A stretch of DNA of 64,000 nt, from positions 310,001 to 374,000 of the forward strand of contig LODT01000006.1 of NCBI GenBank assembly GCA_001606155.1. The letters are read 5' to 3'. Shown piece after piece: positions 1-64,000 of the stretch. Under the pieces are notes generated by a model. It worked only from the letters and a program-made list of their open reading frames with translations, had not been told where the DNA came from and searched no databases. Position 1 is the stretch's first letter. The number at the start of each line of letters is the position of its first letter. The DNA is from Tieghemostelium lacteum (Eukaryota; Evosea; Eumycetozoa; Dictyosteliales; Raperosteliaceae). The position numbers and the translations under genes are program-made.

Positions 1-144
1 AATTGGTCAGTTGCCAACGAAGATCCATGTGAAAATCAGAAAAAGGCTGACTTTTGTAGAGATAAATTAAATGAACTTAACTATGTTTACAATTTTACAA
101 AATCAAAAACCATTCCAAGAGCATTCAATGCTGATAACTATTAA
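1..144 (+). CDS. 3' end of an unidentified gene (partial)
   Basis: An open frame enters from the left edge and ends at TAA (142-144), giving the last 47 residues of a protein. The visible tail holds two cysteines (DPCEN, DFCRD) and an N-x-T glycosylation sequon (NFTKS), which would suit a secreted or lysosomal protein, but no family is recognisable from this fragment. The codon use matches the neighbouring genes. About 165 bp of A/T-rich sequence separate it from the next start codon and hold nothing identifiable. The gene body lies outside the window. Confidence 0.55.
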   Translation, partial: NWSVANEDPCENQKKADFCRDKLNELNYVYNFTKSKTIPRAFNADNY

Positions 145-311
145 AAGCTGATCCTTCACTGGATTAATCATTGTAAATAATATAATAAACTCTATCCCCT
201 TTTGTAAATAAACCCTCTTCACAATGTAAATTTTTAAGTTTTTTGATATTTTTTTTATTTCTGAAAGGCGGGAGAGAAAGAGAGAAAAACATCGAAATTC
301 AATTGAAGAAA

Positions 312-1231
312 ATGACAGATTTTAAAATTATTGATGATGCTATGGGATATGCAAGATTATATGGATTTATAGAAGTTGAAAAGCAAACAACTATACAAAA
401 GTCACTTATTGGTAAATGTTAGTGTATAATTGGAGAATTGTGAAATAACAATAGGACTAATAATGTTTATAAAAAGAGAAATATGAAAAAGAGGCAGATA
501 TATATTGGGATAAATTTTATAAAAAGAATAAATCAAATTTCTTTAAAGATAGACATTGGTTAGTTAGAGAATTCAGTGAGTTTCTAAAGAATTCAGATAA
601 AGAAACTTTACCACAAAATAGAATAGATGTTTTTGAAATTGGGTGTGGTGTGGGTAACACTTGTTTACCACTAATGGAATTAAATAAGAATTTAAATTTT
701 ACATCCTTTGATTTCTCTGAATATGCAGTCAAACTTCTAGCGGAACAAGTTGAATCCAATGACCTCTTTAAAGACCGATGTAAAACCTTTGTATACAATG
801 CCTCCAAATTTGGAAATCCAGACCATCCCCTACCATCCTACATTCACCCTAACCAGTGTGATCTAGTAGTCATCATATTTGTAATCAGTGCAATGGATCC
901 AACCACATTTCAACAGGTTGTTGACATGTGTCACTATGTATTAAAACCAGGTGGAATGGTACTCATCAGAGACTATGCAGTTGAGGATATGGCTCAAAGT
1001 AGATTCGAAAATTCACATCATCCTCTCAGTAAAATCTCAGATAACTTTCATGTAAGATATGACGGTACCAGAGCATACTATTTCTCATTAGACGAAATGA
1101 ATTCTCTCTTTTGCGGTACCAACAAATTCAAAAACCACCAAAATATCTATATCGAGAAAAAAGTTACAAACAGAAAACAAAACTCTGAAATGGATCGTAA
1201 ATTTATTCAATCTAAATTTATTAAACTATAG
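312..1231 (+). CDS. mettl6: METTL6-type tRNA (cytidine-N3) methyltransferase
   Basis: Two exons, 312-411 and 477-1231, joined across a 65-bp intron (GTAAAT..AAAAG) with a split GAG codon, give 284 residues, the length of human METTL6. The family signature YWDKFY..FFKDRHWL is near residues 40-55, and the S-adenosylmethionine-binding motif FEIGCGVGNT is near residues 86-95, followed by an acidic strand (CDLVVIIFVISAMDP) and LKPGGMVLIRDY. METTL2/6/8 enzymes methylate C32 of tRNA to m3C; METTL6 acts on serine tRNAs together with seryl-tRNA synthetase (family knowledge). The start is the first ATG in a frame that splices cleanly. The gene converges with the importin-like gene, with only 31 bp between the two stops. 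METTL2 is the alternative, but the short length and lack of an N-terminal extension favour METTL6. Confidence 0.9.
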
Positions 1232-1262
1232 TATAAATATGGTTACATAAATTGATATTTAT

Positions 1263-2725
1263 TTATAAATATTCAAGTAAAGCTTGAGTATCTTTACAAT
1301 TGTGCTTTAGGTTTAAAAGTTTTTCTTTTAGATTGCATTCACGCATTATTTTCAGGTAAGGATGACCATCGTTGGTATCAACATCTTCACCACTCTGAGC
1401 AATTTTTAATAATGCTTCAATTGCAGAATCTAAAACATATTTGTCCTTGTGTTTTCCTACTACTTCACAAAATCCAATTAAAAATCCTTTTTGATTGGCA
1501 AGATAATTAACTTGTTGTGGAAGGCCTAATGTAATTATATTGGATAGTGCCCATACAGCTTCTTTCTGAACATCTATATTATCACCTTGTATCAATTCTA
1601 TAAGAATTGGAACTAAATTAGCAGATATAGCCAGCCCAATGTGTTCAGGTGTAGCTGTTATATTACTAATAGTCCAGCATACCTCTTGTCTAACTGATTT
1701 TTTTTGGTTATATAGTAACTGATGTAAATACTCACAAAGAGTGGTAATGGTTGGAATTGGGAACATATATTCTTCTGATATTAAATTACCAATTGCTCTA
1801 GTTGTAGGTACTATTATTGTATTATGAGGTGACTTTAGTAATGGTAATAGTGTTTCTAGTAGTTTATCTTGGTATACTAGATCATACAAGTGAGATACTT
1901 CGAACCCTGTGATATGGTAAAAAGACCAACAAGCATGTTGTAAAATTTCCTCATCATTACATTTTAGTAATTTAAAAAGTAATGGTATACAACATTTAAT
2001 TTTGTTATATTTTGGTAATGGTTTTCCTTTTAATAGACTAGAGAATAAACCAGTTGCCAATCTAGTAACAATAAAATTAGAGTTTGGTGTAACAATATCT
2101 GCATTAACCACTTCTACGATAAATGGCAACAATGAATCGTTTTCAAGTAACAAATCTCGATACTTTTGACCATAATTAGATAATGAATGAATTATTGGTA
2201 TGTGTATTGGTGTATACTGTCTATTCTTTAATAATACATTTACAATATTTCTAATAAAATCTGGGACCAAATCTTTCAAAATTTTCTTTGAATCAATTAA
2301 AATCTCTTCAGTTACAATAATAATATCACCCTATTAAAAAAACGTATTAATACACTCTATACTATAGAAATAACAGATATATAGTAGTTTACATACTAGG
2401 GTTTGCGGTTCATTTTCATGTTGTCTAATCAATTGTACAAATCTATTGATAATTCCAGTATTTAACATATATTCAATTGTTTCCTTTTTATTAGTAGCTA
2501 ACAGATTTTTAATTGCCAAAGTTCCATTTTGTATATGGTTAGAGTCATTTGATTGTACTTGTGTTATATATAGTGTTATATTTGCAATCTATCAAATATA
2601 TATTAATATATATATTGATTTAATTATAATAATATAGCTACACCTACATTAGTTACTAAATTAGGGTTTACTTCTAAAAGTGATAATTTATTAAATTTAA
2701 GTTCTAATACTTCTTCCTTGTCCAT
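1263..2725 (-). CDS. Importin-alpha-like armadillo protein lacking an IBB domain
   Basis: Three exons on the minus strand (2648-2725, 2397-2588, 1263-2330) with phase-0 introns of 59 and 66 bp encode 445 residues. Armadillo repeats are clear and of the importin-alpha kind: HACWSFYHITG, TRAIGNL, VRQEVCWTISNIT and QKEAVWALSNII match the conserved W..(S/N)N ladder that grips nuclear localisation signals. Canonical importin alpha is about 520-530 residues and starts with an Arg/Lys-rich importin-beta-binding (IBB) segment. Here the N-terminus starts MDKEEVLELKFNKLSLLEVN and goes straight into the first repeats, so the IBB is absent. It may be a divergent adaptor, a regulator or a cytoplasmic ARM protein. 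An additional upstream exon carrying an IBB cannot be excluded, although the ATG here follows a short A/T-rich leader. It converges with mettl6. Confidence 0.8.
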
Positions 2726-2879
2726 TTTTGCATGTGATATGAATGTTTGCAAAAAATACAAAATAGTTATTTTAAATATTTCTTAGAAAAGAGCCATTTT
2801 TAAATTTCTAAGACTCTCAAGAATAGTTAACTATAATATAATGTAAATGAGAAGTTAGAAATCATCATAGTTCTTCACT

Positions 2880-3450
2880 TTACCACCACTTTTTCTCTCC
2901 CTCACAAGATGGAGCTTCATCGATTTGCGCTTGAATATTTCTATTACAAGTAGATGAACGTAACAATAGAGTTTGATTTGATGTTACTGAAGTATCACTG
3001 TTATATGCAAGAGTGATTGTGACATTTGTTAATCTTTCTGAATGGAGATTGGGTTCAAGAACGGGTTGGTCTCCTTAACATACAAGTTATGGGGACATCT
3101 CGTAGACAGGTTCTTGAGGATACGTATAGATAGGCGGAAGGAAACTGGGCTGTACATGTAGGATGTTTCAGTGAAATCTTCCATAGTTTGTAATGAAAAT
3201 TACCAACATCTTGTATTGATCCAGGGAAATATTCTACATCACTAATACCACCTTCAAACCAAGTTCAGAATGATAAACATTCAAATTTGTTAAGGAAATG
3301 TAATCTATACATATAGGTTGTTGTAGGTTTAATGGTTGGACTGTTATCTTATTTGATCTATACCAAGACTCTCTATTCACAAGTGTGACATATAGTACAT
3401 ATTTGACCAGCTCTTTATTTATAGGTGTTAAATCAGAACAAGATATACAC
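2880..3450 (-). pseudogene. Decayed minus-strand reading frame between importin-like and INTS3 genes
   Basis: The roughly 1.1 kb between the importin-like start and INTS3 holds no intact gene. Read on the minus strand, this part shows long protein-like stretches in different frames. One (about 3430 down to 3250) begins CSDLTPINKELVKYVLYVTL. Another near 3200-3240 includes GGISDVEYFPGSIQDVG. The last reads LTNVTITLAYNSDTSV.. and ends in a Cys-containing tail at a stop at 2880-2882. They are interrupted by several stops and frame changes that no GT..AG intron repairs. The base composition is less A/T-rich than neighbouring spacer, as expected of former coding DNA. The beta-rich, Ser/Thr-rich, Cys-containing style suggests a secreted or surface protein, but the family is not recognised. 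Confidence 0.45.
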
Positions 3451-3827
3451 TACGAATACATTTTTTAAAAATACAAATTAAATTATGATATTTTTATTGT
3501 AATAAATATTCAATATTTAATTTATTACATTTGCACAGTCAGGAAAATCATAAATGACAATTTTATAAACAATAAATGTTTCTTTAATTTTTTAATAAAT
3601 TGAAAAAATGTATATGTAGCCCAACAATAAAGGAACTTGCTCGAGAGATAAACTTTTATTATCTATTATTTAAAGTTAATTATTATAGTTACAATGCTGA
3701 ATGGTGTAAAACTATTTAAAAATTGAAATTAACAAAATTATAAATAAAAAAATTTGAATTTTTTTGAATTTTGGAAAATTACAGTTATTTTTTCATTTTT
3801 ATTAAAATTCATGATGATGTTTGGAAG
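3451..3827. other. A/T-rich intergenic spacer upstream of INTS3
   Basis: About 380 bp of very A/T-rich DNA with oligo-A and oligo-T runs, presumably containing the INTS3 promoter. A short upstream ATG frame (three consecutive ATGs at 3811-3819, ending in TGA at 3829-3831) overlaps the INTS3 start codon in another frame. No other element was recognised. Confidence 0.4.
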
Positions 3828-6800
3828 ATGAACAATTTAAATCAATCTTCTTCAAATAACATACCAATTCAACAATCAAACCAAATACCACCACAAGCTA
3901 ATAACAATTTAGGTAAAAAATCAATATTTAATAAAAGAGAAATTGATGAAAATGATAGTTTAGAAATTGTATGTATTGTTACTTTATGTCAAGTCTAATA
4001 ATGATCAATCTATTAATTAACTAATGATACAGAGTTGGAGAGAACATTATGAAAAGATAGAAACACTTTTACAATCCAATTCCAATGAGAATGAAATCAA
4101 TTCAATTTTTATTGAAAAGGTATCGGATAGTAACGAAAAACATACAGATATAACTATAGGTTTACTATTTAGTATTCTAGTTAGTAGTCAACAGATTGGC
4201 TCTCAGCACTTCAAGTATCTGACACTGTGCAGTAAAGATTCATTAGCAATGTTTTGTGGACTTTTAAAGAAAGTCATTACAGATAAATTTTTTAAATTGA
4301 CAGATCATGCAAGATCACAGGTAGTTTGGATTTTAGGTGAGCTAATAACGATATCACATCATGACAGTGACGCTATAGCAGCACTGTTACTCAAACAAAT
4401 TCAAGGAGGTAACATTCAACCTAGAAACTTGTTTCTTGCCAATTCTATACTGACTATACTGTCAACTAATCGTCAGTGGTTGTATAGTAAACCTTTGTGT
4501 ATACCATTGGCATTGTACACCTATTTACGTGTACTTCAAGATCATCTGAAACCTTCTACTCTCAGAGACCTTGAATCTACATTTTGTCTAGACTTACTAA
4601 AAAACAAATTTCAAGAATGTCTAGTCATTGGAAGAGACCTGGTTAGAATGTTACACTTCCTTGCAAGACACCTACCTGAATTTGACCAGTTTTACAAAAA
4701 TATGACAAACAGTGCTAAGGGTAGCTCAGATTTGGTTACCCTCATGAAAACTCCAACACCCAAACAATTTCTAGGAAATAGACTTACACCTGAAATGGAA
4801 GGTCAACTACTGTTTATTCTCAAAGAAGTTAGATTTGGTAACCAACTAAAACGATATCAACAATGGTTCAGTTCTAAATGGATTCCTAATATGGATGCAG
4901 AGTCACTAGTACCTGACATGATAAGATTCATATGCTGTGTATATCACCCTTCAAACCATGTTCTATGTTCAGATATCGTACCTAGATGGGTCATTATATT
5001 CTGGTTGATCAAACTCTGCAGAACTGATATATGGAGATACCAAGCCAAACTTGCTACATTCTATGACTGGTTATACTACGAAAACAGAGACTCTATTATG
5101 AATATTGAACCTGCAATGTTACTTATAGCCAACTCTGTAAAGAAATTCAATGATATGGCAATGGAAGTTGTTGATTTTATCACTATTCTTATTGACCATT
5201 TTGATCCACCAAGAAAAGATCTAATTAGAGCTGGTTTTATCAATTCATTTAACAATACTCTTGAAAAGGGTGTAGTTAATTCTCTAACACCAATTTTAGC
5301 ACCAGAACATCTTACAGCACCATTATTTGAAAAAATTAAATCTTATCTTCAACCACTATTTTTAGCATCACCTCCATTATCATCTTCACAACAAAATATT
5401 CAACAACAACAACAACAACCGCCACAACAACAACCGCCACAACAGCAACAACAGCAACAACAACAGAAACCAATGGCAAAGGTTGCTCCACAGTCACCAC
5501 ATATAGTTCCTCATCAACAACAATTACCTCAACAGCAACAATTACCTCAACAACAACAATTGCCTCAACAACAACAACCTCAACAAGTACAACCTCAACA
5601 AGTACAACCAACATCACCACCCAACTTTAAACTTTCTAATAATAATACTCCAACTCAAATTTCATCAAGTACACCTATGAATGGAAATGAGATGGTAGTC
5701 GACGAAAGTAGTGTAAATAAATCTCAAATACCTCCAAAACCTCAACAACAACCAACTACAACTACAGACATAGTTATGAAAGATATTGAAACTTCACCTA
5801 GATTAAAAGAACAACCATTATTCCCAATCAATCAACAGCAACAACAAATACCTCCTAAACAACCATCACCTCCATTATCTTCATCAAAGGAATCGATACC
5901 AATTATTTCACCATCCCCTATCCTATCCCAATCTCAACCACAGATACAAAGTTCAACCCCAACAACAACAACAACATCAACACCAACTGAAGTTATAACC
6001 AATCCAACATCACCACCACTTTCCTCTTCTAAAGAGGCAATACCAATTATTCCATCACCAGTAACACTTGCACCACCATTAACACCAACTACAAACGCAC
6101 AGATATTACCAAATACAAATGATGAAGCAATTAAAAGTAACAATATTATTAATAATAATCTTAGTGGTAGTGGCAGTGGTGTTGGTGGTGGTTCTGCAAT
6201 TGAACCATTTGAAATTGATGAAAATATAACATTGGACGAAGATATAAAGATTGAAATACCAGAGATTTTGTTACTTTTGGGTAGTAAAACTGAATTTCAA
6301 CCAGTAAATATTACCTCAACTCTAAAATTGATTTTAAATAATTTCAATAGTAAAATTATTAAATTCAAAGAGCAAACAGTACAAAATGAAATAATTGTTG
6401 CACTAGCCAATTATCTTTATATGGTATTGAAACCTGAATTTGATGAATTTAAAGTTCATTCTCATGTAGTTCAAACCCTCCTATCCCACCATAAAAATAA
6501 TAATAATATTAATAATAATAATGAACAACCACTACTATCAAATTTATCAACTACACCAATAATATCCAATCTATTTTGTAATTTTCAAACTATTCATCAT
6601 CTATTTAAATATTCATTTTCGTTAGGGTCTAGCACTAATCCGGATGCTGTATCACTATCTATGATACTTCTGAAAGAATTGTACAAACTAGAACCTACCA
6701 TTGGTTATATTCTAATGATTTGGTGTATTGTTACTTCACAGGGTGGACTATCATTATCACCATCAGGTAGTAGTTATATATATCCCGATATTGAACCATC

Positions 6801-8031
6801 TAATGCTATTGAAACTACTAAATTACCTAACAATACTAGTAGTGGTAATAGTCAACAACAAATACACGAGCAAGATAATAATAAGATTGAAAGACTTTTA
6901 GAATCAATAATGGACCAGAACCCAATTAACAGAAATATATTAGCACCTTATCTAAGGTTTTTAGGGTTGTTATCTGGTATACAAGAAGGTAGTAGTAGTA
7001 ACAATAACAGCGCAATAGCTGAACAGTTGCTATTAGACTGTAAATTGATTCAAAATGAAAGTGGTATTATATTCTATCTACTACCATTTATCTACAAGTA
7101 TCTGACAATGCTTACCAATGGAAACTCTGAATTTCTGTACTTTATACTAGACAATATAGATCCACGTCAAATGTATAGATTATGTTTGAAACTGTCACTT
7201 GGTGAATTTAGAATATTTGGTAATCAGGCCTCTAATCTCATTGAGAAATCGTTTCAGTGGGAGTCATTTGAACAGAATTATCTGTGGCAATTGTTATTGG
7301 CAGAGGACTCCTATCATCGTACTATTGTAAATAAGATTTTCACCTATATTATTGGTCGTGTTGATCCCTATATAAACAGTGAGGTACTGTTGAACCTGTC
7401 TATTGGACTCAAAGAAATCTCAGTGAATCAGAAACTATTCTTTGAGATATTGTCATTACCCAACACTTTCCATCCATTTGCTTACAATATGTTTTGTCAT
7501 TGGATTGGAACTGTGCAAAACCAACCTATAGTTTTGGCATTGACAAATGATATTCTATCAACTGCTTTATCAAATATACAAGGTTCAGACACCAATGCAA
7601 ATAACAATAATAACAATAAGAAATGTCAAGAGAAACTTCTATATTTTATGAATCTATATCAGAGAAAATTCACTATTGGTGATGACAAATTCAAATTGGA
7701 ATCTGTAATAGATACTGATAAATTAGGTAAACTACTAAAACTTTTATCAAATAGTAATCACAAATATTCAAATTTATATAATATAATATTTCCAACAAAC
7801 TCAACTACAACAATAAGTAATTCAGCTACAACATTATCACCAGTGCCATCACAAACAACACTATTACCATTATCACCAATACTATCAACAACAACATTAT
7901 CACCATCTATAAACTCAAACAAACAACCATTATCCTACTCTTCATCATCTAATCCAATCTCCACTTCGTCAGCCTCAGTTGTAGATAATGATTTTGGAAA
8001 CCCTAAAAAGAGATTTAAAATCAATAAATAA
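3828..8031 (+). CDS. ints3: Integrator complex subunit 3 (INTS3)
   Basis: Exons 3828-3968 and 4033-8031, joined across a 64-bp intron (GTATGT..ATACAG, phase 0), encode 1379 residues. Residues ~48-480 are strongly INTS3-like: the segments FKLTDHARSQVVWIL, ECLVIGRDLVRMLHFLARHL, RLTPEMEGQLLFILKEVRFG, VYHPSNHVL, PRWVIIFWL and DSIMNIEPAMLL follow the metazoan protein in order. A low-complexity insert of about 280 residues (poly-Q/P, Ser/Thr/Pro; genomic ~5370-6210) separates this from the C-terminal helical half. The tail ends in a basic stretch (PKKRFKINK) that could be a nuclear signal. INTS3 belongs to the RNA-polymerase-II-associated Integrator, which cleaves nascent RNA and attenuates transcription, and is also the SOSS-A subunit binding ssDNA-binding protein in DNA repair. 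The extra length over the human protein (about 1040) is explained by the insert and an Asn/Ser/Thr-rich tail. Confidence 0.92.
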
Positions 8032-8153
8032 TATATAATATATCCAACATTGTTTATATAAATCATATGTTAAGCTGTTAGGGTTTTTTTGTCCATTTTT
8101 TAGTTTAGTGAAACATTTTTCATTATTTTTCATTTTGATTAGATGTTCTTACG

Positions 8154-10445
8154 ATGGAAATCAGTGAAGAATTGTTTTTTAGGATATGGAGAAATAAACC
8201 ATTGAAAGCATATATATTTGGTTGCTTTAATAGATTCAAACTTGTTAACTTTTATAAGCTAGATGTTTACACTATACATAAAAGACAGAGACTAGATCTT
8301 CTTTGGGAAATGTTAAGGTTGCATAGACTCAGCCACTCTCCATCTCATTTCAAGAATGGAATTTCAGAAGATTCTATTAATCATAGAATAGATATAAATA
8401 ATATAACTATTTATCAGATATTGCATCTATGTGCTAAACCATCAGATGAAACACAAAAAACCATAATATCTAAAGAAGAGGTATTTATGTTCTTTATAGA
8501 GTTTTATAAAGAATTTGAAATGGAATTTAATTGGTATTTAAATAACGATATTTCATCATCTGTTATTACATTTGTAATGTCACTGGATACTGGATTTATA
8601 GATATTCTCATACCTAATAAAACGGAAATGTTTAATGTGTGGTATGGTAGATTCCAAAAATCTTTCTATCCCATAGTATTGAAATGTGAAAATGTCTATT
8701 TGATACAGTATCTCTTTGAAACTGATGATCCAATCATAAACTATATTAGACTGGGTTTAAAAACCTTTTTATTCGAAAAGAAATCTGATGGTAAATTTGT
8801 ATTGTCTCTACTACCTGTAATTAACGACACTGTGTTCATGTATTTGTTTAGACAGTTTAGTAAAGAATTCACAAATGAAGAACTCTATCAGAGGTTCTAT
8901 ACCGAATCTAGATTCCAAAGACTATATGATCATGGTCATTTAACAGTACTCAAGTTTCTAATTGAAGAGCAATCACAAATCTACAATGACGATTTAACAG
9001 CATTGCCTAAAGTCAATTACATTATTAACAGGAGCTCTATAGAATCTTTCAGATATTTAGTAAAGTTTTATCCATTATCTACATCGGAAATCAGATATTT
9101 TGAACTCTTGAGAGATGCGCTCTTTGAACAGGCAGAGGAAATCACTAGTCAGTACAAAGATTATCTATTCCCATTGTACCCAAAATCTATTTATTTTTCA
9201 ACACCCAACTTAGTAACAGTAGATAATCTCACTAAACTGAAAAATATGGTATCCATTGATAAAATTGATTTAGATTATAACCTAGTATTAGCACTAAAAG
9301 CTGACAATTTAGAGTTAATTAAATATATAGTTAACCTTACTGATGTTAATGCCATAACAGTTAATGAAATTAACGTATTTATCTATCCACTCAGTTACCA
9401 GACACTAGAATACCTTTGGACATTTGTAAAATGTAAATTTAGTCCTTGGCCTAGTGCCCATGGTGCCCTGAATTTACATGATAAGAGTATTCAAAAACTC
9501 ATCTTGTCGGCATTAGACGATAGCAACCATATCAATCATTCCAATATAAATGTCAACGAGAAAAACTATAAATACATACTGGTGTATGAATACATTCCAT
9601 TTTTAAAATTGCTTATAGAGAGGGGTTTCAATGTAGTTTCTAAATTCAGAGTAAATGAATTGATAACTCTTCCAAATTCACAATCTATAGATTTTATACT
9701 CAAAACAGTGGATTTTAATCAACCAATATCATTTAAAGACCTTCCTGTTAGTGAATATACTGGCCTTGTTAGAAAAAATAATATACAGATGGTTACAAGG
9801 ATTCAGAGTATCTTCTTTAAAGGTGAGAAGATATTCTCTGATGTAACCTATCGTTATGATCACCGTATCACCAGTTCCATTTCATCTGAAATGTTCAGTT
9901 TGACGGTATCTTTCAATCCCAGAGATTTTCTATTTGTAAAAAATTTGGTAGCTCATTGTGTAATAGGAAATAACATTGGTATGCTACAACACCTCTATGA
10001 AAAGTATCCAATAATGAAATCAAATAGATTTAATGGCATCATTATAACCCCATACACTATAGAATTAGGTCTCACCAGAGGTTATTATAAACTATTAGAG
10101 TATTTAGTGCTGGTAAACCATCCTATGTTAATTTTCAATTTCATCTTTCGAACTACTGATACCATCCTGAAAAAAAACCGTCAACCTATTATTCGTTTGG
10201 TAAAGATTGTATTCAGTTCACTAAATGATAAAGATAAGTTATTGATTTTCTTTTATGTTGCTAGAAAATCAATAAACTATTGTTTATTTAATCTACTGGA
10301 TATCTTTGAAGATGTTATCCAATATCAACCAGACTTTAAAGAATTCCAAAAACCTAAATATTATACAATCAAACAAACTAAAATCACTCAAAAGCATTCA
10401 TTGTATCTAAATAGTTTTTTACAACTATTTCAAAAAAAAATCTAA
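8154..10445 (+). CDS. Dictyostelid ankyrin-like repeat protein, function unknown
   Basis: A single-exon 763-residue protein, starting 122 bp after INTS3 on the same strand. The N-terminus (ELFFRIWRNKPLKAYIFGCF..) resembles the short helical cap of large dictyostelid families that carry degenerate ankyrin repeats. The body contains irregular repeats with ankyrin-like helices, for example GHLTVLKFLIEEQ, DNLELIKYIVNL, YKLLEYLVLVNHP and NNIGMLQHLYEKYP. There is no signal peptide, membrane segment or catalytic motif. The start ATG is the first in frame and is followed by an uninterrupted reading frame. Such proteins are often predicted scaffolds, but no partner can be named. The ankyrin assignment is an inference from repeat style, not from consensus ankyrin motifs. 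Confidence 0.7.
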   Translation: MEISEELFFRIWRNKPLKAYIFGCFNRFKLVNFYKLDVYTIHKRQRLDLLWEMLRLHRLSHSPSHFKNGISEDSINHRIDINNITIYQILHLCAKPSDETQKTIISKEEVFMFFIEFYKEFEMEFNWYLNNDISSSVITFVMSLDTGFIDILIPNKTEMFNVWYGRFQKSFYPIVLKCENVYLIQYLFETDDPIINYIRLGLKTFLFEKKSDGKFVLSLLPVINDTVFMYLFRQFSKEFTNEELYQRFYTESRFQRLYDHGHLTVLKFLIEEQSQIYNDDLTALPKVNYIINRSSIESFRYLVKFYPLSTSEIRYFELLRDALFEQAEEITSQYKDYLFPLYPKSIYFSTPNLVTVDNLTKLKNMVSIDKIDLDYNLVLALKADNLELIKYIVNLTDVNAITVNEINVFIYPLSYQTLEYLWTFVKCKFSPWPSAHGALNLHDKSIQKLILSALDDSNHINHSNINVNEKNYKYILVYEYIPFLKLLIERGFNVVSKFRVNELITLPNSQSIDFILKTVDFNQPISFKDLPVSEYTGLVRKNNIQMVTRIQSIFFKGEKIFSDVTYRYDHRITSSISSEMFSLTVSFNPRDFLFVKNLVAHCVIGNNIGMLQHLYEKYPIMKSNRFNGIIITPYTIELGLTRGYYKLLEYLVLVNHPMLIFNFIFRTTDTILKKNRQPIIRLVKIVFSSLNDKDKLLIFFYVARKSINYCLFNLLDIFEDVIQYQPDFKEFQKPKYYTIKQTKITQKHSLYLNSFLQLFQKKI

Positions 10446-10484
10446 TTTATCATAAATAACTATTCATTTTGATAACTATCAAGA

Positions 10485-10518
10485 TTTAATTTTTTTTTTT
10501 TTTTTATTTTTTTATCCT
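10485..10518 (+). promoter_or_regulatory. Oligo-dT promoter tract upstream of the TBC gene
   Basis: A nearly pure T run lies 35-65 bp upstream of the TBC1D13-like start codon. Dictyostelid promoters commonly carry a T-rich stretch at the initiation site, so this is a probable core promoter. That is inferred from composition and position only. Confidence 0.3.
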
Positions 10519-10552
10519 GCAAACAAATAATATCTTTTTTGACACCAAAGTG

Positions 10553-12127
10553 ATGGATGAAACTGTCAATACCAATACTACTACAAATAACAATAATGTA
10601 ATAAAGACTAGCAATAGTGGTCTCAGTAACAATATATCATACAATGAAAGAGTTCATTACTATAAAGAGGCACTAAAACCTAGTCTTATTGATTTAACTA
10701 TTGTACAACATTTATCAGAACAAGGTTTACCTGAATCTCATGGTTTGAGATCAGTTTATTGGAAAGTCAGTACCACCTAGAAATATAACACCTAATTTAT
10801 AAATTTAAACCAATATTAATTAATATATTGATATAGATATTATTAAGATATTTACCATTAGATCAATCAAAATGGTCAAGCTATTTAATAACTTCTAGAA
10901 AAGGTTATCAAGATTTTGTAGATGAATTAATGATTGATCCATACAAAATTGAAAAACAAAGACAAGAAGAACAAAAAGCACACCAAGATCATGTAGGTTT
11001 ATTTTTAATTTGAATTTGAGCCTGGTTATTCAAAACATTGATTTTTTAACCTTTATATTATTTATAAGCCTTTAAATATCTCAAATGATAGTAAATGGAA
11101 TGAATATTTTAAAGATCAGGCATTGTTAGTGGATATTGAAAAAGATGTTAGAAGAACATTCCCATCATTACACTTTTTCAATTGTAGTACAGAGGAAGGT
11201 AAAAATAGTATACACTATGAAGCACTTAGAAGAATTCTGTTTATATATGCTAAATTGAATCCAGGTATCAAATATGTACAGGGAATGAATGAAATTCTAG
11301 GACCTATTTATTATATATTTGCAATTGATCCCGATTCAGAATGTAAAGCTAATGCAGAATCTGATGCATTCTATTGCTTCACTAATCTAATGAGTGAGAT
11401 TAGAGATAACTTTTGTAAGACTCTTGATAGATCCGATGTCGGTATTATCAGTAGCATTAAGAAACTAAATAGAATATTGCGAGAAAACGACAGAGAACTT
11501 TGGCTGGATTTGGAAGAAAAGAAACTTAATCCTCAATTTTACAGTTTTAGATGGATTACCTTACTACTTTCACAGGAATTTGAGTTACCTGATGTCTTAA
11601 GGCTTTGGGATTCTTTGTTTTCTGATCCAAGCAGATTTGATTTCTTGTACTATTTCTGTTGTGCAATGTTAATGTAAGTATTGAAGATTAAAAGATACAA
11701 TGAAATGGTATGGTACTGACATTTTATTATCAAATACAGATGTGTTAGAGATCAGTTATTAAATAGTTCATTTGCAGACTCTCTAAAACTATTACAAGCA
11801 TACCCTAATAATATAGATTTTCATTCCATATATTCTACAGCCTCCTCTATAAAAAACAAAACCTTTAAATTAAATACTGAAAATGTATTGGATTCAGGAC
11901 AATCCTATTTGAGATTATTTAATCCATTTGTCAGTAGTACTAGTAGTAATAATATGAACGGTAGTAATAATAGTATAAATAATAGTAGTAACAATAGTAT
12001 TAATAATAGTAATAGTAATAATAATAATAGTGAAAATGTACAGCAACAACAATCATCCCCCTCATCGTTGTGGAATTATAAGTCATTATTTTCCAAATAC
12101 TTTGATGGATCAAGTAACACTAAATAA
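10553..12127 (+). CDS. tbc1d13: TBC1D13-type Rab GTPase-activating protein
   Basis: Four exons (10553-10765, 10837-10992, 11069-11673, 11740-12127) encode 453 residues. The spliced reading matches TBC1D13 throughout: GLRSVYWKILLRYLPLDQS, DHPLNISNDSKWNEYFKD, then the TBC domain. The catalytic arginine finger lies in DIEKDVRR (about residues 144-151) and the glutamine finger in YVQGMNE (about 191-197). FAFRW-like YSFRWITLLLSQEFELPDVL and RLWDSLF follow. TBC proteins accelerate GTP hydrolysis by Rab GTPases; TBC1D13 is reported to act on Rab35. The tail after about residue 385 is Asn/Ser-rich. The ATG at 10553 is chosen because no other in-frame ATG lies close upstream. Intron 1 uses the less common donor GTCAGT; the others are GTAGGT and GTAAGT. 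Confidence 0.93.
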
Positions 12128-12377
12128 AGAGTATCAAATTGAAAATAAAAAGACGTTCTGAATGTCCATTCAATAGAACCTGAAAGAAATTAATAAATTA
12201 TTAAAAATTTGTAAATTATTACCACACCCACAATGTGGATTATGATAAATAAGAAAAAAAATATAATTATACTTGTTTTAATAATTAAAATTTTCTATCA
12301 TATTAAACACTAAAACTGAAAATTTAGATCAAAATACAGATACACTAATTTGCTCAATAACCACAAAGGAATGATTA

Positions 12378-13017
12378 ATGTTTAAATTCGACTTTTATTA
12401 TCCTACATTGCTACTATTATTACTACTTTTACTCACAGTAGTTCACAGTTTTAAAGATGAAATCTATTACCCTAACTACCTTGTCAAAATGTCAGATCCT
12501 ACAATACCAAAATATACAAGTCAATGTACCAACTGCGTTTATAATTGTAAACTCTCTAGAAACGATCTCCTTTTACCCTTTTATCATATTGAGCAGACAG
12601 AAATTCAAAAATATGAAAATGGAAAAACTCTATTTCAAGCGAAGCTCTATTGGAATTGTTCAAATCCGGTGTCAAGTATCAAAATTTGTTTTGCGGACGC
12701 TTCAAATTTTCGTACCTTTCAAGTTAAAGATTTTGAATCTGATCCATTTAATGAATTATTACAGTTAAAAGTAGATAAATTTTATAGGTCTAAAACTCTA
12801 ACTCCAACACTAACGAAAACCCAACCATTAGTCATTGAGTAAGATTATACAACATATTTAACAAATGAATATTCCAATTCTAATATATTCTTTTGAACTA
12901 TATCATAGGTATAACTCAACAGATCAATCAATTATATATATAGTCAATGTTTTTAATGTCTATAATCCAAGCAATAGGTTTGGTAAATATACCGATTATG
13001 GTTGTTCGAACAAATAA
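12378..13017 (+). CDS. Small secreted cysteine-containing protein, unknown family
   Basis: Exons 12378-12838 and 12909-13017 (70-bp intron GTAAGA..CATAG, split GAG codon) give 189 residues. A strong signal peptide is visible: a charged start (MFKFDF) followed by a run of about nine leucines and VVHSF. The mature part has a paired-cysteine stretch (SQCTNCVYNCKL) and further cysteines at NCSN, KICFA and YGCSN, with N-x-S/T sequons, so it is probably an exported, disulfide-bonded glycoprotein. There is no C-terminal anchor. The family was not recognised. It converges with COG3, with 32 bp between stops. Confidence 0.65.
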
Positions 13018-13049
13018 ATCTCGAAATAGTAGAGAGAGATTTTGTATTT

Positions 13050-14875
13050 TTAAATTATATTTTGTCTTACAGGTATAATTTTATCAAGTAGCAGTTTGAG
13101 TTCATCAGCAGACAGTAAATGAATGTGTTTTTGCTGATCTTCTGAATAGTACATTTTGAGATATTGTGAAATCTGATGAAAACTATCAACGATATTAGAT
13201 CGAATTGGTTTTGTCAATAGATTCAGTGTGGTCTGACTGAGATAAAGTCTCATTTTTTGTACAAGTTCGGGTAAATATCCATTGATATTATTTAATACCA
13301 ATTGAATAGTTTCCTGAATTCTAGTTGGTTCTGCAAAAGCTTGTGAGGCAATTGACTTTGGATCCTGATTATTTCTCATGGCTTGATTCAAAAATGCAGA
13401 TATTTTTGCAATTAAAGATAATAGGGGATCAATTGTATTGTTGGCTGCAGACATGATAAATGACTCTATAGAATGTTTTAATTCTTTTTCCAAATCTTTT
13501 TTTGAGTCTATACTAGTTGAATTAACTCTAGGCGAAAACAAACCATATAATGGATTATTAAATGAGAATGATAACAATGACCCATAACTTGATATTGATG
13601 AATAATCTATATAAATTTTAAATATTAATACATTATTTAAGATATATGAATATAGATTAGACTTACTTTTTAAGTTTGGAAAATCAACATTTTTTTCAAC
13701 AATGACAAAGTTGATATCAAATGGTGCAATTTGTTCTCTGAGAGTCAATAGATGTTTAATTAAAAATAATTGTGAATCCATAATTTCACTTGAATTCACA
13801 TTTGGTTGTGTAGATGTTGTTGATGGTGTTGGTTTAGTACCAGTTGCAATCATTTTACTGGCTTGTATAAGTGTTTTTGAGCATGCCTCGACAACTTCCT
13901 GTGCCAGTCCCTCAAATATCTTATTCTCTAAAACCAAATAGATCTTTGAAAGACATGTTAAAGATCTCTCTAGAGTTGGGTACCAAGTTGAATATATAGT
14001 CTTATAAACAGTTGCTGTTGATGATGCTGTTGATGAAATTGAATTACTAGATGATGACAAATTATTATTATTATTATTATTATTGTTATTTTCATTGGTA
14101 GTTGATATTGTTGAATTTGAATCCTTTAGAATATTTAATAATTTATTAGGATAATCCAAATCATCTTGAGTTGGAAGATAGGATCTAATTTCATCACGAA
14201 TATATGTTTGAATGACAAATATCAATCTCTCTTGAATATCTTGTAACATTCTATTCAGTGAGTTTTTAAAACCATTTGAGTATTTTGAAGTCTTTTGAAT
14301 GATATCCTCCATAATTTCATTTCTGATGGTGTGTGCCAAATTACATAAAATTTCAAAATTATGAATTTGTATATAAACTGGTCTTATGGAATCATAGAGT
14401 TGTTGTGAATATTCATCCAACATTTCAGAGAAAAGTTCACTTATAATTGGAGTGTGATCACTAGAACTACTACTACTGTTACTACTGGGAATAATAGTAG
14501 TAGGACTTGCAGGAGTTGTAAAGAAATGAGAATATATTATATATTCATTCTCATAAAATTGCAACATGAATAGAGATGCAGCTTTAACCATTGCAATAAC
14601 ATCACTGTGTCTTGTCAATATCTGAAATCTATCATATAATATAAATGATAGAATAGATCTTCTACAATTCAAATAGATTGATATAGTATCTGAAAGAAAT
14701 GATTGGTATTGTCCAGTTGCCCTTCTCTCCAACTCTGAGCAAAGTGGTTGTAGTTTTGGAGCAAATGCCCTAAATTTAATATTTGAGTTTTGAAATGACT
14801 CATTAAAATTTAAATTAATTGCACTATCTGTTGTTGATGCAGTTGTCGCTATTGGTGTTGTTGGTGATGTTAATA

Positions 14876-14947
<72 letters not shown>

Positions 14948-15993
14948 CAATATTATGTTTCATAATTTCAGCTCTCTGGCTACCTAGTATCTCTCTAGAA
15001 AGTAACTTTAGATTTGCTGAAATATACTCTTTTATCAAACCTAAACCTCTCTGAAATAGAAATCCAAATTGAAGTAAATACTTTGATGATTCTAAAAATA
15101 TATTCTGTGCAATTATTGAAGTTAATATATCTCAATCTATCACTTAAGTACTATAGAGTTAAAGTAATCATACATTTTTTTTCATAAAATTAATAGAGTT
15201 TTCCAGAGACTCTAGTGATGATACAAAAATTTGATCAGTTACATTCAATGTAGATGAATTGAATCTCTTGGATTGTGTCTCCAATTCTTGAAAATATTTT
15301 AATTTATCCGATATTGATAGTGCTAGATATCTTAATCTTAACTATAAATATTATTGTAATGGTCTTAGTATACTAAAATTCCAATTTGCCAACTGTAGTG
15401 TAGTTATATATTACCTCTTCTTTGAAAAACTTTTCACAAGAATCAAATAATTGATTTGTTTTCTTTGTTAGATTTGAATAATCAGATTGAATACTGTCAA
15501 CTAAAGATTCACATTCTTCCACCAATTTTAATAAATGATCAGAACCATCACTGTAATCTACTAATGTCTCTAAAAACCATTCATATTGATGTAAATGTAC
15601 ATTATTCTTTTCCAAAACTGAATACCAACTATAGAAATCTGATAGATTTTCTATAGTTTTCTTATCATTTATTCGATAGCTATCCTCTTTATCTACCTCT
15701 GATTCTATTTCTAATGTACTTGTAGTTTCAGATACTGTTACTGATGATTTAAACTTTGAAAAGTTATATTAATATAAAAACTATGATCTTAAGGATTCCT
15801 ATAAACAATAAGTTATGATTACACTACTTTTGAAGGAATAGGTTTATCAGACACAATCTTATTCAAATCATTTAGTATTATGAATTCATCTGTAGACAAT
15901 TGACTTTTTTTTTTCCCAGTTGGTGATATCAAAATGAGTAGCTACTGTTGGAGCTTTGCTTGTTGTTTCGCTGTTTGTCTTTCCCCTATTCAT
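13050..15993 (-). CDS. cog3: Conserved oligomeric Golgi complex subunit 3 (COG3)
   Basis: Minus-strand exons 15828-15993, 15415-15753, 15174-15341, 13667-15104 and 13050-13606 encode about 888 residues. COG3 landmarks include an N-terminal coiled coil (FKEE.., YFQELETQSKRF), APKLQPLCSELERR, DIQERLIFVIQTYI, WYPTLERSLTCLSKIY and the near-invariant QLFLIKHLLTLREQIAPF. COG is the tether for retrograde vesicles within the Golgi, and COG3 is a lobe A subunit. A polyglutamine run of 23 CAA codons (14877-14945) and Asn/Ser tracts are lineage-type inserts. Two oddities: exon 1 contains an A10 run (opposite 15905-15914) that puts the conserved downstream frame out by one base, so the exon reads correctly only with one A fewer; and the last intron (13607-13666) is exactly 60 bp without a stop. 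Identity is secure; exon 1 needs checking. Confidence 0.9.
14877..14945 (-). repeat. CAA microsatellite encoding 23 glutamines in COG3
   Basis: A pure (TTG)23 run on the plus strand, read as 23 consecutive CAA (Gln) codons in COG3. Homopolymeric Gln runs of this type are abundant in dictyostelids and are prone to length variation. Confidence 0.95.
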
Positions 15994-16272
15994 TATATGT
16001 CACTAAAAATCATAGTGAACCAAAAAAGATAATAAAAAAAATTGTAAAAATAAGTTGAACACCTTAATTTTTAAATTTATTAATTTATTTAAATGTTTAT
16101 TTTGGTAAAATGATATTATGTATCTCAAAACTTTAATTTATTGCGTCAATAATCTTTATAAATATGAACTTATATGAAATTAATAAAAAAAAAAAATAAT
16201 AAAAGTAAGTGGTTTAATTTATACTTTTGATATATATAATATAAATATATATAATTTTAAATAATTATTTAA

Positions 16273-17565
16273 TTAATCGAAATAGCCTTTGACAAACCAT
16301 TGGCTATCAATGGTGGTTTGATCTTGATCTCTAATGAATTCCCAATAGATGTGGGTTTTGTTAAATACAGTGAATTGAGCATAACCCAACTCTGCATATC
16401 GATAAGCATTCCAAATTGGTCTTGGATTGATCCAATTGGAAGTTGGTTCTAGACCTTCTTGGTTACCAGGAGTACCAATAACCAAATGTACAGTACCACC
16501 TGGATAGTTATAGTCACCAACAATGACTTGTTCATAAGCTGGATATTGACGTTCGTAGGCATGAGTATGTCCAGCCATGAAGATATCAACATTGTATTGT
16601 TGGAAAAGTTCACCAATAGTGGACTCAATGAGTGCTCTCAATGTCTGTTTCTTGCACCAGTCATATTGAGTGCAACAGTAGTATGGTCTGTGAGCATAAG
16701 CAATAATGAACCCGTCGTTATTCAATTTTCTGTATTGCTCGAGATCCTGTTTAATCCATTGATATTGTGTAGTGAATGGTGATAAATCAGACTCAGTACT
16801 AAAAGCCAAGAAATGAATACCATTATAGTCAAATGAATACCATGGAGCTTGTGCAGATCCTTGCATGTTAAATGTCTGTTGATAAGCTTGGAATGAATAG
16901 AAAACATCGTGGTTTCCTGGGACTGTCATATATGGAACCTTTGAAGTAATAGGTTCTAAAGTCTGTAAAAAGTCATTCCAGATAGTTTGGTTACCCTTTT
17001 CAACATTGTCATAGTCAGCGTATGAAATGTCACCAACATGGAAGATCAAGTCGTATCTATCAAGATTCTGAATGAGTGCATTTACAGTGTTGTTAAAGCC
17101 ACCTCCATATCCCATATCTCCATAGACAGCAGCTGTGAATGGTGTGACTTGGAATGGATCGGACTCAGTCCAGGTACTGGTAGTAAATTGGTTGGTTACA
17201 GAGAGTACCTTACTGACACTTCCACCACATTGGTAGTAGTATACAGTGTTTGGTGAAAGGTTGCTTAGAACTACAATGTGTGTGTACCCAATCCACTGAG
17301 ATTGGCTGTCATATTGAGTAGTGGTACCATTGGCAATGTAGATTCCGCTGGTGGCTTTCTTCTCAAGTGCACCTTGATATTGTGAAAATTGAACAAAAGA
17401 CTCTCCAATTGGGTTGACTGTGAACCATGAGATTTGCATTTCACTGGCTACTGATGTCAATGACAATTTGATAGTTTGGGGAAGTAGATTGACATTAGCT
17501 TGTTCAACTGCACTGACAAGTGATACCAATACAAGTAAAACTATTGTTACTATTTGTTGTTTCAT
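16273..17565 (-). CDS. Secreted purple acid phosphatase
   Basis: A single exon of 430 residues with a signal peptide (MKQQIVTIVLLVLVSLVSAV). A fibronectin-like N-terminal domain (residues ~25-130) precedes the metallophosphatase domain. All the metal-binding blocks of purple acid phosphatases are present in order: YGDMGYGG (~148), VGDISYADYD (~178), VPGNHDV (~216), YAHRPYYCC (~295) and AGHTHAYERQ (~335). The enzyme should bind a binuclear Fe-Zn/Mn/Fe centre and hydrolyse phosphate monoesters in the lysosome or outside the cell. Its size fits the plant/protist PAP type rather than the ~35-kDa mammalian ACP5 type. Several N-x-S/T sequons suggest glycosylation. It lies divergently from pigw, across a 1.1-kb spacer with GT/CA-rich boxes. 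Confidence 0.93.
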   Translation of the reverse strand: MKQQIVTIVLLVLVSLVSAVEQANVNLLPQTIKLSLTSVASEMQISWFTVNPIGESFVQFSQYQGALEKKATSGIYIANGTTTQYDSQSQWIGYTHIVVLSNLSPNTVYYYQCGGSVSKVLSVTNQFTTSTWTESDPFQVTPFTAAVYGDMGYGGGFNNTVNALIQNLDRYDLIFHVGDISYADYDNVEKGNQTIWNDFLQTLEPITSKVPYMTVPGNHDVFYSFQAYQQTFNMQGSAQAPWYSFDYNGIHFLAFSTESDLSPFTTQYQWIKQDLEQYRKLNNDGFIIAYAHRPYYCCTQYDWCKKQTLRALIESTIGELFQQYNVDIFMAGHTHAYERQYPAYEQVIVGDYNYPGGTVHLVIGTPGNQEGLEPTSNWINPRPIWNAYRYAELGYAQFTVFNKTHIYWEFIRDQDQTTIDSQWFVKGYFD

Positions 17566-18699
17566 GTTTCTCCTCCTTTACACTTTCTCTCTCTATCGTA
17601 GTGTTATTCTAATTCTAAATTATTTGAATTTTAATATTTTGAATTATTTTGGTGGTTGTGGTGCTATTTTATGATATTATATATTATAATAATGTGGTAT
17701 TTGGTGGATAATTTTGGTGTTGTTCATGAATAAAAATATAGTATATAATAATGGAGAATAGAATATAAAAATCTTGATTATTGCAATGATAGGCGAAATA
17801 AATGAAGGATATATCAATAATAATAGGATAGGATAAAATTTTTGTTTTTTTTTTAAAGCAGAGTGATGGAGAGATTTGTAGAGATAGGAAAGTGATGTAA
17901 TTGTAGAAAAAATAAAAATAAATTTTATCATTTGCCTATTCTATTTATATGAGAGGCATAACAATAGCTAGGAATTTTGTTTAAATAATTTAAAGGACAC
18001 ACATAATTTTATAGGTGGGTGTTAAAAAGTACACACACACCAATATTACCCCCAATGAAAATGTAAGGGGGTATTTGACTGTTTTGGTGGGGTGTGTATT
18101 TTGAAAATAGAGTGTGAGTGTGATGTGTGAGGAATTGAGATATAAATAATAAGTATCTTTTGACATTCTTCACAATTGATGTAATAAATTTAACATGTTG
18201 TTATTATTGCTCTTGCTACTATTATTATTGGAATTCTTCATTGTAGTGTTTGTTTCGGAAAAGTAGTCAAACAAACAAATTGTAGTAAGAGAGTTGAGAG
18301 TTTCTGATTTAAAAATTTTACTTACTTTTGTTTAAATTCAAATAAACAAATGGAATAAAGGAATATAGAAAATATATATATTTACAAACTTTTATTTGTA
18401 GAAAAATATAAAATATAATAGAGAGGATATGATGAAAAAAAGCAAAAGAAGGATCTTTTCGGATTTATTTTTTATGTTTTATTATTAACCAGAGCAAAAA
18501 ATCTAAAACATCGTTTTTAGAATTCTAAAAAATCCAATCCAATCCGAAATGACTTCAAATATCAAACGAAGTGGAAATTCATATTGAAATATATATATAT
18601 ATAAAATTAAATAATGATAAATATTAATTCAATTTTTTAAATCAACAAACAAATTAATAAAAAAATTTTTTTTTATTTTTTTTTATTATAATCATTCTG
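17566..18699. other. Long divergent promoter spacer between phosphatase and pigw
   Basis: About 1.1 kb without a credible gene; the short frames here have no protein-like features. It holds A/T-rich DNA with oligo-A/T tracts, a cluster of GT/CA-rich boxes (listed separately) and a run of T just before the pigw start. It is larger than most spacers in this window, which fits two promoters firing apart. Confidence 0.5.
18014..18125. promoter_or_regulatory. Cluster of GT/CA-rich (G-box-like) elements
   Basis: Within about 110 bp: GGTGGGTGTT (18014), ACACACACACC (18031), a short C run and G run (18049-18070), TGGTGGGGTGTG (18085) and a GTGTGAGTGTGATGTGTGAG-like stretch (18111-18130). In Dictyostelium, developmentally regulated promoters carry G/T- or C/A-rich boxes bound by the transcription factor GBF. 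These boxes resemble those in composition, but binding is inferred. They lie about 450 bp upstream of the acid phosphatase start. Confidence 0.4.
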
Positions 18700-20195
18700 A
18701 TGGATAATAATTATAAAGAAGCTCATGAAGCTTTTGTTCAAAATAATAATGGAACTACATTATTTGAAACTACATTTGTTCTAACAGTATTACCAGTAGC
18801 TATATTATTTCAAAGAGTTGTATTTGCAGTGTTTTTTGATAGAATAACAAATATACCAACACCAATAAAATTCATACTGGAGTTTATCTCTATTATATTG
18901 CCATTTATCATAACTATTACATTTACTGAATTAACCCCATTTATGGTAATTGCAATGTTTATAACTTTTATAGTAGTTCCTTTATTTGCAAAGTATGTAA
19001 AAATCAAGTAATGTTGATCTTCACGTTCTAATAATATTTATTACTTGATATAACAACCCTCAGAGATAATGTTCAAATTTATTTTAAAAGTCCACAACAG
19101 TTATTATTTGATTTGAATTCAATGAGAAAAGGATTTTTGGAAGAATACAGATCATTTATAATGATAGCAACATGTATATGTATTCTTGCAGTTGATTTTC
19201 AGGTGTTTCCCAGAAGATTTGGTAAAACTGAAAACTATGGTATCTCACTAATGGATATTGGTGTAGGGTCTGTAGTTCTCTCAGGAGCCCTAGTATCAAG
19301 ACAAGCTAGATATGATCAATTAAAGATACTTAATGAAGTTGAAGTTGATTCCAAAAAGGGACCAATACCAAGACTATATAAAAAGCAGTCATTGTCCAGA
19401 CTCTCACTAGCTATTCACACCCTCAAATCTAATTTACCATTGGTTATTATAGGATTCGTTCGTATGATACTCACAAAATCTGTAAACTATCAAGAACACA
19501 CATCTGAGTATGGTGTGCATTGGAACTTCTTTTTCACATTGGCATTAGTGTCTCTGTCTATGGCATTCTTGAAATTCTCACCAAATGTAAATGCAGCAAT
19601 TGGTGTATTGGCAATTGTTATATATCAAATTGCATTGTCAAATTATGGACTTGCTGATTATATACTAAACCACCCTAGAACTGATTTAATATCTGCAAAC
19701 AAAGAGGGAATATGCAGTTTTATTGGATACCTCTCAATTTATTTAATTGGAATCAAACTAGGTCACACACTATTCAAACCTAGAAAATCATTAGCTCAAT
19801 GGAGAAACTATGCAATTCAATTATTATTACTCAGTGTGGTATTTGGATGTCTTTTGTATCAAGTAGAAATGAGAATTGACAGAATCTCTAGAAGAATGGC
19901 AAATCTTCCTTATGTATTAGCTATTCTCACAATTAATCTTTTTAACTTTGCACTGAATATCATAGTTACCTTGATATCAGGTTACCAAAACCCATCTGTG
20001 ATTGCAAAATCAATCAACAGAAACCAACTATTTATCTTTTTACTTGGCAATATATTAACTGGACTCATTAACATCTCAATGAAGACCATCTATGCAGATA
20101 CAGAAACCTCAATGACTGTCATAACAGGATACACACTTTTCCTATGTTTAGTTGCCCTTGTACTAGACAAAAAGAATTTAACATTAAAACTATAG
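18700..20195 (+). CDS. pigw: GPI-anchor inositol acyltransferase (PIGW/GWT1)
   Basis: Exons 18700-18992 and 19064-20195 (71-bp intron GTATGT..CTCAG) encode 474 residues, close to human PIGW (504). The diagnostic block YRSFIMIATCICILAVDFQ, then FPRRFGKTE and GISLMDIGVGSVV, matches the family. Many hydrophobic segments (about a dozen) fit an ER multispanning enzyme. PIGW transfers an acyl chain to the inositol of glucosaminyl-phosphatidylinositol, an early luminal step in GPI-anchor synthesis. The four probable GPI-tailed proteins further along this window would be clients. It converges with the proteasome subunit gene. Confidence 0.93.
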
Positions 20196-20328
20196 TATTA
20201 CCAATTGATAGACCTCTAGGTTTACTGTATTTATATTATTATTTTGTTTTGTTTTTTATTAATAGTTATAAATTGTAGTTTCATATAATTGAATAAGAGG
20301 TAGAGGAGGGAAAGATACACATGTTATT

Positions 20329-21945
20329 TTAATTGTTGATTTTGTGAATCATAAACTCTCTTTGAATTAAATGATTAGTTTTCTCAACCAAATCCAATAA
20401 AGAGGTGATATTTGCACCCCAACTATTCAACATCTTGTGTGGATCATTAGATTGGATAAAGTTACAAATACCCAATGGTCTGTCAATTCTAGCATAGATT
20501 GTCTTATTGGTAACCAAGTCTGATACAAATTTCTCAGAGTCATCACCTGAGAGATCCAACAATTCAGATAATCTCTTGGTTGATATCTTACTGTAATAGG
20601 TTGAAATTACTCTAATATTCTAAATTTAGTTAAAGTGTTAGTTAGAGATATATTATAAGAATAATAAAAAAAAAAAACATACATGTTCAATAACTCTCTT
20701 TCTTAAATCCTCCCAAACATTGTGTTCTTGAATAAACATTGGGTGTTGATTCAATTCAATTTTATAAGTTTCAAAGAATGTAGTCCATCTAATTAATTCA
20801 TTAACTTTGAAATTATCTAATAAAGTTCTATAAGGAATAAAGTTAGTATTTCAAATAAAACTGGGTTAAGTGAATAAAAACTTACTTGAAAGATGAAATA
20901 TCGGAAAGTGGTTTATAATCATAGACTCTATTGATGAGATCATTTTGTTCAGATCCAATTGGTGAGAGAACTATATAGATACAAATCATTTTTAGAGTAG
21001 AGTGCAAGAGTTGTGGGCTATTTTGTACAGAAGGAGTTTCATAGATGGAAAGGTAACATCTTGTGATTTCCAAGTAATCAGAACTGTTGGTATAGTAACG
21101 AATCAATTGCTCATAGAATTGAATTTTCAAATCGCCCATATCCTCCTCACCTAGAGTTTTTCTATTTACCTTATTGGCAATCAATTGGGCTCTAATGAAA
21201 TCCTTATTATTCATACAGATACGCATCTGATCAATAAAGAATTCAATCTTTTCTTTTTTCTCCATGGTACTGTATGTCTCTACTTGTAGATCTTGTAAAA
21301 TCTTTGCAGCTGATGCTATATCACCTTCATCCTCTTTGATTTTTGATAATATTTTGGTTAATCTAGCTCTTTCATTTTCAACAAAAATCTATATATATAA
21401 AATTCACACAAAAGTATATTAATATTAGTATGAAAATGATAATAAAGTGAGTTTATAGGTGATTATAAATGTTTACCTTTCCATCTGAAATTGTTCTTAA
21501 AGTTTCAATTAGATCCAATTTAATTTTCATATTGTGGATTTTATCTATATAGGTAACACATTCTTGAATTATTCCTCTGATTACAGCTCTTAATTGTCCT
21601 CTTCTTTTGGATAGTAATACTAATTTTTCATTTAATAATTCATATTTTTGATCTTGATAACATAATCTAACAATTTCAACTGCAATTCTACTAGTAGATG
21701 GTGAATCCTCTGCTTGACGACACTGTTTCTCTGCAACTAATAGATTTTCAATTGCCTGTAATAATTGTCCACTCTAACAAACACACACATATTTTAAATA
21801 GTTAATAATCACTCATTACTATTGTGGATTTCACAAAAAACATGTTTTCTGTTATAATATATCATACTTTGGCCAATGGTCTGTTATCTTCAATTGCTGC
21901 ATCAGCAACTGGACTCAGATCTTGTTCCATCTTTGTAACTGTCAT
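20329..21945 (-). CDS. psmD12: 26S proteasome non-ATPase subunit 12 (Rpn5)
   Basis: Five exons on the minus strand (21868-21945, 21477-21773, 20886-21388, 20683-20827, 20329-20619) encode 437 residues (human 456). It follows PSMD12 in order: LLSKRRGQLRAVIRG, IKLDLIETLRTISDGK, MEKKEKIEFFIDQMRICM, then the C-terminal PCI domain with RLSELLDLSGDDSEKFVSDL and VNKT-like TNKTIYARIDRPLGICNF. Rpn5 is a horseshoe PCI subunit of the proteasome lid that helps position the Rpn11 deubiquitinase. The start ATG is chosen because MTVTKMEQDLSPVADAAIED fits the N-terminus and follows an A/T-only leader. Introns are all GT..AG and A/T-rich. Confidence 0.95.
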
Positions 21946-22196
21946 TTTTAAATGTAAAGTAGTAAAATAAAAAAATTAAAAAAAAAAAAAAAAAAAATTT
22001 TTGTGATGATCAAATTGAATTTCAAAATATTCAAATTTTCAATAAAAATAATTTAATAATATTAATTTAATATTTTTTATATTATCGGATTGTTTACAGA
22101 ATTTGTGTGTATTCAAAACTTTATTTATTAATAATTGTTTGACAAAAATAAAAATTTAAAGAAAAAATGTGATATTTGAGTGCTTTTTGAACGACA

Positions 22197-24560
22197 ATGA
22201 CCAAAAATACTGATAACTATCTCAATACTTTTGGACATTTACTTCTTACAGAAAGAAATTTAAAGGATCTACCTGAGAAGAGAACACGAAAGTCATTAAT
22301 TCCTAATCTTGATACCTCTTCTTCATCATCATCATCGCCATCATCACCACCCCCAAAACCAGTGTATTCACCTCAAGCTAGAAAATCAACTAAGCAATCT
22401 ATAAAACCCCTAAATTCATTGTTACAACCTAGTAAATCACAAGATGAAACAGAATTACTGGATAAAGAAAAAGAAGATGTTACTCTTATAAGTGATAGAA
22501 GTGAAGACGAAGATGATAATAAATTTGAGAGTTCCATTGATAAGAGTATCAGTAAGAGCAGTAATAGTACCCCAAATAAAAAGAGACCTTTGGAGGATAC
22601 TTTAACAACCACCAAAAATACAAATGATATTACAAGTAGTACAGGTAGCAGTACTGATAGTGAAATGGATATTGACATTGGTTTAGAAATTGATAAACTT
22701 AATAAAGAGAGAGAAAAATATCAACTAGATAATGAAAAAGAGAAACAAAGTCAAAAAGAGAAAGAAAAAGACAATATGTTGGATGATCTTTCAGTACCAC
22801 TTATAATACAACCAATTATAGATGATTTATCTAATAGTAGATCTAAAGAAAGAACTACAACTACCACAACTAGTGCAGCAACAGAAACAACACCTAGTAG
22901 TAGTAATAGTATCTCACCACCAACTATAACAACACCATCAAAATCACAAAATAATGATTCTTCATCACCACAACCAACAATTCAGACCTTAGATGCTCAG
23001 CAGTGTCAAGGAGATAGTCATTTGAAACCTATTATATTATTTTGTCAAAACTGCTGTAAATGTGTTTGTACAAAATGTATACAACATCATATGTCAAATC
23101 ACAAGGTTGTGGATATTGAAGATATCTATTCTGAACTTACAAAAAACAAAAAACTAATGAATTTAGTAACTGAGACTAACAAGGCCAAAGACAATATCAA
23201 AACAATCTATCAAAACCAATTCAAAAAAGAGATTCAAACTGTATATGATAGAGATATGAAATCACTAAATAACAGCTTTAAAGCTATTCATGAGAAATTG
23301 GATCAACGTGAATCCATAGTTAAAGCCAGACTTACCTCACTCTACGAAAGTAATCTGGAAAAATTCAATGCACTCATCAATAGACTTGATAGTGATATAT
23401 TACAATCTAATCAACTTCAATCTGCAATTCAGGAAATTCAAGAACCAGTAGAAACTACAATTGATAGTAATGCTGCAATTGAGAATGGACATGAAAATGG
23501 TGGTGGTGGTGAAAGTTCACATAAAAAATTGAAAACCACCGAAACATCATCACAATATGTATACACTGATAATCCACAGAAATTGACAATGATCAATGCC
23601 TATGCAAATGTCCTGAGAGGATTTCAATCTATTGAATTTGGTGTAAAATATTCTTATTGGGCATTGAATCTGGAGCCATTAAATAAAGTTTCACAAATGT
23701 CTGAAGGCATTGAACTAATAGGTAATGCCAATCCACTACCTAAAGAGATATTCTGTGCTGATAGAGAAAAAAATTCAATAGTGGCCTTCAACTACACAAA
23801 TAAGTATGTTAGAGTTGTTCAGCTACTACATGACAACAGACTACTCCATAACAAGATATTGATGGACATTGGTGATGACTTGTATTGCATTCGTCAGGAT
23901 ATGATATCACAGTTTCCAAAGAAAATAACACTGAAACAGAGCCAGAATAAAGATCATGCAATTACACACAGAATACCAAACCTGAAAGGCTACAAAAAAT
24001 CATCAACCATCTATTGTCCAGAGAATGGAAGTATCTACATTTTTGGGGGTTATAAGAAAGTTGGTGGAGTTAATAAGTGCCAATCATCTGTATTTGAATA
24101 CAATATCAATGACCATTCCATTAATTCATTAGGTTCAGTTTTACCTGTAGCCTCTTCGGATCATGAGTTGGTAATAGAGTATCCTAATATCTATATTGTT
24201 GGTGGTTTCAAAGAAGTTGAAGATTCCAACTACATGTCTACCATCTATCTATACAATATTGAAACTAAGGAGATGACTCTAACCAAATCATTTCCATTTC
24301 AAATCAGATTTGGTGCATTCCTCAAAGAGACTAAAACCTTTTATTTGGCCTCTAATCACGAAAGTGAAAAGAAATTCTTTAGCTATTCTCTCATCAGTGA
24401 TGATGTAACCCAATTACCATACCCAGAAAAGTACATTGAACTTCATAAGATTATTAAAATCGTTCCAGATTTAAATGAAAACAGCGTTTTTATTGTACAA
24501 AATGACAAGATTCTTCAATATCACATGAAATTAAAAAAATGGTCAGTTACCAATTTATAA
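22197..24560 (+). CDS. B-box zinc finger, coiled-coil and kelch-like repeat protein
   Basis: A single exon of 787 residues. Residues ~1-260 are disordered, Ser/Thr/Asp/Glu/Lys-rich. A B-box-type zinc finger spans about 265-305, with ligands in QQCQGDSHLKP, FCQNCCKCVCTKC and HHMSNH. A charged coiled coil follows (~315-420). The C-terminal half (~500-787) holds beta-propeller-like repeats, best seen as SIYIFGGYKKVGG and NIYIVGGFKEVE, which resemble kelch blades. The architecture recalls TRIM proteins without the RING finger, so a ubiquitin-ligase role should not be assumed; a scaffold is likelier. B-box plus kelch/propeller proteins are known in dictyostelids, but no specific ortholog can be named. 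The upstream 250 bp is oligo-A/T-rich and shared divergently with psmD12. Confidence 0.75.
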   Translation: MTKNTDNYLNTFGHLLLTERNLKDLPEKRTRKSLIPNLDTSSSSSSSPSSPPPKPVYSPQARKSTKQSIKPLNSLLQPSKSQDETELLDKEKEDVTLISDRSEDEDDNKFESSIDKSISKSSNSTPNKKRPLEDTLTTTKNTNDITSSTGSSTDSEMDIDIGLEIDKLNKEREKYQLDNEKEKQSQKEKEKDNMLDDLSVPLIIQPIIDDLSNSRSKERTTTTTTSAATETTPSSSNSISPPTITTPSKSQNNDSSSPQPTIQTLDAQQCQGDSHLKPIILFCQNCCKCVCTKCIQHHMSNHKVVDIEDIYSELTKNKKLMNLVTETNKAKDNIKTIYQNQFKKEIQTVYDRDMKSLNNSFKAIHEKLDQRESIVKARLTSLYESNLEKFNALINRLDSDILQSNQLQSAIQEIQEPVETTIDSNAAIENGHENGGGGESSHKKLKTTETSSQYVYTDNPQKLTMINAYANVLRGFQSIEFGVKYSYWALNLEPLNKVSQMSEGIELIGNANPLPKEIFCADREKNSIVAFNYTNKYVRVVQLLHDNRLLHNKILMDIGDDLYCIRQDMISQFPKKITLKQSQNKDHAITHRIPNLKGYKKSSTIYCPENGSIYIFGGYKKVGGVNKCQSSVFEYNINDHSINSLGSVLPVASSDHELVIEYPNIYIVGGFKEVEDSNYMSTIYLYNIETKEMTLTKSFPFQIRFGAFLKETKTFYLASNHESEKKFFSYSLISDDVTQLPYPEKYIELHKIIKIVPDLNENSVFIVQNDKILQYHMKLKKWSVTNL

Positions 24561-24836
24561 TATGTCGCTCTATGAAAATATATATAAATTATTGAAATAA
24601 TAAAGTGTTAATTTTTATTTTATAATTGTTAATTATTATATTTTTTTTTTGATTTTTTTGTTTTTTGAACGAATTTATGTATTTACTATAGTATTTTGTA
24701 TTTAATTGTTTTGTGTATTATTTATAATATATAATTATCTTAGTTTTTGGGTTTGTTGATAATAAAAAAAAAAATTTTTTTTTTGTTGTACTATTCTCTC
24801 TGTTTGGCTGTTATTATTATTATTGTTTATAATGAT

Positions 24837-26457
24837 TTAGTGAGAATTTGAAGGGCTATTACTATTACTACTATTATTGCTGCTGTTGGAAGTAGCACCA
24901 CTACTACTGCCACCAGTTGCAGAACCAACAATTGGAGTAATTGTATATTTTTCAATTCTGGAAATAATGTGTTTACCATAAGGAACTTTCTTTAGGGTTT
25001 GAATAAATGGGTGAATGAGACTGATAATGAGTTCACGTTGATTCTGATCAACTATATCCAAGATCTTTTGAATGACATAGTTAGCATATGGATCCTTAAG
25101 AATCTTGAGTAAGATTGCAGAGCCATTAGATTGACCGAGATCACCAAGAATCTCATTAATAATCATGACTCTTTCGTTATTGTTACCGTGTTGAACGCAT
25201 TTCTCAATTACATTACTTGCGAATTTATGTTGACTGAGATTGTAGATTTGTCCGTGTAGTTTCTGCAAAATCATACTCTTATCACGTTGAGTTCCATTTT
25301 CCAGAACATGTTGAATGACATAGTTTCCATATTGATCTTGGACCAGGGAGACAGCACATCTCATAAGTTCGTCTAGAATGGGAGCAACCTGTTTATCGTC
25401 ACAGTTTTCCAAGATTCTCTGAATGACACGACAACCATATGGATGTGTTGCCAATTGATAAATGTGTCCATGGAAACTATCAATAATGAATTGTATCAAA
25501 TGGGTTGGAATCTTTTCAATACATTTTTGAATGACATGATTACCATTTTGATCGGTTACGCATTGTACAATATATCCATCCAATTCGTTAATGAGTAGCA
25601 ATTGTTTATCCAATTCAATGGATTCAATAGCCTTTTGAATGACACGACAACCGTACATTTGCAATGTCAGGTTAAGGATATTTCCAGAAAGTTTATCAGC
25701 TAGTATTCTCTTTTGTTCAGTGGTACCATGTTCAAAGAACTTCTGAAGAACATAGTTACCAAAGACATCAGTCATCAATGAGTGTACTGCAACTACAACC
25801 TCATCAAATACCAATTGTTTCTCTTCCAAACTGGCATTTTCAATTTTTTGTTGAATAATACGAGATCCAACTTGATCTTTACTGAATTCGGCTATATGGC
25901 CTTTGATATCAGATAATTCCAATTTAGTTTTGGAATTTCTAAAATCTTCCAATAGGGTTGATCTATACACATTTCCAGCAGCAGATGTGGAGGATGTATC
26001 TTCAGTAATTGTAACTGTTCCATTTGCTGCATTTGGTTGTATTATAAGAACACCTGATGACGATGAAGATGGTGATGATTGTTTGTTTTGTGATGATGAT
26101 AAACTAGAATTACCATTTTGTTTTGTATTTGTTACATTTGTGGTGGAGGTTGAATTGGCTGTGGATGATGATGAAGAAGTTTGTGAATTTATATTAACAT
26201 TTGAATTATTTGTATTACTATTATTGTGTTGGTTTTGATTCGGTTTTCTTTTATTGTCCCCTCTAGTCTGTTGTGTTGGTTGTTGTTGTGGTTGTGGTTG
26301 TTGTTGTGGTTGTTGTTGTGGTTGTGGTTGTGGTTGAGATTGAGATGTTGGTGGTGGTGGTTTACTTTCTACAACTGTTGTTGGGTTATTATTAAGTATT
26401 TGTGTTTGTTGTGTTGGTGAGATTGGTTGTGGTTGTTGAATATTACTAATTGGTTGC

Positions 26458-26488
<31 letters not shown>

Positions 26489-28440
26489 GGTGTGATTGAG
26501 ATTGAATAATAACCTGTTGAGGTTGTTGAACAGGAACAGGTTGATTTTGTGTATTATAAGATTCATTTCTATATGGTTGTTGTTGATGTGATTGAATTGG
26601 TACATTATTATTGTACTGTTGAGATTGAGAATACACTCCATAGTTATTTTGATTAGAATGTTGATTCATTTGTTGTTGTTGTTGTGGTATTTGTTGTCTT
26701 TGTTGGTATTGATTTACAGTTTGTTTGTTAATATGTTCATTTGGTTGATAGTGGTGGTGATGTTGTTGTTGTTGTTGTGATGATCTATTGTGAATATTTT
26801 GATTACCATTTTGTTGTGATTGATAATGATAATTTTGGTTATGATTCATTGAATTGTTATTATATTGTTGAGATTGTTGTCTCTTATTCATAACATTTTG
26901 TTGCATCATAATACCATTACTGTTACTAATTACATTGGCCATATTTGGTGGTTGTTGCTGCTGTTGTCTTCTATCTTGTTTAGGTTGATATCCTCCCATC
27001 ATTTCATTCATTGAATTGTGATGATGAGATGATCCGTTAGAATGTTGAGGTCCGAATTCATTTTGCAAAGGATACATATGTGGTACCATAACACCTCCAG
27101 TATTACCATTATTTCCAGAAGAGTAATAATTTATATAATTACCATTATTATCCAATTGATCATTTTCATAGTTATCATATTGATCGTGGTGGTGTTGATG
27201 TTGTTGATTACCATGATGTTGATTGGAATTATGATGGTGTTGTTGGTTCTGGTTATGGTGATGTTGAGCTTGGTTATGGTGGTGATGAGCTTGATTGTGG
27301 TGGTGATGGTGATGTTGTTGTTGTTGTGGTTGTTGTGGTTGTGGTTGTGGTGGTTGTGGTTGTGGTGGTTGATGATGATGTACTTGGTTATGATGTTGCT
27401 GTTGTTGTTGTTGGTTGTGGGTATGGTTATGGTTATGGTGGTGTTGTGGTTGTGGTTGATGAATATGTGGTTGAGGTACAACAACAGGTGATTGCTGTAA
27501 CTGTTGTGGTGGTGAAGATGATATAGAAGACATTTGACTTGTACCACTGGTTGAAGAAGACAAAGAGACTGTTGGAGGTGGAGGTGTTGTAGACAATTGA
27601 ATTAGATCTTCTGAACCAACTTGAGATCTCTTTCTCTGGTGAACCTTTGGATCAACACTAGCAGCAGTCTTTTGATAGACTGGTGAAGGAGTTCTTGGGA
27701 AATCCTGTTGAATCATATCTACAAGAGACTTTGGTTTACCAGCACCATCAAAACCAGCATCCAAAGAAACAATATCAGGACTCTGCTGTCTCAATATATT
27801 TGGACCTACAGCATGAAATGGAAGTGGCTTCTTTATCGATGTTCTTAGCTCATTACCATTAATCTCACCAGTTGAATCAACACTAGATCCTCTACTGTGA
27901 CTGTGGTGGTGATGTAGTTGAGTAATCTGTTGTGGTTGAGGTTGAGGTTGAATAATCTGTTGCTGTTGAGGTAGTTGAACCTGTTGGTGATGGTGATGTT
28001 GAACTTGTTGTTGCAATACACCTAACTCTGGGAAAGCCTATTTCGAATTTCAAGGTTAGTTATTATTTTTTTTTTTTTTTTCATCCATGTCAGTATTTTT
28101 TTTTTTTTAAGAGAACGACAATTATACATACATTCGACTGGTATTCATCGTTTGTATTGCTGTCTATTCTTTTGTTGTAGTAGGCGTGATAAGGAGATAT
28201 TAAAGGTGGTGGAAGTCTTGGGTCCAATGGTTTTTGAGAGTAATAATAATTGTAATACCCAATATCCAGTCGAGGATCTTGAGGTGAAATTGTCTCTGAA
28301 TTTTGAGAATTCTCTTCCTCTGGTATTACAGGAGGCGCTGAAGAACTTCTCGAAATGGTTTGATCGAATCTCGATCTTATTGTCCATTTACTTAGGTCAA
28401 TTCCATTCATATCGTCCTGAAGAAAATGATTTGGATCCAT
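24837..28440 (-). CDS. pufA: Pumilio/PUF-family RNA-binding protein
   Basis: Exons 28132-28440 and 24837-28037 (94-bp intron, phase 0) encode 1169 residues. Residues ~105-790 are a disordered Gln/His/Asn/Pro-rich region, a likely condensation or co-factor region. The C-terminal Pumilio homology domain (~795-1130) has eight complete repeats whose RNA-contact triads read SR..Q, NY..Q, CR..Q, NH..Q, CR..Q, NY..Q, SN..E and NY..Q. This is the same code as human PUM1, predicting recognition of UGUAUAUA-type sites in 3' UTRs. PUF proteins repress or destabilise mRNAs; Dictyostelium PufA keeps cells in growth by repressing the pkaC message (known for D. discoideum, inferred here). An in-frame stop lies just upstream of the start ATG. 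The symbol rests on domain and code, not on a tree. Confidence 0.93.
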
Positions 28441-28617
28441 TGTTCTCTATGATACAAATGGTTATCTGTGTGTGCTGCAAATAAACTGAAATATTCTAAA
28501 AACTAGCTATTACTAACTGCTTCGTGAAATCCCTGTTATATTTACTATTGTTTGTTTTTGTTTTTATAGATAGATACGCGGTTCTAGTTTTTGCTTAACA
28601 AAAAAAACTAAAAATGA

Positions 28618-28648
<31 letters not shown>

Positions 28649-29268
28649 CAGATTCTGGGGTGTTTTAAAAGGGAAAAAAACTATTTTGTAATGGTGAATT
28701 CTTATCAATATATGAAGTTATGACCTTAAATATTTATGTTTTAATTGAACTTGACCTACTATAAATTTACAGTTATATCTCTAACGTGAAAAATATTTTT
28801 TGGAAATTCGAAAATTGATACAATCGTTTTTTTTTTTTAAGCAATATCAACGAAATTTAGAGATATTTTTTACCAATAAAGTTAAAAATGAAGTAATAAT
28901 AATAAAATATAAAATAGATAAAGTAAATATGATGAATAATCACGAAATTCGGTTAAAGCATAAAAAAAAAAAAAAAATTGGGATATTTTAGCTTTAGCAA
29001 GTGGCCCAATTAAATTTCTTTAATAGATGTATAAATAACATCAAATCAAAATCATGATGCAATTAAGATTTTAGAAGGTGATTGTGAAAAAAAAAAAAGA
29101 AATAAGATTGAGGCTCGTCAGAAGTTGTGGAGAAAAGAGATGAAGTGAATTTACAATTTATTACTATTATTATTCGGATTTACTACTATACTTTATATAT
29201 AGAGTATATTATTATATATTATTATATATATATTTTAAATTATATTATTATTGATTATTGATTATTAT
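28441..29268. other. A/T-rich spacer upstream of pufA
   Basis: About 830 bp with no convincing gene. It contains the pufA promoter region, a 24-bp A run (28625-28648), further A runs near 28965 and 29088, and TA-rich DNA next to the uS10m stop. The one open frame (28800-28991) is Lys/Ile/Asn/Phe-rich with an oligo-Lys stretch and looks like chance A/T-rich coding. Confidence 0.5.
28625..28648. repeat. 24-bp poly-A tract
   Basis: An uninterrupted run of 24 A residues in the pufA upstream region; on the pufA strand it is an oligo-dT tract about 185 bp before the start codon. No sign of a retroposed sequence flanks it. Confidence 0.9.
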
Positions 29269-29667
29269 TTATGCTATTTTTTTACCAGAATAGTTGGTTT
29301 GAATTGGTATATAGATTCTTTCTTCAATTTTAATATCTACAGAAGAGGAAATGGGAGGCATTTTAGTTTGAACAAATTTTACAAATTTATCAGCAGTTTC
29401 AATTGGTGCATCGATTTGTACTAATCTTTTTGAAATTCTAATTTCATATTGATCACGAGATCTTTTATCGGTGTGTGGTGATTTATTGATTGTCCATTTC
29501 TTGCTCTCTGATGGTAATGGGTACGGTCCGGTAGTTTTGATACCTGACAATTTAGCTGCCCAACTTATTCTTTTGGCTATATATGGTAATGTTCTATCTA
29601 TACCCTGTAATTGAAATGAAACTACTTTTCTTCCATTTGATACAATAGTTGAGATAAGGTTTGACAT
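29269..29667 (-). CDS. mrps10: Mitochondrial small ribosomal subunit protein uS10m
   Basis: A single exon of 132 residues. The S10 fold is evident in VVSFQLQGIDRTLPYIAKRI, TTGPYPLPSESKKWTINKSP, HTDKRSRDQYEIRISKRLVQI and a C-terminal strand. The KSPH and RSRDQYE blocks match S10 proteins. It is the mitochondrial rather than cytosolic (uS10/RPS20) type by length and by the N-terminal extension. The ATG at 29667 is preferred over an upstream in-frame TTG frame because it opens directly on the conserved part (MSNLISTIVSNGRK). S10 sits in the small-subunit head. It is divergent from pex7, whose start is 131 bp away, so the two may share a promoter. Confidence 0.85.
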   Translation of the reverse strand: MSNLISTIVSNGRKVVSFQLQGIDRTLPYIAKRISWAAKLSGIKTTGPYPLPSESKKWTINKSPHTDKRSRDQYEIRISKRLVQIDAPIETADKFVKFVQTKMPPISSSVDIKIEERIYIPIQTNYSGKKIA

Positions 29668-29798
29668 TTTGATTATATAAGTTCCAATCAAATCGACAAA
29701 AAAAATAATGAAAATAAAAAAAAAAAAAAAAAAAAATATTCCAATTTTTATTTGTCAAGTTGTGTATTATATAAAATAGGTAGAGGAAGAAGAAGAGG

Positions 29799-30823
29799 AT
29801 GAAAAGATTCAAGACACATTTTAATGGATATTCAGTAGAGTTTAGTCCATTTGAAGAGTTTAGATTGGCATGTGCAACATCTCAGCATTTTGGTATTATA
29901 GGTAATGGTAGACAATATGTATTAGATGTTTTAGACAGAGAATTAGCAATGTACAGAGTCTATGACAGTAGAGATGGTTTATATGATTGTACATGGAGCG
30001 AAGAGAATGAAAGTCATTTAGCAGCATCATCAGGAGATGGTTCTATAAAGATTTGGGATACACAGGCACCTAATGGTGAAAGACCTATAAAATCATTTGA
30101 AGAACACACCAAAGAGGTGCATTCTATCGATTGGAATCTGATACAAAAAGATACATTTATCACTGGATCTTGGGATAAGTCTATAAAGTTATGGAATCCC
30201 AGATCAGAGAGGTCATTGAGAACCTTTAATGAACATCGTTACTGTATATACAGTGCCATTTGGTCACCTAGAAATCCACATTTATTTGCATCAGTCTCTG
30301 GAGATACATCTCTAAAGATATGGGATCAAAGAGATTCACGTTCACTAAATACCATAAAGGCACATGATCACGAGGTTTTAACTTGTGACTGGAATAAATA
30401 CAATGACAAAGAGGTTCTAACTGGTTCTGTCGATAAAACCATTAGAATATGGGATATAAGATATCCTGATAGACCAACTGCAATCCTAAGAGGTCATGGT
30501 TATGCAGTTAGAAGAATAAAATGTTCGCCTCATTCTGATAAGATTTTTGCCTCCACATCATAGTATGTAAAACAAAATAATAACTATACATCAAAATATA
30601 ACTAACATGTCAAATCTAATTCACTTACAGTGATATGAGTGTAATAGTTTGGGATAGAGCTAGAGATGACCCAATTTTAACCAAGATGGACCATCATACT
30701 GAATTTGTTGTAGGTTTAGATTGGAATATGTTTATAGATGGTCAAATGGCATCATGTTCTTGGGATGAATATGTTTGTGTTTGGAATTTAAATCAAAGAC
30801 AGCAACCCCCATTTAGAAGATAG
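29799..30823 (+). CDS. pex7: Peroxisomal targeting signal 2 receptor PEX7
   Basis: Exons 29799-30562 and 30631-30823 (68-bp intron GTATGT..TTACAG, split TAT codon) encode 318 residues, the family's usual length. WD40 repeats run through the protein, with IKIWDTQ, IKLWNPRSE, LKIWDQRD, IRIWDIR, VIVWDRA and VCVWNL closing successive blades. PEX7-like openings are present: FNGYSVEFSPF and DGLYDCTWSE.NESHLAASSGDGSIK. PEX7 binds the N-terminal PTS2 signal of matrix enzymes in the cytosol and, with a co-receptor, delivers them to peroxisomes. Its presence predicts an active PTS2 pathway in this organism. Confidence 0.94.
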
Positions 30824-30879
30824 ATAAAAATATTTTGCTATTGAAATAAATTTATTTTAATTGGAATCCAAATTTTATT

Positions 30880-31480
30880 TTGTTTAGTGGTACCACAATC
30901 GTATCAACTACTTTTTTTGATGGTGGTGGGCCCAAAGTAGTTCCAGTAGATGCAGAACCAAAATCAAAGCCCATAAAACCTGTAAACTCTTCATAATAGT
31001 TCAGTGATCTGAGTAAATGGAGTTGTAATAGTCACATTTGTATTAGGTGAAATCAATTGAATGTTATTCCCTGTAGATGTCGTTAATGATATTTTGTTGA
31101 AGCTGTACTATTTAGTATCCGAATTGAATCTGGTGTTGATATTAGGATTTTGGAAATATATAACAATATATTCGGATTTTGGAAATTTAAAATTTCTGAC
31201 ATATAATCTTCACAAAGATTATTGGGACCAAATTTTGGGTAATAATCATATGATTGTCTCCTTTTTGTATTTAATGTAGTATAGAAGTGGTCTAAGTTTG
31301 TTTGGCTATATTATTTACATATAGAGAACAATTTACAGGAGGATTTTGTAAAAATACAATATGATAGATTCTTTCATTCAATAGAAATACCATTTCTACC
31401 CATCATCTTGGTATATGCTGTTGAGTTGTTCCAGATCCCGATGAAATTATTTAGTAACAAATAGTAATACTGTATTTGAA
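30880..31480 (-). pseudogene. Relic of a secreted or surface-protein gene (minus strand)
   Basis: Between pex7 and the first LRR gene the plus strand is empty, but the minus strand gives protein-like pieces in shifting frames. About 31370-31270 includes YHIVFLQNPPVNCSLYV. About 31265-31060 contains YDYYPKFGPNNLCEDYM and ISTPDSIRILNSTASTKYH. About 31075-30900 contains ISPNTNVTITTPFTQI, then YYEEFTGFMGFDFGSASTGT. Several stops and frame changes separate them and no set of GT..AG introns restores one frame. The N-x-S/T-rich beta style fits an extracellular dictyostelid protein. It lies in line with, and on the same strand as, the signal-peptide fragment at 33547-34063, so both may derive from one family. 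Confidence 0.45.
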
Positions 31481-31726
31481 AAATCAGATTACCTGGAAAT
31501 TAAAAAGTACAATTTTAGAGTTAGTATACTATAATTTTTTGCAATTAAAATAGCTTACTGTTTTGAAGAATAAAATCTATTTATAATTCCTAGATATTTA
31601 GAGAAAAGATGTTTTGATTCCAACATACTATTTTAAATTAAAAAAAAAAAAATAATTTGCAACTCAAAATTAATATCATTTCAATTATTTTTAAAATAAT
31701 AATAAACTTTAATTTACCAAATAGTA
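31481..31726. other. Spacer upstream of first LRR gene
   Basis: A/T-rich DNA with an oligo-A run. The last ~20 bp (from about 31705, CTTTAATTTACCAAATAGTA) are repeated before the second LRR copy and mark the left edge of the duplicated unit. Confidence 0.5.
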
Positions 31727-33600
31727 ATGGATCAATTTCAAGCAGTATTTAATAATAAATTTATAAGATTAAAGATTTTAAATAGAATTACAAGGATAAT
31801 AGATTTATTAAGGCTAATGTTTACCTCATCACGAATGATGACATTGATAAAATCAACACTTCCAACCATGATAATCACAATGAATTTAAATAAAATTATG
31901 AGAAAGAATATGGTAGAAATAATCAAATATTTCTCTGTTGTACATAAACTAGTATTATACAGCCCCAATGTAGAATGTATATTACAATTAAAGAGTATTG
32001 ATATATTAGAACTACAATATTTTAGTTGTCCAAAAGATGATGAAGATTCTGTGCTACAACATTTATCAACTGTTGTAAATGATGAACTAATACTCAACAA
32101 CTATCAAATAACAACCATTAATAATAATAATATAGAATCATTAAAAAGAATCTATCAACGGATAAAGAGATTGCATTTAGATCGACTATCTTCACAGTTT
32201 ATGAAATTCGATAACTATGATCATATCACTTCATTGAAAACTAAATGTATCACTAATTCATCAAGTTACTACTTCCAAAGGTTTACAATATACAAAAGCA
32301 GAACTCCAATAGAAACCAAACCTGTAACATTACCAATACACATTCCTCAATTTCTCTCACAAAAACACTTTTCATCACTTCAAGAGTTGTGTTTAAACAG
32401 TATATCTATTGATGATGAAATTCTATTGAATCTCTCCAAATCATCAAAACTACAAATATTATCTCTAAAAAACAGTGATAGAGTGACAGATGTTGGATTA
32501 ATAGCACTATGTCATCAACTTTCAAAATTGGTTGTTTATAAACTCTCAGAGATTACTGACCGATCACTCTCACATTGCTTTATGTTACGAGATTTATTCA
32601 TTTCAAAATGTCCCAAAGTACGAGGTGACTGTTTTCAAATTCTTTGTAACACATTGGAGAGTATTGATCTTGGAAGTTCATTGAAATATATTCAACCAAA
32701 TAAATATTTTGACTCTTATCAATGTTTTTCCAAGATCCCAAAAGTTAAAGTGTCAATGGAAAACTATGATCTTGAAAATGATTGGGATCCCGTGAACCCC
32801 TACTCACATTTACCATTGCTAACACATATTGATGAGGTTCATAGTAGCAGTGATCTGTCAGATGAGATACTATCACAATTCACAAGAATTCAGAGTCTAG
32901 GATTCGGTACCCGTGGATATCATACTGCTTATACTGACCAAGGTATTAAACAAATGATTGAAAACAGAGATCCCAATGCTGGTGTGATTGAAATTTTCAT
33001 TTTGGATAGTAATCTAATAACTGATCTCTCATTGCAATATCTAAGCCAAGTACCAATTCAGAGACTTGAAATACATTGTAAAATTACTGCTCAAGGAATG
33101 AAATATTTAAATGGAATTGATGAAATTGAATTGGATCTAGAAGTGACAGATGAACATCTAAAGAATATTCCTAATGTTAAATCACTCGAATTTTGGAGTA
33201 AAAAGGATGGTGTCACTGCAACAGGTATTTCATATCTATCTAACCTTAGATTTATTAGAATTTCATACCCCAACTTTCCATTAAATGCATTTCAACATCT
33301 TTCAACTATTGATACACTATTTGTCGATGAGTGGGAAGATCCAATTCCATTTCATGTCACTCAACTTCTAAAAGGATTAGTAGAAGTCTTTGAAAACGGT
33401 GATTGTAATTTTTTGCAACCTGAAGATGATAAAGAAGATTCAGAAAATAAATTATTTCTCTTAAGAAACGGTGTTTCTTGTGAAACTTATTAATATTAAA
33501 AATAAACCGGCCCTCATTGTAGAATGGTCGAATGGGTGTTTAATAATTAAAATATTTGACAAGAGAAAGAAAATGTATATAAATAATTATAATTTTCATT
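31705..33600 (+). repeat. Tandem duplication unit, copy 1
   Basis: The segment from about 20 bp before the LRR start to about 100 bp past its stop is closely repeated at about 34351-36275. Shared 3' flank includes TCATTGTAGAATGGTCGAAT (33517) and AATATTTGACAAGAGAAAGA (33551). The copies are collinear, with small indels. Confidence 0.85.
31727..33493 (+). CDS. Leucine-rich-repeat protein, copy 1 of a tandem pair
   Basis: A single exon of 588 residues. From about residue 210 there are regular LRRs of the F-box/LRR (cysteine-containing) style: LQELCLNSISIDDEILLNLS, LQILSLKNSDRVTDVGLIAL, LVVYKLSEITDRSLSH and LRDLFISKCPKVRGDCF, with more towards the C-terminus (LDSNLITDLSLQYLSQ, LRFIRISYPNFPLNAF). 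The N-terminal ~100 residues are Met/Ile/Leu-rich helical and could be a degenerate F-box, but no F-box consensus is visible. There is no signal peptide. FBXL-type proteins are substrate receptors of SCF ubiquitin ligases; that role is only a possibility here. Copy 2 lies 0.9 kb downstream. Confidence 0.75.
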   Translation: MDQFQAVFNNKFIRLKILNRITRIIDLLRLMFTSSRMMTLIKSTLPTMIITMNLNKIMRKNMVEIIKYFSVVHKLVLYSPNVECILQLKSIDILELQYFSCPKDDEDSVLQHLSTVVNDELILNNYQITTINNNNIESLKRIYQRIKRLHLDRLSSQFMKFDNYDHITSLKTKCITNSSSYYFQRFTIYKSRTPIETKPVTLPIHIPQFLSQKHFSSLQELCLNSISIDDEILLNLSKSSKLQILSLKNSDRVTDVGLIALCHQLSKLVVYKLSEITDRSLSHCFMLRDLFISKCPKVRGDCFQILCNTLESIDLGSSLKYIQPNKYFDSYQCFSKIPKVKVSMENYDLENDWDPVNPYSHLPLLTHIDEVHSSSDLSDEILSQFTRIQSLGFGTRGYHTAYTDQGIKQMIENRDPNAGVIEIFILDSNLITDLSLQYLSQVPIQRLEIHCKITAQGMKYLNGIDEIELDLEVTDEHLKNIPNVKSLEFWSKKDGVTATGISYLSNLRFIRISYPNFPLNAFQHLSTIDTLFVDEWEDPIPFHVTQLLKGLVEVFENGDCNFLQPEDDKEDSENKLFLLRNGVSCETY

Positions 33601-34063
33601 TTCACAGCTGTACCACCCAGTGGAATTAATTACACAACCATATTTATCAGGTTGAAGATGTCCCATTTTTTCAATAATACTACCATTCTCAGAGTCAAGG
33701 AACTGATAATCTATAGTTTTTACAATCAATGATTGAACACCAGAAAAAAAGTATATTGGTTTTCACAGAGAAAAAGTTTGTTTCAATAAAAAATACATCA
33801 TTCACCTTCAATCTAAAGTTTTCATTTTGATTATTGGTAATCATTGAAATGTTTGTGTTTATAAAAGTCACTTTTGAGCCAGTGAATTGAACATATTTAT
33901 CTGATCCCATATCAAACTGATTTTCAATTGTCATTGTTTCATTGGAGAATATATAAATATTATTTTCACAACTATCTGCAATATAGTTTGATATATTACA
34001 TGTTGAACTTATTAATTCAATGCAATAAAATAGTGTAAATAAAAGTATAAAATATTTAAACAT
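33547..34063 (-). pseudogene. Fragment of a secreted protein gene with intact signal peptide
   Basis: A minus-strand ATG at 34063 opens a classic signal peptide (MFKYFILLFTLFYCIELISS) followed by a Cys/Asn-rich ectodomain start (TCNISNYIADSCENNIYIFS..) with several N-x-S/T sequons. After about 120 residues the frame stops, and a second frame overlapping at 33729-33695 continues with GHLQPDKYGCVINSTGWYSC. I could not find an intron in the right phase joining them, so this looks like a truncated, frame-broken gene, or a gene whose first exon is real but whose splice site I missed. It sits between the LRR copies, antisense to them. The start of the large dictyostelid surface-protein families looks similar, but the family is not certain. 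Confidence 0.45.
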
Positions 34064-34350
34064 TTGATTGAGTTATTATACTAAATCTTACTAGAATATA
34101 TTTTAATAAAAAAAAGAATAATAATTGATCAAACATAATTCAGATAATAATTTCAATGTCTTGTCATTTTTTATCAAATCAAAACCACATTTATAAAATC
34201 TTTAGATTTTTGAATTAATATTTTTATTTTGGCTTTGGTCGACCAATAGAAATTTGTATATTTTCACAAATTACCATTTGAAAAAGGACAATAGAAAACT
34301 GATTTTTAATTTTTTTAATGAATTATTAAAAATCATGGTCATTAAAAAAT

Positions 34351-36275
34351 ACACTTTAATTTACCAAATAGTAATGGATCAATTTCAAGCAGTATTTAAT
34401 AATAAATTTATAAGATTAAAGATTTTAAATAGTATTACAAGGATAATAGATTTATTAAGGCTAATGTTTACCTCATCACGAATGATGACATTGATAAAAT
34501 CAACACTTCCAACCATGATAATCACAATGAATTTAAATAAAATTATGAGAAAGAATATGGTAGAAATAATCAAATATTTCTCTGTTGTACATAAACTAGT
34601 ATTATACAGCCCCAATGTAGAATGTATATTACAATTAAAGAGTATTGATATATTAGAACTACAAGAATTTAGTTGTCCAAAAGAACATGAAGAATCTGTA
34701 CTACAACATTTATCAACTGTTGTAAATGATGAACTAATACTCAACAACTATCAAATAACAACCATTAATAATAATATAGAATCATTAAAAGGAATCTATC
34801 AACGGATAAAGAGATTGCATTTAGATCGACTATCTTCACAGTTTATGAAATTCGATAACTATGATCATATCACTTCATTGAAAACAACATGTACCACTAT
34901 AAGAAGATACGTTGAGATAGAAGAAGGAGGTCCTTCACGTTACTTAAAAAACACCTTAAAAAGCAAAACTCCAATAGAAACCATTCCTATAACATTACCA
35001 ACACACATTCCTCAATTTCTCTCTCAAAAACACTTTTCATCACTTCAAGAGTTGTGTTTAAACAGTAAATCTATTAATGATGAAATTCTATTGAATCTCT
35101 CCAAATCATCAAAACTAAAAATATTATCTCTAAAAAACAGTGATAAAGTGACAGATATTGGATTAATAGCACTATGTCATCATCTTTCAAAATTGGTTGT
35201 CTATAATCTCTCAGAGATTACTGACCGATCACTCTCACATTGCTTTATGTTACGAGATTTGTTCATTTCTGAATGCCCCAAAGTACGAGGTGATTGTTTT
35301 CAAATTCTTTGTAACACATTGGAGAGTATTGATCTTGGAAAATCATTGAAATATATTCAACCAAATAAATATTATGACTCTTATCAATGTTTTTCCAAGA
35401 TCCGAAAAGTTAGTGTGTCAATGGAAAACTATGATGATCTTGAAAATGATTGGGATCCCATGAACCTCTACTCACATTTACCATTGCTAACACATATTGA
35501 TAGGGTTGCAAGTAGCCGTGATCTATCAGATGAGATACTATCACAATTGACAAGAATTCAGAGACTGGAATTCGATAGCTTTGGAATTAATACTAGGTAT
35601 ACTGACCAAGGTATTAAACAAATGATTGATAACAGAGATCCCAATGCTGGTGTGATTGAACTTTCATTTTGGACAGTAATCTAATAACTGATCTCTCATT
35701 GCAATATCTAAGCCAAGTACAAATTCAGAGACTTGAAATCTTAGATTGTAAAATTACTGCTCAAGGAATGAAATATTTAAATGGAATTGATGAAATTGAA
35801 TTACGTCTAAACACAACAGATGAACATCTAAAGAATATTCCCAATGTCAAAGCACTCGAACTTGGGAGCTGTAAGGATAGTTTCACAGCAACAGGTATTT
35901 CATATCTATCTAACCTTAGATTTATTAGAATTTCAAACCCCAACTTTCCATTAAATGCATTTCAACATCTTTCAACTATTGATACACTATTTGTCGATAC
36001 TCGGGAAAATCCAATTCCATTTCATATCACTCAACTTCTCAAAGGATTGGTAGAAGTCGTTGAAAACGATTGTAATTTTTTGCAATCTGAAGATGATGAA
36101 GAAGATTCAGAAAATAAATTATTTCTCTTAAGAAACGGTGTTACTTGGACATATGCTTTTTAATATTAAAAATACATGGCTCTCATTGTAGAATGGTCGA
36201 ATGGTTCAATAACTGTGTTTAATAATTAAAATATTTGACAAGAGAAAGATAATGTATATAATAGTTATAATTACA
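34351..36275 (+). repeat. Tandem duplication unit, copy 2
   Basis: Counterpart of 31705-33600. It begins with CTTTAATTTACCAAATAGTA and keeps the same 3' flank (TCATTGTAGAATGGTCGAAT near 36182, AATATTTGACAAGAGAAAGA near 36230) before similarity fades. Confidence 0.85.
34374..36163 (+). pseudogene. Leucine-rich-repeat gene, copy 2, with one frame break
   Basis: A close paralog of the LRR gene at 31727, sharing the start MDQFQAVFNNKFIRLKIL and nearly all repeats. Reading runs from 34374 to a stop at 35682-35684. The downstream part (to 36163) continues in another frame with DLSLQYLSQVQIQRLEIL and ends with a different tail. Aligned to copy 1 (GAA ATT TTC ATT TTG GAT AGT), copy 2 has lost one base near 35661-35665, giving early termination at about 436 residues. 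The rest shows no decay, so the break is recent or is a sequencing error. A truncated LRR protein could still be made. Divergence from copy 1 is concentrated at 34880-34970 and in scattered substitutions within repeats. Confidence 0.75.
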
Positions 36276-36350
36276 ATCACCATATATTCTAAGATGACCA
36301 GTATAAGGTGCTGAAGGAACTCTCAACAATGGACCCCATTATAATGTTAT
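36220..36350 (-). pseudogene. Short relic antisense to the 3' flank of LRR copy 2
   Basis: On the minus strand this stretch reads PLLRVPSAPYTGHLRIYGDC, then NYNYYIHYLSLVKYF and a stop. The order GHL..YG..C..NYNY..YI resembles the end of the secreted-protein fragment found after LRR copy 1 (GHLQPDKYGC..NYNYLY). This suggests that the ancestral duplicated block included part of that neighbouring gene. It is too short for a confident call. Confidence 0.3.
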
Positions 36351-36491
36351 AAAAATAAATAAATATATTATAAATAGGAAATATTTATATTAAAATATTA
36401 TAATTATTTTTGGTATTAACTATAAAATAAATTTAATTATTTTATTAATTTGTGTATATAAATGGTGTGATAATTTTTTTTGTATAGTATA

Positions 36492-39400
36492 TTATTCATT
36501 TGATTTCTCTTTGATTTGTGCCAATCTTTGTCGCAGAGAGGCAACAGTTGTATGCAAATCATTAGAAGAACCATTCAAATTGGTAGGTTGTGTTTGTGAT
36601 GGTGTTGAAAAATTAGTTGATTGGTTGATATCTTTAAGTCTATTCAGCGATTGTAAGGTTTGGTTTTGAACATTTTGTGTTAGATTAGCACCATTGTTAA
36701 TGTTGTTTGATAGTTGAGATTGTGGTTGATTGGATTGGTAGAATGCATTTTGAATTTTAGTTAGATTCTCATTGTATTTCTTGAATTCATCTTCGGTTTT
36801 CTCTTTTTGATTCTCTAATGATTCCTTTACTTTAGCTAGATTTCTATTAATGTAGGCTTGGAAGGAAACAGTAGTAAGATTCAGTTGAGGAGTGATATCA
36901 ATCTCTGGAAATTCTTTTAGGAAGTAATATAGATCGTGTATACCGTCCATTGTCTGTTGAGTATTGCCAATCTTTTTAAATATCTCTTTTAATGTTTCCT
37001 TTTTCTCTTCATCTGTTTTTACTGTGTTTTTGTAGTTTCTAGGTTCGGTATTGGCCTTCAGTTGTGAGAATTTACTGGTAGCACTGCTGGATGTCGATGA
37101 TAAGGATGTAGATGACCCAGAACTGGATTTACTTGACCCTACAGTAGTGGACAGTGAAACTCCCGTCAGATCTTGACTGGATCTATTAGTGGTAAATGAA
37201 GACAGACCACCAACAACATTATCCAATTTGGAATCAAGTTTGATATCCAAAGGTGGAGGTATCACACCAATAGATTCCTCAAACTGTTGCTTACCTAACA
37301 GTTCTTGTAGGAGATTTACCAAAGGTGTAAAATTACTGTGTTTATGATTATTAATGAGATCTTTAACAAATTGGAATACTTGATTACCTTTAATGTTAAC
37401 AAGTTCAGTAGTGAGTGTTTTGGTAGCTCTTTTTGATGTTTCATCTAGATTTGGAGAGGACAGGAACTTGTTAATCTCAGTTAGAATCACTGGAATATCG
37501 AGTTCATCTAGTGAAAGTGACTGTTGTTGAGGTGTAGGTTTGAGTAATTTGGTTGCTCTGAGTAGACATCTCAACAAAAGATCATTGTATTTCTCAGGAG
37601 ATCCTTTGGTTTTAGTAAGAGTTACCATCTGTAAAAGTGATGAAAACAAAGTGGTGGCATGTGAATTCTGTAAGACTCTAAGTAAAACTTGATTGAATGC
37701 TTTAGTCAACCATTCAGAGTCAGTAGACTGTTCAGTTGGTGGTATTACCAGTAATTTAATGGATTCAGTGAGCACAATCTGCAGTGATTTGGTAGATGAT
37801 TGTTTGGCAATCAAAGTATTCGAATAGATTGTAATGATGGCATGTATCAGATATTTACACAATCTAAATAGTGCTGCATTTTGGAATACATTACTATAGA
37901 TATCAGAGAGAATCTTGGTAATTGCTGTCAGATAGACTTCCATCTGTGGAATAAATCGTTCGACAATAACCTTGTTGGGTTGTCCTATAAATGTTGAAAA
38001 TTGTTTCAATGATTCTACAATAAACTCTAAATCTTTACCTTGACTGTACCCTTTAAGAATATCCAAATATCCGTTTAATTGATTGGTAATTTCATCTCCA
38101 CCTCCACTACTAGATTGACTAGCTTGTTGTGGTTTCTTTTGGACTGATGTTGGATGTGGAGGTGATGAATTACCGCTTCCACCAGCGCTACTTGAAGATG
38201 ATACACCGCTACTAATCAATGACTTATCTTGAGGTGACAATTGAGTAGGTAGGAATTTCCATAGTTCTTCTCGAATGTGAGAATATAGTTTCTGGAGACA
38301 TAATATACAAGAGGGTTTGAGATTGGGTTCAGAGAGATTCTGACAAATGAGTGTGCCAACAAATTTAAGGTTATTTTGACCACCGATAACAGAGACACCA
38401 GAACGATCGATGAGACCAGCCATCTCATTGAAACATTCTAAACGAGTTCTCCAATTTTGTGATTTGCAATTTTCAATCATGTATTTGAACATGAAGTTTG
38501 GAGGACACAATTCCTCGAGTTGTTTTACAACTTGTTTAATGAGTGCTTTAACAGATTCATTGTTATTTGACATCTTTTCAGTGAGAATTGGTACTAGACA
38601 ACTTGCGTCATAGTCAGTGAGGGTGTATTCCAATGATATTAATTTTGCCAAAAGAGAATCGAGAATCTTTAGAATTCTCTTTTGACTTGCTAAACCCATA
38701 TCAAAGAGTTTAAATGTAATCCATCTAAATACAATATCCAGTACCTGTATTAATGATTCTGTATCTTGTTCGATAACTTGTAAGAAGACCTCTTGCATTT
38801 GTTGTGATTGTGATGGGTTGGAAGCAAACATTAAATTGGCAAAATCTTCACTGAATGCCTCTAGAATCTGTCCTTGGAGAAGTTCTTCTACTTCTTCAGT
38901 AACTTCATCAAATGTCCATGATTTACCAGCACTTTCTTTTTGTCTATTTGCTTTTCCATTTGGATTTGATATTACAATCTCACTGGATGATGATGTTGTT
39001 GTTGGTGACTGTACATTAGATTTTGTCTTTATAGGTATTGAATTTGTCGAGTTTGTTGTAGTTGTAGTTGTATTGGGTTTATTTGGAGATGATGTAGAAG
39101 GTGTAGTTGCACCAGTTTTCTTTGCTGCTGAGGGTGGTGGTTGAGCAGTCTTATTCTTGTAATGTTTTTCAATGATGGTAGTAACTGTATTGAGATTTGT
39201 TTGTTTTACCTCTCTAAACTCTTTCTTGAAATCATTTATACTGACATAGTGAATGACAAGACTGAGTAACTGTTCAGACATGGAACGAATCTCAGAGGTC
39301 TTGTCAGTGAGAGTCATGCAAATTGGTTTGCAAAGTGTGATCATATCAGCAGGAACAACTGTTTTAACATTCCAATTGGTAGTTGCAAAGAATAGGGCTT

Positions 39401-42400
39401 CTTTCTTTGCAGTTGCACTGTCAAGTAACATAGGTCCACCAATAACACCTACAAAAACATCGAATCCTAAATCAGTGAGAAGTTGAGTCATGGTAGATAC
39501 AACAGCATCTCTAACTACTTTCTTTGAGTCGCTGAGTAATGCCAATACACCAGGTAATAGAATCTTTGCATTCTTATCAAAGGCAGTACCGATACTCTGT
39601 GACAATAGTGAAATGATATTCAGTGTAGTTGTTAAAACCTTTTGATTACTATCACCTAATCTATTCTTGAGTGCAGTTACCAAAGACCCAAGTTTAGGTT
39701 GAAGTCTCTTATTGGCATCCAAAATCAATCTTTCAATCTCATCCAAAGCATCTGAACGTGTCTTCCAATTATTATCCGATAGCTGATCCAAAGTAGTTGA
39801 CGATATCTTTGCAGAGATATCAGTTCTTGGAAGCTCACCCATAGCCTTAGCCTGAGAGGACCCTGCAGCTGGGGCTCCTTTATATGTTCTACTAGGAGGA
39901 GAAGGCTTCTGATCACGTACTTTTGCAAATTCTTTTTCAATACTATCTAACAAGGCTTTTTTGACATCAGATAGGAAGTCGCTAATACCAGGTCCCACTG
40001 CGATTCTGATGGTACATAAAAGTTTAATAACAGCAGTTTTGATGGTAGGTTGAGTGGATTCCAAACAGACTTTAGCAAAGTCAATTAGAGGTTTCATTTG
40101 TGCACAGTTGCATCCAAATTCCTCAAGTGCTTGGCTAGTCCATTGAAGTGCATCGGCAGTGACTTTAGGGTTCTTATGTGACTGTGCAAATGGGTAGAGC
40201 ACAGAGAGTACATGTTGAGGTGTAACAACTTCTGCAGTCTGGAATAGACACTCAGATGCAGAGTCTTTAAGCTTAACATCAGAGAGTTTCTCAATGACAG
40301 CTGTAAGATAATGGTTACTAGTCTGTTTAGAAAATGAACTATCATTTTTGGAAAGATATGAAATGACATCTAGAATACCTGAGAACACTTGAAAATTGGA
40401 TTCTTTCCAACCTGGTTTCTCTTGTAGATAGAGAATAATAAATTCAGCCATTTGGTTCAAACTGTCACCTGTTAGACCTTTAATAGTCTCCTGAATATCC
40501 TCAATAGATTGTAATCTCTCTTTCCAAGCTGAGCTTGCTAACCCACTCAACTGTTCCTCTGGTATTATAGATTGAACCTTCTCAACAATCTCACTACTAG
40601 AATGAGATTCTGGAGGAGGAATAGATTTACTAGTTGCTGCTGGTTTTGAGCTGGTTGTTGTTGTTGTAGTAGTAGTAGTAGTAGTAGTTTTTCCTGATGA
40701 AGCTGCTGGTTTTTTTGATGAACCTGCAGAAGGTTTTGCAGATTTTGTACTAGGACCTCCAAGATCCAAATCAGAGACATCTACAGCTTGTAATTGAACA
40801 GTTGGTGCTGTAGCAACAGGTGTCATAACAGCTGGCATTGAATCCTTTACCTTTTTAGCTTTGATAGGGTCGAGTTGAGAGAGATATGGGTTCATACCAC
40901 GGTCACCAATGATACCACCCAAGGCGCCAAAAGCTTTCGAACAAGCATCTCTAACAGGTTCACTAGTATCCGATATATTATCCATACAAATCTTTGCTAT
41001 AGCTTTAGACTGTTTCTGAATATCTTGTGGTTTTTTTGTGTTTTTTATAGTACGTTCAATGAAATTGAAAACCTCTTGTTTAACCTGAGCCAACTTGGAA
41101 GCAGCCATCAGAGCAGAGACATCCTCCATAACATCATTCACAGATAGACATTTAGTCAATAAACTGTCTAAAGCAGTGTGTAGAGCCTGAATAATAGATT
41201 GTTTCTTCTCTTTGAATCTCTCTAGAATTGGTGTTACAAATTGTTTAGATTGTCCAGTAAACTGTCCTCGCAAACCTTCAGCCAACAAACCTACAGCTAT
41301 AACAGCTTTGGTCATAATATTTACATTGTTGTCGGCAATCAATTTCTTGAGAGCATTAGAAAGTGGACCAAAATCACCACTGTCAATTTTTGGTGATTTT
41401 TCTAGAATCTTGACCAACTCATCAATCTGAGCCTGTCTTTCTTGCCATTTTGCAGCCTTTACACCTGTATAGAACTCTTCGGTGATCTTTGATAATACAT
41501 TTACAGATGGCATCATAGAGAAGGTATCTATTTCCTCTACAACCTCTTGTTTCTGACTACTACCTGCGCCTCCTGCTCCAGACCCACCTTTTGCAGCCTG
41601 TGCCAATTGTTTAGCAGCCTCAGATCTAGTTAATTTCAAAGGTACTGCAGGCTCCTTAGGTAACTTTTCAAATTGCTCTACTAATGCCTTTAATTGTATA
41701 GGTGTTAATCCATCTTGAATCATAGTTTCCAATGGCTTACCAATCCATCTATAAATTTCAATCAAAATGTTTGAAGCCTCATCTCTAATATTCTTATCCC
41801 TGTGTTCAAACCACGGTTTAAAATCTTTAATTATAGGTTTTACTGAAAATACTTTTGGTCCAAATGTTCTATAGTTCCCAATATAGTGTTAATATAAATA
41901 AGAATATCCTCTGAGAGTTCAAAATGTTATAATCAAAAGTTTAATACAAACTTTAAACATTCTTTTATGCCTGTTAGTGAGTATAATAAGAGTTTTGGTG
42001 ATGTACTCGTTGCACCTTTCATTAGTGATTCAATTACAGGTTCAGCACAATCAGCCTCAATGGTTGCAATGAGAGCTTCTATAGTCTTGTCTTTAACTTT
42101 AGGTCTGGAAGAAGGAAAGCATTTCTCTACCAAAACTGAAACAAATGAACTTGCAAATTTATTGACCACATCGCATCTCTCTATAAACGATAATAGAGCC
42201 TCTAGACCTTTTTCCTGTGCCATTGGATTGGCATCTGCCAGGTATACTTTAAACTTTGGACCGTATTCATTGAATAGTGATCCAGCTCCATCTTCTGACA
42301 ATTTAAATTTACTTGCCAGTTCTTCATATCCGCTGACTCTCCATTTCCACTTGGAATGTGATAATCTGTCTTCTAATGGTCCTGATGGTTTTTCTTCATC

Positions 42401-42406
42401 ACCCAT
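36492..42406 (-). CDS. mtaA: XMAP215/ch-TOG microtubule polymerase (CP224)
   Basis: Exons 41952-42406 and 36492-41868 (83-bp intron with donor GTTTGT) encode 1943 residues, near D. discoideum CP224 (about 2010). The N-terminus GPLEDRLSHSKWKWRVSGYE is the XMAP215 TOG1 signature. Further TOG domains begin with the conserved Trp helix at about residues 292 (AAKWQERQAQIDELVKIL), 598 (SAWKERLQSIEDIQ), 852 (NNWKTRSDALDEIERLI) and 1292 (QNWRTRLECFNEMAGLI), so five TOGs. Ser/Thr/Lys/Pro linkers separate them. The C-terminal ~300 residues are helical with a Gln/Asn/Ser tail. The family binds tubulin dimers and speeds plus-end growth at centrosomes, spindle and cortex. Splicing into AAA (ECLK|TFGPKVF) is supported by the conserved FGPKVFSVKPI. 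Confidence 0.95.
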
Positions 42407-42890
42407 TTTTAAACAAATCTATGGATATATATCTACACTCTAATTTATAAATACCAAATAAAAAAAAAAGAATTGAGGAAAAAAGTTTTAGAAAAAAATA
42501 CATTTTGAAAATTTGGAGGGAAAACTATTGATCAAGCATCAAATATCAATGTTTCGTTTTTATCTATAAATACTACAAATTTGGAAATTATTATTATAGT
42601 TTAAGTAAAGTTTCATCAGTGTACACTTTTTTTTTATTTAGTCTTTTTTTGTTATACAAATTTCTTTTTTTGATGTCAAGAAATGTTGTAATATATAATG
42701 GAATTAAAAAGTTGAGTTTATCGTTTGTTACTATTATGTTTTTGAGTTGAGTTAGTTGAGTGGTGATGGTGCTATAATGAATTTGATTTGAGAATCAACT
42801 TATTAAAGATGATAATGGTTGATAAGGAGGGGTGTGTGATGTTTAAATAGTAATATTATTATATAGATTATAGCTATAGATTTATCTTGT
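42407..42890. other. Spacer between ATP synthase delta and mtaA
   Basis: About 480 bp of A/T-rich DNA with oligo-T runs, presumably the mtaA promoter at the right-hand start. A GGAGGGGTGTGTGATG stretch (~42827) is GT-rich like the boxes elsewhere in the window but lies at the 3' end of the delta-subunit gene. No gene seen. Confidence 0.45.
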
Positions 42891-43415
42891 TTATAAAGTA
42901 ACACCTAAAGCATATGCCATTTGTTGATAAGTTTCCAAACCAATTTGAGCAACAGCTTTTGGTTGTGGATCGGTAGTTTCATTATATAGTTGAGTGTATT
43001 TAGCTAAACCATTTTTGACTTCAGTTGCATCCAATTGGTCAACTGGGAAGGCTTCAACGGCATTGATGTAACATGATGAATCTGGATTGATGAAAGCAAA
43101 TCCACCAGAGATAAAGTATTTCTCAGCATCGCCATTTTGGTGATTGATTTGAATTACACCTGGTTTCAATTCACTGATTTTAGCAATGTGGTTTTTGGCA
43201 ACACCAAATACTCCCTTTGCACCTGGTAGAGTGATGAGTTGTACTTTTTTGTCCTTGTAGATGGTTTGGTGTGGAACCATAAAGGAAAAAGTTAAGAGAT
43301 CGTCAGCATTTACTGCATTGTTTTCACTTGCATAAAATCTCTTTCCAATCAATTGTTGTGAGTTACTGTTGTTAACTCTTAATGATTTAGTTAATAAATT
43401 TCTTAATGCAAACAT
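42891..43415 (-). CDS. atp5f1d: Mitochondrial ATP synthase F1 delta subunit
   Basis: A single exon of 174 residues. The first ~30 residues form a basic, Ser/Asn-rich mitochondrial presequence (MFALRNLLTKSLRV..KRFYAS). The remainder is the bacterial-epsilon/mitochondrial-delta fold: DLLTFSFMVPHQTIYKDKKV, ITLPGAKGVFGVAKNH, ISELKPGVIQI and EKYFISGGFAFI, followed by two C-terminal helices. The subunit belongs to the central rotor stalk with gamma and links F1 to the c-ring. A second gene of the complex is not nearby. The start ATG lies just after an A/T-rich leader with long A runs (43440-43500). Confidence 0.93.
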   Translation of the reverse strand: MFALRNLLTKSLRVNNSNSQQLIGKRFYASENNAVNADDLLTFSFMVPHQTIYKDKKVQLITLPGAKGVFGVAKNHIAKISELKPGVIQINHQNGDAEKYFISGGFAFINPDSSCYINAVEAFPVDQLDATEVKNGLAKYTQLYNETTDPQPKAVAQIGLETYQQMAYALGVTL

Positions 43416-43533
43416 ATCTGTAACCTTTTTTCTTTAATTTGATCTGTCTATGAAAAAAAAAGAAAAAAAAAAATCATAAAAAAAAAAAATTAAAAAAAAA
43501 TATTTTACGAATTTCACAACACAGTACCTTTAT

Positions 43534-45094
43534 TTATTGGGTTACTTGATTATTACTATTATAATATTCTTTAATAGTAGAAGCAAGTGATTTAAAATTA
43601 TTGGAATCTTCTGATTGTACCCAAGACATAAAATATAAAAGTTTTTTAGAAATTAATTTAAAAGTGTTTTTGTTGAGGGTATTGTTGGATTGCAATATAG
43701 ACTCGGAAAAGTTTTGGTATAGATGAGAGAGTGATGACAGTATATATTGCTTATTTTGAATAATTTTAATGAGATCTTGTATAGTTGAAAATGAAAATTG
43801 TAAATTTCCTTGATTTGGATGTGTTATAGATGTAGTGTGGGTCTGATCTAACAACATTTGTAATATTACTGAAACTGATTGTATTTGTTGAATTTTGGTA
43901 TCACTAGGTTTAAATGGTTTCAAAATTACTGATATTTCATAAGCTAAAGAACAACCCTCAATCAGTCCTTCCAAATCTTCGTTATTGTCTAAACTCCAAT
44001 CACCATTAAAACTTTTTAAAACAAAACAATAACAATATCTGTAATTAGGAGATAGAATGGTAAATTAGAATATTAAAATTAATAATGAAATTAGTTATAG
44101 GTCTATACTCACATTATATCAATTAAATGAAAAAATAGTGATTTTGAGGGTGGTAATGGTGATTTATAAATATCACTAAATGGTTGAATGTCATTGAATA
44201 TTGGTGGTATTTGGGTTTTAAATATTTGGTTTTTAGAACTATTTTCAGGTACTGTAGTCGGGGTATCTTTAATAGTAGTTTCATTTTCATTATTGACTTC
44301 TTGTATTAGAATTGGTGATTCTTCTTTCATAGGTTCATTCCACCAAGGTACCCAATCAGGTATAATATTTGATATGGTACCATCTTTAATTGACTGATGA
44401 AATTGTTCAATTTGATCTTTAGTCAATAAAGATAATATCTGTGATTCTGTCATTTCATCTATATTTAATTTAGATAAATCTACATTTGGTATATCTTCAG
44501 TTTCACTGTCATTATCGTCAATATCTAAATCACCATTCTCTTCTTGTTTCACTTTTTGAACAAAGTTTTCAAATTTCTCGTCTTCTTGATCATAGATTTC
44601 TTTCATTCTCTTTAGAAAATGATGTGAATCTTTTTCATCTACCTTATCTAAAGATTGTAGATTTTCAATAATCTGAGATTCTAGAAACTCAGTTGTACAT
44701 CTTTCATTATGATTCTTATAACAATTCAATGAACAATAAGATATAAAGCATCTTGGACATGAATATACACTAAATTGTTTAGAGCATCTATATAATTATA
44801 AAATGTTAGTTGCTAGGCAAAAAAATTCGGGAATAGGTCCTAACTAACATACATTTTACAAAGTTTATCTAAATCTTCATTCAAAGTATCTCTATTTACA
44901 TTATATTCAATTTCATCAGATTCTTCTTCTTGTTCTATATTGTCATCAGCTAAAACTTTTATTAAAACTTTCTTATGACTACTTATACCCAAAAGATTGG
45001 ATTTTGATTCATTAGTATTGTTATTATTCACAATATCTAAAATAAATGATGATTTTTTACTTTCTAAATGTTGTAAAGTTTTTTTGTTGTTCAT
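43534..45094 (-). CDS. znhit2: Zinc finger HIT domain protein 2 (ZNHIT2)
   Basis: Three exons (44853-45094, 44113-44787, 43534-44038) give 473 residues. The HIT-type zinc finger appears only after splicing: LCKICSKQFSVYSCPRC, then FISYCSLNCYKNHNERC, with C-x2-C, C-x2-C, C-x3-C and H/C ligands at about residues 79-110. An acidic region follows, then WVPWWNEP (matching the W-PWW block of ZNHIT2) and a helical C-terminus starting YCYCFVLKSFNGDW, as in family members (..NGDW). ZNHIT2 works with the R2TP/RUVBL1-RUVBL2 chaperone and in assembly of the U5 snRNP. The human protein is about 400 residues. Head-to-head with a coiled-coil gene, with 103 bp between starts. Confidence 0.88.
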
Positions 45095-45197
45095 CGGTTT
45101 GTTATGTTTTGTAGTTTCAAATTTTGTTTTTTTGATTTTGAATATTATTTCTTTTTTTCATTTCTAACGGTTAAAAATAACCATTATAATCGACAAT
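45095..45197. promoter_or_regulatory. 103-bp bidirectional promoter
   Basis: The only DNA between the divergent starts of znhit2 and the coiled-coil gene. It is T-rich on the plus strand with no distinct factor-binding motif. Both core promoters must lie in it or in the 5' coding parts. Confidence 0.4.
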
Positions 45198-46214
45198 ATG
45201 GATCACAATTCATATCCATCAAACCAAGATGATGAAATACAGATTGAAGATTTAGATGATATTGAACAAATAAAGGGACAATATAAATCAATATTATATA
45301 GGAATTCATTATTGGAACAAAACAATGAAACTATCAACAAAAATAATAGTTTACTTCTAAAAATGGTAAATGATTTAGAGACTAAAGCAAAGAACTCACA
45401 ACAAATGGTATTAGCACAACCCAATTATGTTCATTCGAATACTGAAAGGACTTCAGATATTATAAAGTTAATTAATATCAATAAGGAACTGGTATCCCAG
45501 AATACTGAGTTTTTGGATCGTATTAAAGAGTTGCAAAGTAGATTGGAAGAGTTATCATCACCATTAACAATGACAACACCATCACAGAGTCTCACCATGG
45601 TTCACAATGTTCGTTTGAAATCTGCTATTCAAGAGAAAGACAGTTTAGTAAAACAATTGGAATCTGAAAGAATTCAATCTAACCATTTGAGTAATCAACT
45701 TAGTACTCTCACTAGGGATGGGTATGTTGAATCACTTGAATTGAGTTCACAGGCTGCTCAAAATGAAATAACAACACTAAAAGATAAACTAGAAATAATG
45801 AATGAAAACCAACTTGAACTACAATTGAAATACGATAAATTGGAAAAGGATTTGCAAAGTGCTAACAATCAAAGACTCACTGACAAGTTAATATATGAAC
45901 ATAACTCATTGGAATATGAGAAAACTATATCAAAGTTAAAAGACGATATATCAGATTTAAAGATTTCGAATCTTACAAACCAACAATCTCAACTACATCT
46001 ACATCAACAATCTCCAAGCAAATCCAAACCAAGAATTTCATTATCAGATAGTAATAACTCACCATTGAATTATACAACACCACCACAATTCTCTTCTTCA
46101 AGAGTTATGAACACTACCAATACTGATTATACCAATGATTCATTTTATTCATCTAATATTCATCCTTATAATAGTAATAATAATAATAGCAGTAGTAGAT
46201 ATTCTAAGGGATAG
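45198..46214 (+). CDS. Coiled-coil protein, function unknown
   Basis: A single exon of 338 residues. An acidic start (DDEIQIEDLDDIEQI) leads into nearly continuous heptad-rich coiled coil from about residue 20 to 265 (e.g. LLLKMVNDLETKAKN, ELVSQNTEFLDRIKELQSRL, LQLKYDKLEKDLQSANNQRL), broken by a Ser/Thr/Pro stretch near 120. The last ~70 residues are Ser/Asn/Gln/Pro-rich and disordered. No catalytic motif, signal peptide or membrane segment. Could be a centrosomal, Golgi or cytoskeletal scaffold, but nothing in the sequence decides. Tail-to-tail with the JmjC gene, with 47 bp between stops. Confidence 0.7.
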   Translation: MDHNSYPSNQDDEIQIEDLDDIEQIKGQYKSILYRNSLLEQNNETINKNNSLLLKMVNDLETKAKNSQQMVLAQPNYVHSNTERTSDIIKLININKELVSQNTEFLDRIKELQSRLEELSSPLTMTTPSQSLTMVHNVRLKSAIQEKDSLVKQLESERIQSNHLSNQLSTLTRDGYVESLELSSQAAQNEITTLKDKLEIMNENQLELQLKYDKLEKDLQSANNQRLTDKLIYEHNSLEYEKTISKLKDDISDLKISNLTNQQSQLHLHQQSPSKSKPRISLSDSNNSPLNYTTPPQFSSSRVMNTTNTDYTNDSFYSSNIHPYNSNNNNSSSRYSKG

Positions 46215-46261
46215 GACCAATGATAATGCATTACCTCTCACCAAACCATATATGGTATAAT

Positions 46262-47696
46262 TTAATTCCACCAAAATGAAACGGAAAAACTACAACTCTT
46301 TGACTTTACAAAATGCCAATACTTGGGTGGAATGTATAACATTTCATTTTGTTTTACAATGGACTCAATATAGTTGGCCTCTTTAAATTTTGGAAATCTA
46401 TTCAGATCTGGATTTTCAATGTCAACCTGTAAATATATATAAATATAGTAAAAATATGTGTATTAGTACCCACTTGTGAAAACCAATAGTATAGATTTAA
46501 AATGATATGGTTTTTACCTGACTTGTATTAAAAAGTAACTTAGAATCATTGTGAGCATAGAGATACTCTGATTCATCTGAGGAATATAATCTAATATATT
46601 TCCTTCCAACCACTTGACAAAATAAATTATGTTTAGGATCGTAATGCAGTGGTGTAGTTGTACCTTTAGGTCCAAACCATGCATTAATTTCTATATCATC
46701 ATCATTGTTAGGATCATTTTCAGTTTGTAAAGATAATGTACAGTAGTCAGGTATTATAATATCAGATCTCAAAGCTGGTATTTGATTGAACAGTTGTGTT
46801 TGAGCTAGGTATCCAATAGGAGTGCTTTCATCAGTAGATGTAGATGTTTCATTGGACAGAATATACTTGTCAATAAAATCATCAAAATTTACTAGTTTTT
46901 GAGACCAATTTTCATCTAGATATGTTGAACCAATTTCAATTGGAACAGTTCTCATTCCAGCAATTTTTTTTAAATATGTAATATCATTCCATTTCTCCAA
47001 TGCGGACCAGTAATTTAATGCATTTTCAATGATAACAGGTACACCTTTTACCATATATTCATTATAGAATTCTTGTAAACTAGGAAGATATTTTAATCTT
47101 TTAATTTCATTTGAAAATGTAATATCACAATGACCACTATCTGCTGATATTATTTTTGAAATGTTATTCCTACTATTACTACTATTTATGTCAGAGTTAT
47201 GGTGGTGGTAATTCAAAAGTACTTCTATAAAACTATGAATTTTTAAACTAAATAATGGACCACCTAGTATCAGTGCATAGTCTAATGGTTTTAAAGAATC
47301 AGATATGCTCTGATGATTCAGTAACATGTTGATATAGGAATAGTGTATTGATGAAAATGAATAGATATCTCTCCACAATATAAGAGATGAATCTTTCCAA
47401 TTACCAATATGAATATATTCCCACATTAAATCTCTAAGTTGATCTAATATTTTAAATTGATTTTTTAATTGATCAACACTGACTTGTTGTTGTAGAGTAT
47501 TGTCATTACAATCATTCTGATTATGTAATACATGAAATTTTAATATCTCATCTATGAAACATTCAATATGATAACAATGTCTATCATCAACCAATTGTTT
47601 TTTTAAACCTTTTATAAATAGTAAATCATTACATTCTTGTATGATCTTATCTAGATTTTTAAATAACAAATCTCTTTCTTTGCATGTTGGCAACAT
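46262..47696 (-). CDS. kdm8: JmjC-domain dioxygenase of the JMJD5/KDM8 type
   Basis: Exons 46518-47696 and 46262-46426 (91-bp intron GTAAAA..TTACAG, phase 0) encode 447 residues; human JMJD5 is 416. The JmjC part follows JMJD5 in order: [107 protein letters not shown] and SFSVSFWWN. The Fe(II) ligands are His and Asp in LHYD (~350) and His in YWHF (~430); the Lys/Thr region that binds 2-oxoglutarate is also conserved. Such enzymes are 2-oxoglutarate oxygenases (arginine hydroxylase or peptidase activities are reported for JMJD5). The N-terminal ~200 residues are helical. The symbol follows the human name. Confidence 0.92.
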
Positions 47697-47744
47697 TGAA
47701 AATGAAATATTAAAAAAAAAAAAAAAAATATATATATATATTCT

Positions 47745-49830
47745 TTATTTACAAGTTGGTATGAGATCATCATTATCTAAAGACTCAAATATCTTTGGAT
47801 AGAGTTTAGCTTCATTGTCTAATTGTTTTTTAATTATTTTTTGAATATTATGTAAATTATGATTATATTGAATCTCTGAAATCAGAGGTATGGAGTTATA
47901 CTTTGTATCTAATTCTTTAGCTTTCTGCATTGTTTCATAAGCCAATTCATAGTTTTTATTCGCCAGATGAGCTTTAGATATCCAATAGTAAGCTTTTGCA
48001 GAATCATAAAATCTCAAAGACTGTTTGAGATAGGTAAGTGATCTATCCCAACGTGAGATTTTTGAATAACATATTGCAGTATTAATATTCATTGACACTG
48101 ACAAATCTTGAAATTTAGTCCATTCATCTTCCGAAATGGTGCTATTAAATATAGCAGGATCACAATATTCCAGTGATTTTCTATATAAATTCAGTGCATT
48201 TTTAATCTTGTTCTTTTTAAACAATTCCAAACCTTCTTGTTTAGCACTCTCTATTAATTGTAAACGTTTAGATATAGACATTACCGCCAACTCAGCAGTC
48301 GATGGTTTCTTTCTAATTGATATTTGTTTCAGTTCCAAATATAAAAATAAATCAATTTTTGGAGGTATCAATGGAGGTGAACCATGCTCCCCATAAGCAT
48401 ATTTAGAATTACATCTAATCAAACATATATCACCTTCTTTCATTGAACACAATCCCATTTTTACACCTTGAATTGCATCCAATTGTGATATTAAAGTACT
48501 TGATAGTTTACAATCTTGAATAATTGCAACTCCATTTGGAAGATATATACTATACTGACCTGTAACTGCACTGAATATATCTGGAGATTTTGAATCTTCA
48601 GATATACTCTCATATATCATATGTTTTACCAGTAACTTATCATCAGTTAAGTAATAGACCTTATGATCTTTCTTTAGTTTATATTTACCAAATATATCAA
48701 TATCCTCAACATCTATACTTGAGGTATTGGTATTCGTATCGGTATTATTAATATTCTTAGTTTCATCTACAGTATTGTTTAATTGTGATTTTGAAGAAAG
48801 AGTATATGCTGGCTTGGCAGCATAGAGAGCTTCCCTTTCAACTTTAAAATCCACTTTAGTTTTATAGAATGGGGTGATATCCATTTCATCACCAAAAAGT
48901 ATATGATTTTGTCTAATTACATAATATTGTAATATTCTATGACATAAATCCTGTAAAGCTTTCTTTTGTTGTGTACATATCTTTGAGTAAATGACTAAAT
49001 CTGTTCCTGTAATATGATAGTAATTGGCAAATGGTCCACTGGGATATAATACTTCTGTACCTGTAGGTTCAAATGATCCCAAATGTATTTCATTTAGAAT
49101 AGCCAAAGGTGATTTATTCTTATATATCCAAACCTTTAAATCATCATTTAATTAATCTAGATTAGATATAAAACCATAAACTAACTTTTTAAACTATAAA
49201 AATACATACATCCTTATATTGAAATTTTGATTTATGAAGAATAGTTTGAACAATATCTTTACTAGATTCTAAACTATTCTCATAATCAAATACAGTAAAA
49301 TCAGGTAATGTATAAAATTGATAGAATCTTCTATATTCTTCTAATGTAATATCAACAGATGTTGTTGAACCATCTTCAATATTAGGTTTAAATCTAACAA
49401 ATAGTGCATTTCTATAGATTATCCTTTGTCTGGTTCTAGATATAATTTTAGTTGCTCTCTTATTCTTTAGCTTTTCTTTCTCTTCATCTGGTAGTGATTT
49501 GATTTGATACATTGTAAATGCAATCATTGTAGGATCTTTTTTAGATAGATATTCTTTTAGTGGTGAATCATTATAACTCAGATAATTTGACATACTAAAT
49601 TATTAATTATTAATAATAATTCTCACAAATACTGTAAATATAATTAAATCGTCTTCATACCTCTGAATCTCTTCCATTCCATAGGGTATTTTAATTTCAT
49701 ATTCTTCAATAGAGTCATCATATGGAATGAATATTGCTGTATAATATCTTTGTTGTTCAACAGTAGTAGAACTACTATTAGTATCTATTGCAATAGGTGG
49801 ATTATCTGTTATTTGGTCACTCTCCGACAT
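47745..49830 (-). CDS. FKBP-like and TPR protein with a novel N-terminal region
   Basis: Exons 49661-49830, 49210-49594 and 47745-49133 (66- and 76-bp introns) give 647 residues. Residues ~1-190 match no family I recognise (YYTAIFIPYDDSIEEYEIKI..). Around residues 340-460 an FKBP-like domain ends with the typical MKEGDICLIRCNSKYAYGE.GSPPLIPP block. The region that in FKBP12 holds Tyr26, Phe36 and Asp37 is much shortened, and the floor tryptophan (GWEEG) is replaced (GVKMG), so prolyl isomerase activity is unlikely. TPR helices follow (~470-620): AKQEGLELFKKNKIKNALNL, NINTAICYSKISRWDRSLTY and AYYWISKAHLANKNYELAYE. FKBP-TPR proteins typically bind Hsp90 C-termini. The upstream two frames join in phase, supporting one gene. 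Confidence 0.75.
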
Positions 49831-49946
49831 TTTAATTCGAAAAATGATTCACTTTATTTTTTTTTTTACAATGTTCATATGCACAACAACACATCTAAAC
49901 CAAATTAAAAGAAAAAAAAATTATATATATTATATTTATTATAATA

Positions 49947-52082
49947 TTATATGAATAGATTAAAAATGAAAATGAAAATGAAAATATAAATATTCAATAG
50001 TGATGGGATTAATCTTAAAGATCTATTGGATAACCTTGAACTCTTTTTCAAAGGACGATCAGCAAATTTAATTGCATTAATTCTACCTATATGAAGTTTA
50101 CCTTGATACTGGTCATTGTCAGTCGACAATATGATGGCATTGATTTCCTCATTATTGTTTACAGATAAATCAAACCAAGGAATAACTAAATCCACCCATT
50201 TATTATTGGGAAATTCTCCACCGAGGAAATTTGATAAGGTAATGGGAAGATAATCAATTTGATTGACTTGTACATTCAGTAGCATTCTAGGTTCAACTTG
50301 TTCAGTTTGATGCATATCGTCTGATGCCTCTCCATTTGGGAACTGATATTCAACATTCGGTATATACATTACCGATATTAACAAACCATCGTATTCCGTT
50401 GTTGACAATGTACCATTTTCAAAAGACATTATCATATTATTTGGTTTTTTAACATACCAAAGAATGGTATTACTTCTAGAGTTACTAGATGATCTGTACA
50501 GTTCTTGCTTCGATTTAAAATCTACACCGGTACTATAGTTCCCATTAGCACCGTTTTTCAAACGTCCACTTTCATAGTAACTAATAGATTTCTCTCTATT
50601 AAGACAAACAGTACCATTACTGAAATGGACATCATCAACATAAACCATACCAAGATATGCTGAATACGTCTCGGCAAATGAAAATCCTACTAGATACTTT
50701 GTACCAGTTTTGTAACTTATAGATCTCAATGGTAACACTACACGTTTCCATTCATCCTTTTTAATGCCACCTCTAATATAGTTACCCAAATTAATGTTTC
50801 CAACTATAGTTCTATTAAGACCTATCATATTGATTACAATCTGTTGACCTCCAATCTTACCACCGTTAATCCAAAACACGAGATACTTGTGCTTCCAAAT
50901 TGTGAATTGTTTACGACTGTGGAAATAAATCATGGTTCTCTCTTTAATATCAAATGCCAGACCATTCTCACCGTTTTTTCTAGCTTCTGGTGTTATTCTA
51001 ATGAGTGTCTGTGATTTGTCTTCCCAAGGTTTAACAAAACTATCATTGAATACAAATTCAGGTCTTGAATATGTGCAACGATCTTTGTTGAATAAAAGTG
51101 GGTTGGGGGTCCAATGGTAAGGCTCTTGAGTTGGTTGAATGGTTTTATTAGTACATGGAGCTGCTGCATAGGAGATTGAGTGGATATAGGCTATAGCAGG
51201 TAGCTGTTTGTTACTAATGGCATGGTCAAGAGTAGGGTCATTATATATTGAAGTGTACATTCTTAGAGGTGGTGATGGGAGGATACTGTCCTGTTCCCAA
51301 TCTTGTTTGTATTGGCCTAAAAGTACACCATTAATGTACCAACTAATTTTGAATTCGGTAAGATTAAAGGTCAGAGTCAAGAATTTATTAGCATCAAATG
51401 AAATTGAAGTTTGGTTTTGGTATTGATAACGTTCGGAATAGCATCCAAAATAGATCATACTGGAATTGGAGTTAAAACGAAAGTAAACCTCTGACAATAA
51501 TCTTCCAGGAAGGTTATTAGATGCATAACAACTTGTTATTACACCTGGTGTTTGTGATGGTTTTACTGTAAATGTATAGGCACCATATCCAAGGTCATTA
51601 GAAGTCGAAGCTTCAGCACAACGGTAATCGTAATTGTTACAATTATTTGGACAACCTTGTCTGTCAAGTAACAGTTTCATTACTGCTTTTCCACCTTCTA
51701 CAAAATAACTTAGAGAATTATTTATATTAAGACCACATAAATAGGGTGTGTACAATAATGAACGTGGTATAGCTCCGAATGCTGAATTTGAACCTGTCAT
51801 TGTTAAATTGAAACTTGAAGGACAGAATCGAGGTAGATTATCAGTAGTATCATCTCCTCCATCTCCATAGAGTCCTTCACCACCCTCTATTACTGATTCT
51901 GTACTATCTGCATATTCAAATGACTCCTCATCATCTATACTATCTTCAGATGCTTCATGGCTATGTTGTTTAGCAGTAGGTATTTTATCTAGAGTTGCAC
52001 CATCTGCCTGTATTGTACTATTACAAAATTTTCCACTAATTATTAAAAATAAAAATACAATAATAAAGGTTTTTGATAACAT
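49947..52082 (-). CDS. Secreted GH16-like/carbohydrate-binding-like glycoprotein, array member 1
   Basis: A single exon of 711 residues. Signal peptide MLSKTFIIVFLFLIISGKFC, then an acidic Asp/Glu/Ser/Gly segment to about residue 85. Residues ~88-310 form a lectin-like module with a conserved cysteine block (RQGCPNNCNNYDYRCAEA), GYGAYTFTVKPSQTPGVITS and TFNLTEFKISWYINGVLLG, which parallels GH16 CRH-type glucanases (YG.vevvMKA..GiVSS; W.vDG). Where GH16 has E-I-D-W-E it reads SEVYFRF. Two more beta-rich modules follow (~325-500 and ~505-680), each with a YVDDVHFSNG- or HIGRIN-type strand and W..vvlPl. The C-terminus is hydrophobic (IYIFIFIFIFNLFI), a GPI or membrane anchor. Many N-x-S/T sequons. 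Last gene of a four-member minus-strand array. Confidence 0.8.
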   Translation of the reverse strand: MLSKTFIIVFLFLIISGKFCNSTIQADGATLDKIPTAKQHSHEASEDSIDDEESFEYADSTESVIEGGEGLYGDGGDDTTDNLPRFCPSSFNLTMTGSNSAFGAIPRSLLYTPYLCGLNINNSLSYFVEGGKAVMKLLLDRQGCPNNCNNYDYRCAEASTSNDLGYGAYTFTVKPSQTPGVITSCYASNNLPGRLLSEVYFRFNSNSSMIYFGCYSERYQYQNQTSISFDANKFLTLTFNLTEFKISWYINGVLLGQYKQDWEQDSILPSPPLRMYTSIYNDPTLDHAISNKQLPAIAYIHSISYAAAPCTNKTIQPTQEPYHWTPNPLLFNKDRCTYSRPEFVFNDSFVKPWEDKSQTLIRITPEARKNGENGLAFDIKERTMIYFHSRKQFTIWKHKYLVFWINGGKIGGQQIVINMIGLNRTIVGNINLGNYIRGGIKKDEWKRVVLPLRSISYKTGTKYLVGFSFAETYSAYLGMVYVDDVHFSNGTVCLNREKSISYYESGRLKNGANGNYSTGVDFKSKQELYRSSSNSRSNTILWYVKKPNNMIMSFENGTLSTTEYDGLLISVMYIPNVEYQFPNGEASDDMHQTEQVEPRMLLNVQVNQIDYLPITLSNFLGGEFPNNKWVDLVIPWFDLSVNNNEEINAIILSTDNDQYQGKLHIGRINAIKFADRPLKKSSRLSNRSLRLIPSLLNIYIFIFIFIFNLFI

Positions 52083-52412
52083 CCTATCAATTCAAATAAA
52101 TTAATACTCATTATAAATTGTAAAATTAAAGAGATATATATTTATAGGTTACCTTTAGAAAGTTTTATAAATTCGAATTTATAAAATATAGAATGAATTA
52201 AAAATAATAATAGATTTACATTCTTATTTCTTTATAATATTGTTTACCACATTTATTTCTTTTAATTTTTCAATTATTTCTAAAGAATTGTGGAATAGTG
52301 GGTCTATGAAATAAAATGGGGGTGTTAAGTCAGTAGAAAATGATAAAAAAGGAAAATTTTTAATTTTAGGTGGGTGAGTTAAAATAGATATCTACATTTG
52401 ATAATGTTTATT
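52083..52412. other. Intergenic spacer between array members 1 and 2
   Basis: About 330 bp, A/T-rich, holding the promoter of member 1. Two GT-rich boxes, ATGGGGGTGTTAAG (~52317) and GGTGGGTGAGTTAAAA (~52369), resemble the cluster at 18014. No gene seen. Confidence 0.45.
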
Positions 52413-54605
52413 TTAAGAAATGAGTAGTAAAATTATACATAATAATAATATTAAATTAAAATTGATTGAATTTATAAAAGGTATTGAGAATGAGGTTTCT
52501 TTTGGGGGATCAGCATATTTTACAGCTTCTATTCTACCAAAATAGAATACACCAGTATATTGTTGAATTTCAGAATAGAATTGAATAGCATTGATTTCCT
52601 GACCATCACCACATGATAAGTCACTGAATGGAATGGTTAAATCAAGCCATGTACCATTTGGAAACTTTCCACCTACATATTCAGACAAACCAATAGCTAA
52701 ATAAGGCTGTTGATCAATTTGAACTGCCAATAGTGATTTAGGTTCATATGGTGATAGTGCATCCTCTGGATAATAGGATGGTTCTCTGGATGGTTGGAAT
52801 AATACAGATACACGAATTGCTTCATGTTGATTAGTATTTATAGTCCCATTTTCAAAACTAATGACTAATTTGTTGGCTTCTGAGACTCTCCATTCAATGG
52901 TTTTGAATTGTTTATCTGCAACTTGTATTCTTTCACCAGTACTTTGAATATCTACACTACCAATACTATAATTACTGTTAGCACCATTGACTAATTTACC
53001 TTTTTGATAGTACATTATAGATTGGGTTTCATCGACACAATTGGTACCATTACTTAGATAGATATCATCAATGTACACTTGACCGAGATAGGTAGAGTAG
53101 ATATTCTTAAACACAAAACCAGTCAGATACTCAACATCTTTGACTAACAATTTCATCTTGTGTAATGGTAATATAACTTTATACCAACGATTCATTCTAA
53201 CTCCACCACCTATATAGTCATTTAATGAGAATGATCCTACCACTGTATTATTATTACCATTAACTAACCCAGTAACGGATATCAACATATCACAATGAGG
53301 TGTATCACCAGCATTAAACCAAAATGTAAGATATTTGTGTTGTTTAACTGACCATCCAACAGTGCTTTGGAAGAATATAGTAGTATCACCAGCTAAATCA
53401 AATCTAATTGAAGTAAGTCCATTTTTAACTAACTCCTCAGCATCCATTTGGCGCATAGATAATGATTTGTCAGTCCAGTCAGTGGATAGAGTGTCATTGT
53501 AAATCCATTGGATTCTAGTATAGGTACAATTACTCATGAAATACCATAAAGGTGACTTGGGATCCCAGTCAAAGAGTGGACCTTGGCCTTCTTTGCAATG
53601 TGTACTGGTTTGATAGGACATGGCTTTAACCTCAGATTGTACTGGAAGTTTATTTGGATCTACACGTGCAGTCTCATCATTGAAAATTGCAGAATTGAAA
53701 TGGTAAGGTGGTTTAGGTACAGAGTTCATTGTAACTTCATCAACTTTTTGTGAATTGACAATATACTCAATACTATGATTAGTTAGAATTATAGTATAGT
53801 TATTGAATTCATAATTGTTAGGAAGTCCATGAGTTTTTGTAATTTTATCATAACCGTATTGAACTTTACTTCCAAAGATTCTAAAGAATATTTCAGAATG
53901 TTGATTTTTTACAAAACAACTGGTTACTACAGCTGATAGATTACTATGTTTAATTAGGCATGAATAAGTACCATAAGAAGACTCCATTGTAGACTGAATT
54001 TGTGAACAACTATAGTCCAATGAATTACAATTTCCTGGACACCCTGTATGATCAATGGACAATGAAAGTGTATCCTCACCAAACTTAACTAAATCCTCAG
54101 ACAACATACATTTTCTATAACCATAAGTGTCATCCAATGATTTAAATACCATAGTTTCAGTATCATTTTTCATTTCTTGTCTATAACTTCTATAACATTT
54201 AGTATTAGATGAAGATGTTGGTGATATTGTACTCTTTGGTATTGATGTGTTTTCCTTTAAAATTTCAGAATTACTAGATGATTCTACGGAATCTTGTTGT
54301 TGCTGTTGTTGTTGTGGTGGTTTAGGGGTTGAAGTTGGTTTATTGGTACTACTACTATGTGGAGTTGGTGTAGGTTTCATAGTAGGTTTTGGTTTATTGG
54401 TGAGATATGGTTTCAAAGTCTCTGGAATAATTTTTGGTAAGGTATCACCAACTTCCTCTGAAATATCATTTGCAATTGGTTTTAATGTCTCTGGTATAAA
54501 TGGTTTTAATGATTCTCCTATAGATTCCAAAGGACCATTCTGTAATTCACCATTTATAATACCCAATAATAAAAGTAGAAATACCATCGAATATATTCTC
54601 TTCAT
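52413..54605 (-). CDS. Secreted GH16-like/carbohydrate-binding-like glycoprotein, array member 2
   Basis: A single exon of 730 residues with signal peptide (MKRIYSMVFLLLLLGIINGE). Residues ~25-75 contain repeated ETLKP motifs (PFIPETLKPIANDISEEVGD and a second copy), and residues ~70-145 are a Pro/Thr/Lys/Ser/Gln linker likely to be O-glycosylated. The lectin-like module keeps the HTGCPGNCNSLDYSCSQI block and YGTYSCLIKHSN..VVTSC. The GH16 catalytic position reads HSEIFFRIFG. The two C-terminal modules are homologous to those of the other members (YIDDIYLSNGTNC, YFGRIEAVKYADPP). It ends in a hydrophobic tail (FNLILLLCIILLLIS). It is the most divergent of the four at the N-terminus, lacking the usual YSPY-CGL block (YGYRKCML instead). 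Confidence 0.8.
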   Translation of the reverse strand: MKRIYSMVFLLLLLGIINGELQNGPLESIGESLKPFIPETLKPIANDISEEVGDTLPKIIPETLKPYLTNKPKPTMKPTPTPHSSSTNKPTSTPKPPQQQQQQQDSVESSSNSEILKENTSIPKSTISPTSSSNTKCYRSYRQEMKNDTETMVFKSLDDTYGYRKCMLSEDLVKFGEDTLSLSIDHTGCPGNCNSLDYSCSQIQSTMESSYGTYSCLIKHSNLSAVVTSCFVKNQHSEIFFRIFGSKVQYGYDKITKTHGLPNNYEFNNYTIILTNHSIEYIVNSQKVDEVTMNSVPKPPYHFNSAIFNDETARVDPNKLPVQSEVKAMSYQTSTHCKEGQGPLFDWDPKSPLWYFMSNCTYTRIQWIYNDTLSTDWTDKSLSMRQMDAEELVKNGLTSIRFDLAGDTTIFFQSTVGWSVKQHKYLTFWFNAGDTPHCDMLISVTGLVNGNNNTVVGSFSLNDYIGGGVRMNRWYKVILPLHKMKLLVKDVEYLTGFVFKNIYSTYLGQVYIDDIYLSNGTNCVDETQSIMYYQKGKLVNGANSNYSIGSVDIQSTGERIQVADKQFKTIEWRVSEANKLVISFENGTINTNQHEAIRVSVLFQPSREPSYYPEDALSPYEPKSLLAVQIDQQPYLAIGLSEYVGGKFPNGTWLDLTIPFSDLSCGDGQEINAIQFYSEIQQYTGVFYFGRIEAVKYADPPKETSFSIPFINSINFNLILLLCIILLLIS

Positions 54606-55030
54606 TCTGTTACTTTAAACTATATTATATTTAAATAATTATAGCTGAAACTATAAAAGTATGACAACAATGGACTTCTATTTAATTTTCATTATTACCA
54701 CACATTTTTCAAAGATTTTTTAATTATATTTTTCCTTAACCCCCTTTTTTAAACACTTTTCAAAGAGTGGTTCCGCATAGACAGTGTGTCATTTGAATTA
54801 AGTAATAAAAAAATATGAATTTTAGATAATTATCTTAGAGAAGGTTTTGTACATTATAATTTTTTTAATTCAATATTTTTTAAAGAAAATCAAAAACAAT
54901 TAAGATGTTTTGATACCCAACATACTTTCAACTGTATTTTGGCTTAAAAAATCAAATAGAAACTCATTAAATAAATAAATATAAACTAAAATATATGGTT
55001 ATTAATTTCGTTTTTAATTAAATTTTGTTG
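54606..55030. other. Intergenic spacer between array members 2 and 3
   Basis: About 425 bp, A/T-rich. It contains ACCACACATTTTTC (~54696), an oligo-C/T stretch (AACCCCCTTTTTT, ~54738) and AGTGGTTCCGCATAGAC (~54765) upstream of member 2. These are short and of uncertain meaning. No gene seen. Confidence 0.4.
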
Positions 55031-57157
55031 TTAAAGGATGAATAGTAATAATAAAGTAGATAGAATTACAAGTAACATATTGGCTTGAGATGTTTTGATT
55101 GCGAAAGAGTCAAGAACAGGTGGATCAGCATATTTAACAGCCTGAATTTTGGCAATGAATATAGTACTACCAGCACCATCTTGATCAGAGGTCAATTGAA
55201 GTGCATTTATACCTTCACCAGCACCACATGAGAGATCAAAGAATGGAATGACAAGTGTAGTCCATGTATCCGTTGGAAACTCACCTCCAACATACTCTGA
55301 TAGACCAATACCCATATACGGTGTTGATGCAACTTGAACTGCTATCATTGCTTTAGGTTCCAATGGAGTTTGTCTCTTCTCACCATTTGGATTGTAGTTG
55401 GTCTCGTCTGGGAGATATGGATTGGAACCTTTAGGTATATACAAAATCTTTAGTAATATTGCATCATAGTCTGAAGTGCTAAGAGTACCATTCTCAAAGG
55501 AGACAATTAATTTGTTATTTCTTGCAATTCTCCATTCAATAGTTTTGAATACATTCGTACCTGATTTAAAGAGTTCATTAGTTGAATTGAAATCTACACT
55601 TCCATAACTTCCAGCTTTGGTAGCACCGTTCTCCAAAGAACCCTTTTCATAGTATGTTACTGAAGTATCTTCATCAATACAATTGGTACCATTAGAGAAA
55701 TAAATATCATCAACAAAAACTTGGCCTAAATACTGTTTATAAGCTTGTTTGAATACAAATCCAGAGAAATGTGTAACTTCAGGATAGATTAATTTCATTG
55801 TATTCAATGGTAAAATTACCTTATACCAAGTATTCTTTTCCAAACCACCACGAATATAGTCACCAAGGTTAAATGTACCTACTATAGTATTATCATTACC
55901 TTTATAGACACCAGTCATTGCAATGATCATTTGAGGATTCAAAGTCTCACCAGCATTGATCCAAAACGATAGATAGTTATGCTTGTTGACTGACCATGAC
56001 TTATTGGTATAGAAGTACACTGTAGTCTCCTCAGTGAGATCAAAACGTATTGCAGCCTGACCAGACTTTATCAATTGGTCTTGTGCAAAGTCTCTCATCG
56101 ACAATGACTTATCTTGCCAGTTTTCATCTAGAGTGTCATTGTAGATCCATTCCACACGATCATATGTGCAATTCTTGTGGAAGTACCAAAGGGGACTTGT
56201 AGATTCCCAAGAGTATCCAGAATTGTTGATTTCCACTTTGGGACATAGTCCAGGTGTATAAGATAGTTCGGATATAAACATACTGGTTGGAAGGTTCTTT
56301 GCAGGCACTACATAATCTTTAAATTCATCATTGTAAATAGATGCAAAGAATTTCAAAGGTGGTCTAGGGATTGCAGGATTGTTGTCCCATCTACCAGCAT
56401 ATTCATCTAGTTTATTTCCATTGGCATACCAACTCACAGAACGGTTGGTTAGAACAATAGTAAAATTATTGTAGTCTAGTGGATCAAATGTAGTTTGCTT
56501 CTGTTTAAAATAACCAGATGGTACACCAGTACTTGTAAACCCATATTGAATCAGAGACTTTCCACCTGGAATTCTAAAATAGATTTCATTCAACATTCCA
56601 ACTTTTGCACTGTTACTTACAAAGCAACTGGAAATGACACCTGCTACATCAGAGGCTTTCATTACACATGTAAAAGTACCGTATTTCAATTGGTATGATG
56701 AAACTACTTGTGCACAACTGTAGTCTTTTCTATGACATTTCTCAGGACATTCATCATTATCCAATGTCAAAACCATCTCATCGTTAGAACTGAATGAAAC
56801 AGCATCTTTAGTCAAACCACATAGTCTGTAGGGACTGTAAGAAGGTGCATTTTCAACAATTGTAAAATACTTTGATTGTGAAACAAAAGAAGTCTCTTTA
56901 AATTCTTTTGGACAGAGAACTGTAGTTGAGTTTTTACTTTTACTGAGAGGAGTATCAGGTTCTAAACTATCCGAATCAATACTATTACTATTACTATTAC
57001 TACCACTGTTATCAACAAGTGGAGACAATGTAGGTTTTATAGTGGATTTTGGTTTTGTACTTTTTGTTGGTGTTGTAGGTGGAGGTGAAGCACTATCTAT
57101 AAATTGTATTACTAATGTAATTATTAAAAAGATTAATATAAATTTATTAATCTTCAT
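55031..57157 (-). CDS. Secreted GH16-like/carbohydrate-binding-like glycoprotein, array member 3
   Basis: A single exon of 708 residues. Signal peptide (MKINKFILIFLIITLVIQFI), then a Thr/Pro/Lys/Ser linker (~25-75). The lectin-like module (~80-305) has YSPYRLCGLTKDAVSF, NDECPEKCHRKDYSCAQV, KYGTFTCVMKASDVAGVISS and FTIVLTNRSVSWYANGNKLD. The GH16 catalytic site is replaced by LNEIYFRIPG: the first acid is kept, the Asp and second Glu are lost. The two following modules (~315-690) contain WYKVILPLNTMKL, GQVFVDDIYFSNGTNC, FENGTLSTSDYDAILL and GLSEYVGGEFPTDTW. A hydrophobic C-terminal tail (LLVILSTLLLLFIL) after a small-residue stretch suits a GPI signal. Confidence 0.8.
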   Translation of the reverse strand: MKINKFILIFLIITLVIQFIDSASPPPTTPTKSTKPKSTIKPTLSPLVDNSGSNSNSNSIDSDSLEPDTPLSKSKNSTTVLCPKEFKETSFVSQSKYFTIVENAPSYSPYRLCGLTKDAVSFSSNDEMVLTLDNDECPEKCHRKDYSCAQVVSSYQLKYGTFTCVMKASDVAGVISSCFVSNSAKVGMLNEIYFRIPGGKSLIQYGFTSTGVPSGYFKQKQTTFDPLDYNNFTIVLTNRSVSWYANGNKLDEYAGRWDNNPAIPRPPLKFFASIYNDEFKDYVVPAKNLPTSMFISELSYTPGLCPKVEINNSGYSWESTSPLWYFHKNCTYDRVEWIYNDTLDENWQDKSLSMRDFAQDQLIKSGQAAIRFDLTEETTVYFYTNKSWSVNKHNYLSFWINAGETLNPQMIIAMTGVYKGNDNTIVGTFNLGDYIRGGLEKNTWYKVILPLNTMKLIYPEVTHFSGFVFKQAYKQYLGQVFVDDIYFSNGTNCIDEDTSVTYYEKGSLENGATKAGSYGSVDFNSTNELFKSGTNVFKTIEWRIARNNKLIVSFENGTLSTSDYDAILLKILYIPKGSNPYLPDETNYNPNGEKRQTPLEPKAMIAVQVASTPYMGIGLSEYVGGEFPTDTWTTLVIPFFDLSCGAGEGINALQLTSDQDGAGSTIFIAKIQAVKYADPPVLDSFAIKTSQANMLLVILSTLLLLFIL

Positions 57158-57592
57158 TTTATATATATGTATATCTAAATATCAATTGAGTACTTCTCAA
57201 TGAAGATAATGTTATAGTTCTGTTTCTAAATACACAAAATAAACAAAAACAGAGTCAGAGAGATTATTCAAATGATGGTTTCGAATAACCACTACCCCTT
57301 CTACTCAACCACACTACCCCACTCAAAGATAATATAGTATTTATCTATTTTCTATTATTTATCTTATTCATTGTTTTTTTGTTTGTTGTAATCACACACC
57401 ACACTTGAAAATTTAGTGAAAATAAAAAAATTAAATGTTATAACCTTAAGAAAATTAATAATAAATGTATAAATTGTCTTTTATAGCAATAATAAAACTA
57501 TATTATTTTATTTTTAAATTTTATATAGGGATGTGGTATGAGATGATGTGAGGGTGTATTTAAAAAATATAATTATTCTACATGGTAGTGTT
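57158..57592. other. Intergenic spacer between array members 3 and 4
   Basis: About 435 bp. It contains CA/C-rich stretches upstream of member 3: CCACTACCCCTTCTACTC and CCACACTACCCCACTC (57290-57324) and ATCACACACCACACTTG (57391). They read as GT-rich on the gene's own strand and resemble the boxes upstream of the phosphatase and member 4. No gene seen. Confidence 0.45.
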
Positions 57593-59512
57593 TTATAGTA
57601 ATAATAATAACAAGGATAAGATTATAAATATACTGGAAATTTGAGTTTTTGAGGCAAATGATTCAGCTTCTTTTGGTGGATCTGCAAATTTAACAGCTTC
57701 AATTCTACCAATATAAACTACACCTTGATATTGTCCTTCCTCAGAAATGATTTGAATAGCTTGAATTTCTTCAGCATCACCGCATGAGAGATCATAGAAT
57801 GGAATAGTGAGATCAACCCATCTTTTAGTTGGGAATTCACCACCGACGTACTCTGATAAACCAACACCTTGATAATAGTTCATGTTGACTTGAACTTGAA
57901 CTTTGGCATTAATTTCTCTAGGTGGAGATGTATGTGGTTCATCTGAAGCCTCTCCATTCCATTGGAATTGATTATCTGGAATATAATAGAGACTGATAAG
58001 GAATGCATCATAATCTGTTGTACTAATAGTGCCATTCTCAAATGACATTACCATCTTGTTACTTGACATTACTCTCCATTCAATAGTTGGGTTCTTTCTA
58101 TAGAGTTGACCACGACTCTTGAAATCAACTGAACCTGTAGAATAATTACCAGCACCTCCACCAACTAATTGACCATCTTTGAAATATGCTATTGATTTCT
58201 CACGATTCAAACAAATACTACCATTGCTAAAGAATATATCATCAACAAACATTTGACCCATATATTGTTTGTATGCCTCTGAAAAGAGGAAACCAGTGAG
58301 ATATTTGGTCTCAGGTGGATTGATTTGCAAACCTTTTAGTGGTAAGATTACCTTGTACCAACGGTATGGTTTCAAACCGCCACGAACATAGTCACCCAAA
58401 TTCAATGAGGCAACTTTAGTACGATTTAGACCAATAAAGTAAATAATCATTTGTTGATTACCCAAAACACCACCATTGATCCAAAATGTCAGATATTTAT
58501 GACGATGAACTGGAAATGGTTCTGTAGATTGGAAGAATATACCAGTGTTTTCTTTAAGATCAAATGATATAGAAACTTGACCACGTTTAGGAAGGGTGTA
58601 ATCTTCAATTTTTCTGAATGAATAGGATGAATCCTCCCATGGTTCGACAAAAGATTCATTGTAGACCCACTCTGGACGCCATAAAGTACAGTTACTTGTG
58701 AAATACCATAGTGGAGAACCTGCCTCCCAGTGCCATTCATCGGTAGAGTCCTCAGAAGAGGTGTCATTTGTGCAAGGAACTGGATCATAAGACATGGAAT
58801 CGATAAAGAGTGATGTTGGAAGACTACTATTCTTTATAGACTTGTTAACGTCATTGTAAATTGCTGCAAACAATTTGAGAGGTGGCTTAGGGATAGATTT
58901 ATCACCTGACCAATCAGATGTCTTTTCAGCCAAGAGATTACCACCTACATTCCAAGTGATTCTCTTATTTGTAAAGTTGAATGTAAAGGTATTGAAATCA
59001 GTCTGAGAAAAGAAAGCATTGGTAATGGTCTTTTCAAACTTTATTCCAGCACTATTACAACCAATGATAATCTTTGAGGCATTACCAGGGACTTTGAAAT
59101 AGATATCGGCATAAGCTTCACCCTTACCGTTATTTGAAGCATAACAACTAGATATAACACCAGGGATACTAGAAGTCTTCATTACACAGCTGTAGGAACC
59201 ATAAGACAATTGTTCTAGTGAGGCAACTTCTGCACATGAGTAATCATATTGATTACAATCTTGTGGACATCCATCAATATCCAATGTCAATCGCATTGCT
59301 GATTTTTCATCTTCAGCTGTATAGTTTACTGCCTTATCAGTTAGACCACATTGATATGGACTGTATAGAGTAGTGGATTCGGCTGGTGAAAATTGATTAC
59401 TTGTGCCATCCATAATATCTTTAAATTTAAGTGGACATAATGGTGCACCAATATTTAAATTTATATTTATAAATACTACCAGTAATAGTAGTACTATTTT
59501 TTTGTTTATCAT
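57593..59512 (-). CDS. Secreted GH16-like/carbohydrate-binding-like glycoprotein, array member 4
   Basis: A single exon of 639 residues, the shortest and simplest of the array: after the signal peptide (MINKKIVLLLLVVFININLN) it enters the lectin-like module without a linker. Landmarks: TLYSPYQCGLTDKAVNY, DGCPQDCNQYDYSCAEV, SYGSYSCVMKTSSIPGVISS and FTFNFTNKRITWNVGGNLLA. The catalytic position reads AYADIYFKVPG. Following modules: ISFDLKENTGIFFQST, YLTFWINGG, WYKVILPLKGL, GQMFVDDIFFSNGSIC, FENGTISTTDYDAFLI and YIGRIEAVKFADPP. The tail is hydrophobic (SSIFIILSLLLLLL). Because it lacks extra domains it may represent the ancestral form. Members 1, 3 and 4 share the SPY/TPY-CGL block. A large 1.2-kb spacer lies upstream. 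Confidence 0.8.
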   Translation of the reverse strand: MINKKIVLLLLVVFININLNIGAPLCPLKFKDIMDGTSNQFSPAESTTLYSPYQCGLTDKAVNYTAEDEKSAMRLTLDIDGCPQDCNQYDYSCAEVASLEQLSYGSYSCVMKTSSIPGVISSCYASNNGKGEAYADIYFKVPGNASKIIIGCNSAGIKFEKTITNAFFSQTDFNTFTFNFTNKRITWNVGGNLLAEKTSDWSGDKSIPKPPLKLFAAIYNDVNKSIKNSSLPTSLFIDSMSYDPVPCTNDTSSEDSTDEWHWEAGSPLWYFTSNCTLWRPEWVYNESFVEPWEDSSYSFRKIEDYTLPKRGQVSISFDLKENTGIFFQSTEPFPVHRHKYLTFWINGGVLGNQQMIIYFIGLNRTKVASLNLGDYVRGGLKPYRWYKVILPLKGLQINPPETKYLTGFLFSEAYKQYMGQMFVDDIFFSNGSICLNREKSIAYFKDGQLVGGGAGNYSTGSVDFKSRGQLYRKNPTIEWRVMSSNKMVMSFENGTISTTDYDAFLISLYYIPDNQFQWNGEASDEPHTSPPREINAKVQVQVNMNYYQGVGLSEYVGGEFPTKRWVDLTIPFYDLSCGDAEEIQAIQIISEEGQYQGVVYIGRIEAVKFADPPKEAESFASKTQISSIFIILSLLLLLL

Positions 59513-60675
59513 GATTTATAAATATACTAGAGCTTTTGTTTTGTTTTTTTTTTTTTTTAACTATTATAATAAATGCATATATATATATATATTATAAAAT
59601 AAAAGTAATTATAATATAAAATTAATTAAAAATATATTAATAAAAGGTTATTCTGATAATAAAATAATTAATGATTTTTTGTAAAATCAAAATTGATGAG
59701 TAATCAAAATTTACCTTTGAAATTTACTAAATTTGTCAAGAGAGTGTTAAAGTTTGAGATATTTAGAAAATCATTAAATTTCAGTATGGAATAAATAAAT
59801 AAGGGAAAATAATAAATAATAAGTTGTTTGTTGGTGAAACTTGTTTATAAAAGATTAGCTTATGTTTAATAATAAAATTGAACAAAAAGGAAAGAATATT
59901 GTTTTAACATTAAAAATTTAAACTCTTTAACTTTTTTTGATTATAATTGGTGTTGTATGTAACAGTAGAAGTAGGGGGTGTGATATATATTTGATACCAC
60001 AAAACACACATACCAACCACAACCCCATCCCTCTTGATTTTATTAATTATTTTTTTAAATTCTAAAAAAAACTACAGTGGTAGGTGTGGTGTGAAAGAAG
60101 TAAATGACAATTATAATTTATCAAACATCACTAAAAAAAGAGGTGGTGTGATTAGTTTATATTTTTGTTTTTAAATGGGATACAATAACAGCAACATTGA
60201 TAGATCCAACACGTAAATAAATTTTTTGAAAAATAAGTGAAGTACACAAATTTTAACAATAATTCTAGTGGTGGTGTTACTAATAACTATTCTGTTCAAA
60301 TAATTTGAAAATATAGAGTATTATTATAACTTTTCCATCATCTAAAACTCTTTAATCTTAGATTTTAATTGTATATCATATTTAAGGTGTGGGGTTCGAT
60401 GTTTCACAACCAAATATCTATTTCTACATAATTATATAATATTTGAAATCTAATAATAAAAACAAATATGAAATTTCGAGTGTTAGAAAATAAAGAAATC
60501 TATCTTTTTTCTCACTGTCATCAAATCATAGACTGCAATTATTAAAAATGTTGAATTGGAACTAAAAAAAAGTTTTTTTTTTTTTTTGATGATCACAAAT
60601 TGACTTTTTTTTAAAAGTGACAAAATCATCATTTTTTTTATTTTTCATTTTTTTACTATATATTAATATATTGGA
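59513..60675. other. Long divergent spacer between array member 4 and SND1
   Basis: About 1.16 kb without a credible gene. The part nearest SND1 is rich in oligo-T/oligo-A tracts (60560-60660). The middle has the GT/CA-rich boxes listed separately. No RNA gene was recognised; a GGGGTTCGATG string (~60395) resembles a B box only superficially. Confidence 0.5.
59973..60094. promoter_or_regulatory. GT/CA-rich element cluster upstream of array member 4
   Basis: GGGGGTGTGAT (59975), a CA/CC-rich stretch (ACACACATACC, AACCACAACCCCATCCC; ~60004-60031) and GTGGTAGGTGTGGTGTGAAAG (60077-60097) lie 460-585 bp upstream of member 4 and a similar distance upstream of SND1. They share composition with the phosphatase and other array spacers and resemble GBF-type G boxes; a developmental role is inferred. 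Confidence 0.4.
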
Positions 60676-63601
60676 ATGTCAAGCACATCACTTATTCAAC
60701 CACAACAACCAACTATTGGTGTAGTTCGTGCTGTAAATTCAGGTGATTCATTGGTCATTCATGAAGTAAATAAACAAGGTGTTGAATCTCCAGATAAAGT
60801 TGAATATACCTTGTCACATTTAACAGTACCAAGACTTGGTTATCATGGTACCCCAGATAAACCAGCAACTAAAGATCTAGTATGTAAATTTTACATTTTT
60901 CATTAATTTCCAAATATTAATTGAAATATATATATATATATATATATTTTTAAAATCAAAAATAATATTTAATTTTATGTTATAGCCATTTGCTTGGGAA
61001 AGTAAAGAATTTTTGAGAAAGAAATCTATTGGAAAAAAAGTGAATTTCTATGTTGACTATCAAGCACCAACTGGTAGAAAATATATTACAGTTTATTTGG
61101 TAGAGGATTTGGAGAATAGTTTAAATAAGCAAATGATTGAGTCTGGATGGGCATCACTTTTCAGATCAGCATCTGGAAAAGAAAATAAGAAACCAGAGTA
61201 TTTGAATTTGATTCAGTTAGAGACTGCAGCTCAACAACAAGAGTTGGGTATTCACAATAAGAATCCAGAGGCAATTAATAACAGTGTTCGTCCAATTCAC
61301 ACTCTGTCTCCATTTGACCTCTACAATAAACTTCAGAAAAAACAATTGAATGCCGTAGTGGAACAAATTAGAAATGCCAATAGTTATCGTGTTGTCATTC
61401 TACCTTCTTTCCACTCATTTGTAGTTCATCTCTCTGGTATTCAATGTCCAGGCTACAAAAGAGATGCATCTGGTACAATGCAACCTGAACCTTATGCTCA
61501 AGAAGCCGAGGCCTTTATCACTAAAAATGTACTTCACAGAGACGTTACCATCACTTTGGATACCTATGATAAACAAGGTACACTCTATGGTACTGTCATG
61601 TGTTCTGACAGAGACGTAGCTGCAACACTCCTCAAAAATGGGTTTGGTCAAATTGTAGCTTGGACATGTGCAGCTCGTACTGATCAAGAATCACTCAAAC
61701 AAGCTGAACAAACTGCCAAAGATCAGTCTCTAAGAGTTTGGAGTACACCTTCAACACCTGTAATCCCAACTTCAACCACTACAACCACTGCAACCACCTC
61801 TTCAACAGCTAACCCTACTTCAACCTCCAACATCAGAGGTGTAGACAACCCAAGAGAAATCAATGGAAAAGTCATTAAAATTGGTAACGCAGGTCAAATT
61901 GTTATCGTAACTGATCAGAAGGTTGAATATGAGGTTTCTCTAGCCTCATTAAAGGTACCAATGTTGACTAAAGTCGAAGATGAAAATGCACTAAAAATCA
62001 TGTCAAAAGACGACCAGAGTAAATCCAGATTCGAGAGATACTATGCCTACGAAGCTAAAGAGTGGCTTAGAAAGAGATTAATAGGTCAGAGAGTACAAGC
62101 ACGTTTAGAGTACATCCGTCCAGCTATTGCTCAATCATCACTTCCAGAGAAACCATTCTACTCTGTATACCTAGGTAAAGGAAACGTCTCATTAGGCCTC
62201 GTTGAAGCTGGTCTAGCTAAACTCCTCGAACATAAAGGAGCAGACAACAGAGCTGTAGACTATGAAGCCTTAATCGCCGCTGAAAACAAAGCAAAGAAGA
62301 AGAACGCAGGTCTCTTCTCCAACAAGGACAATGCACCAATTCTCAATATCAACGATTGCTCTGCTTTCGAAGACAAAAACCTCAAAGCCAAAGCCACAAA
62401 ACTTCTCCCACACTTGAGAAATGCTGATTTACCTGCTGTTATTAATTTGGTAATCTCAGCACAACGTTTCAAAATCTTTATTGAAAGAGATAGTTGTATG
62501 ATTAATTTGTCACTCAGTGGTGTCAGAGTTCCAAAGAAGGAAGACGATGCTGTTATTGCTGATTTGGCATTAAACTACTCAAAGGATCAACTCATGCAAC
62601 ATGATGTCACTATTCACATTGATGACATTGATAAAGCTGGTAATTTCATTGGTAGTTTGTATCATCAGAATAAGAACTATGCATTGTCACTTGTTGAACT
62701 TGGTTATGCATCTGTTCATGATCCCATGAGAAAACTTCCTGGTGTCTTTTTTGAGACTGAAGAGAAGGCTAAAAACGCACGTTTGGGTATCTGGAAGAAC
62801 TATGATCCAGAGGAAGAGAAAAGACAAGAAGAAGCAAGATTCCGTGAACAAGAAGAGAAGAACAAAGCCTCTCAAGCTGAGTTTGCTGAAGCTATTGTCA
62901 GAAGTGTTCAGACCCCAACTGACATCTATGTAGAATTTGTAAATAGTAAAACTGAAGAAATTATACACCAACTCAATCTCTTGGAGACTGATAACTCAAC
63001 TGAATCTCTTGGTGCCTCTTCATTGAAAGTAGGCGATTTGGCAAGAGTAAGATCTGATAAAGATCAAAAAATCTATCGTGCAAAGGTCTTAGAGATTAAC
63101 AATACCCAATACAAAGTAGCTCTCTATGATATCGGTGATGTTGAACAATTGTCTGCTAATAGAGTACACCCATTACCAGCTAAATATCACCAAATCCCTA
63201 CACTTATAACTCCAGTATCTCTAGCTTATCTAAAGAGTACTCCAAATGAAGATGTCAATAACGATGCTATTGATTTCTTGGATAGAGAGTTTGCTGGTAT
63301 CACTTTGAAATGTACTGTACAATCTCGTGATGAAAATAATAAAATGTCTGTAGTCTTAAAGGATGACCATGGTTGTATCAATACTGAACTTTTACGTAAT
63401 GGTTTAGTTAAAATTGACCCAAGAGCCAGAGGTTCACAATTGGACCAATTCAAATCTGATGAGAAAACTGCTATCGATAGTAGAATTGGTTTTTGGAGAT
63501 TTGGTAATATAGGTTCAGATGACGAAGATGAATCTAATCCAAAACCAGGTTTTAATAAAAAGAGATTCCAAAAGAAATCTGGTGGTGCTCCAAAAAAATA
63601 A
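60676..63601 (+). CDS. snd1: Tudor staphylococcal nuclease (Tudor-SN, SND1)
   Basis: Exons 60676-60879 and 60986-63601 (106-bp intron GTATGT..TTATAG, phase 0) encode 939 residues (human SND1 910). Four staphylococcal-nuclease-like domains are followed by a Tudor domain (about 745-810: GDLARVRSDKDQKIYRAKV, YDIGDVEQLSANRVHPLP) and a fifth partial nuclease fold, the standard architecture. Markers: GVVRAVNSGDSLVI, PFAWESKEFLRKKSIGKKV, GIHNKNPEAINNSVRPI, AYEAKEWLRKRLIGQRV and LVELGYASVHDP. A Ser/Thr run (about 321-351) is inserted between domains 2 and 3. SND1 is a multifunctional RNA-binding protein of the cytoplasm and stress granules, linked to transcription co-activation, splicing and cleavage of edited RNA. 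Confidence 0.95.
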
Positions 63602-63792
63602 TTTCAAATAATCCATACAACCATTTAAATAATAATTTCAAATAATAAAATTCAAATATATAATTAATATAATAATATTATTAAAAGAATAAGATATATG
63701 TCTTGATTAATAAATAATAAATTTTTGATAACGTAAAAAAAACAATTTTATTAGAACCAAAACTATAGTTTGATTAATCTTTTTTCTTTGAA

Positions 63793-63945
63793 TTAAGATG
63801 CAATAGTATTTGGTTGAATATTAGTTTCAGTGGTAATTGAGAGAATTGGTTGTGTATTAGTTTGCTGTTCTTGTTGTTGTTTAAGATAGTTTGCCATTAA
63901 TTCATCTTTATATTGTTCAATCATTTGTAAATCTAATTTTCTTGA
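63793..63945 (-). CDS. Last exon of an unidentified gene (partial)
   Basis: On the minus strand a frame beginning after a plausible acceptor (..CATCTAG at 63946-63952) reads SRKLDLQMIEQYKDELMANY, then LKQQQEQQTNTQ, and ends at TAA (63793-63795). The helical, Gln-rich tail of 50 residues is coding-like. Upstream sequence to the window edge has stops in this frame and looks intronic. No family recognised. It converges with SND1 across 191 bp. Confidence 0.45.
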   Translation of the reverse strand, partial: SRKLDLQMIEQYKDELMANYLKQQQEQQTNTQPILSITTETNIQPNTIAS

Positions 63946-64000
63946 CTAGATGGAAGTTCAGTGTTAGTAAATCAATCTTCACTCAGTGAACCTGGTAAAA

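What the first reader, a model, noticed from the sequence alone, without database searches (positions are those of the whole stretch)
49947..59512. Four-gene tandem array of GH16-like, lectin-like surface glycoproteins
Seen: four consecutive minus-strand, intronless genes, homologous along their whole length. Each has a signal peptide, a Cys-rich module (GCP..C..YDY.CA), two further beta-rich modules ending in (V/I)DD(I/V).FSNG and (I/F)GRI.A(V/I)K(F/Y)ADPP strands, many glycosylation sequons and a hydrophobic C-terminal anchor. Family knowledge: YG-(S/T)-(Y/F)-.-C-VMK-.-PGVISS followed by a W-.-(V/A)-(D/N)G strand is the order in GH16 glucanases/CRH transglycosylases. Inference: an ancestral polysaccharide-remodelling enzyme was turned into an anchored carbohydrate-binding family and expanded by tandem duplication. 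Possible roles are the cellulose-rich sheath or wall, feeding on bacteria, or cell-cell recognition. I know of no named family with this architecture.
Basis: partly seen in the sequence, partly recalled or inferred. Interest (0 to 1): 0.75.

Follow-up and report, generated by a model that had tools for sequence, protein, structure and literature searches.

The report
Four anchored, disarmed sugar-cutting proteins
A social amoeba carries four neighbouring genes for surface-anchored proteins built like a glucan-cutting enzyme with two sugar-binding modules, but with the cutting residues and the known cellulose-gripping residues replaced, which suggests that they now recognise something instead of digesting it.

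Summary
In detail: four intronless minus-strand genes (639-730 aa), homologous along their length, with signal-peptide-like starts and hydrophobic GPI-like ends. The "Cys-rich module" lies inside the GH16 domain. These are the only GH16 places found in the 23.3 Mb genome. In all four copies the GH16 catalytic Asp and acid/base Glu are replaced by Tyr/Phe and Arg/Lys, and module 2 keeps none of the four DdCBM8 ligand residues, although both GH9-CBM8 genes of this genome keep that aromatic face. So these are old, diverged, probably inactive GH16-CBM8-CBM8 surface proteins. My best reading is a non-cleaving lectin-like recognition protein, analogous to insect beta-glucan recognition proteins. Binding is inferred, not shown. 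Orthologues in other dictyostelids could not be searched. New variant of a known kind.

The parts
49947..52082 (-). g1, 711 aa: signal peptide, acidic linker, GH16-like, CBM8-like, CBM8-like, hydrophobic tail
51144..51845 (-). g1 GH16-like domain
   Evidence: Pfam GH16 37.3 bits, cut-off 22
50592..51131 (-). g1 module 2, CBM8-like
50013..50606 (-). g1 module 3, divergent CBM8-like
52413..54605 (-). g2, 730 aa: signal peptide, Pro/Thr/Ser/Gln-rich linker, GH16-like, CBM8-like, CBM8-like, hydrophobic tail
53601..54212 (-). g2 GH16-like domain
   Evidence: 34.8 bits
53025..53585 (-). g2 module 2, CBM8-like
52461..53039 (-). g2 module 3, divergent CBM8-like
55031..57157 (-). g3, 708 aa: signal peptide, Pro/Thr/Ser-rich linker, GH16-like, CBM8-like, CBM8-like, hydrophobic tail
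56237..56932 (-). g3 GH16-like domain
   Evidence: 45.8 bits
55667..56227 (-). g3 module 2, CBM8-like
55079..55681 (-). g3 module 3, divergent CBM8-like
57593..59512 (-). g4, 639 aa: signal peptide, GH16-like, CBM8-like, CBM8-like, hydrophobic tail (no long linker)
58763..59455 (-). g4 GH16-like domain
   Evidence: 45.1 bits; BglS lichenase model 57.8 bits, below its 300-bit cut-off
58199..58747 (-). g4 module 2, CBM8-like
57635..58213 (-). g4 module 3, divergent CBM8-like; the copy that was folded
59093..59107 (-). g4 former GH16 catalytic motif D-I-Y-F-K (lichenase E-I-D-I-E)
56573..56587 (-). g3 former catalytic motif E-I-Y-F-R
53880..53894 (-). g2 former catalytic motif E-I-F-F-R
51477..51491 (-). 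g1 former catalytic motif E-V-Y-F-R

Best explanation
Shown by sequence: four old tandem copies of a secreted-looking protein built as signal peptide, variable linker, lichenase-type GH16 domain, CBM8-like module, second CBM8-like module, hydrophobic GPI-like tail. The GH16 domain lacks two of its three catalytic carboxylates in all four copies, so hydrolysis by the normal retaining mechanism is not expected. Inferred: the proteins sit GPI-anchored on the amoeba surface and work as non-cleaving recognition proteins. The GH16 groove, which keeps three aromatic positions and the lichenase cysteine pair, holds a beta-glucan-type chain (own sheath or wall cellulose or mixed glucan, or a glycan of prey or of another cell), while the two CBM8 sandwiches serve mainly as a stalk or auxiliary face. 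The logic is that of insect beta-glucan recognition proteins, which are also catalytically dead GH16 homologues. Confidence about 0.9 for the module architecture, 0.85 for loss of GH16 catalysis, 0.45 for glycan recognition as the job.
For: GH16: Pfam over cut-off in 4 of 4, PDB lichenases E 6e-12; Foldseek on the weak full model also lists lichenases first. Catalytic residues: lichenase E105/D107/E109 become E (3) or D (1), Y (3) or F (1), R (3) or K (1). Kept: lichenase Cys32 and Cys61 in 4 of 4, Tyr24 in 4 of 4, Phe92 as Y/F in 4 of 4, Trp184 as Y/F in 4 of 4. Module 2: matches two GH9-CBM8, one GH5-CBM8 and one CBM8-CBM49 gene of the same genome (E 1.2e-7 to 0.003), and only DdCBM8 in the PDB (E 1.7e-4); the GH5-linked domain itself matches DdCBM8 at E 4.7e-10. 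Module 3: model pLDDT 69.2, pTM 0.68, best PDB match DdCBM8 E 2.5e-5, TM 0.70 by target length and 0.57 by query length; profile comparison with nine CBM8-type sequences 93%, E 3e-7. Maintained: full open frames, dN 0.52-0.69 against dS 1.25-2.05, the latter near saturation. Precedent for catalytically dead GH16 homologues as glucan recognition proteins: PMC6403176, passages.
Against: No binding data and no localisation. Polar groove residues are mostly lost (N26, R65, Y94, N121, N182 in 4 of 4; Y123 in 3 of 4; W103 replaced by Y, L, H, L), so glucan binding may be lost too. Module 2 keeps 0 of 4 DdCBM8 ligand residues in 4 of 4 copies. The aromatic positions kept in the groove may be fold core. 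Sequon enrichment is weak in three copies. The full-length model is poor (pLDDT 50.2). The direct module 2 against module 3 comparison gave only 15% probability, and module 3 has no sequence match in the PDB.
Confidence: 0.45

Rival explanations
1. Cell-cell or kin recognition or adhesion proteins: a cellulase-type scaffold reused as a protein-binding receptor ectodomain, with no glycan binding left, diversified by tandem duplication in the way other dictyostelid adhesion families vary.
For: Both kinds of ligand site are altered: GH16 triad and CBM8 face. GPI-like tails. The four copies have diverged to 35-47% identity, and GH16 is the most diverged module (27-45%) against 38-54% for module 2 and 42-53% for module 3. 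Literature: in dictyostelids secreted and exposed families show much gain and loss and often serve recognition (PMC4931340, passages).
Against: dN is below dS in every pair and region, so there is no sign of diversifying selection, although dS is near saturation. Only four copies found. No partner known.
Confidence: 0.25
2. Structural component of the cellulose-bearing sheath, stalk or spore wall: a membrane-tethered cross-linker that ties the cell to cellulose.
For: Domains come from the cellulose toolkit: CBM8 also occurs on two GH9 and one GH5 gene and on a CBM49 protein here, and the genome has 25 CBM49 places. Luke lectins with CBM49 in Acanthamoeba cyst walls are a parallel (PMC6541295, passages).
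Against: The residues whose mutation abolishes or reduces DdCBM8 binding to polysaccharides (W572, Y600, Q686; PMC9079177) are replaced in all four module 2 copies.
Confidence: 0.15
3. Still an enzyme, with an unorthodox acid/base or a different reaction (for example transglycosylation by the retained Glu).
For: The nucleophile position keeps Glu in 3 of 4 copies (Asp in the fourth).
Against: Acid/base Glu is Arg or Lys and the assisting Asp is Tyr or Phe in 4 of 4; this part of the HMMER alignment is printed at high confidence.
Confidence: 0.07
4. Prey-capture or innate-sensing receptor for bacterial or fungal glucans, used in feeding.
For: Closest functional precedent (insect beta-glucan recognition proteins) is in innate immunity. 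Amoebae feed on bacteria (general knowledge).
Against: No expression or ligand data; overlaps with the best explanation and is separated from it only by the ligand.
Confidence: 0.08

Closest known systems
Bacterial lichenases, GH16 (1byh, 1mac, 1gbg; BglS)
   Same: GH16 domain over most of its length, the C32-C61 cysteine pair, Tyr24, aromatic residues at F92 and W184
   Different: D107 and E109 replaced in 4 of 4; two-Cys insertion GCPxxC; followed by two CBM8-like modules and a hydrophobic tail
CBM8 (DdCBM8 of D. discoideum CelA, 7t7y; PMC9079177)
   Same: Sequence homology of module 2, predicted fold and profile similarity of module 3
   Different: W572, W574, Y600, Q686 replaced in module 2 of 4 of 4 copies; two modules in tandem; in alignment A4 module 2 carries an N-terminal extension with a Cys
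Insect beta-glucan recognition proteins / GNBPs (dead GH16 homologues; PMC6403176, passages)
   Same: GH16 homologues without the catalytic glutamates, taken to recognise glucans
   Different: Insect ones carry a different extra domain (CBM39, recalled), work in innate immunity and arose separately; here the accessory modules are CBM8 and the protein looks membrane-anchored. The Aedes member without catalytic residues in that paper has no predicted signal peptide, unlike these
Fungal CRH transglycosylases (Crh5, 6ibu)
   Same: GH16 fold and GPI-type anchoring (anchoring recalled)
   Different: Much weaker sequence match (E 0.0085 against 6e-12); CRH are active enzymes (recalled)
Dictyostelid Tgr (IPT/TIG) adhesion families
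   Same: Expanded surface families of dictyostelids (PMC4931340, passages)
   Different: No IPT/TIG domain listed by Pfam in the four proteins at E up to 1

Membership tests
GH16 (homology, clan) | Significant match to the curated GH16 model | tested here: met
   4 of 4 over Pfam cut-off; PDB lichenases E 6e-12 with the four-sequence profile. A single copy (g3) by phmmer found nothing in the PDB at E up to 1
GH16 (active enzyme) | E-x-D-x-E catalytic motif with nucleophile and acid/base Glu | tested here: not met
   [DE]-[IV]-[YF]-F-[RK] in 4 of 4
GH16 (active enzyme) | Hydrolase or transglycosylase activity | not testable with these tools
   needs expressed protein
Lichenase BglS equivalog (NF047856) | Score over the curated cut-off (300 bits) | tested here: not met
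   39.8 (g3) and 57.8 bits (g4), the 2 of 4 copies submitted
CBM8, module 2 | Sequence homology to DdCBM8 and GH9-linked CBM8 | tested here: met
   E 1.7e-4 (4-sequence profile); E 1.2e-7 to 0.003 for four other genes
CBM8, module 2 | Conserved ligand residues W572, W574, Y600, Q686 | tested here: not met
   0 of 4 kept in 4 of 4 copies; both GH9-CBM8 genes keep W, W and Q with W at the Y600 position
CBM8, module 3 | CBM8 fold and homology | tested here: met
   Foldseek best hit 7t7y E 2.5e-5 on a pLDDT 69 model of g4; hhalign 93% against A4. Against: sequence search of the PDB found nothing, module 2 alone gave 15%
CBM8 | Binding to cellulose, glucomannan or beta-glucan | not testable with these tools
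   needs binding assay
GPI-anchored protein | N-terminal signal peptide plus hydrophobic C-terminal signal ending the protein | tested here: inconclusive
   hydropathy fits in 4 of 4; no dedicated predictor available
Fungal CRH family | Closest match within GH16 | tested here: not met
   lichenases score far better
Insect beta-GRP/GNBP | Dead GH16 with glucan binding | tested here: inconclusive
   dead GH16 met; glucan binding not tested; different accessory domains, so an analogy and not membership

The most novel reading that the evidence does not exclude
A complete cellulose-toolkit enzyme (GH16-CBM8-CBM8) was disarmed at both its cutting site and its cellulose-gripping face and turned into a diversified, membrane-anchored recognition receptor of a social amoeba, possibly for partner cells, so that the multicellularity surface kit was partly recruited from dead polysaccharide enzymes.
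Probability: 0.25. Interest if true: 0.65.

Novelty: new variant of a known kind. Interest (0 to 1): 0.45.

Why it matters
If they bind glucans without cutting, they are an independent amoebal counterpart of insect beta-glucan recognition proteins. If they bind other cells, they show recruitment of dead cellulose enzymes into recognition. Either is directly testable by binding and gene removal.

Tried and rejected
Full-length structure prediction from the four paralogues gave pLDDT 50.2; its Foldseek list agrees with GH16 and also holds 7t7y, but is given little weight. Module 3 by sequence against the PDB: no sensible hit. Direct module 2 against module 3 profiles: E 0.0017 but 15% probability; accepted as CBM8 only. 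The A4 profile matches 7t7y at E 2.7e-30, but A4 contains the GH9-linked domains, so this is no independent evidence for the array. Cry11 toxin domains appear in the module 3 fold list (E 7e-5 to 2.5e-4, TM 0.37-0.39 by query length; CBM28, CBM29 and CBM30 follow at E 0.003-0.02) and were set aside as general beta-sandwich similarity. Prokaryote relatives of module 3 (34 pattern matches, 0 confirmed) and of the GH16 domain (30, 0 confirmed), and viral relatives of the whole protein (33, 0 confirmed): none. These scans need short conserved peptides, so they do not exclude distant relatives; PMC9079177 says that most CBM8 records are bacterial. Shared upstream motif among the four genes: none (0 G+C-rich 6-8-mers shared by 3 or more of the four upstream regions, up to 435 bp each). 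Recent duplication or gene conversion: rejected, longest shared exact DNA 13-19 bp. A first script to map lichenase sites drifted by about three to four columns and was replaced; the letters used are and agree with the HMMER print. Papers: nine searches. Those aimed at a dictyostelid GH16 or GH16-CBM8 family, with papers listed of papers found: 3 of 3, 30 of 31, 15 of 47, 0 of 0, 8 of 8; no title or abstract start reported such a family. One search was too broad to use (10 of 109,241). Read: PMC9079177 (abstract, introduction, results, discussion), PMC6403176 (passages), PMC6541295 (passages), PMC4931340 (passages).
Full report
WHAT IS THERE. Four open frames on the minus strand, g1 49947-52082, g2 52413-54605, g3 55031-57157, g4 57593-59512, run from ATG to stop without introns. 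They align along their length apart from a variable N-terminal linker that is absent in g4. Identity over the shared region is 35-47%; the best pairs are g1-g4 (47%) and g4-g3 and g3-g2 (46% each). Synonymous change is near saturation (dS 1.25-2.05 over the whole shared region), nonsynonymous change is lower in every pair (0.52-0.69), and the longest shared exact DNA stretch is 13-19 bp: old, maintained duplicates. Neighbours look ordinary: a KDM8/cupin-like gene and an FKBP-TPR gene on one side, a staphylococcal-nuclease/Tudor gene on the other. The genome (23.33 Mb, 43 contigs) fits in size the 23.4 Mbp (54 contigs) reported for Dictyostelium (now Tieghemostelium, recalled) lacteum in PMC4931340; the species is an inference.

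GH16 DOMAIN. Pfam GH16 is over its cut-off in 4 of 4 (37.3, 34.8, 45.8 and 45.1 bits for g1-g4 against 22), and a whole-genome search with that model finds these four places and no other (the search is exon by exon, and only the best candidates of a first look, here 4 of 4, are scored). A single copy finds nothing in the PDB by phmmer, but a profile of the four proteins finds Bacillus lichenases at E 6e-12 and the CRH enzyme 6ibu only at 0.0085. Lichenase E105/D107/E109 read D/Y/K, E/Y/R, E/F/R and E/Y/R in g4, g3, g2 and g1. Tyr24 is kept in 4 of 4, Phe92 is Y or F and Trp184 is Y or F in 4 of 4; N26 (Pro in three, gap in g2), R65, Y94, N121 and N182 are lost in 4 of 4, Y123 in 3 of 4, W103 in 4 of 4 (Tyr in g4), and E63 is E in 2 and Q in 2. 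The roles of these lichenase residues are recalled; the letters come from the calls. By established GH16 chemistry the acid/base Glu is needed, so ordinary catalysis is not expected.

C-TERMINAL MODULES. Module 2 of g4 finds, in the same genome, the three other copies and four other genes: C11 E 1.2e-7, C24 2.1e-6, C23 6.3e-5, C40 0.003. C11 and C23 are GH9 enzymes, C24 is a GH5, C40 carries CBM49. A search with the C24 module returns the same set plus C29, and one with the C40 module returns C23, C24, C11 and three array copies, the last at E 0.005-0.16. In the PDB the module 2 profile finds only 7t7y (E 1.7e-4), the CBM8 of D. discoideum CelA (PMC9079177; abstract, introduction, results and discussion read). 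The GH5-linked domain finds 7t7y at E 4.7e-10. Module 3 has no sensible sequence match in the PDB, none convincing elsewhere in the genome (C11 E 0.11) and no confirmed prokaryote relative. Its predicted fold (pLDDT 69.2, pTM 0.68) has 7t7y as best PDB match (E 2.5e-5, TM 0.70 by target, 0.57 by query), and its profile matches the nine-sequence CBM8-type alignment A4 at 93%, E 3e-7, though module 2 alone gave only 15%. A4 includes the four module 2 copies of the same proteins, so this also supports internal duplication.

LIGAND RESIDUES. PMC9079177 reports that W572A and Y600A abolish binding of DdCBM8, that Q686A reduces it, and that W574 lies in the same face but the mutant could not be made. 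The positions were taken from the C23 GH9 row of A4, whose DWSW, W and Q line up with the DdCBM8 letters printed. There the four module 2 copies have S/Y/N/S, K/L/E/K, K/L/D/K and K/Q/R/A (g4, g3, g2, g1), 0 of 16 kept, with one Tyr at W574 in g4. The GH9-linked domains of the same genome read W/W/W/Q (2 of 2) and the CBM49-linked one W/W/Y/L. Against uniqueness: the GH5-linked (W/T/E/L) and the C29 (P/F/Y/L) domains are also partly or largely changed. So the site is degenerate in some other members too, but most completely in the array.

HOW IT PROBABLY WORKS. Signal-peptide-like starts and hydrophobic ends suggest secretion and GPI anchoring. With catalysis improbable and the whole frame maintained over a long time, a recognition role is more likely than a decayed enzyme. 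I favour a lectin-like use of the GH16 groove, because aromatic positions and the cysteine pair persist, by analogy with insect GH16 homologues that lost the catalytic residues and are taken to be glucan-binding proteins (PMC6403176, passages). The step from groove to glycan is inference, and loss of polar groove residues and of the CBM8 face speaks against classical cellulose binding. A protein-binding receptor is the main rival.

REGULATION. No G+C-rich motif is shared among the upstream regions. The g3 upstream region has a cluster of G/T boxes (8 matches; 1 of 94 control windows as high), g1 has 3 (7 of 94 controls as high), g2 has 2 (11 of 94) and g4 none. The likeness to GBF-type elements of developmental genes is recalled and untested.

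NOVELTY. Searches for a GH16-CBM8 or dead GH16 dictyostelid family in open-access papers gave no such report (listings only, and 15 of 47). Subscription papers, dictyBase and other eukaryote genomes were out of reach, so an annotated but unstudied orthologue in other dictyostelids is quite possible. Each module has a known family; the combination with loss of both sites is what is new. I therefore file it as a new variant of a known kind.

Noticed in passing
L009:400-2052 + (own genome C24, about 78 kb): GH5 cellulase with a CBM8-like C-terminal domain and a hydrophobic GPI-like tail; its CBM8 ligand site is largely changed.
   Followed up: partly
L025:1117-2031 - (own genome C40, about 183 kb): 304-aa secreted-looking protein with CBM8 plus CBM49 and no catalytic domain listed by Pfam, a likely cellulose-binding matrix protein.
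   Followed up: partly
L014:1420-3315 - (C11) and L024:196-1929 + (C23): Two GH9-CBM8 genes of CelA type whose CBM8 aromatic face is kept.
   Followed up: partly
L028:1246-2037 - (own genome C29, about 53 kb): 263-aa ORF with a divergent CBM8-like domain and no Pfam match.
   Followed up: partly
own genome, 25 places: CBM49 cellulose-binding domain found at 25 places, all over the cut-off: a large cellulose-binding repertoire.
   Followed up: no
window 57158-57592: Cluster of G/T boxes upstream of g3, reminiscent of developmental G-boxes (recalled).
   Followed up: partly
window 31727-33493 and 34335-35684, + strand: Two neighbouring, closely similar ORFs, leucine-rich-repeat-like in look, the second shorter: perhaps a recent tandem duplicate (by eye only).
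   Followed up: no
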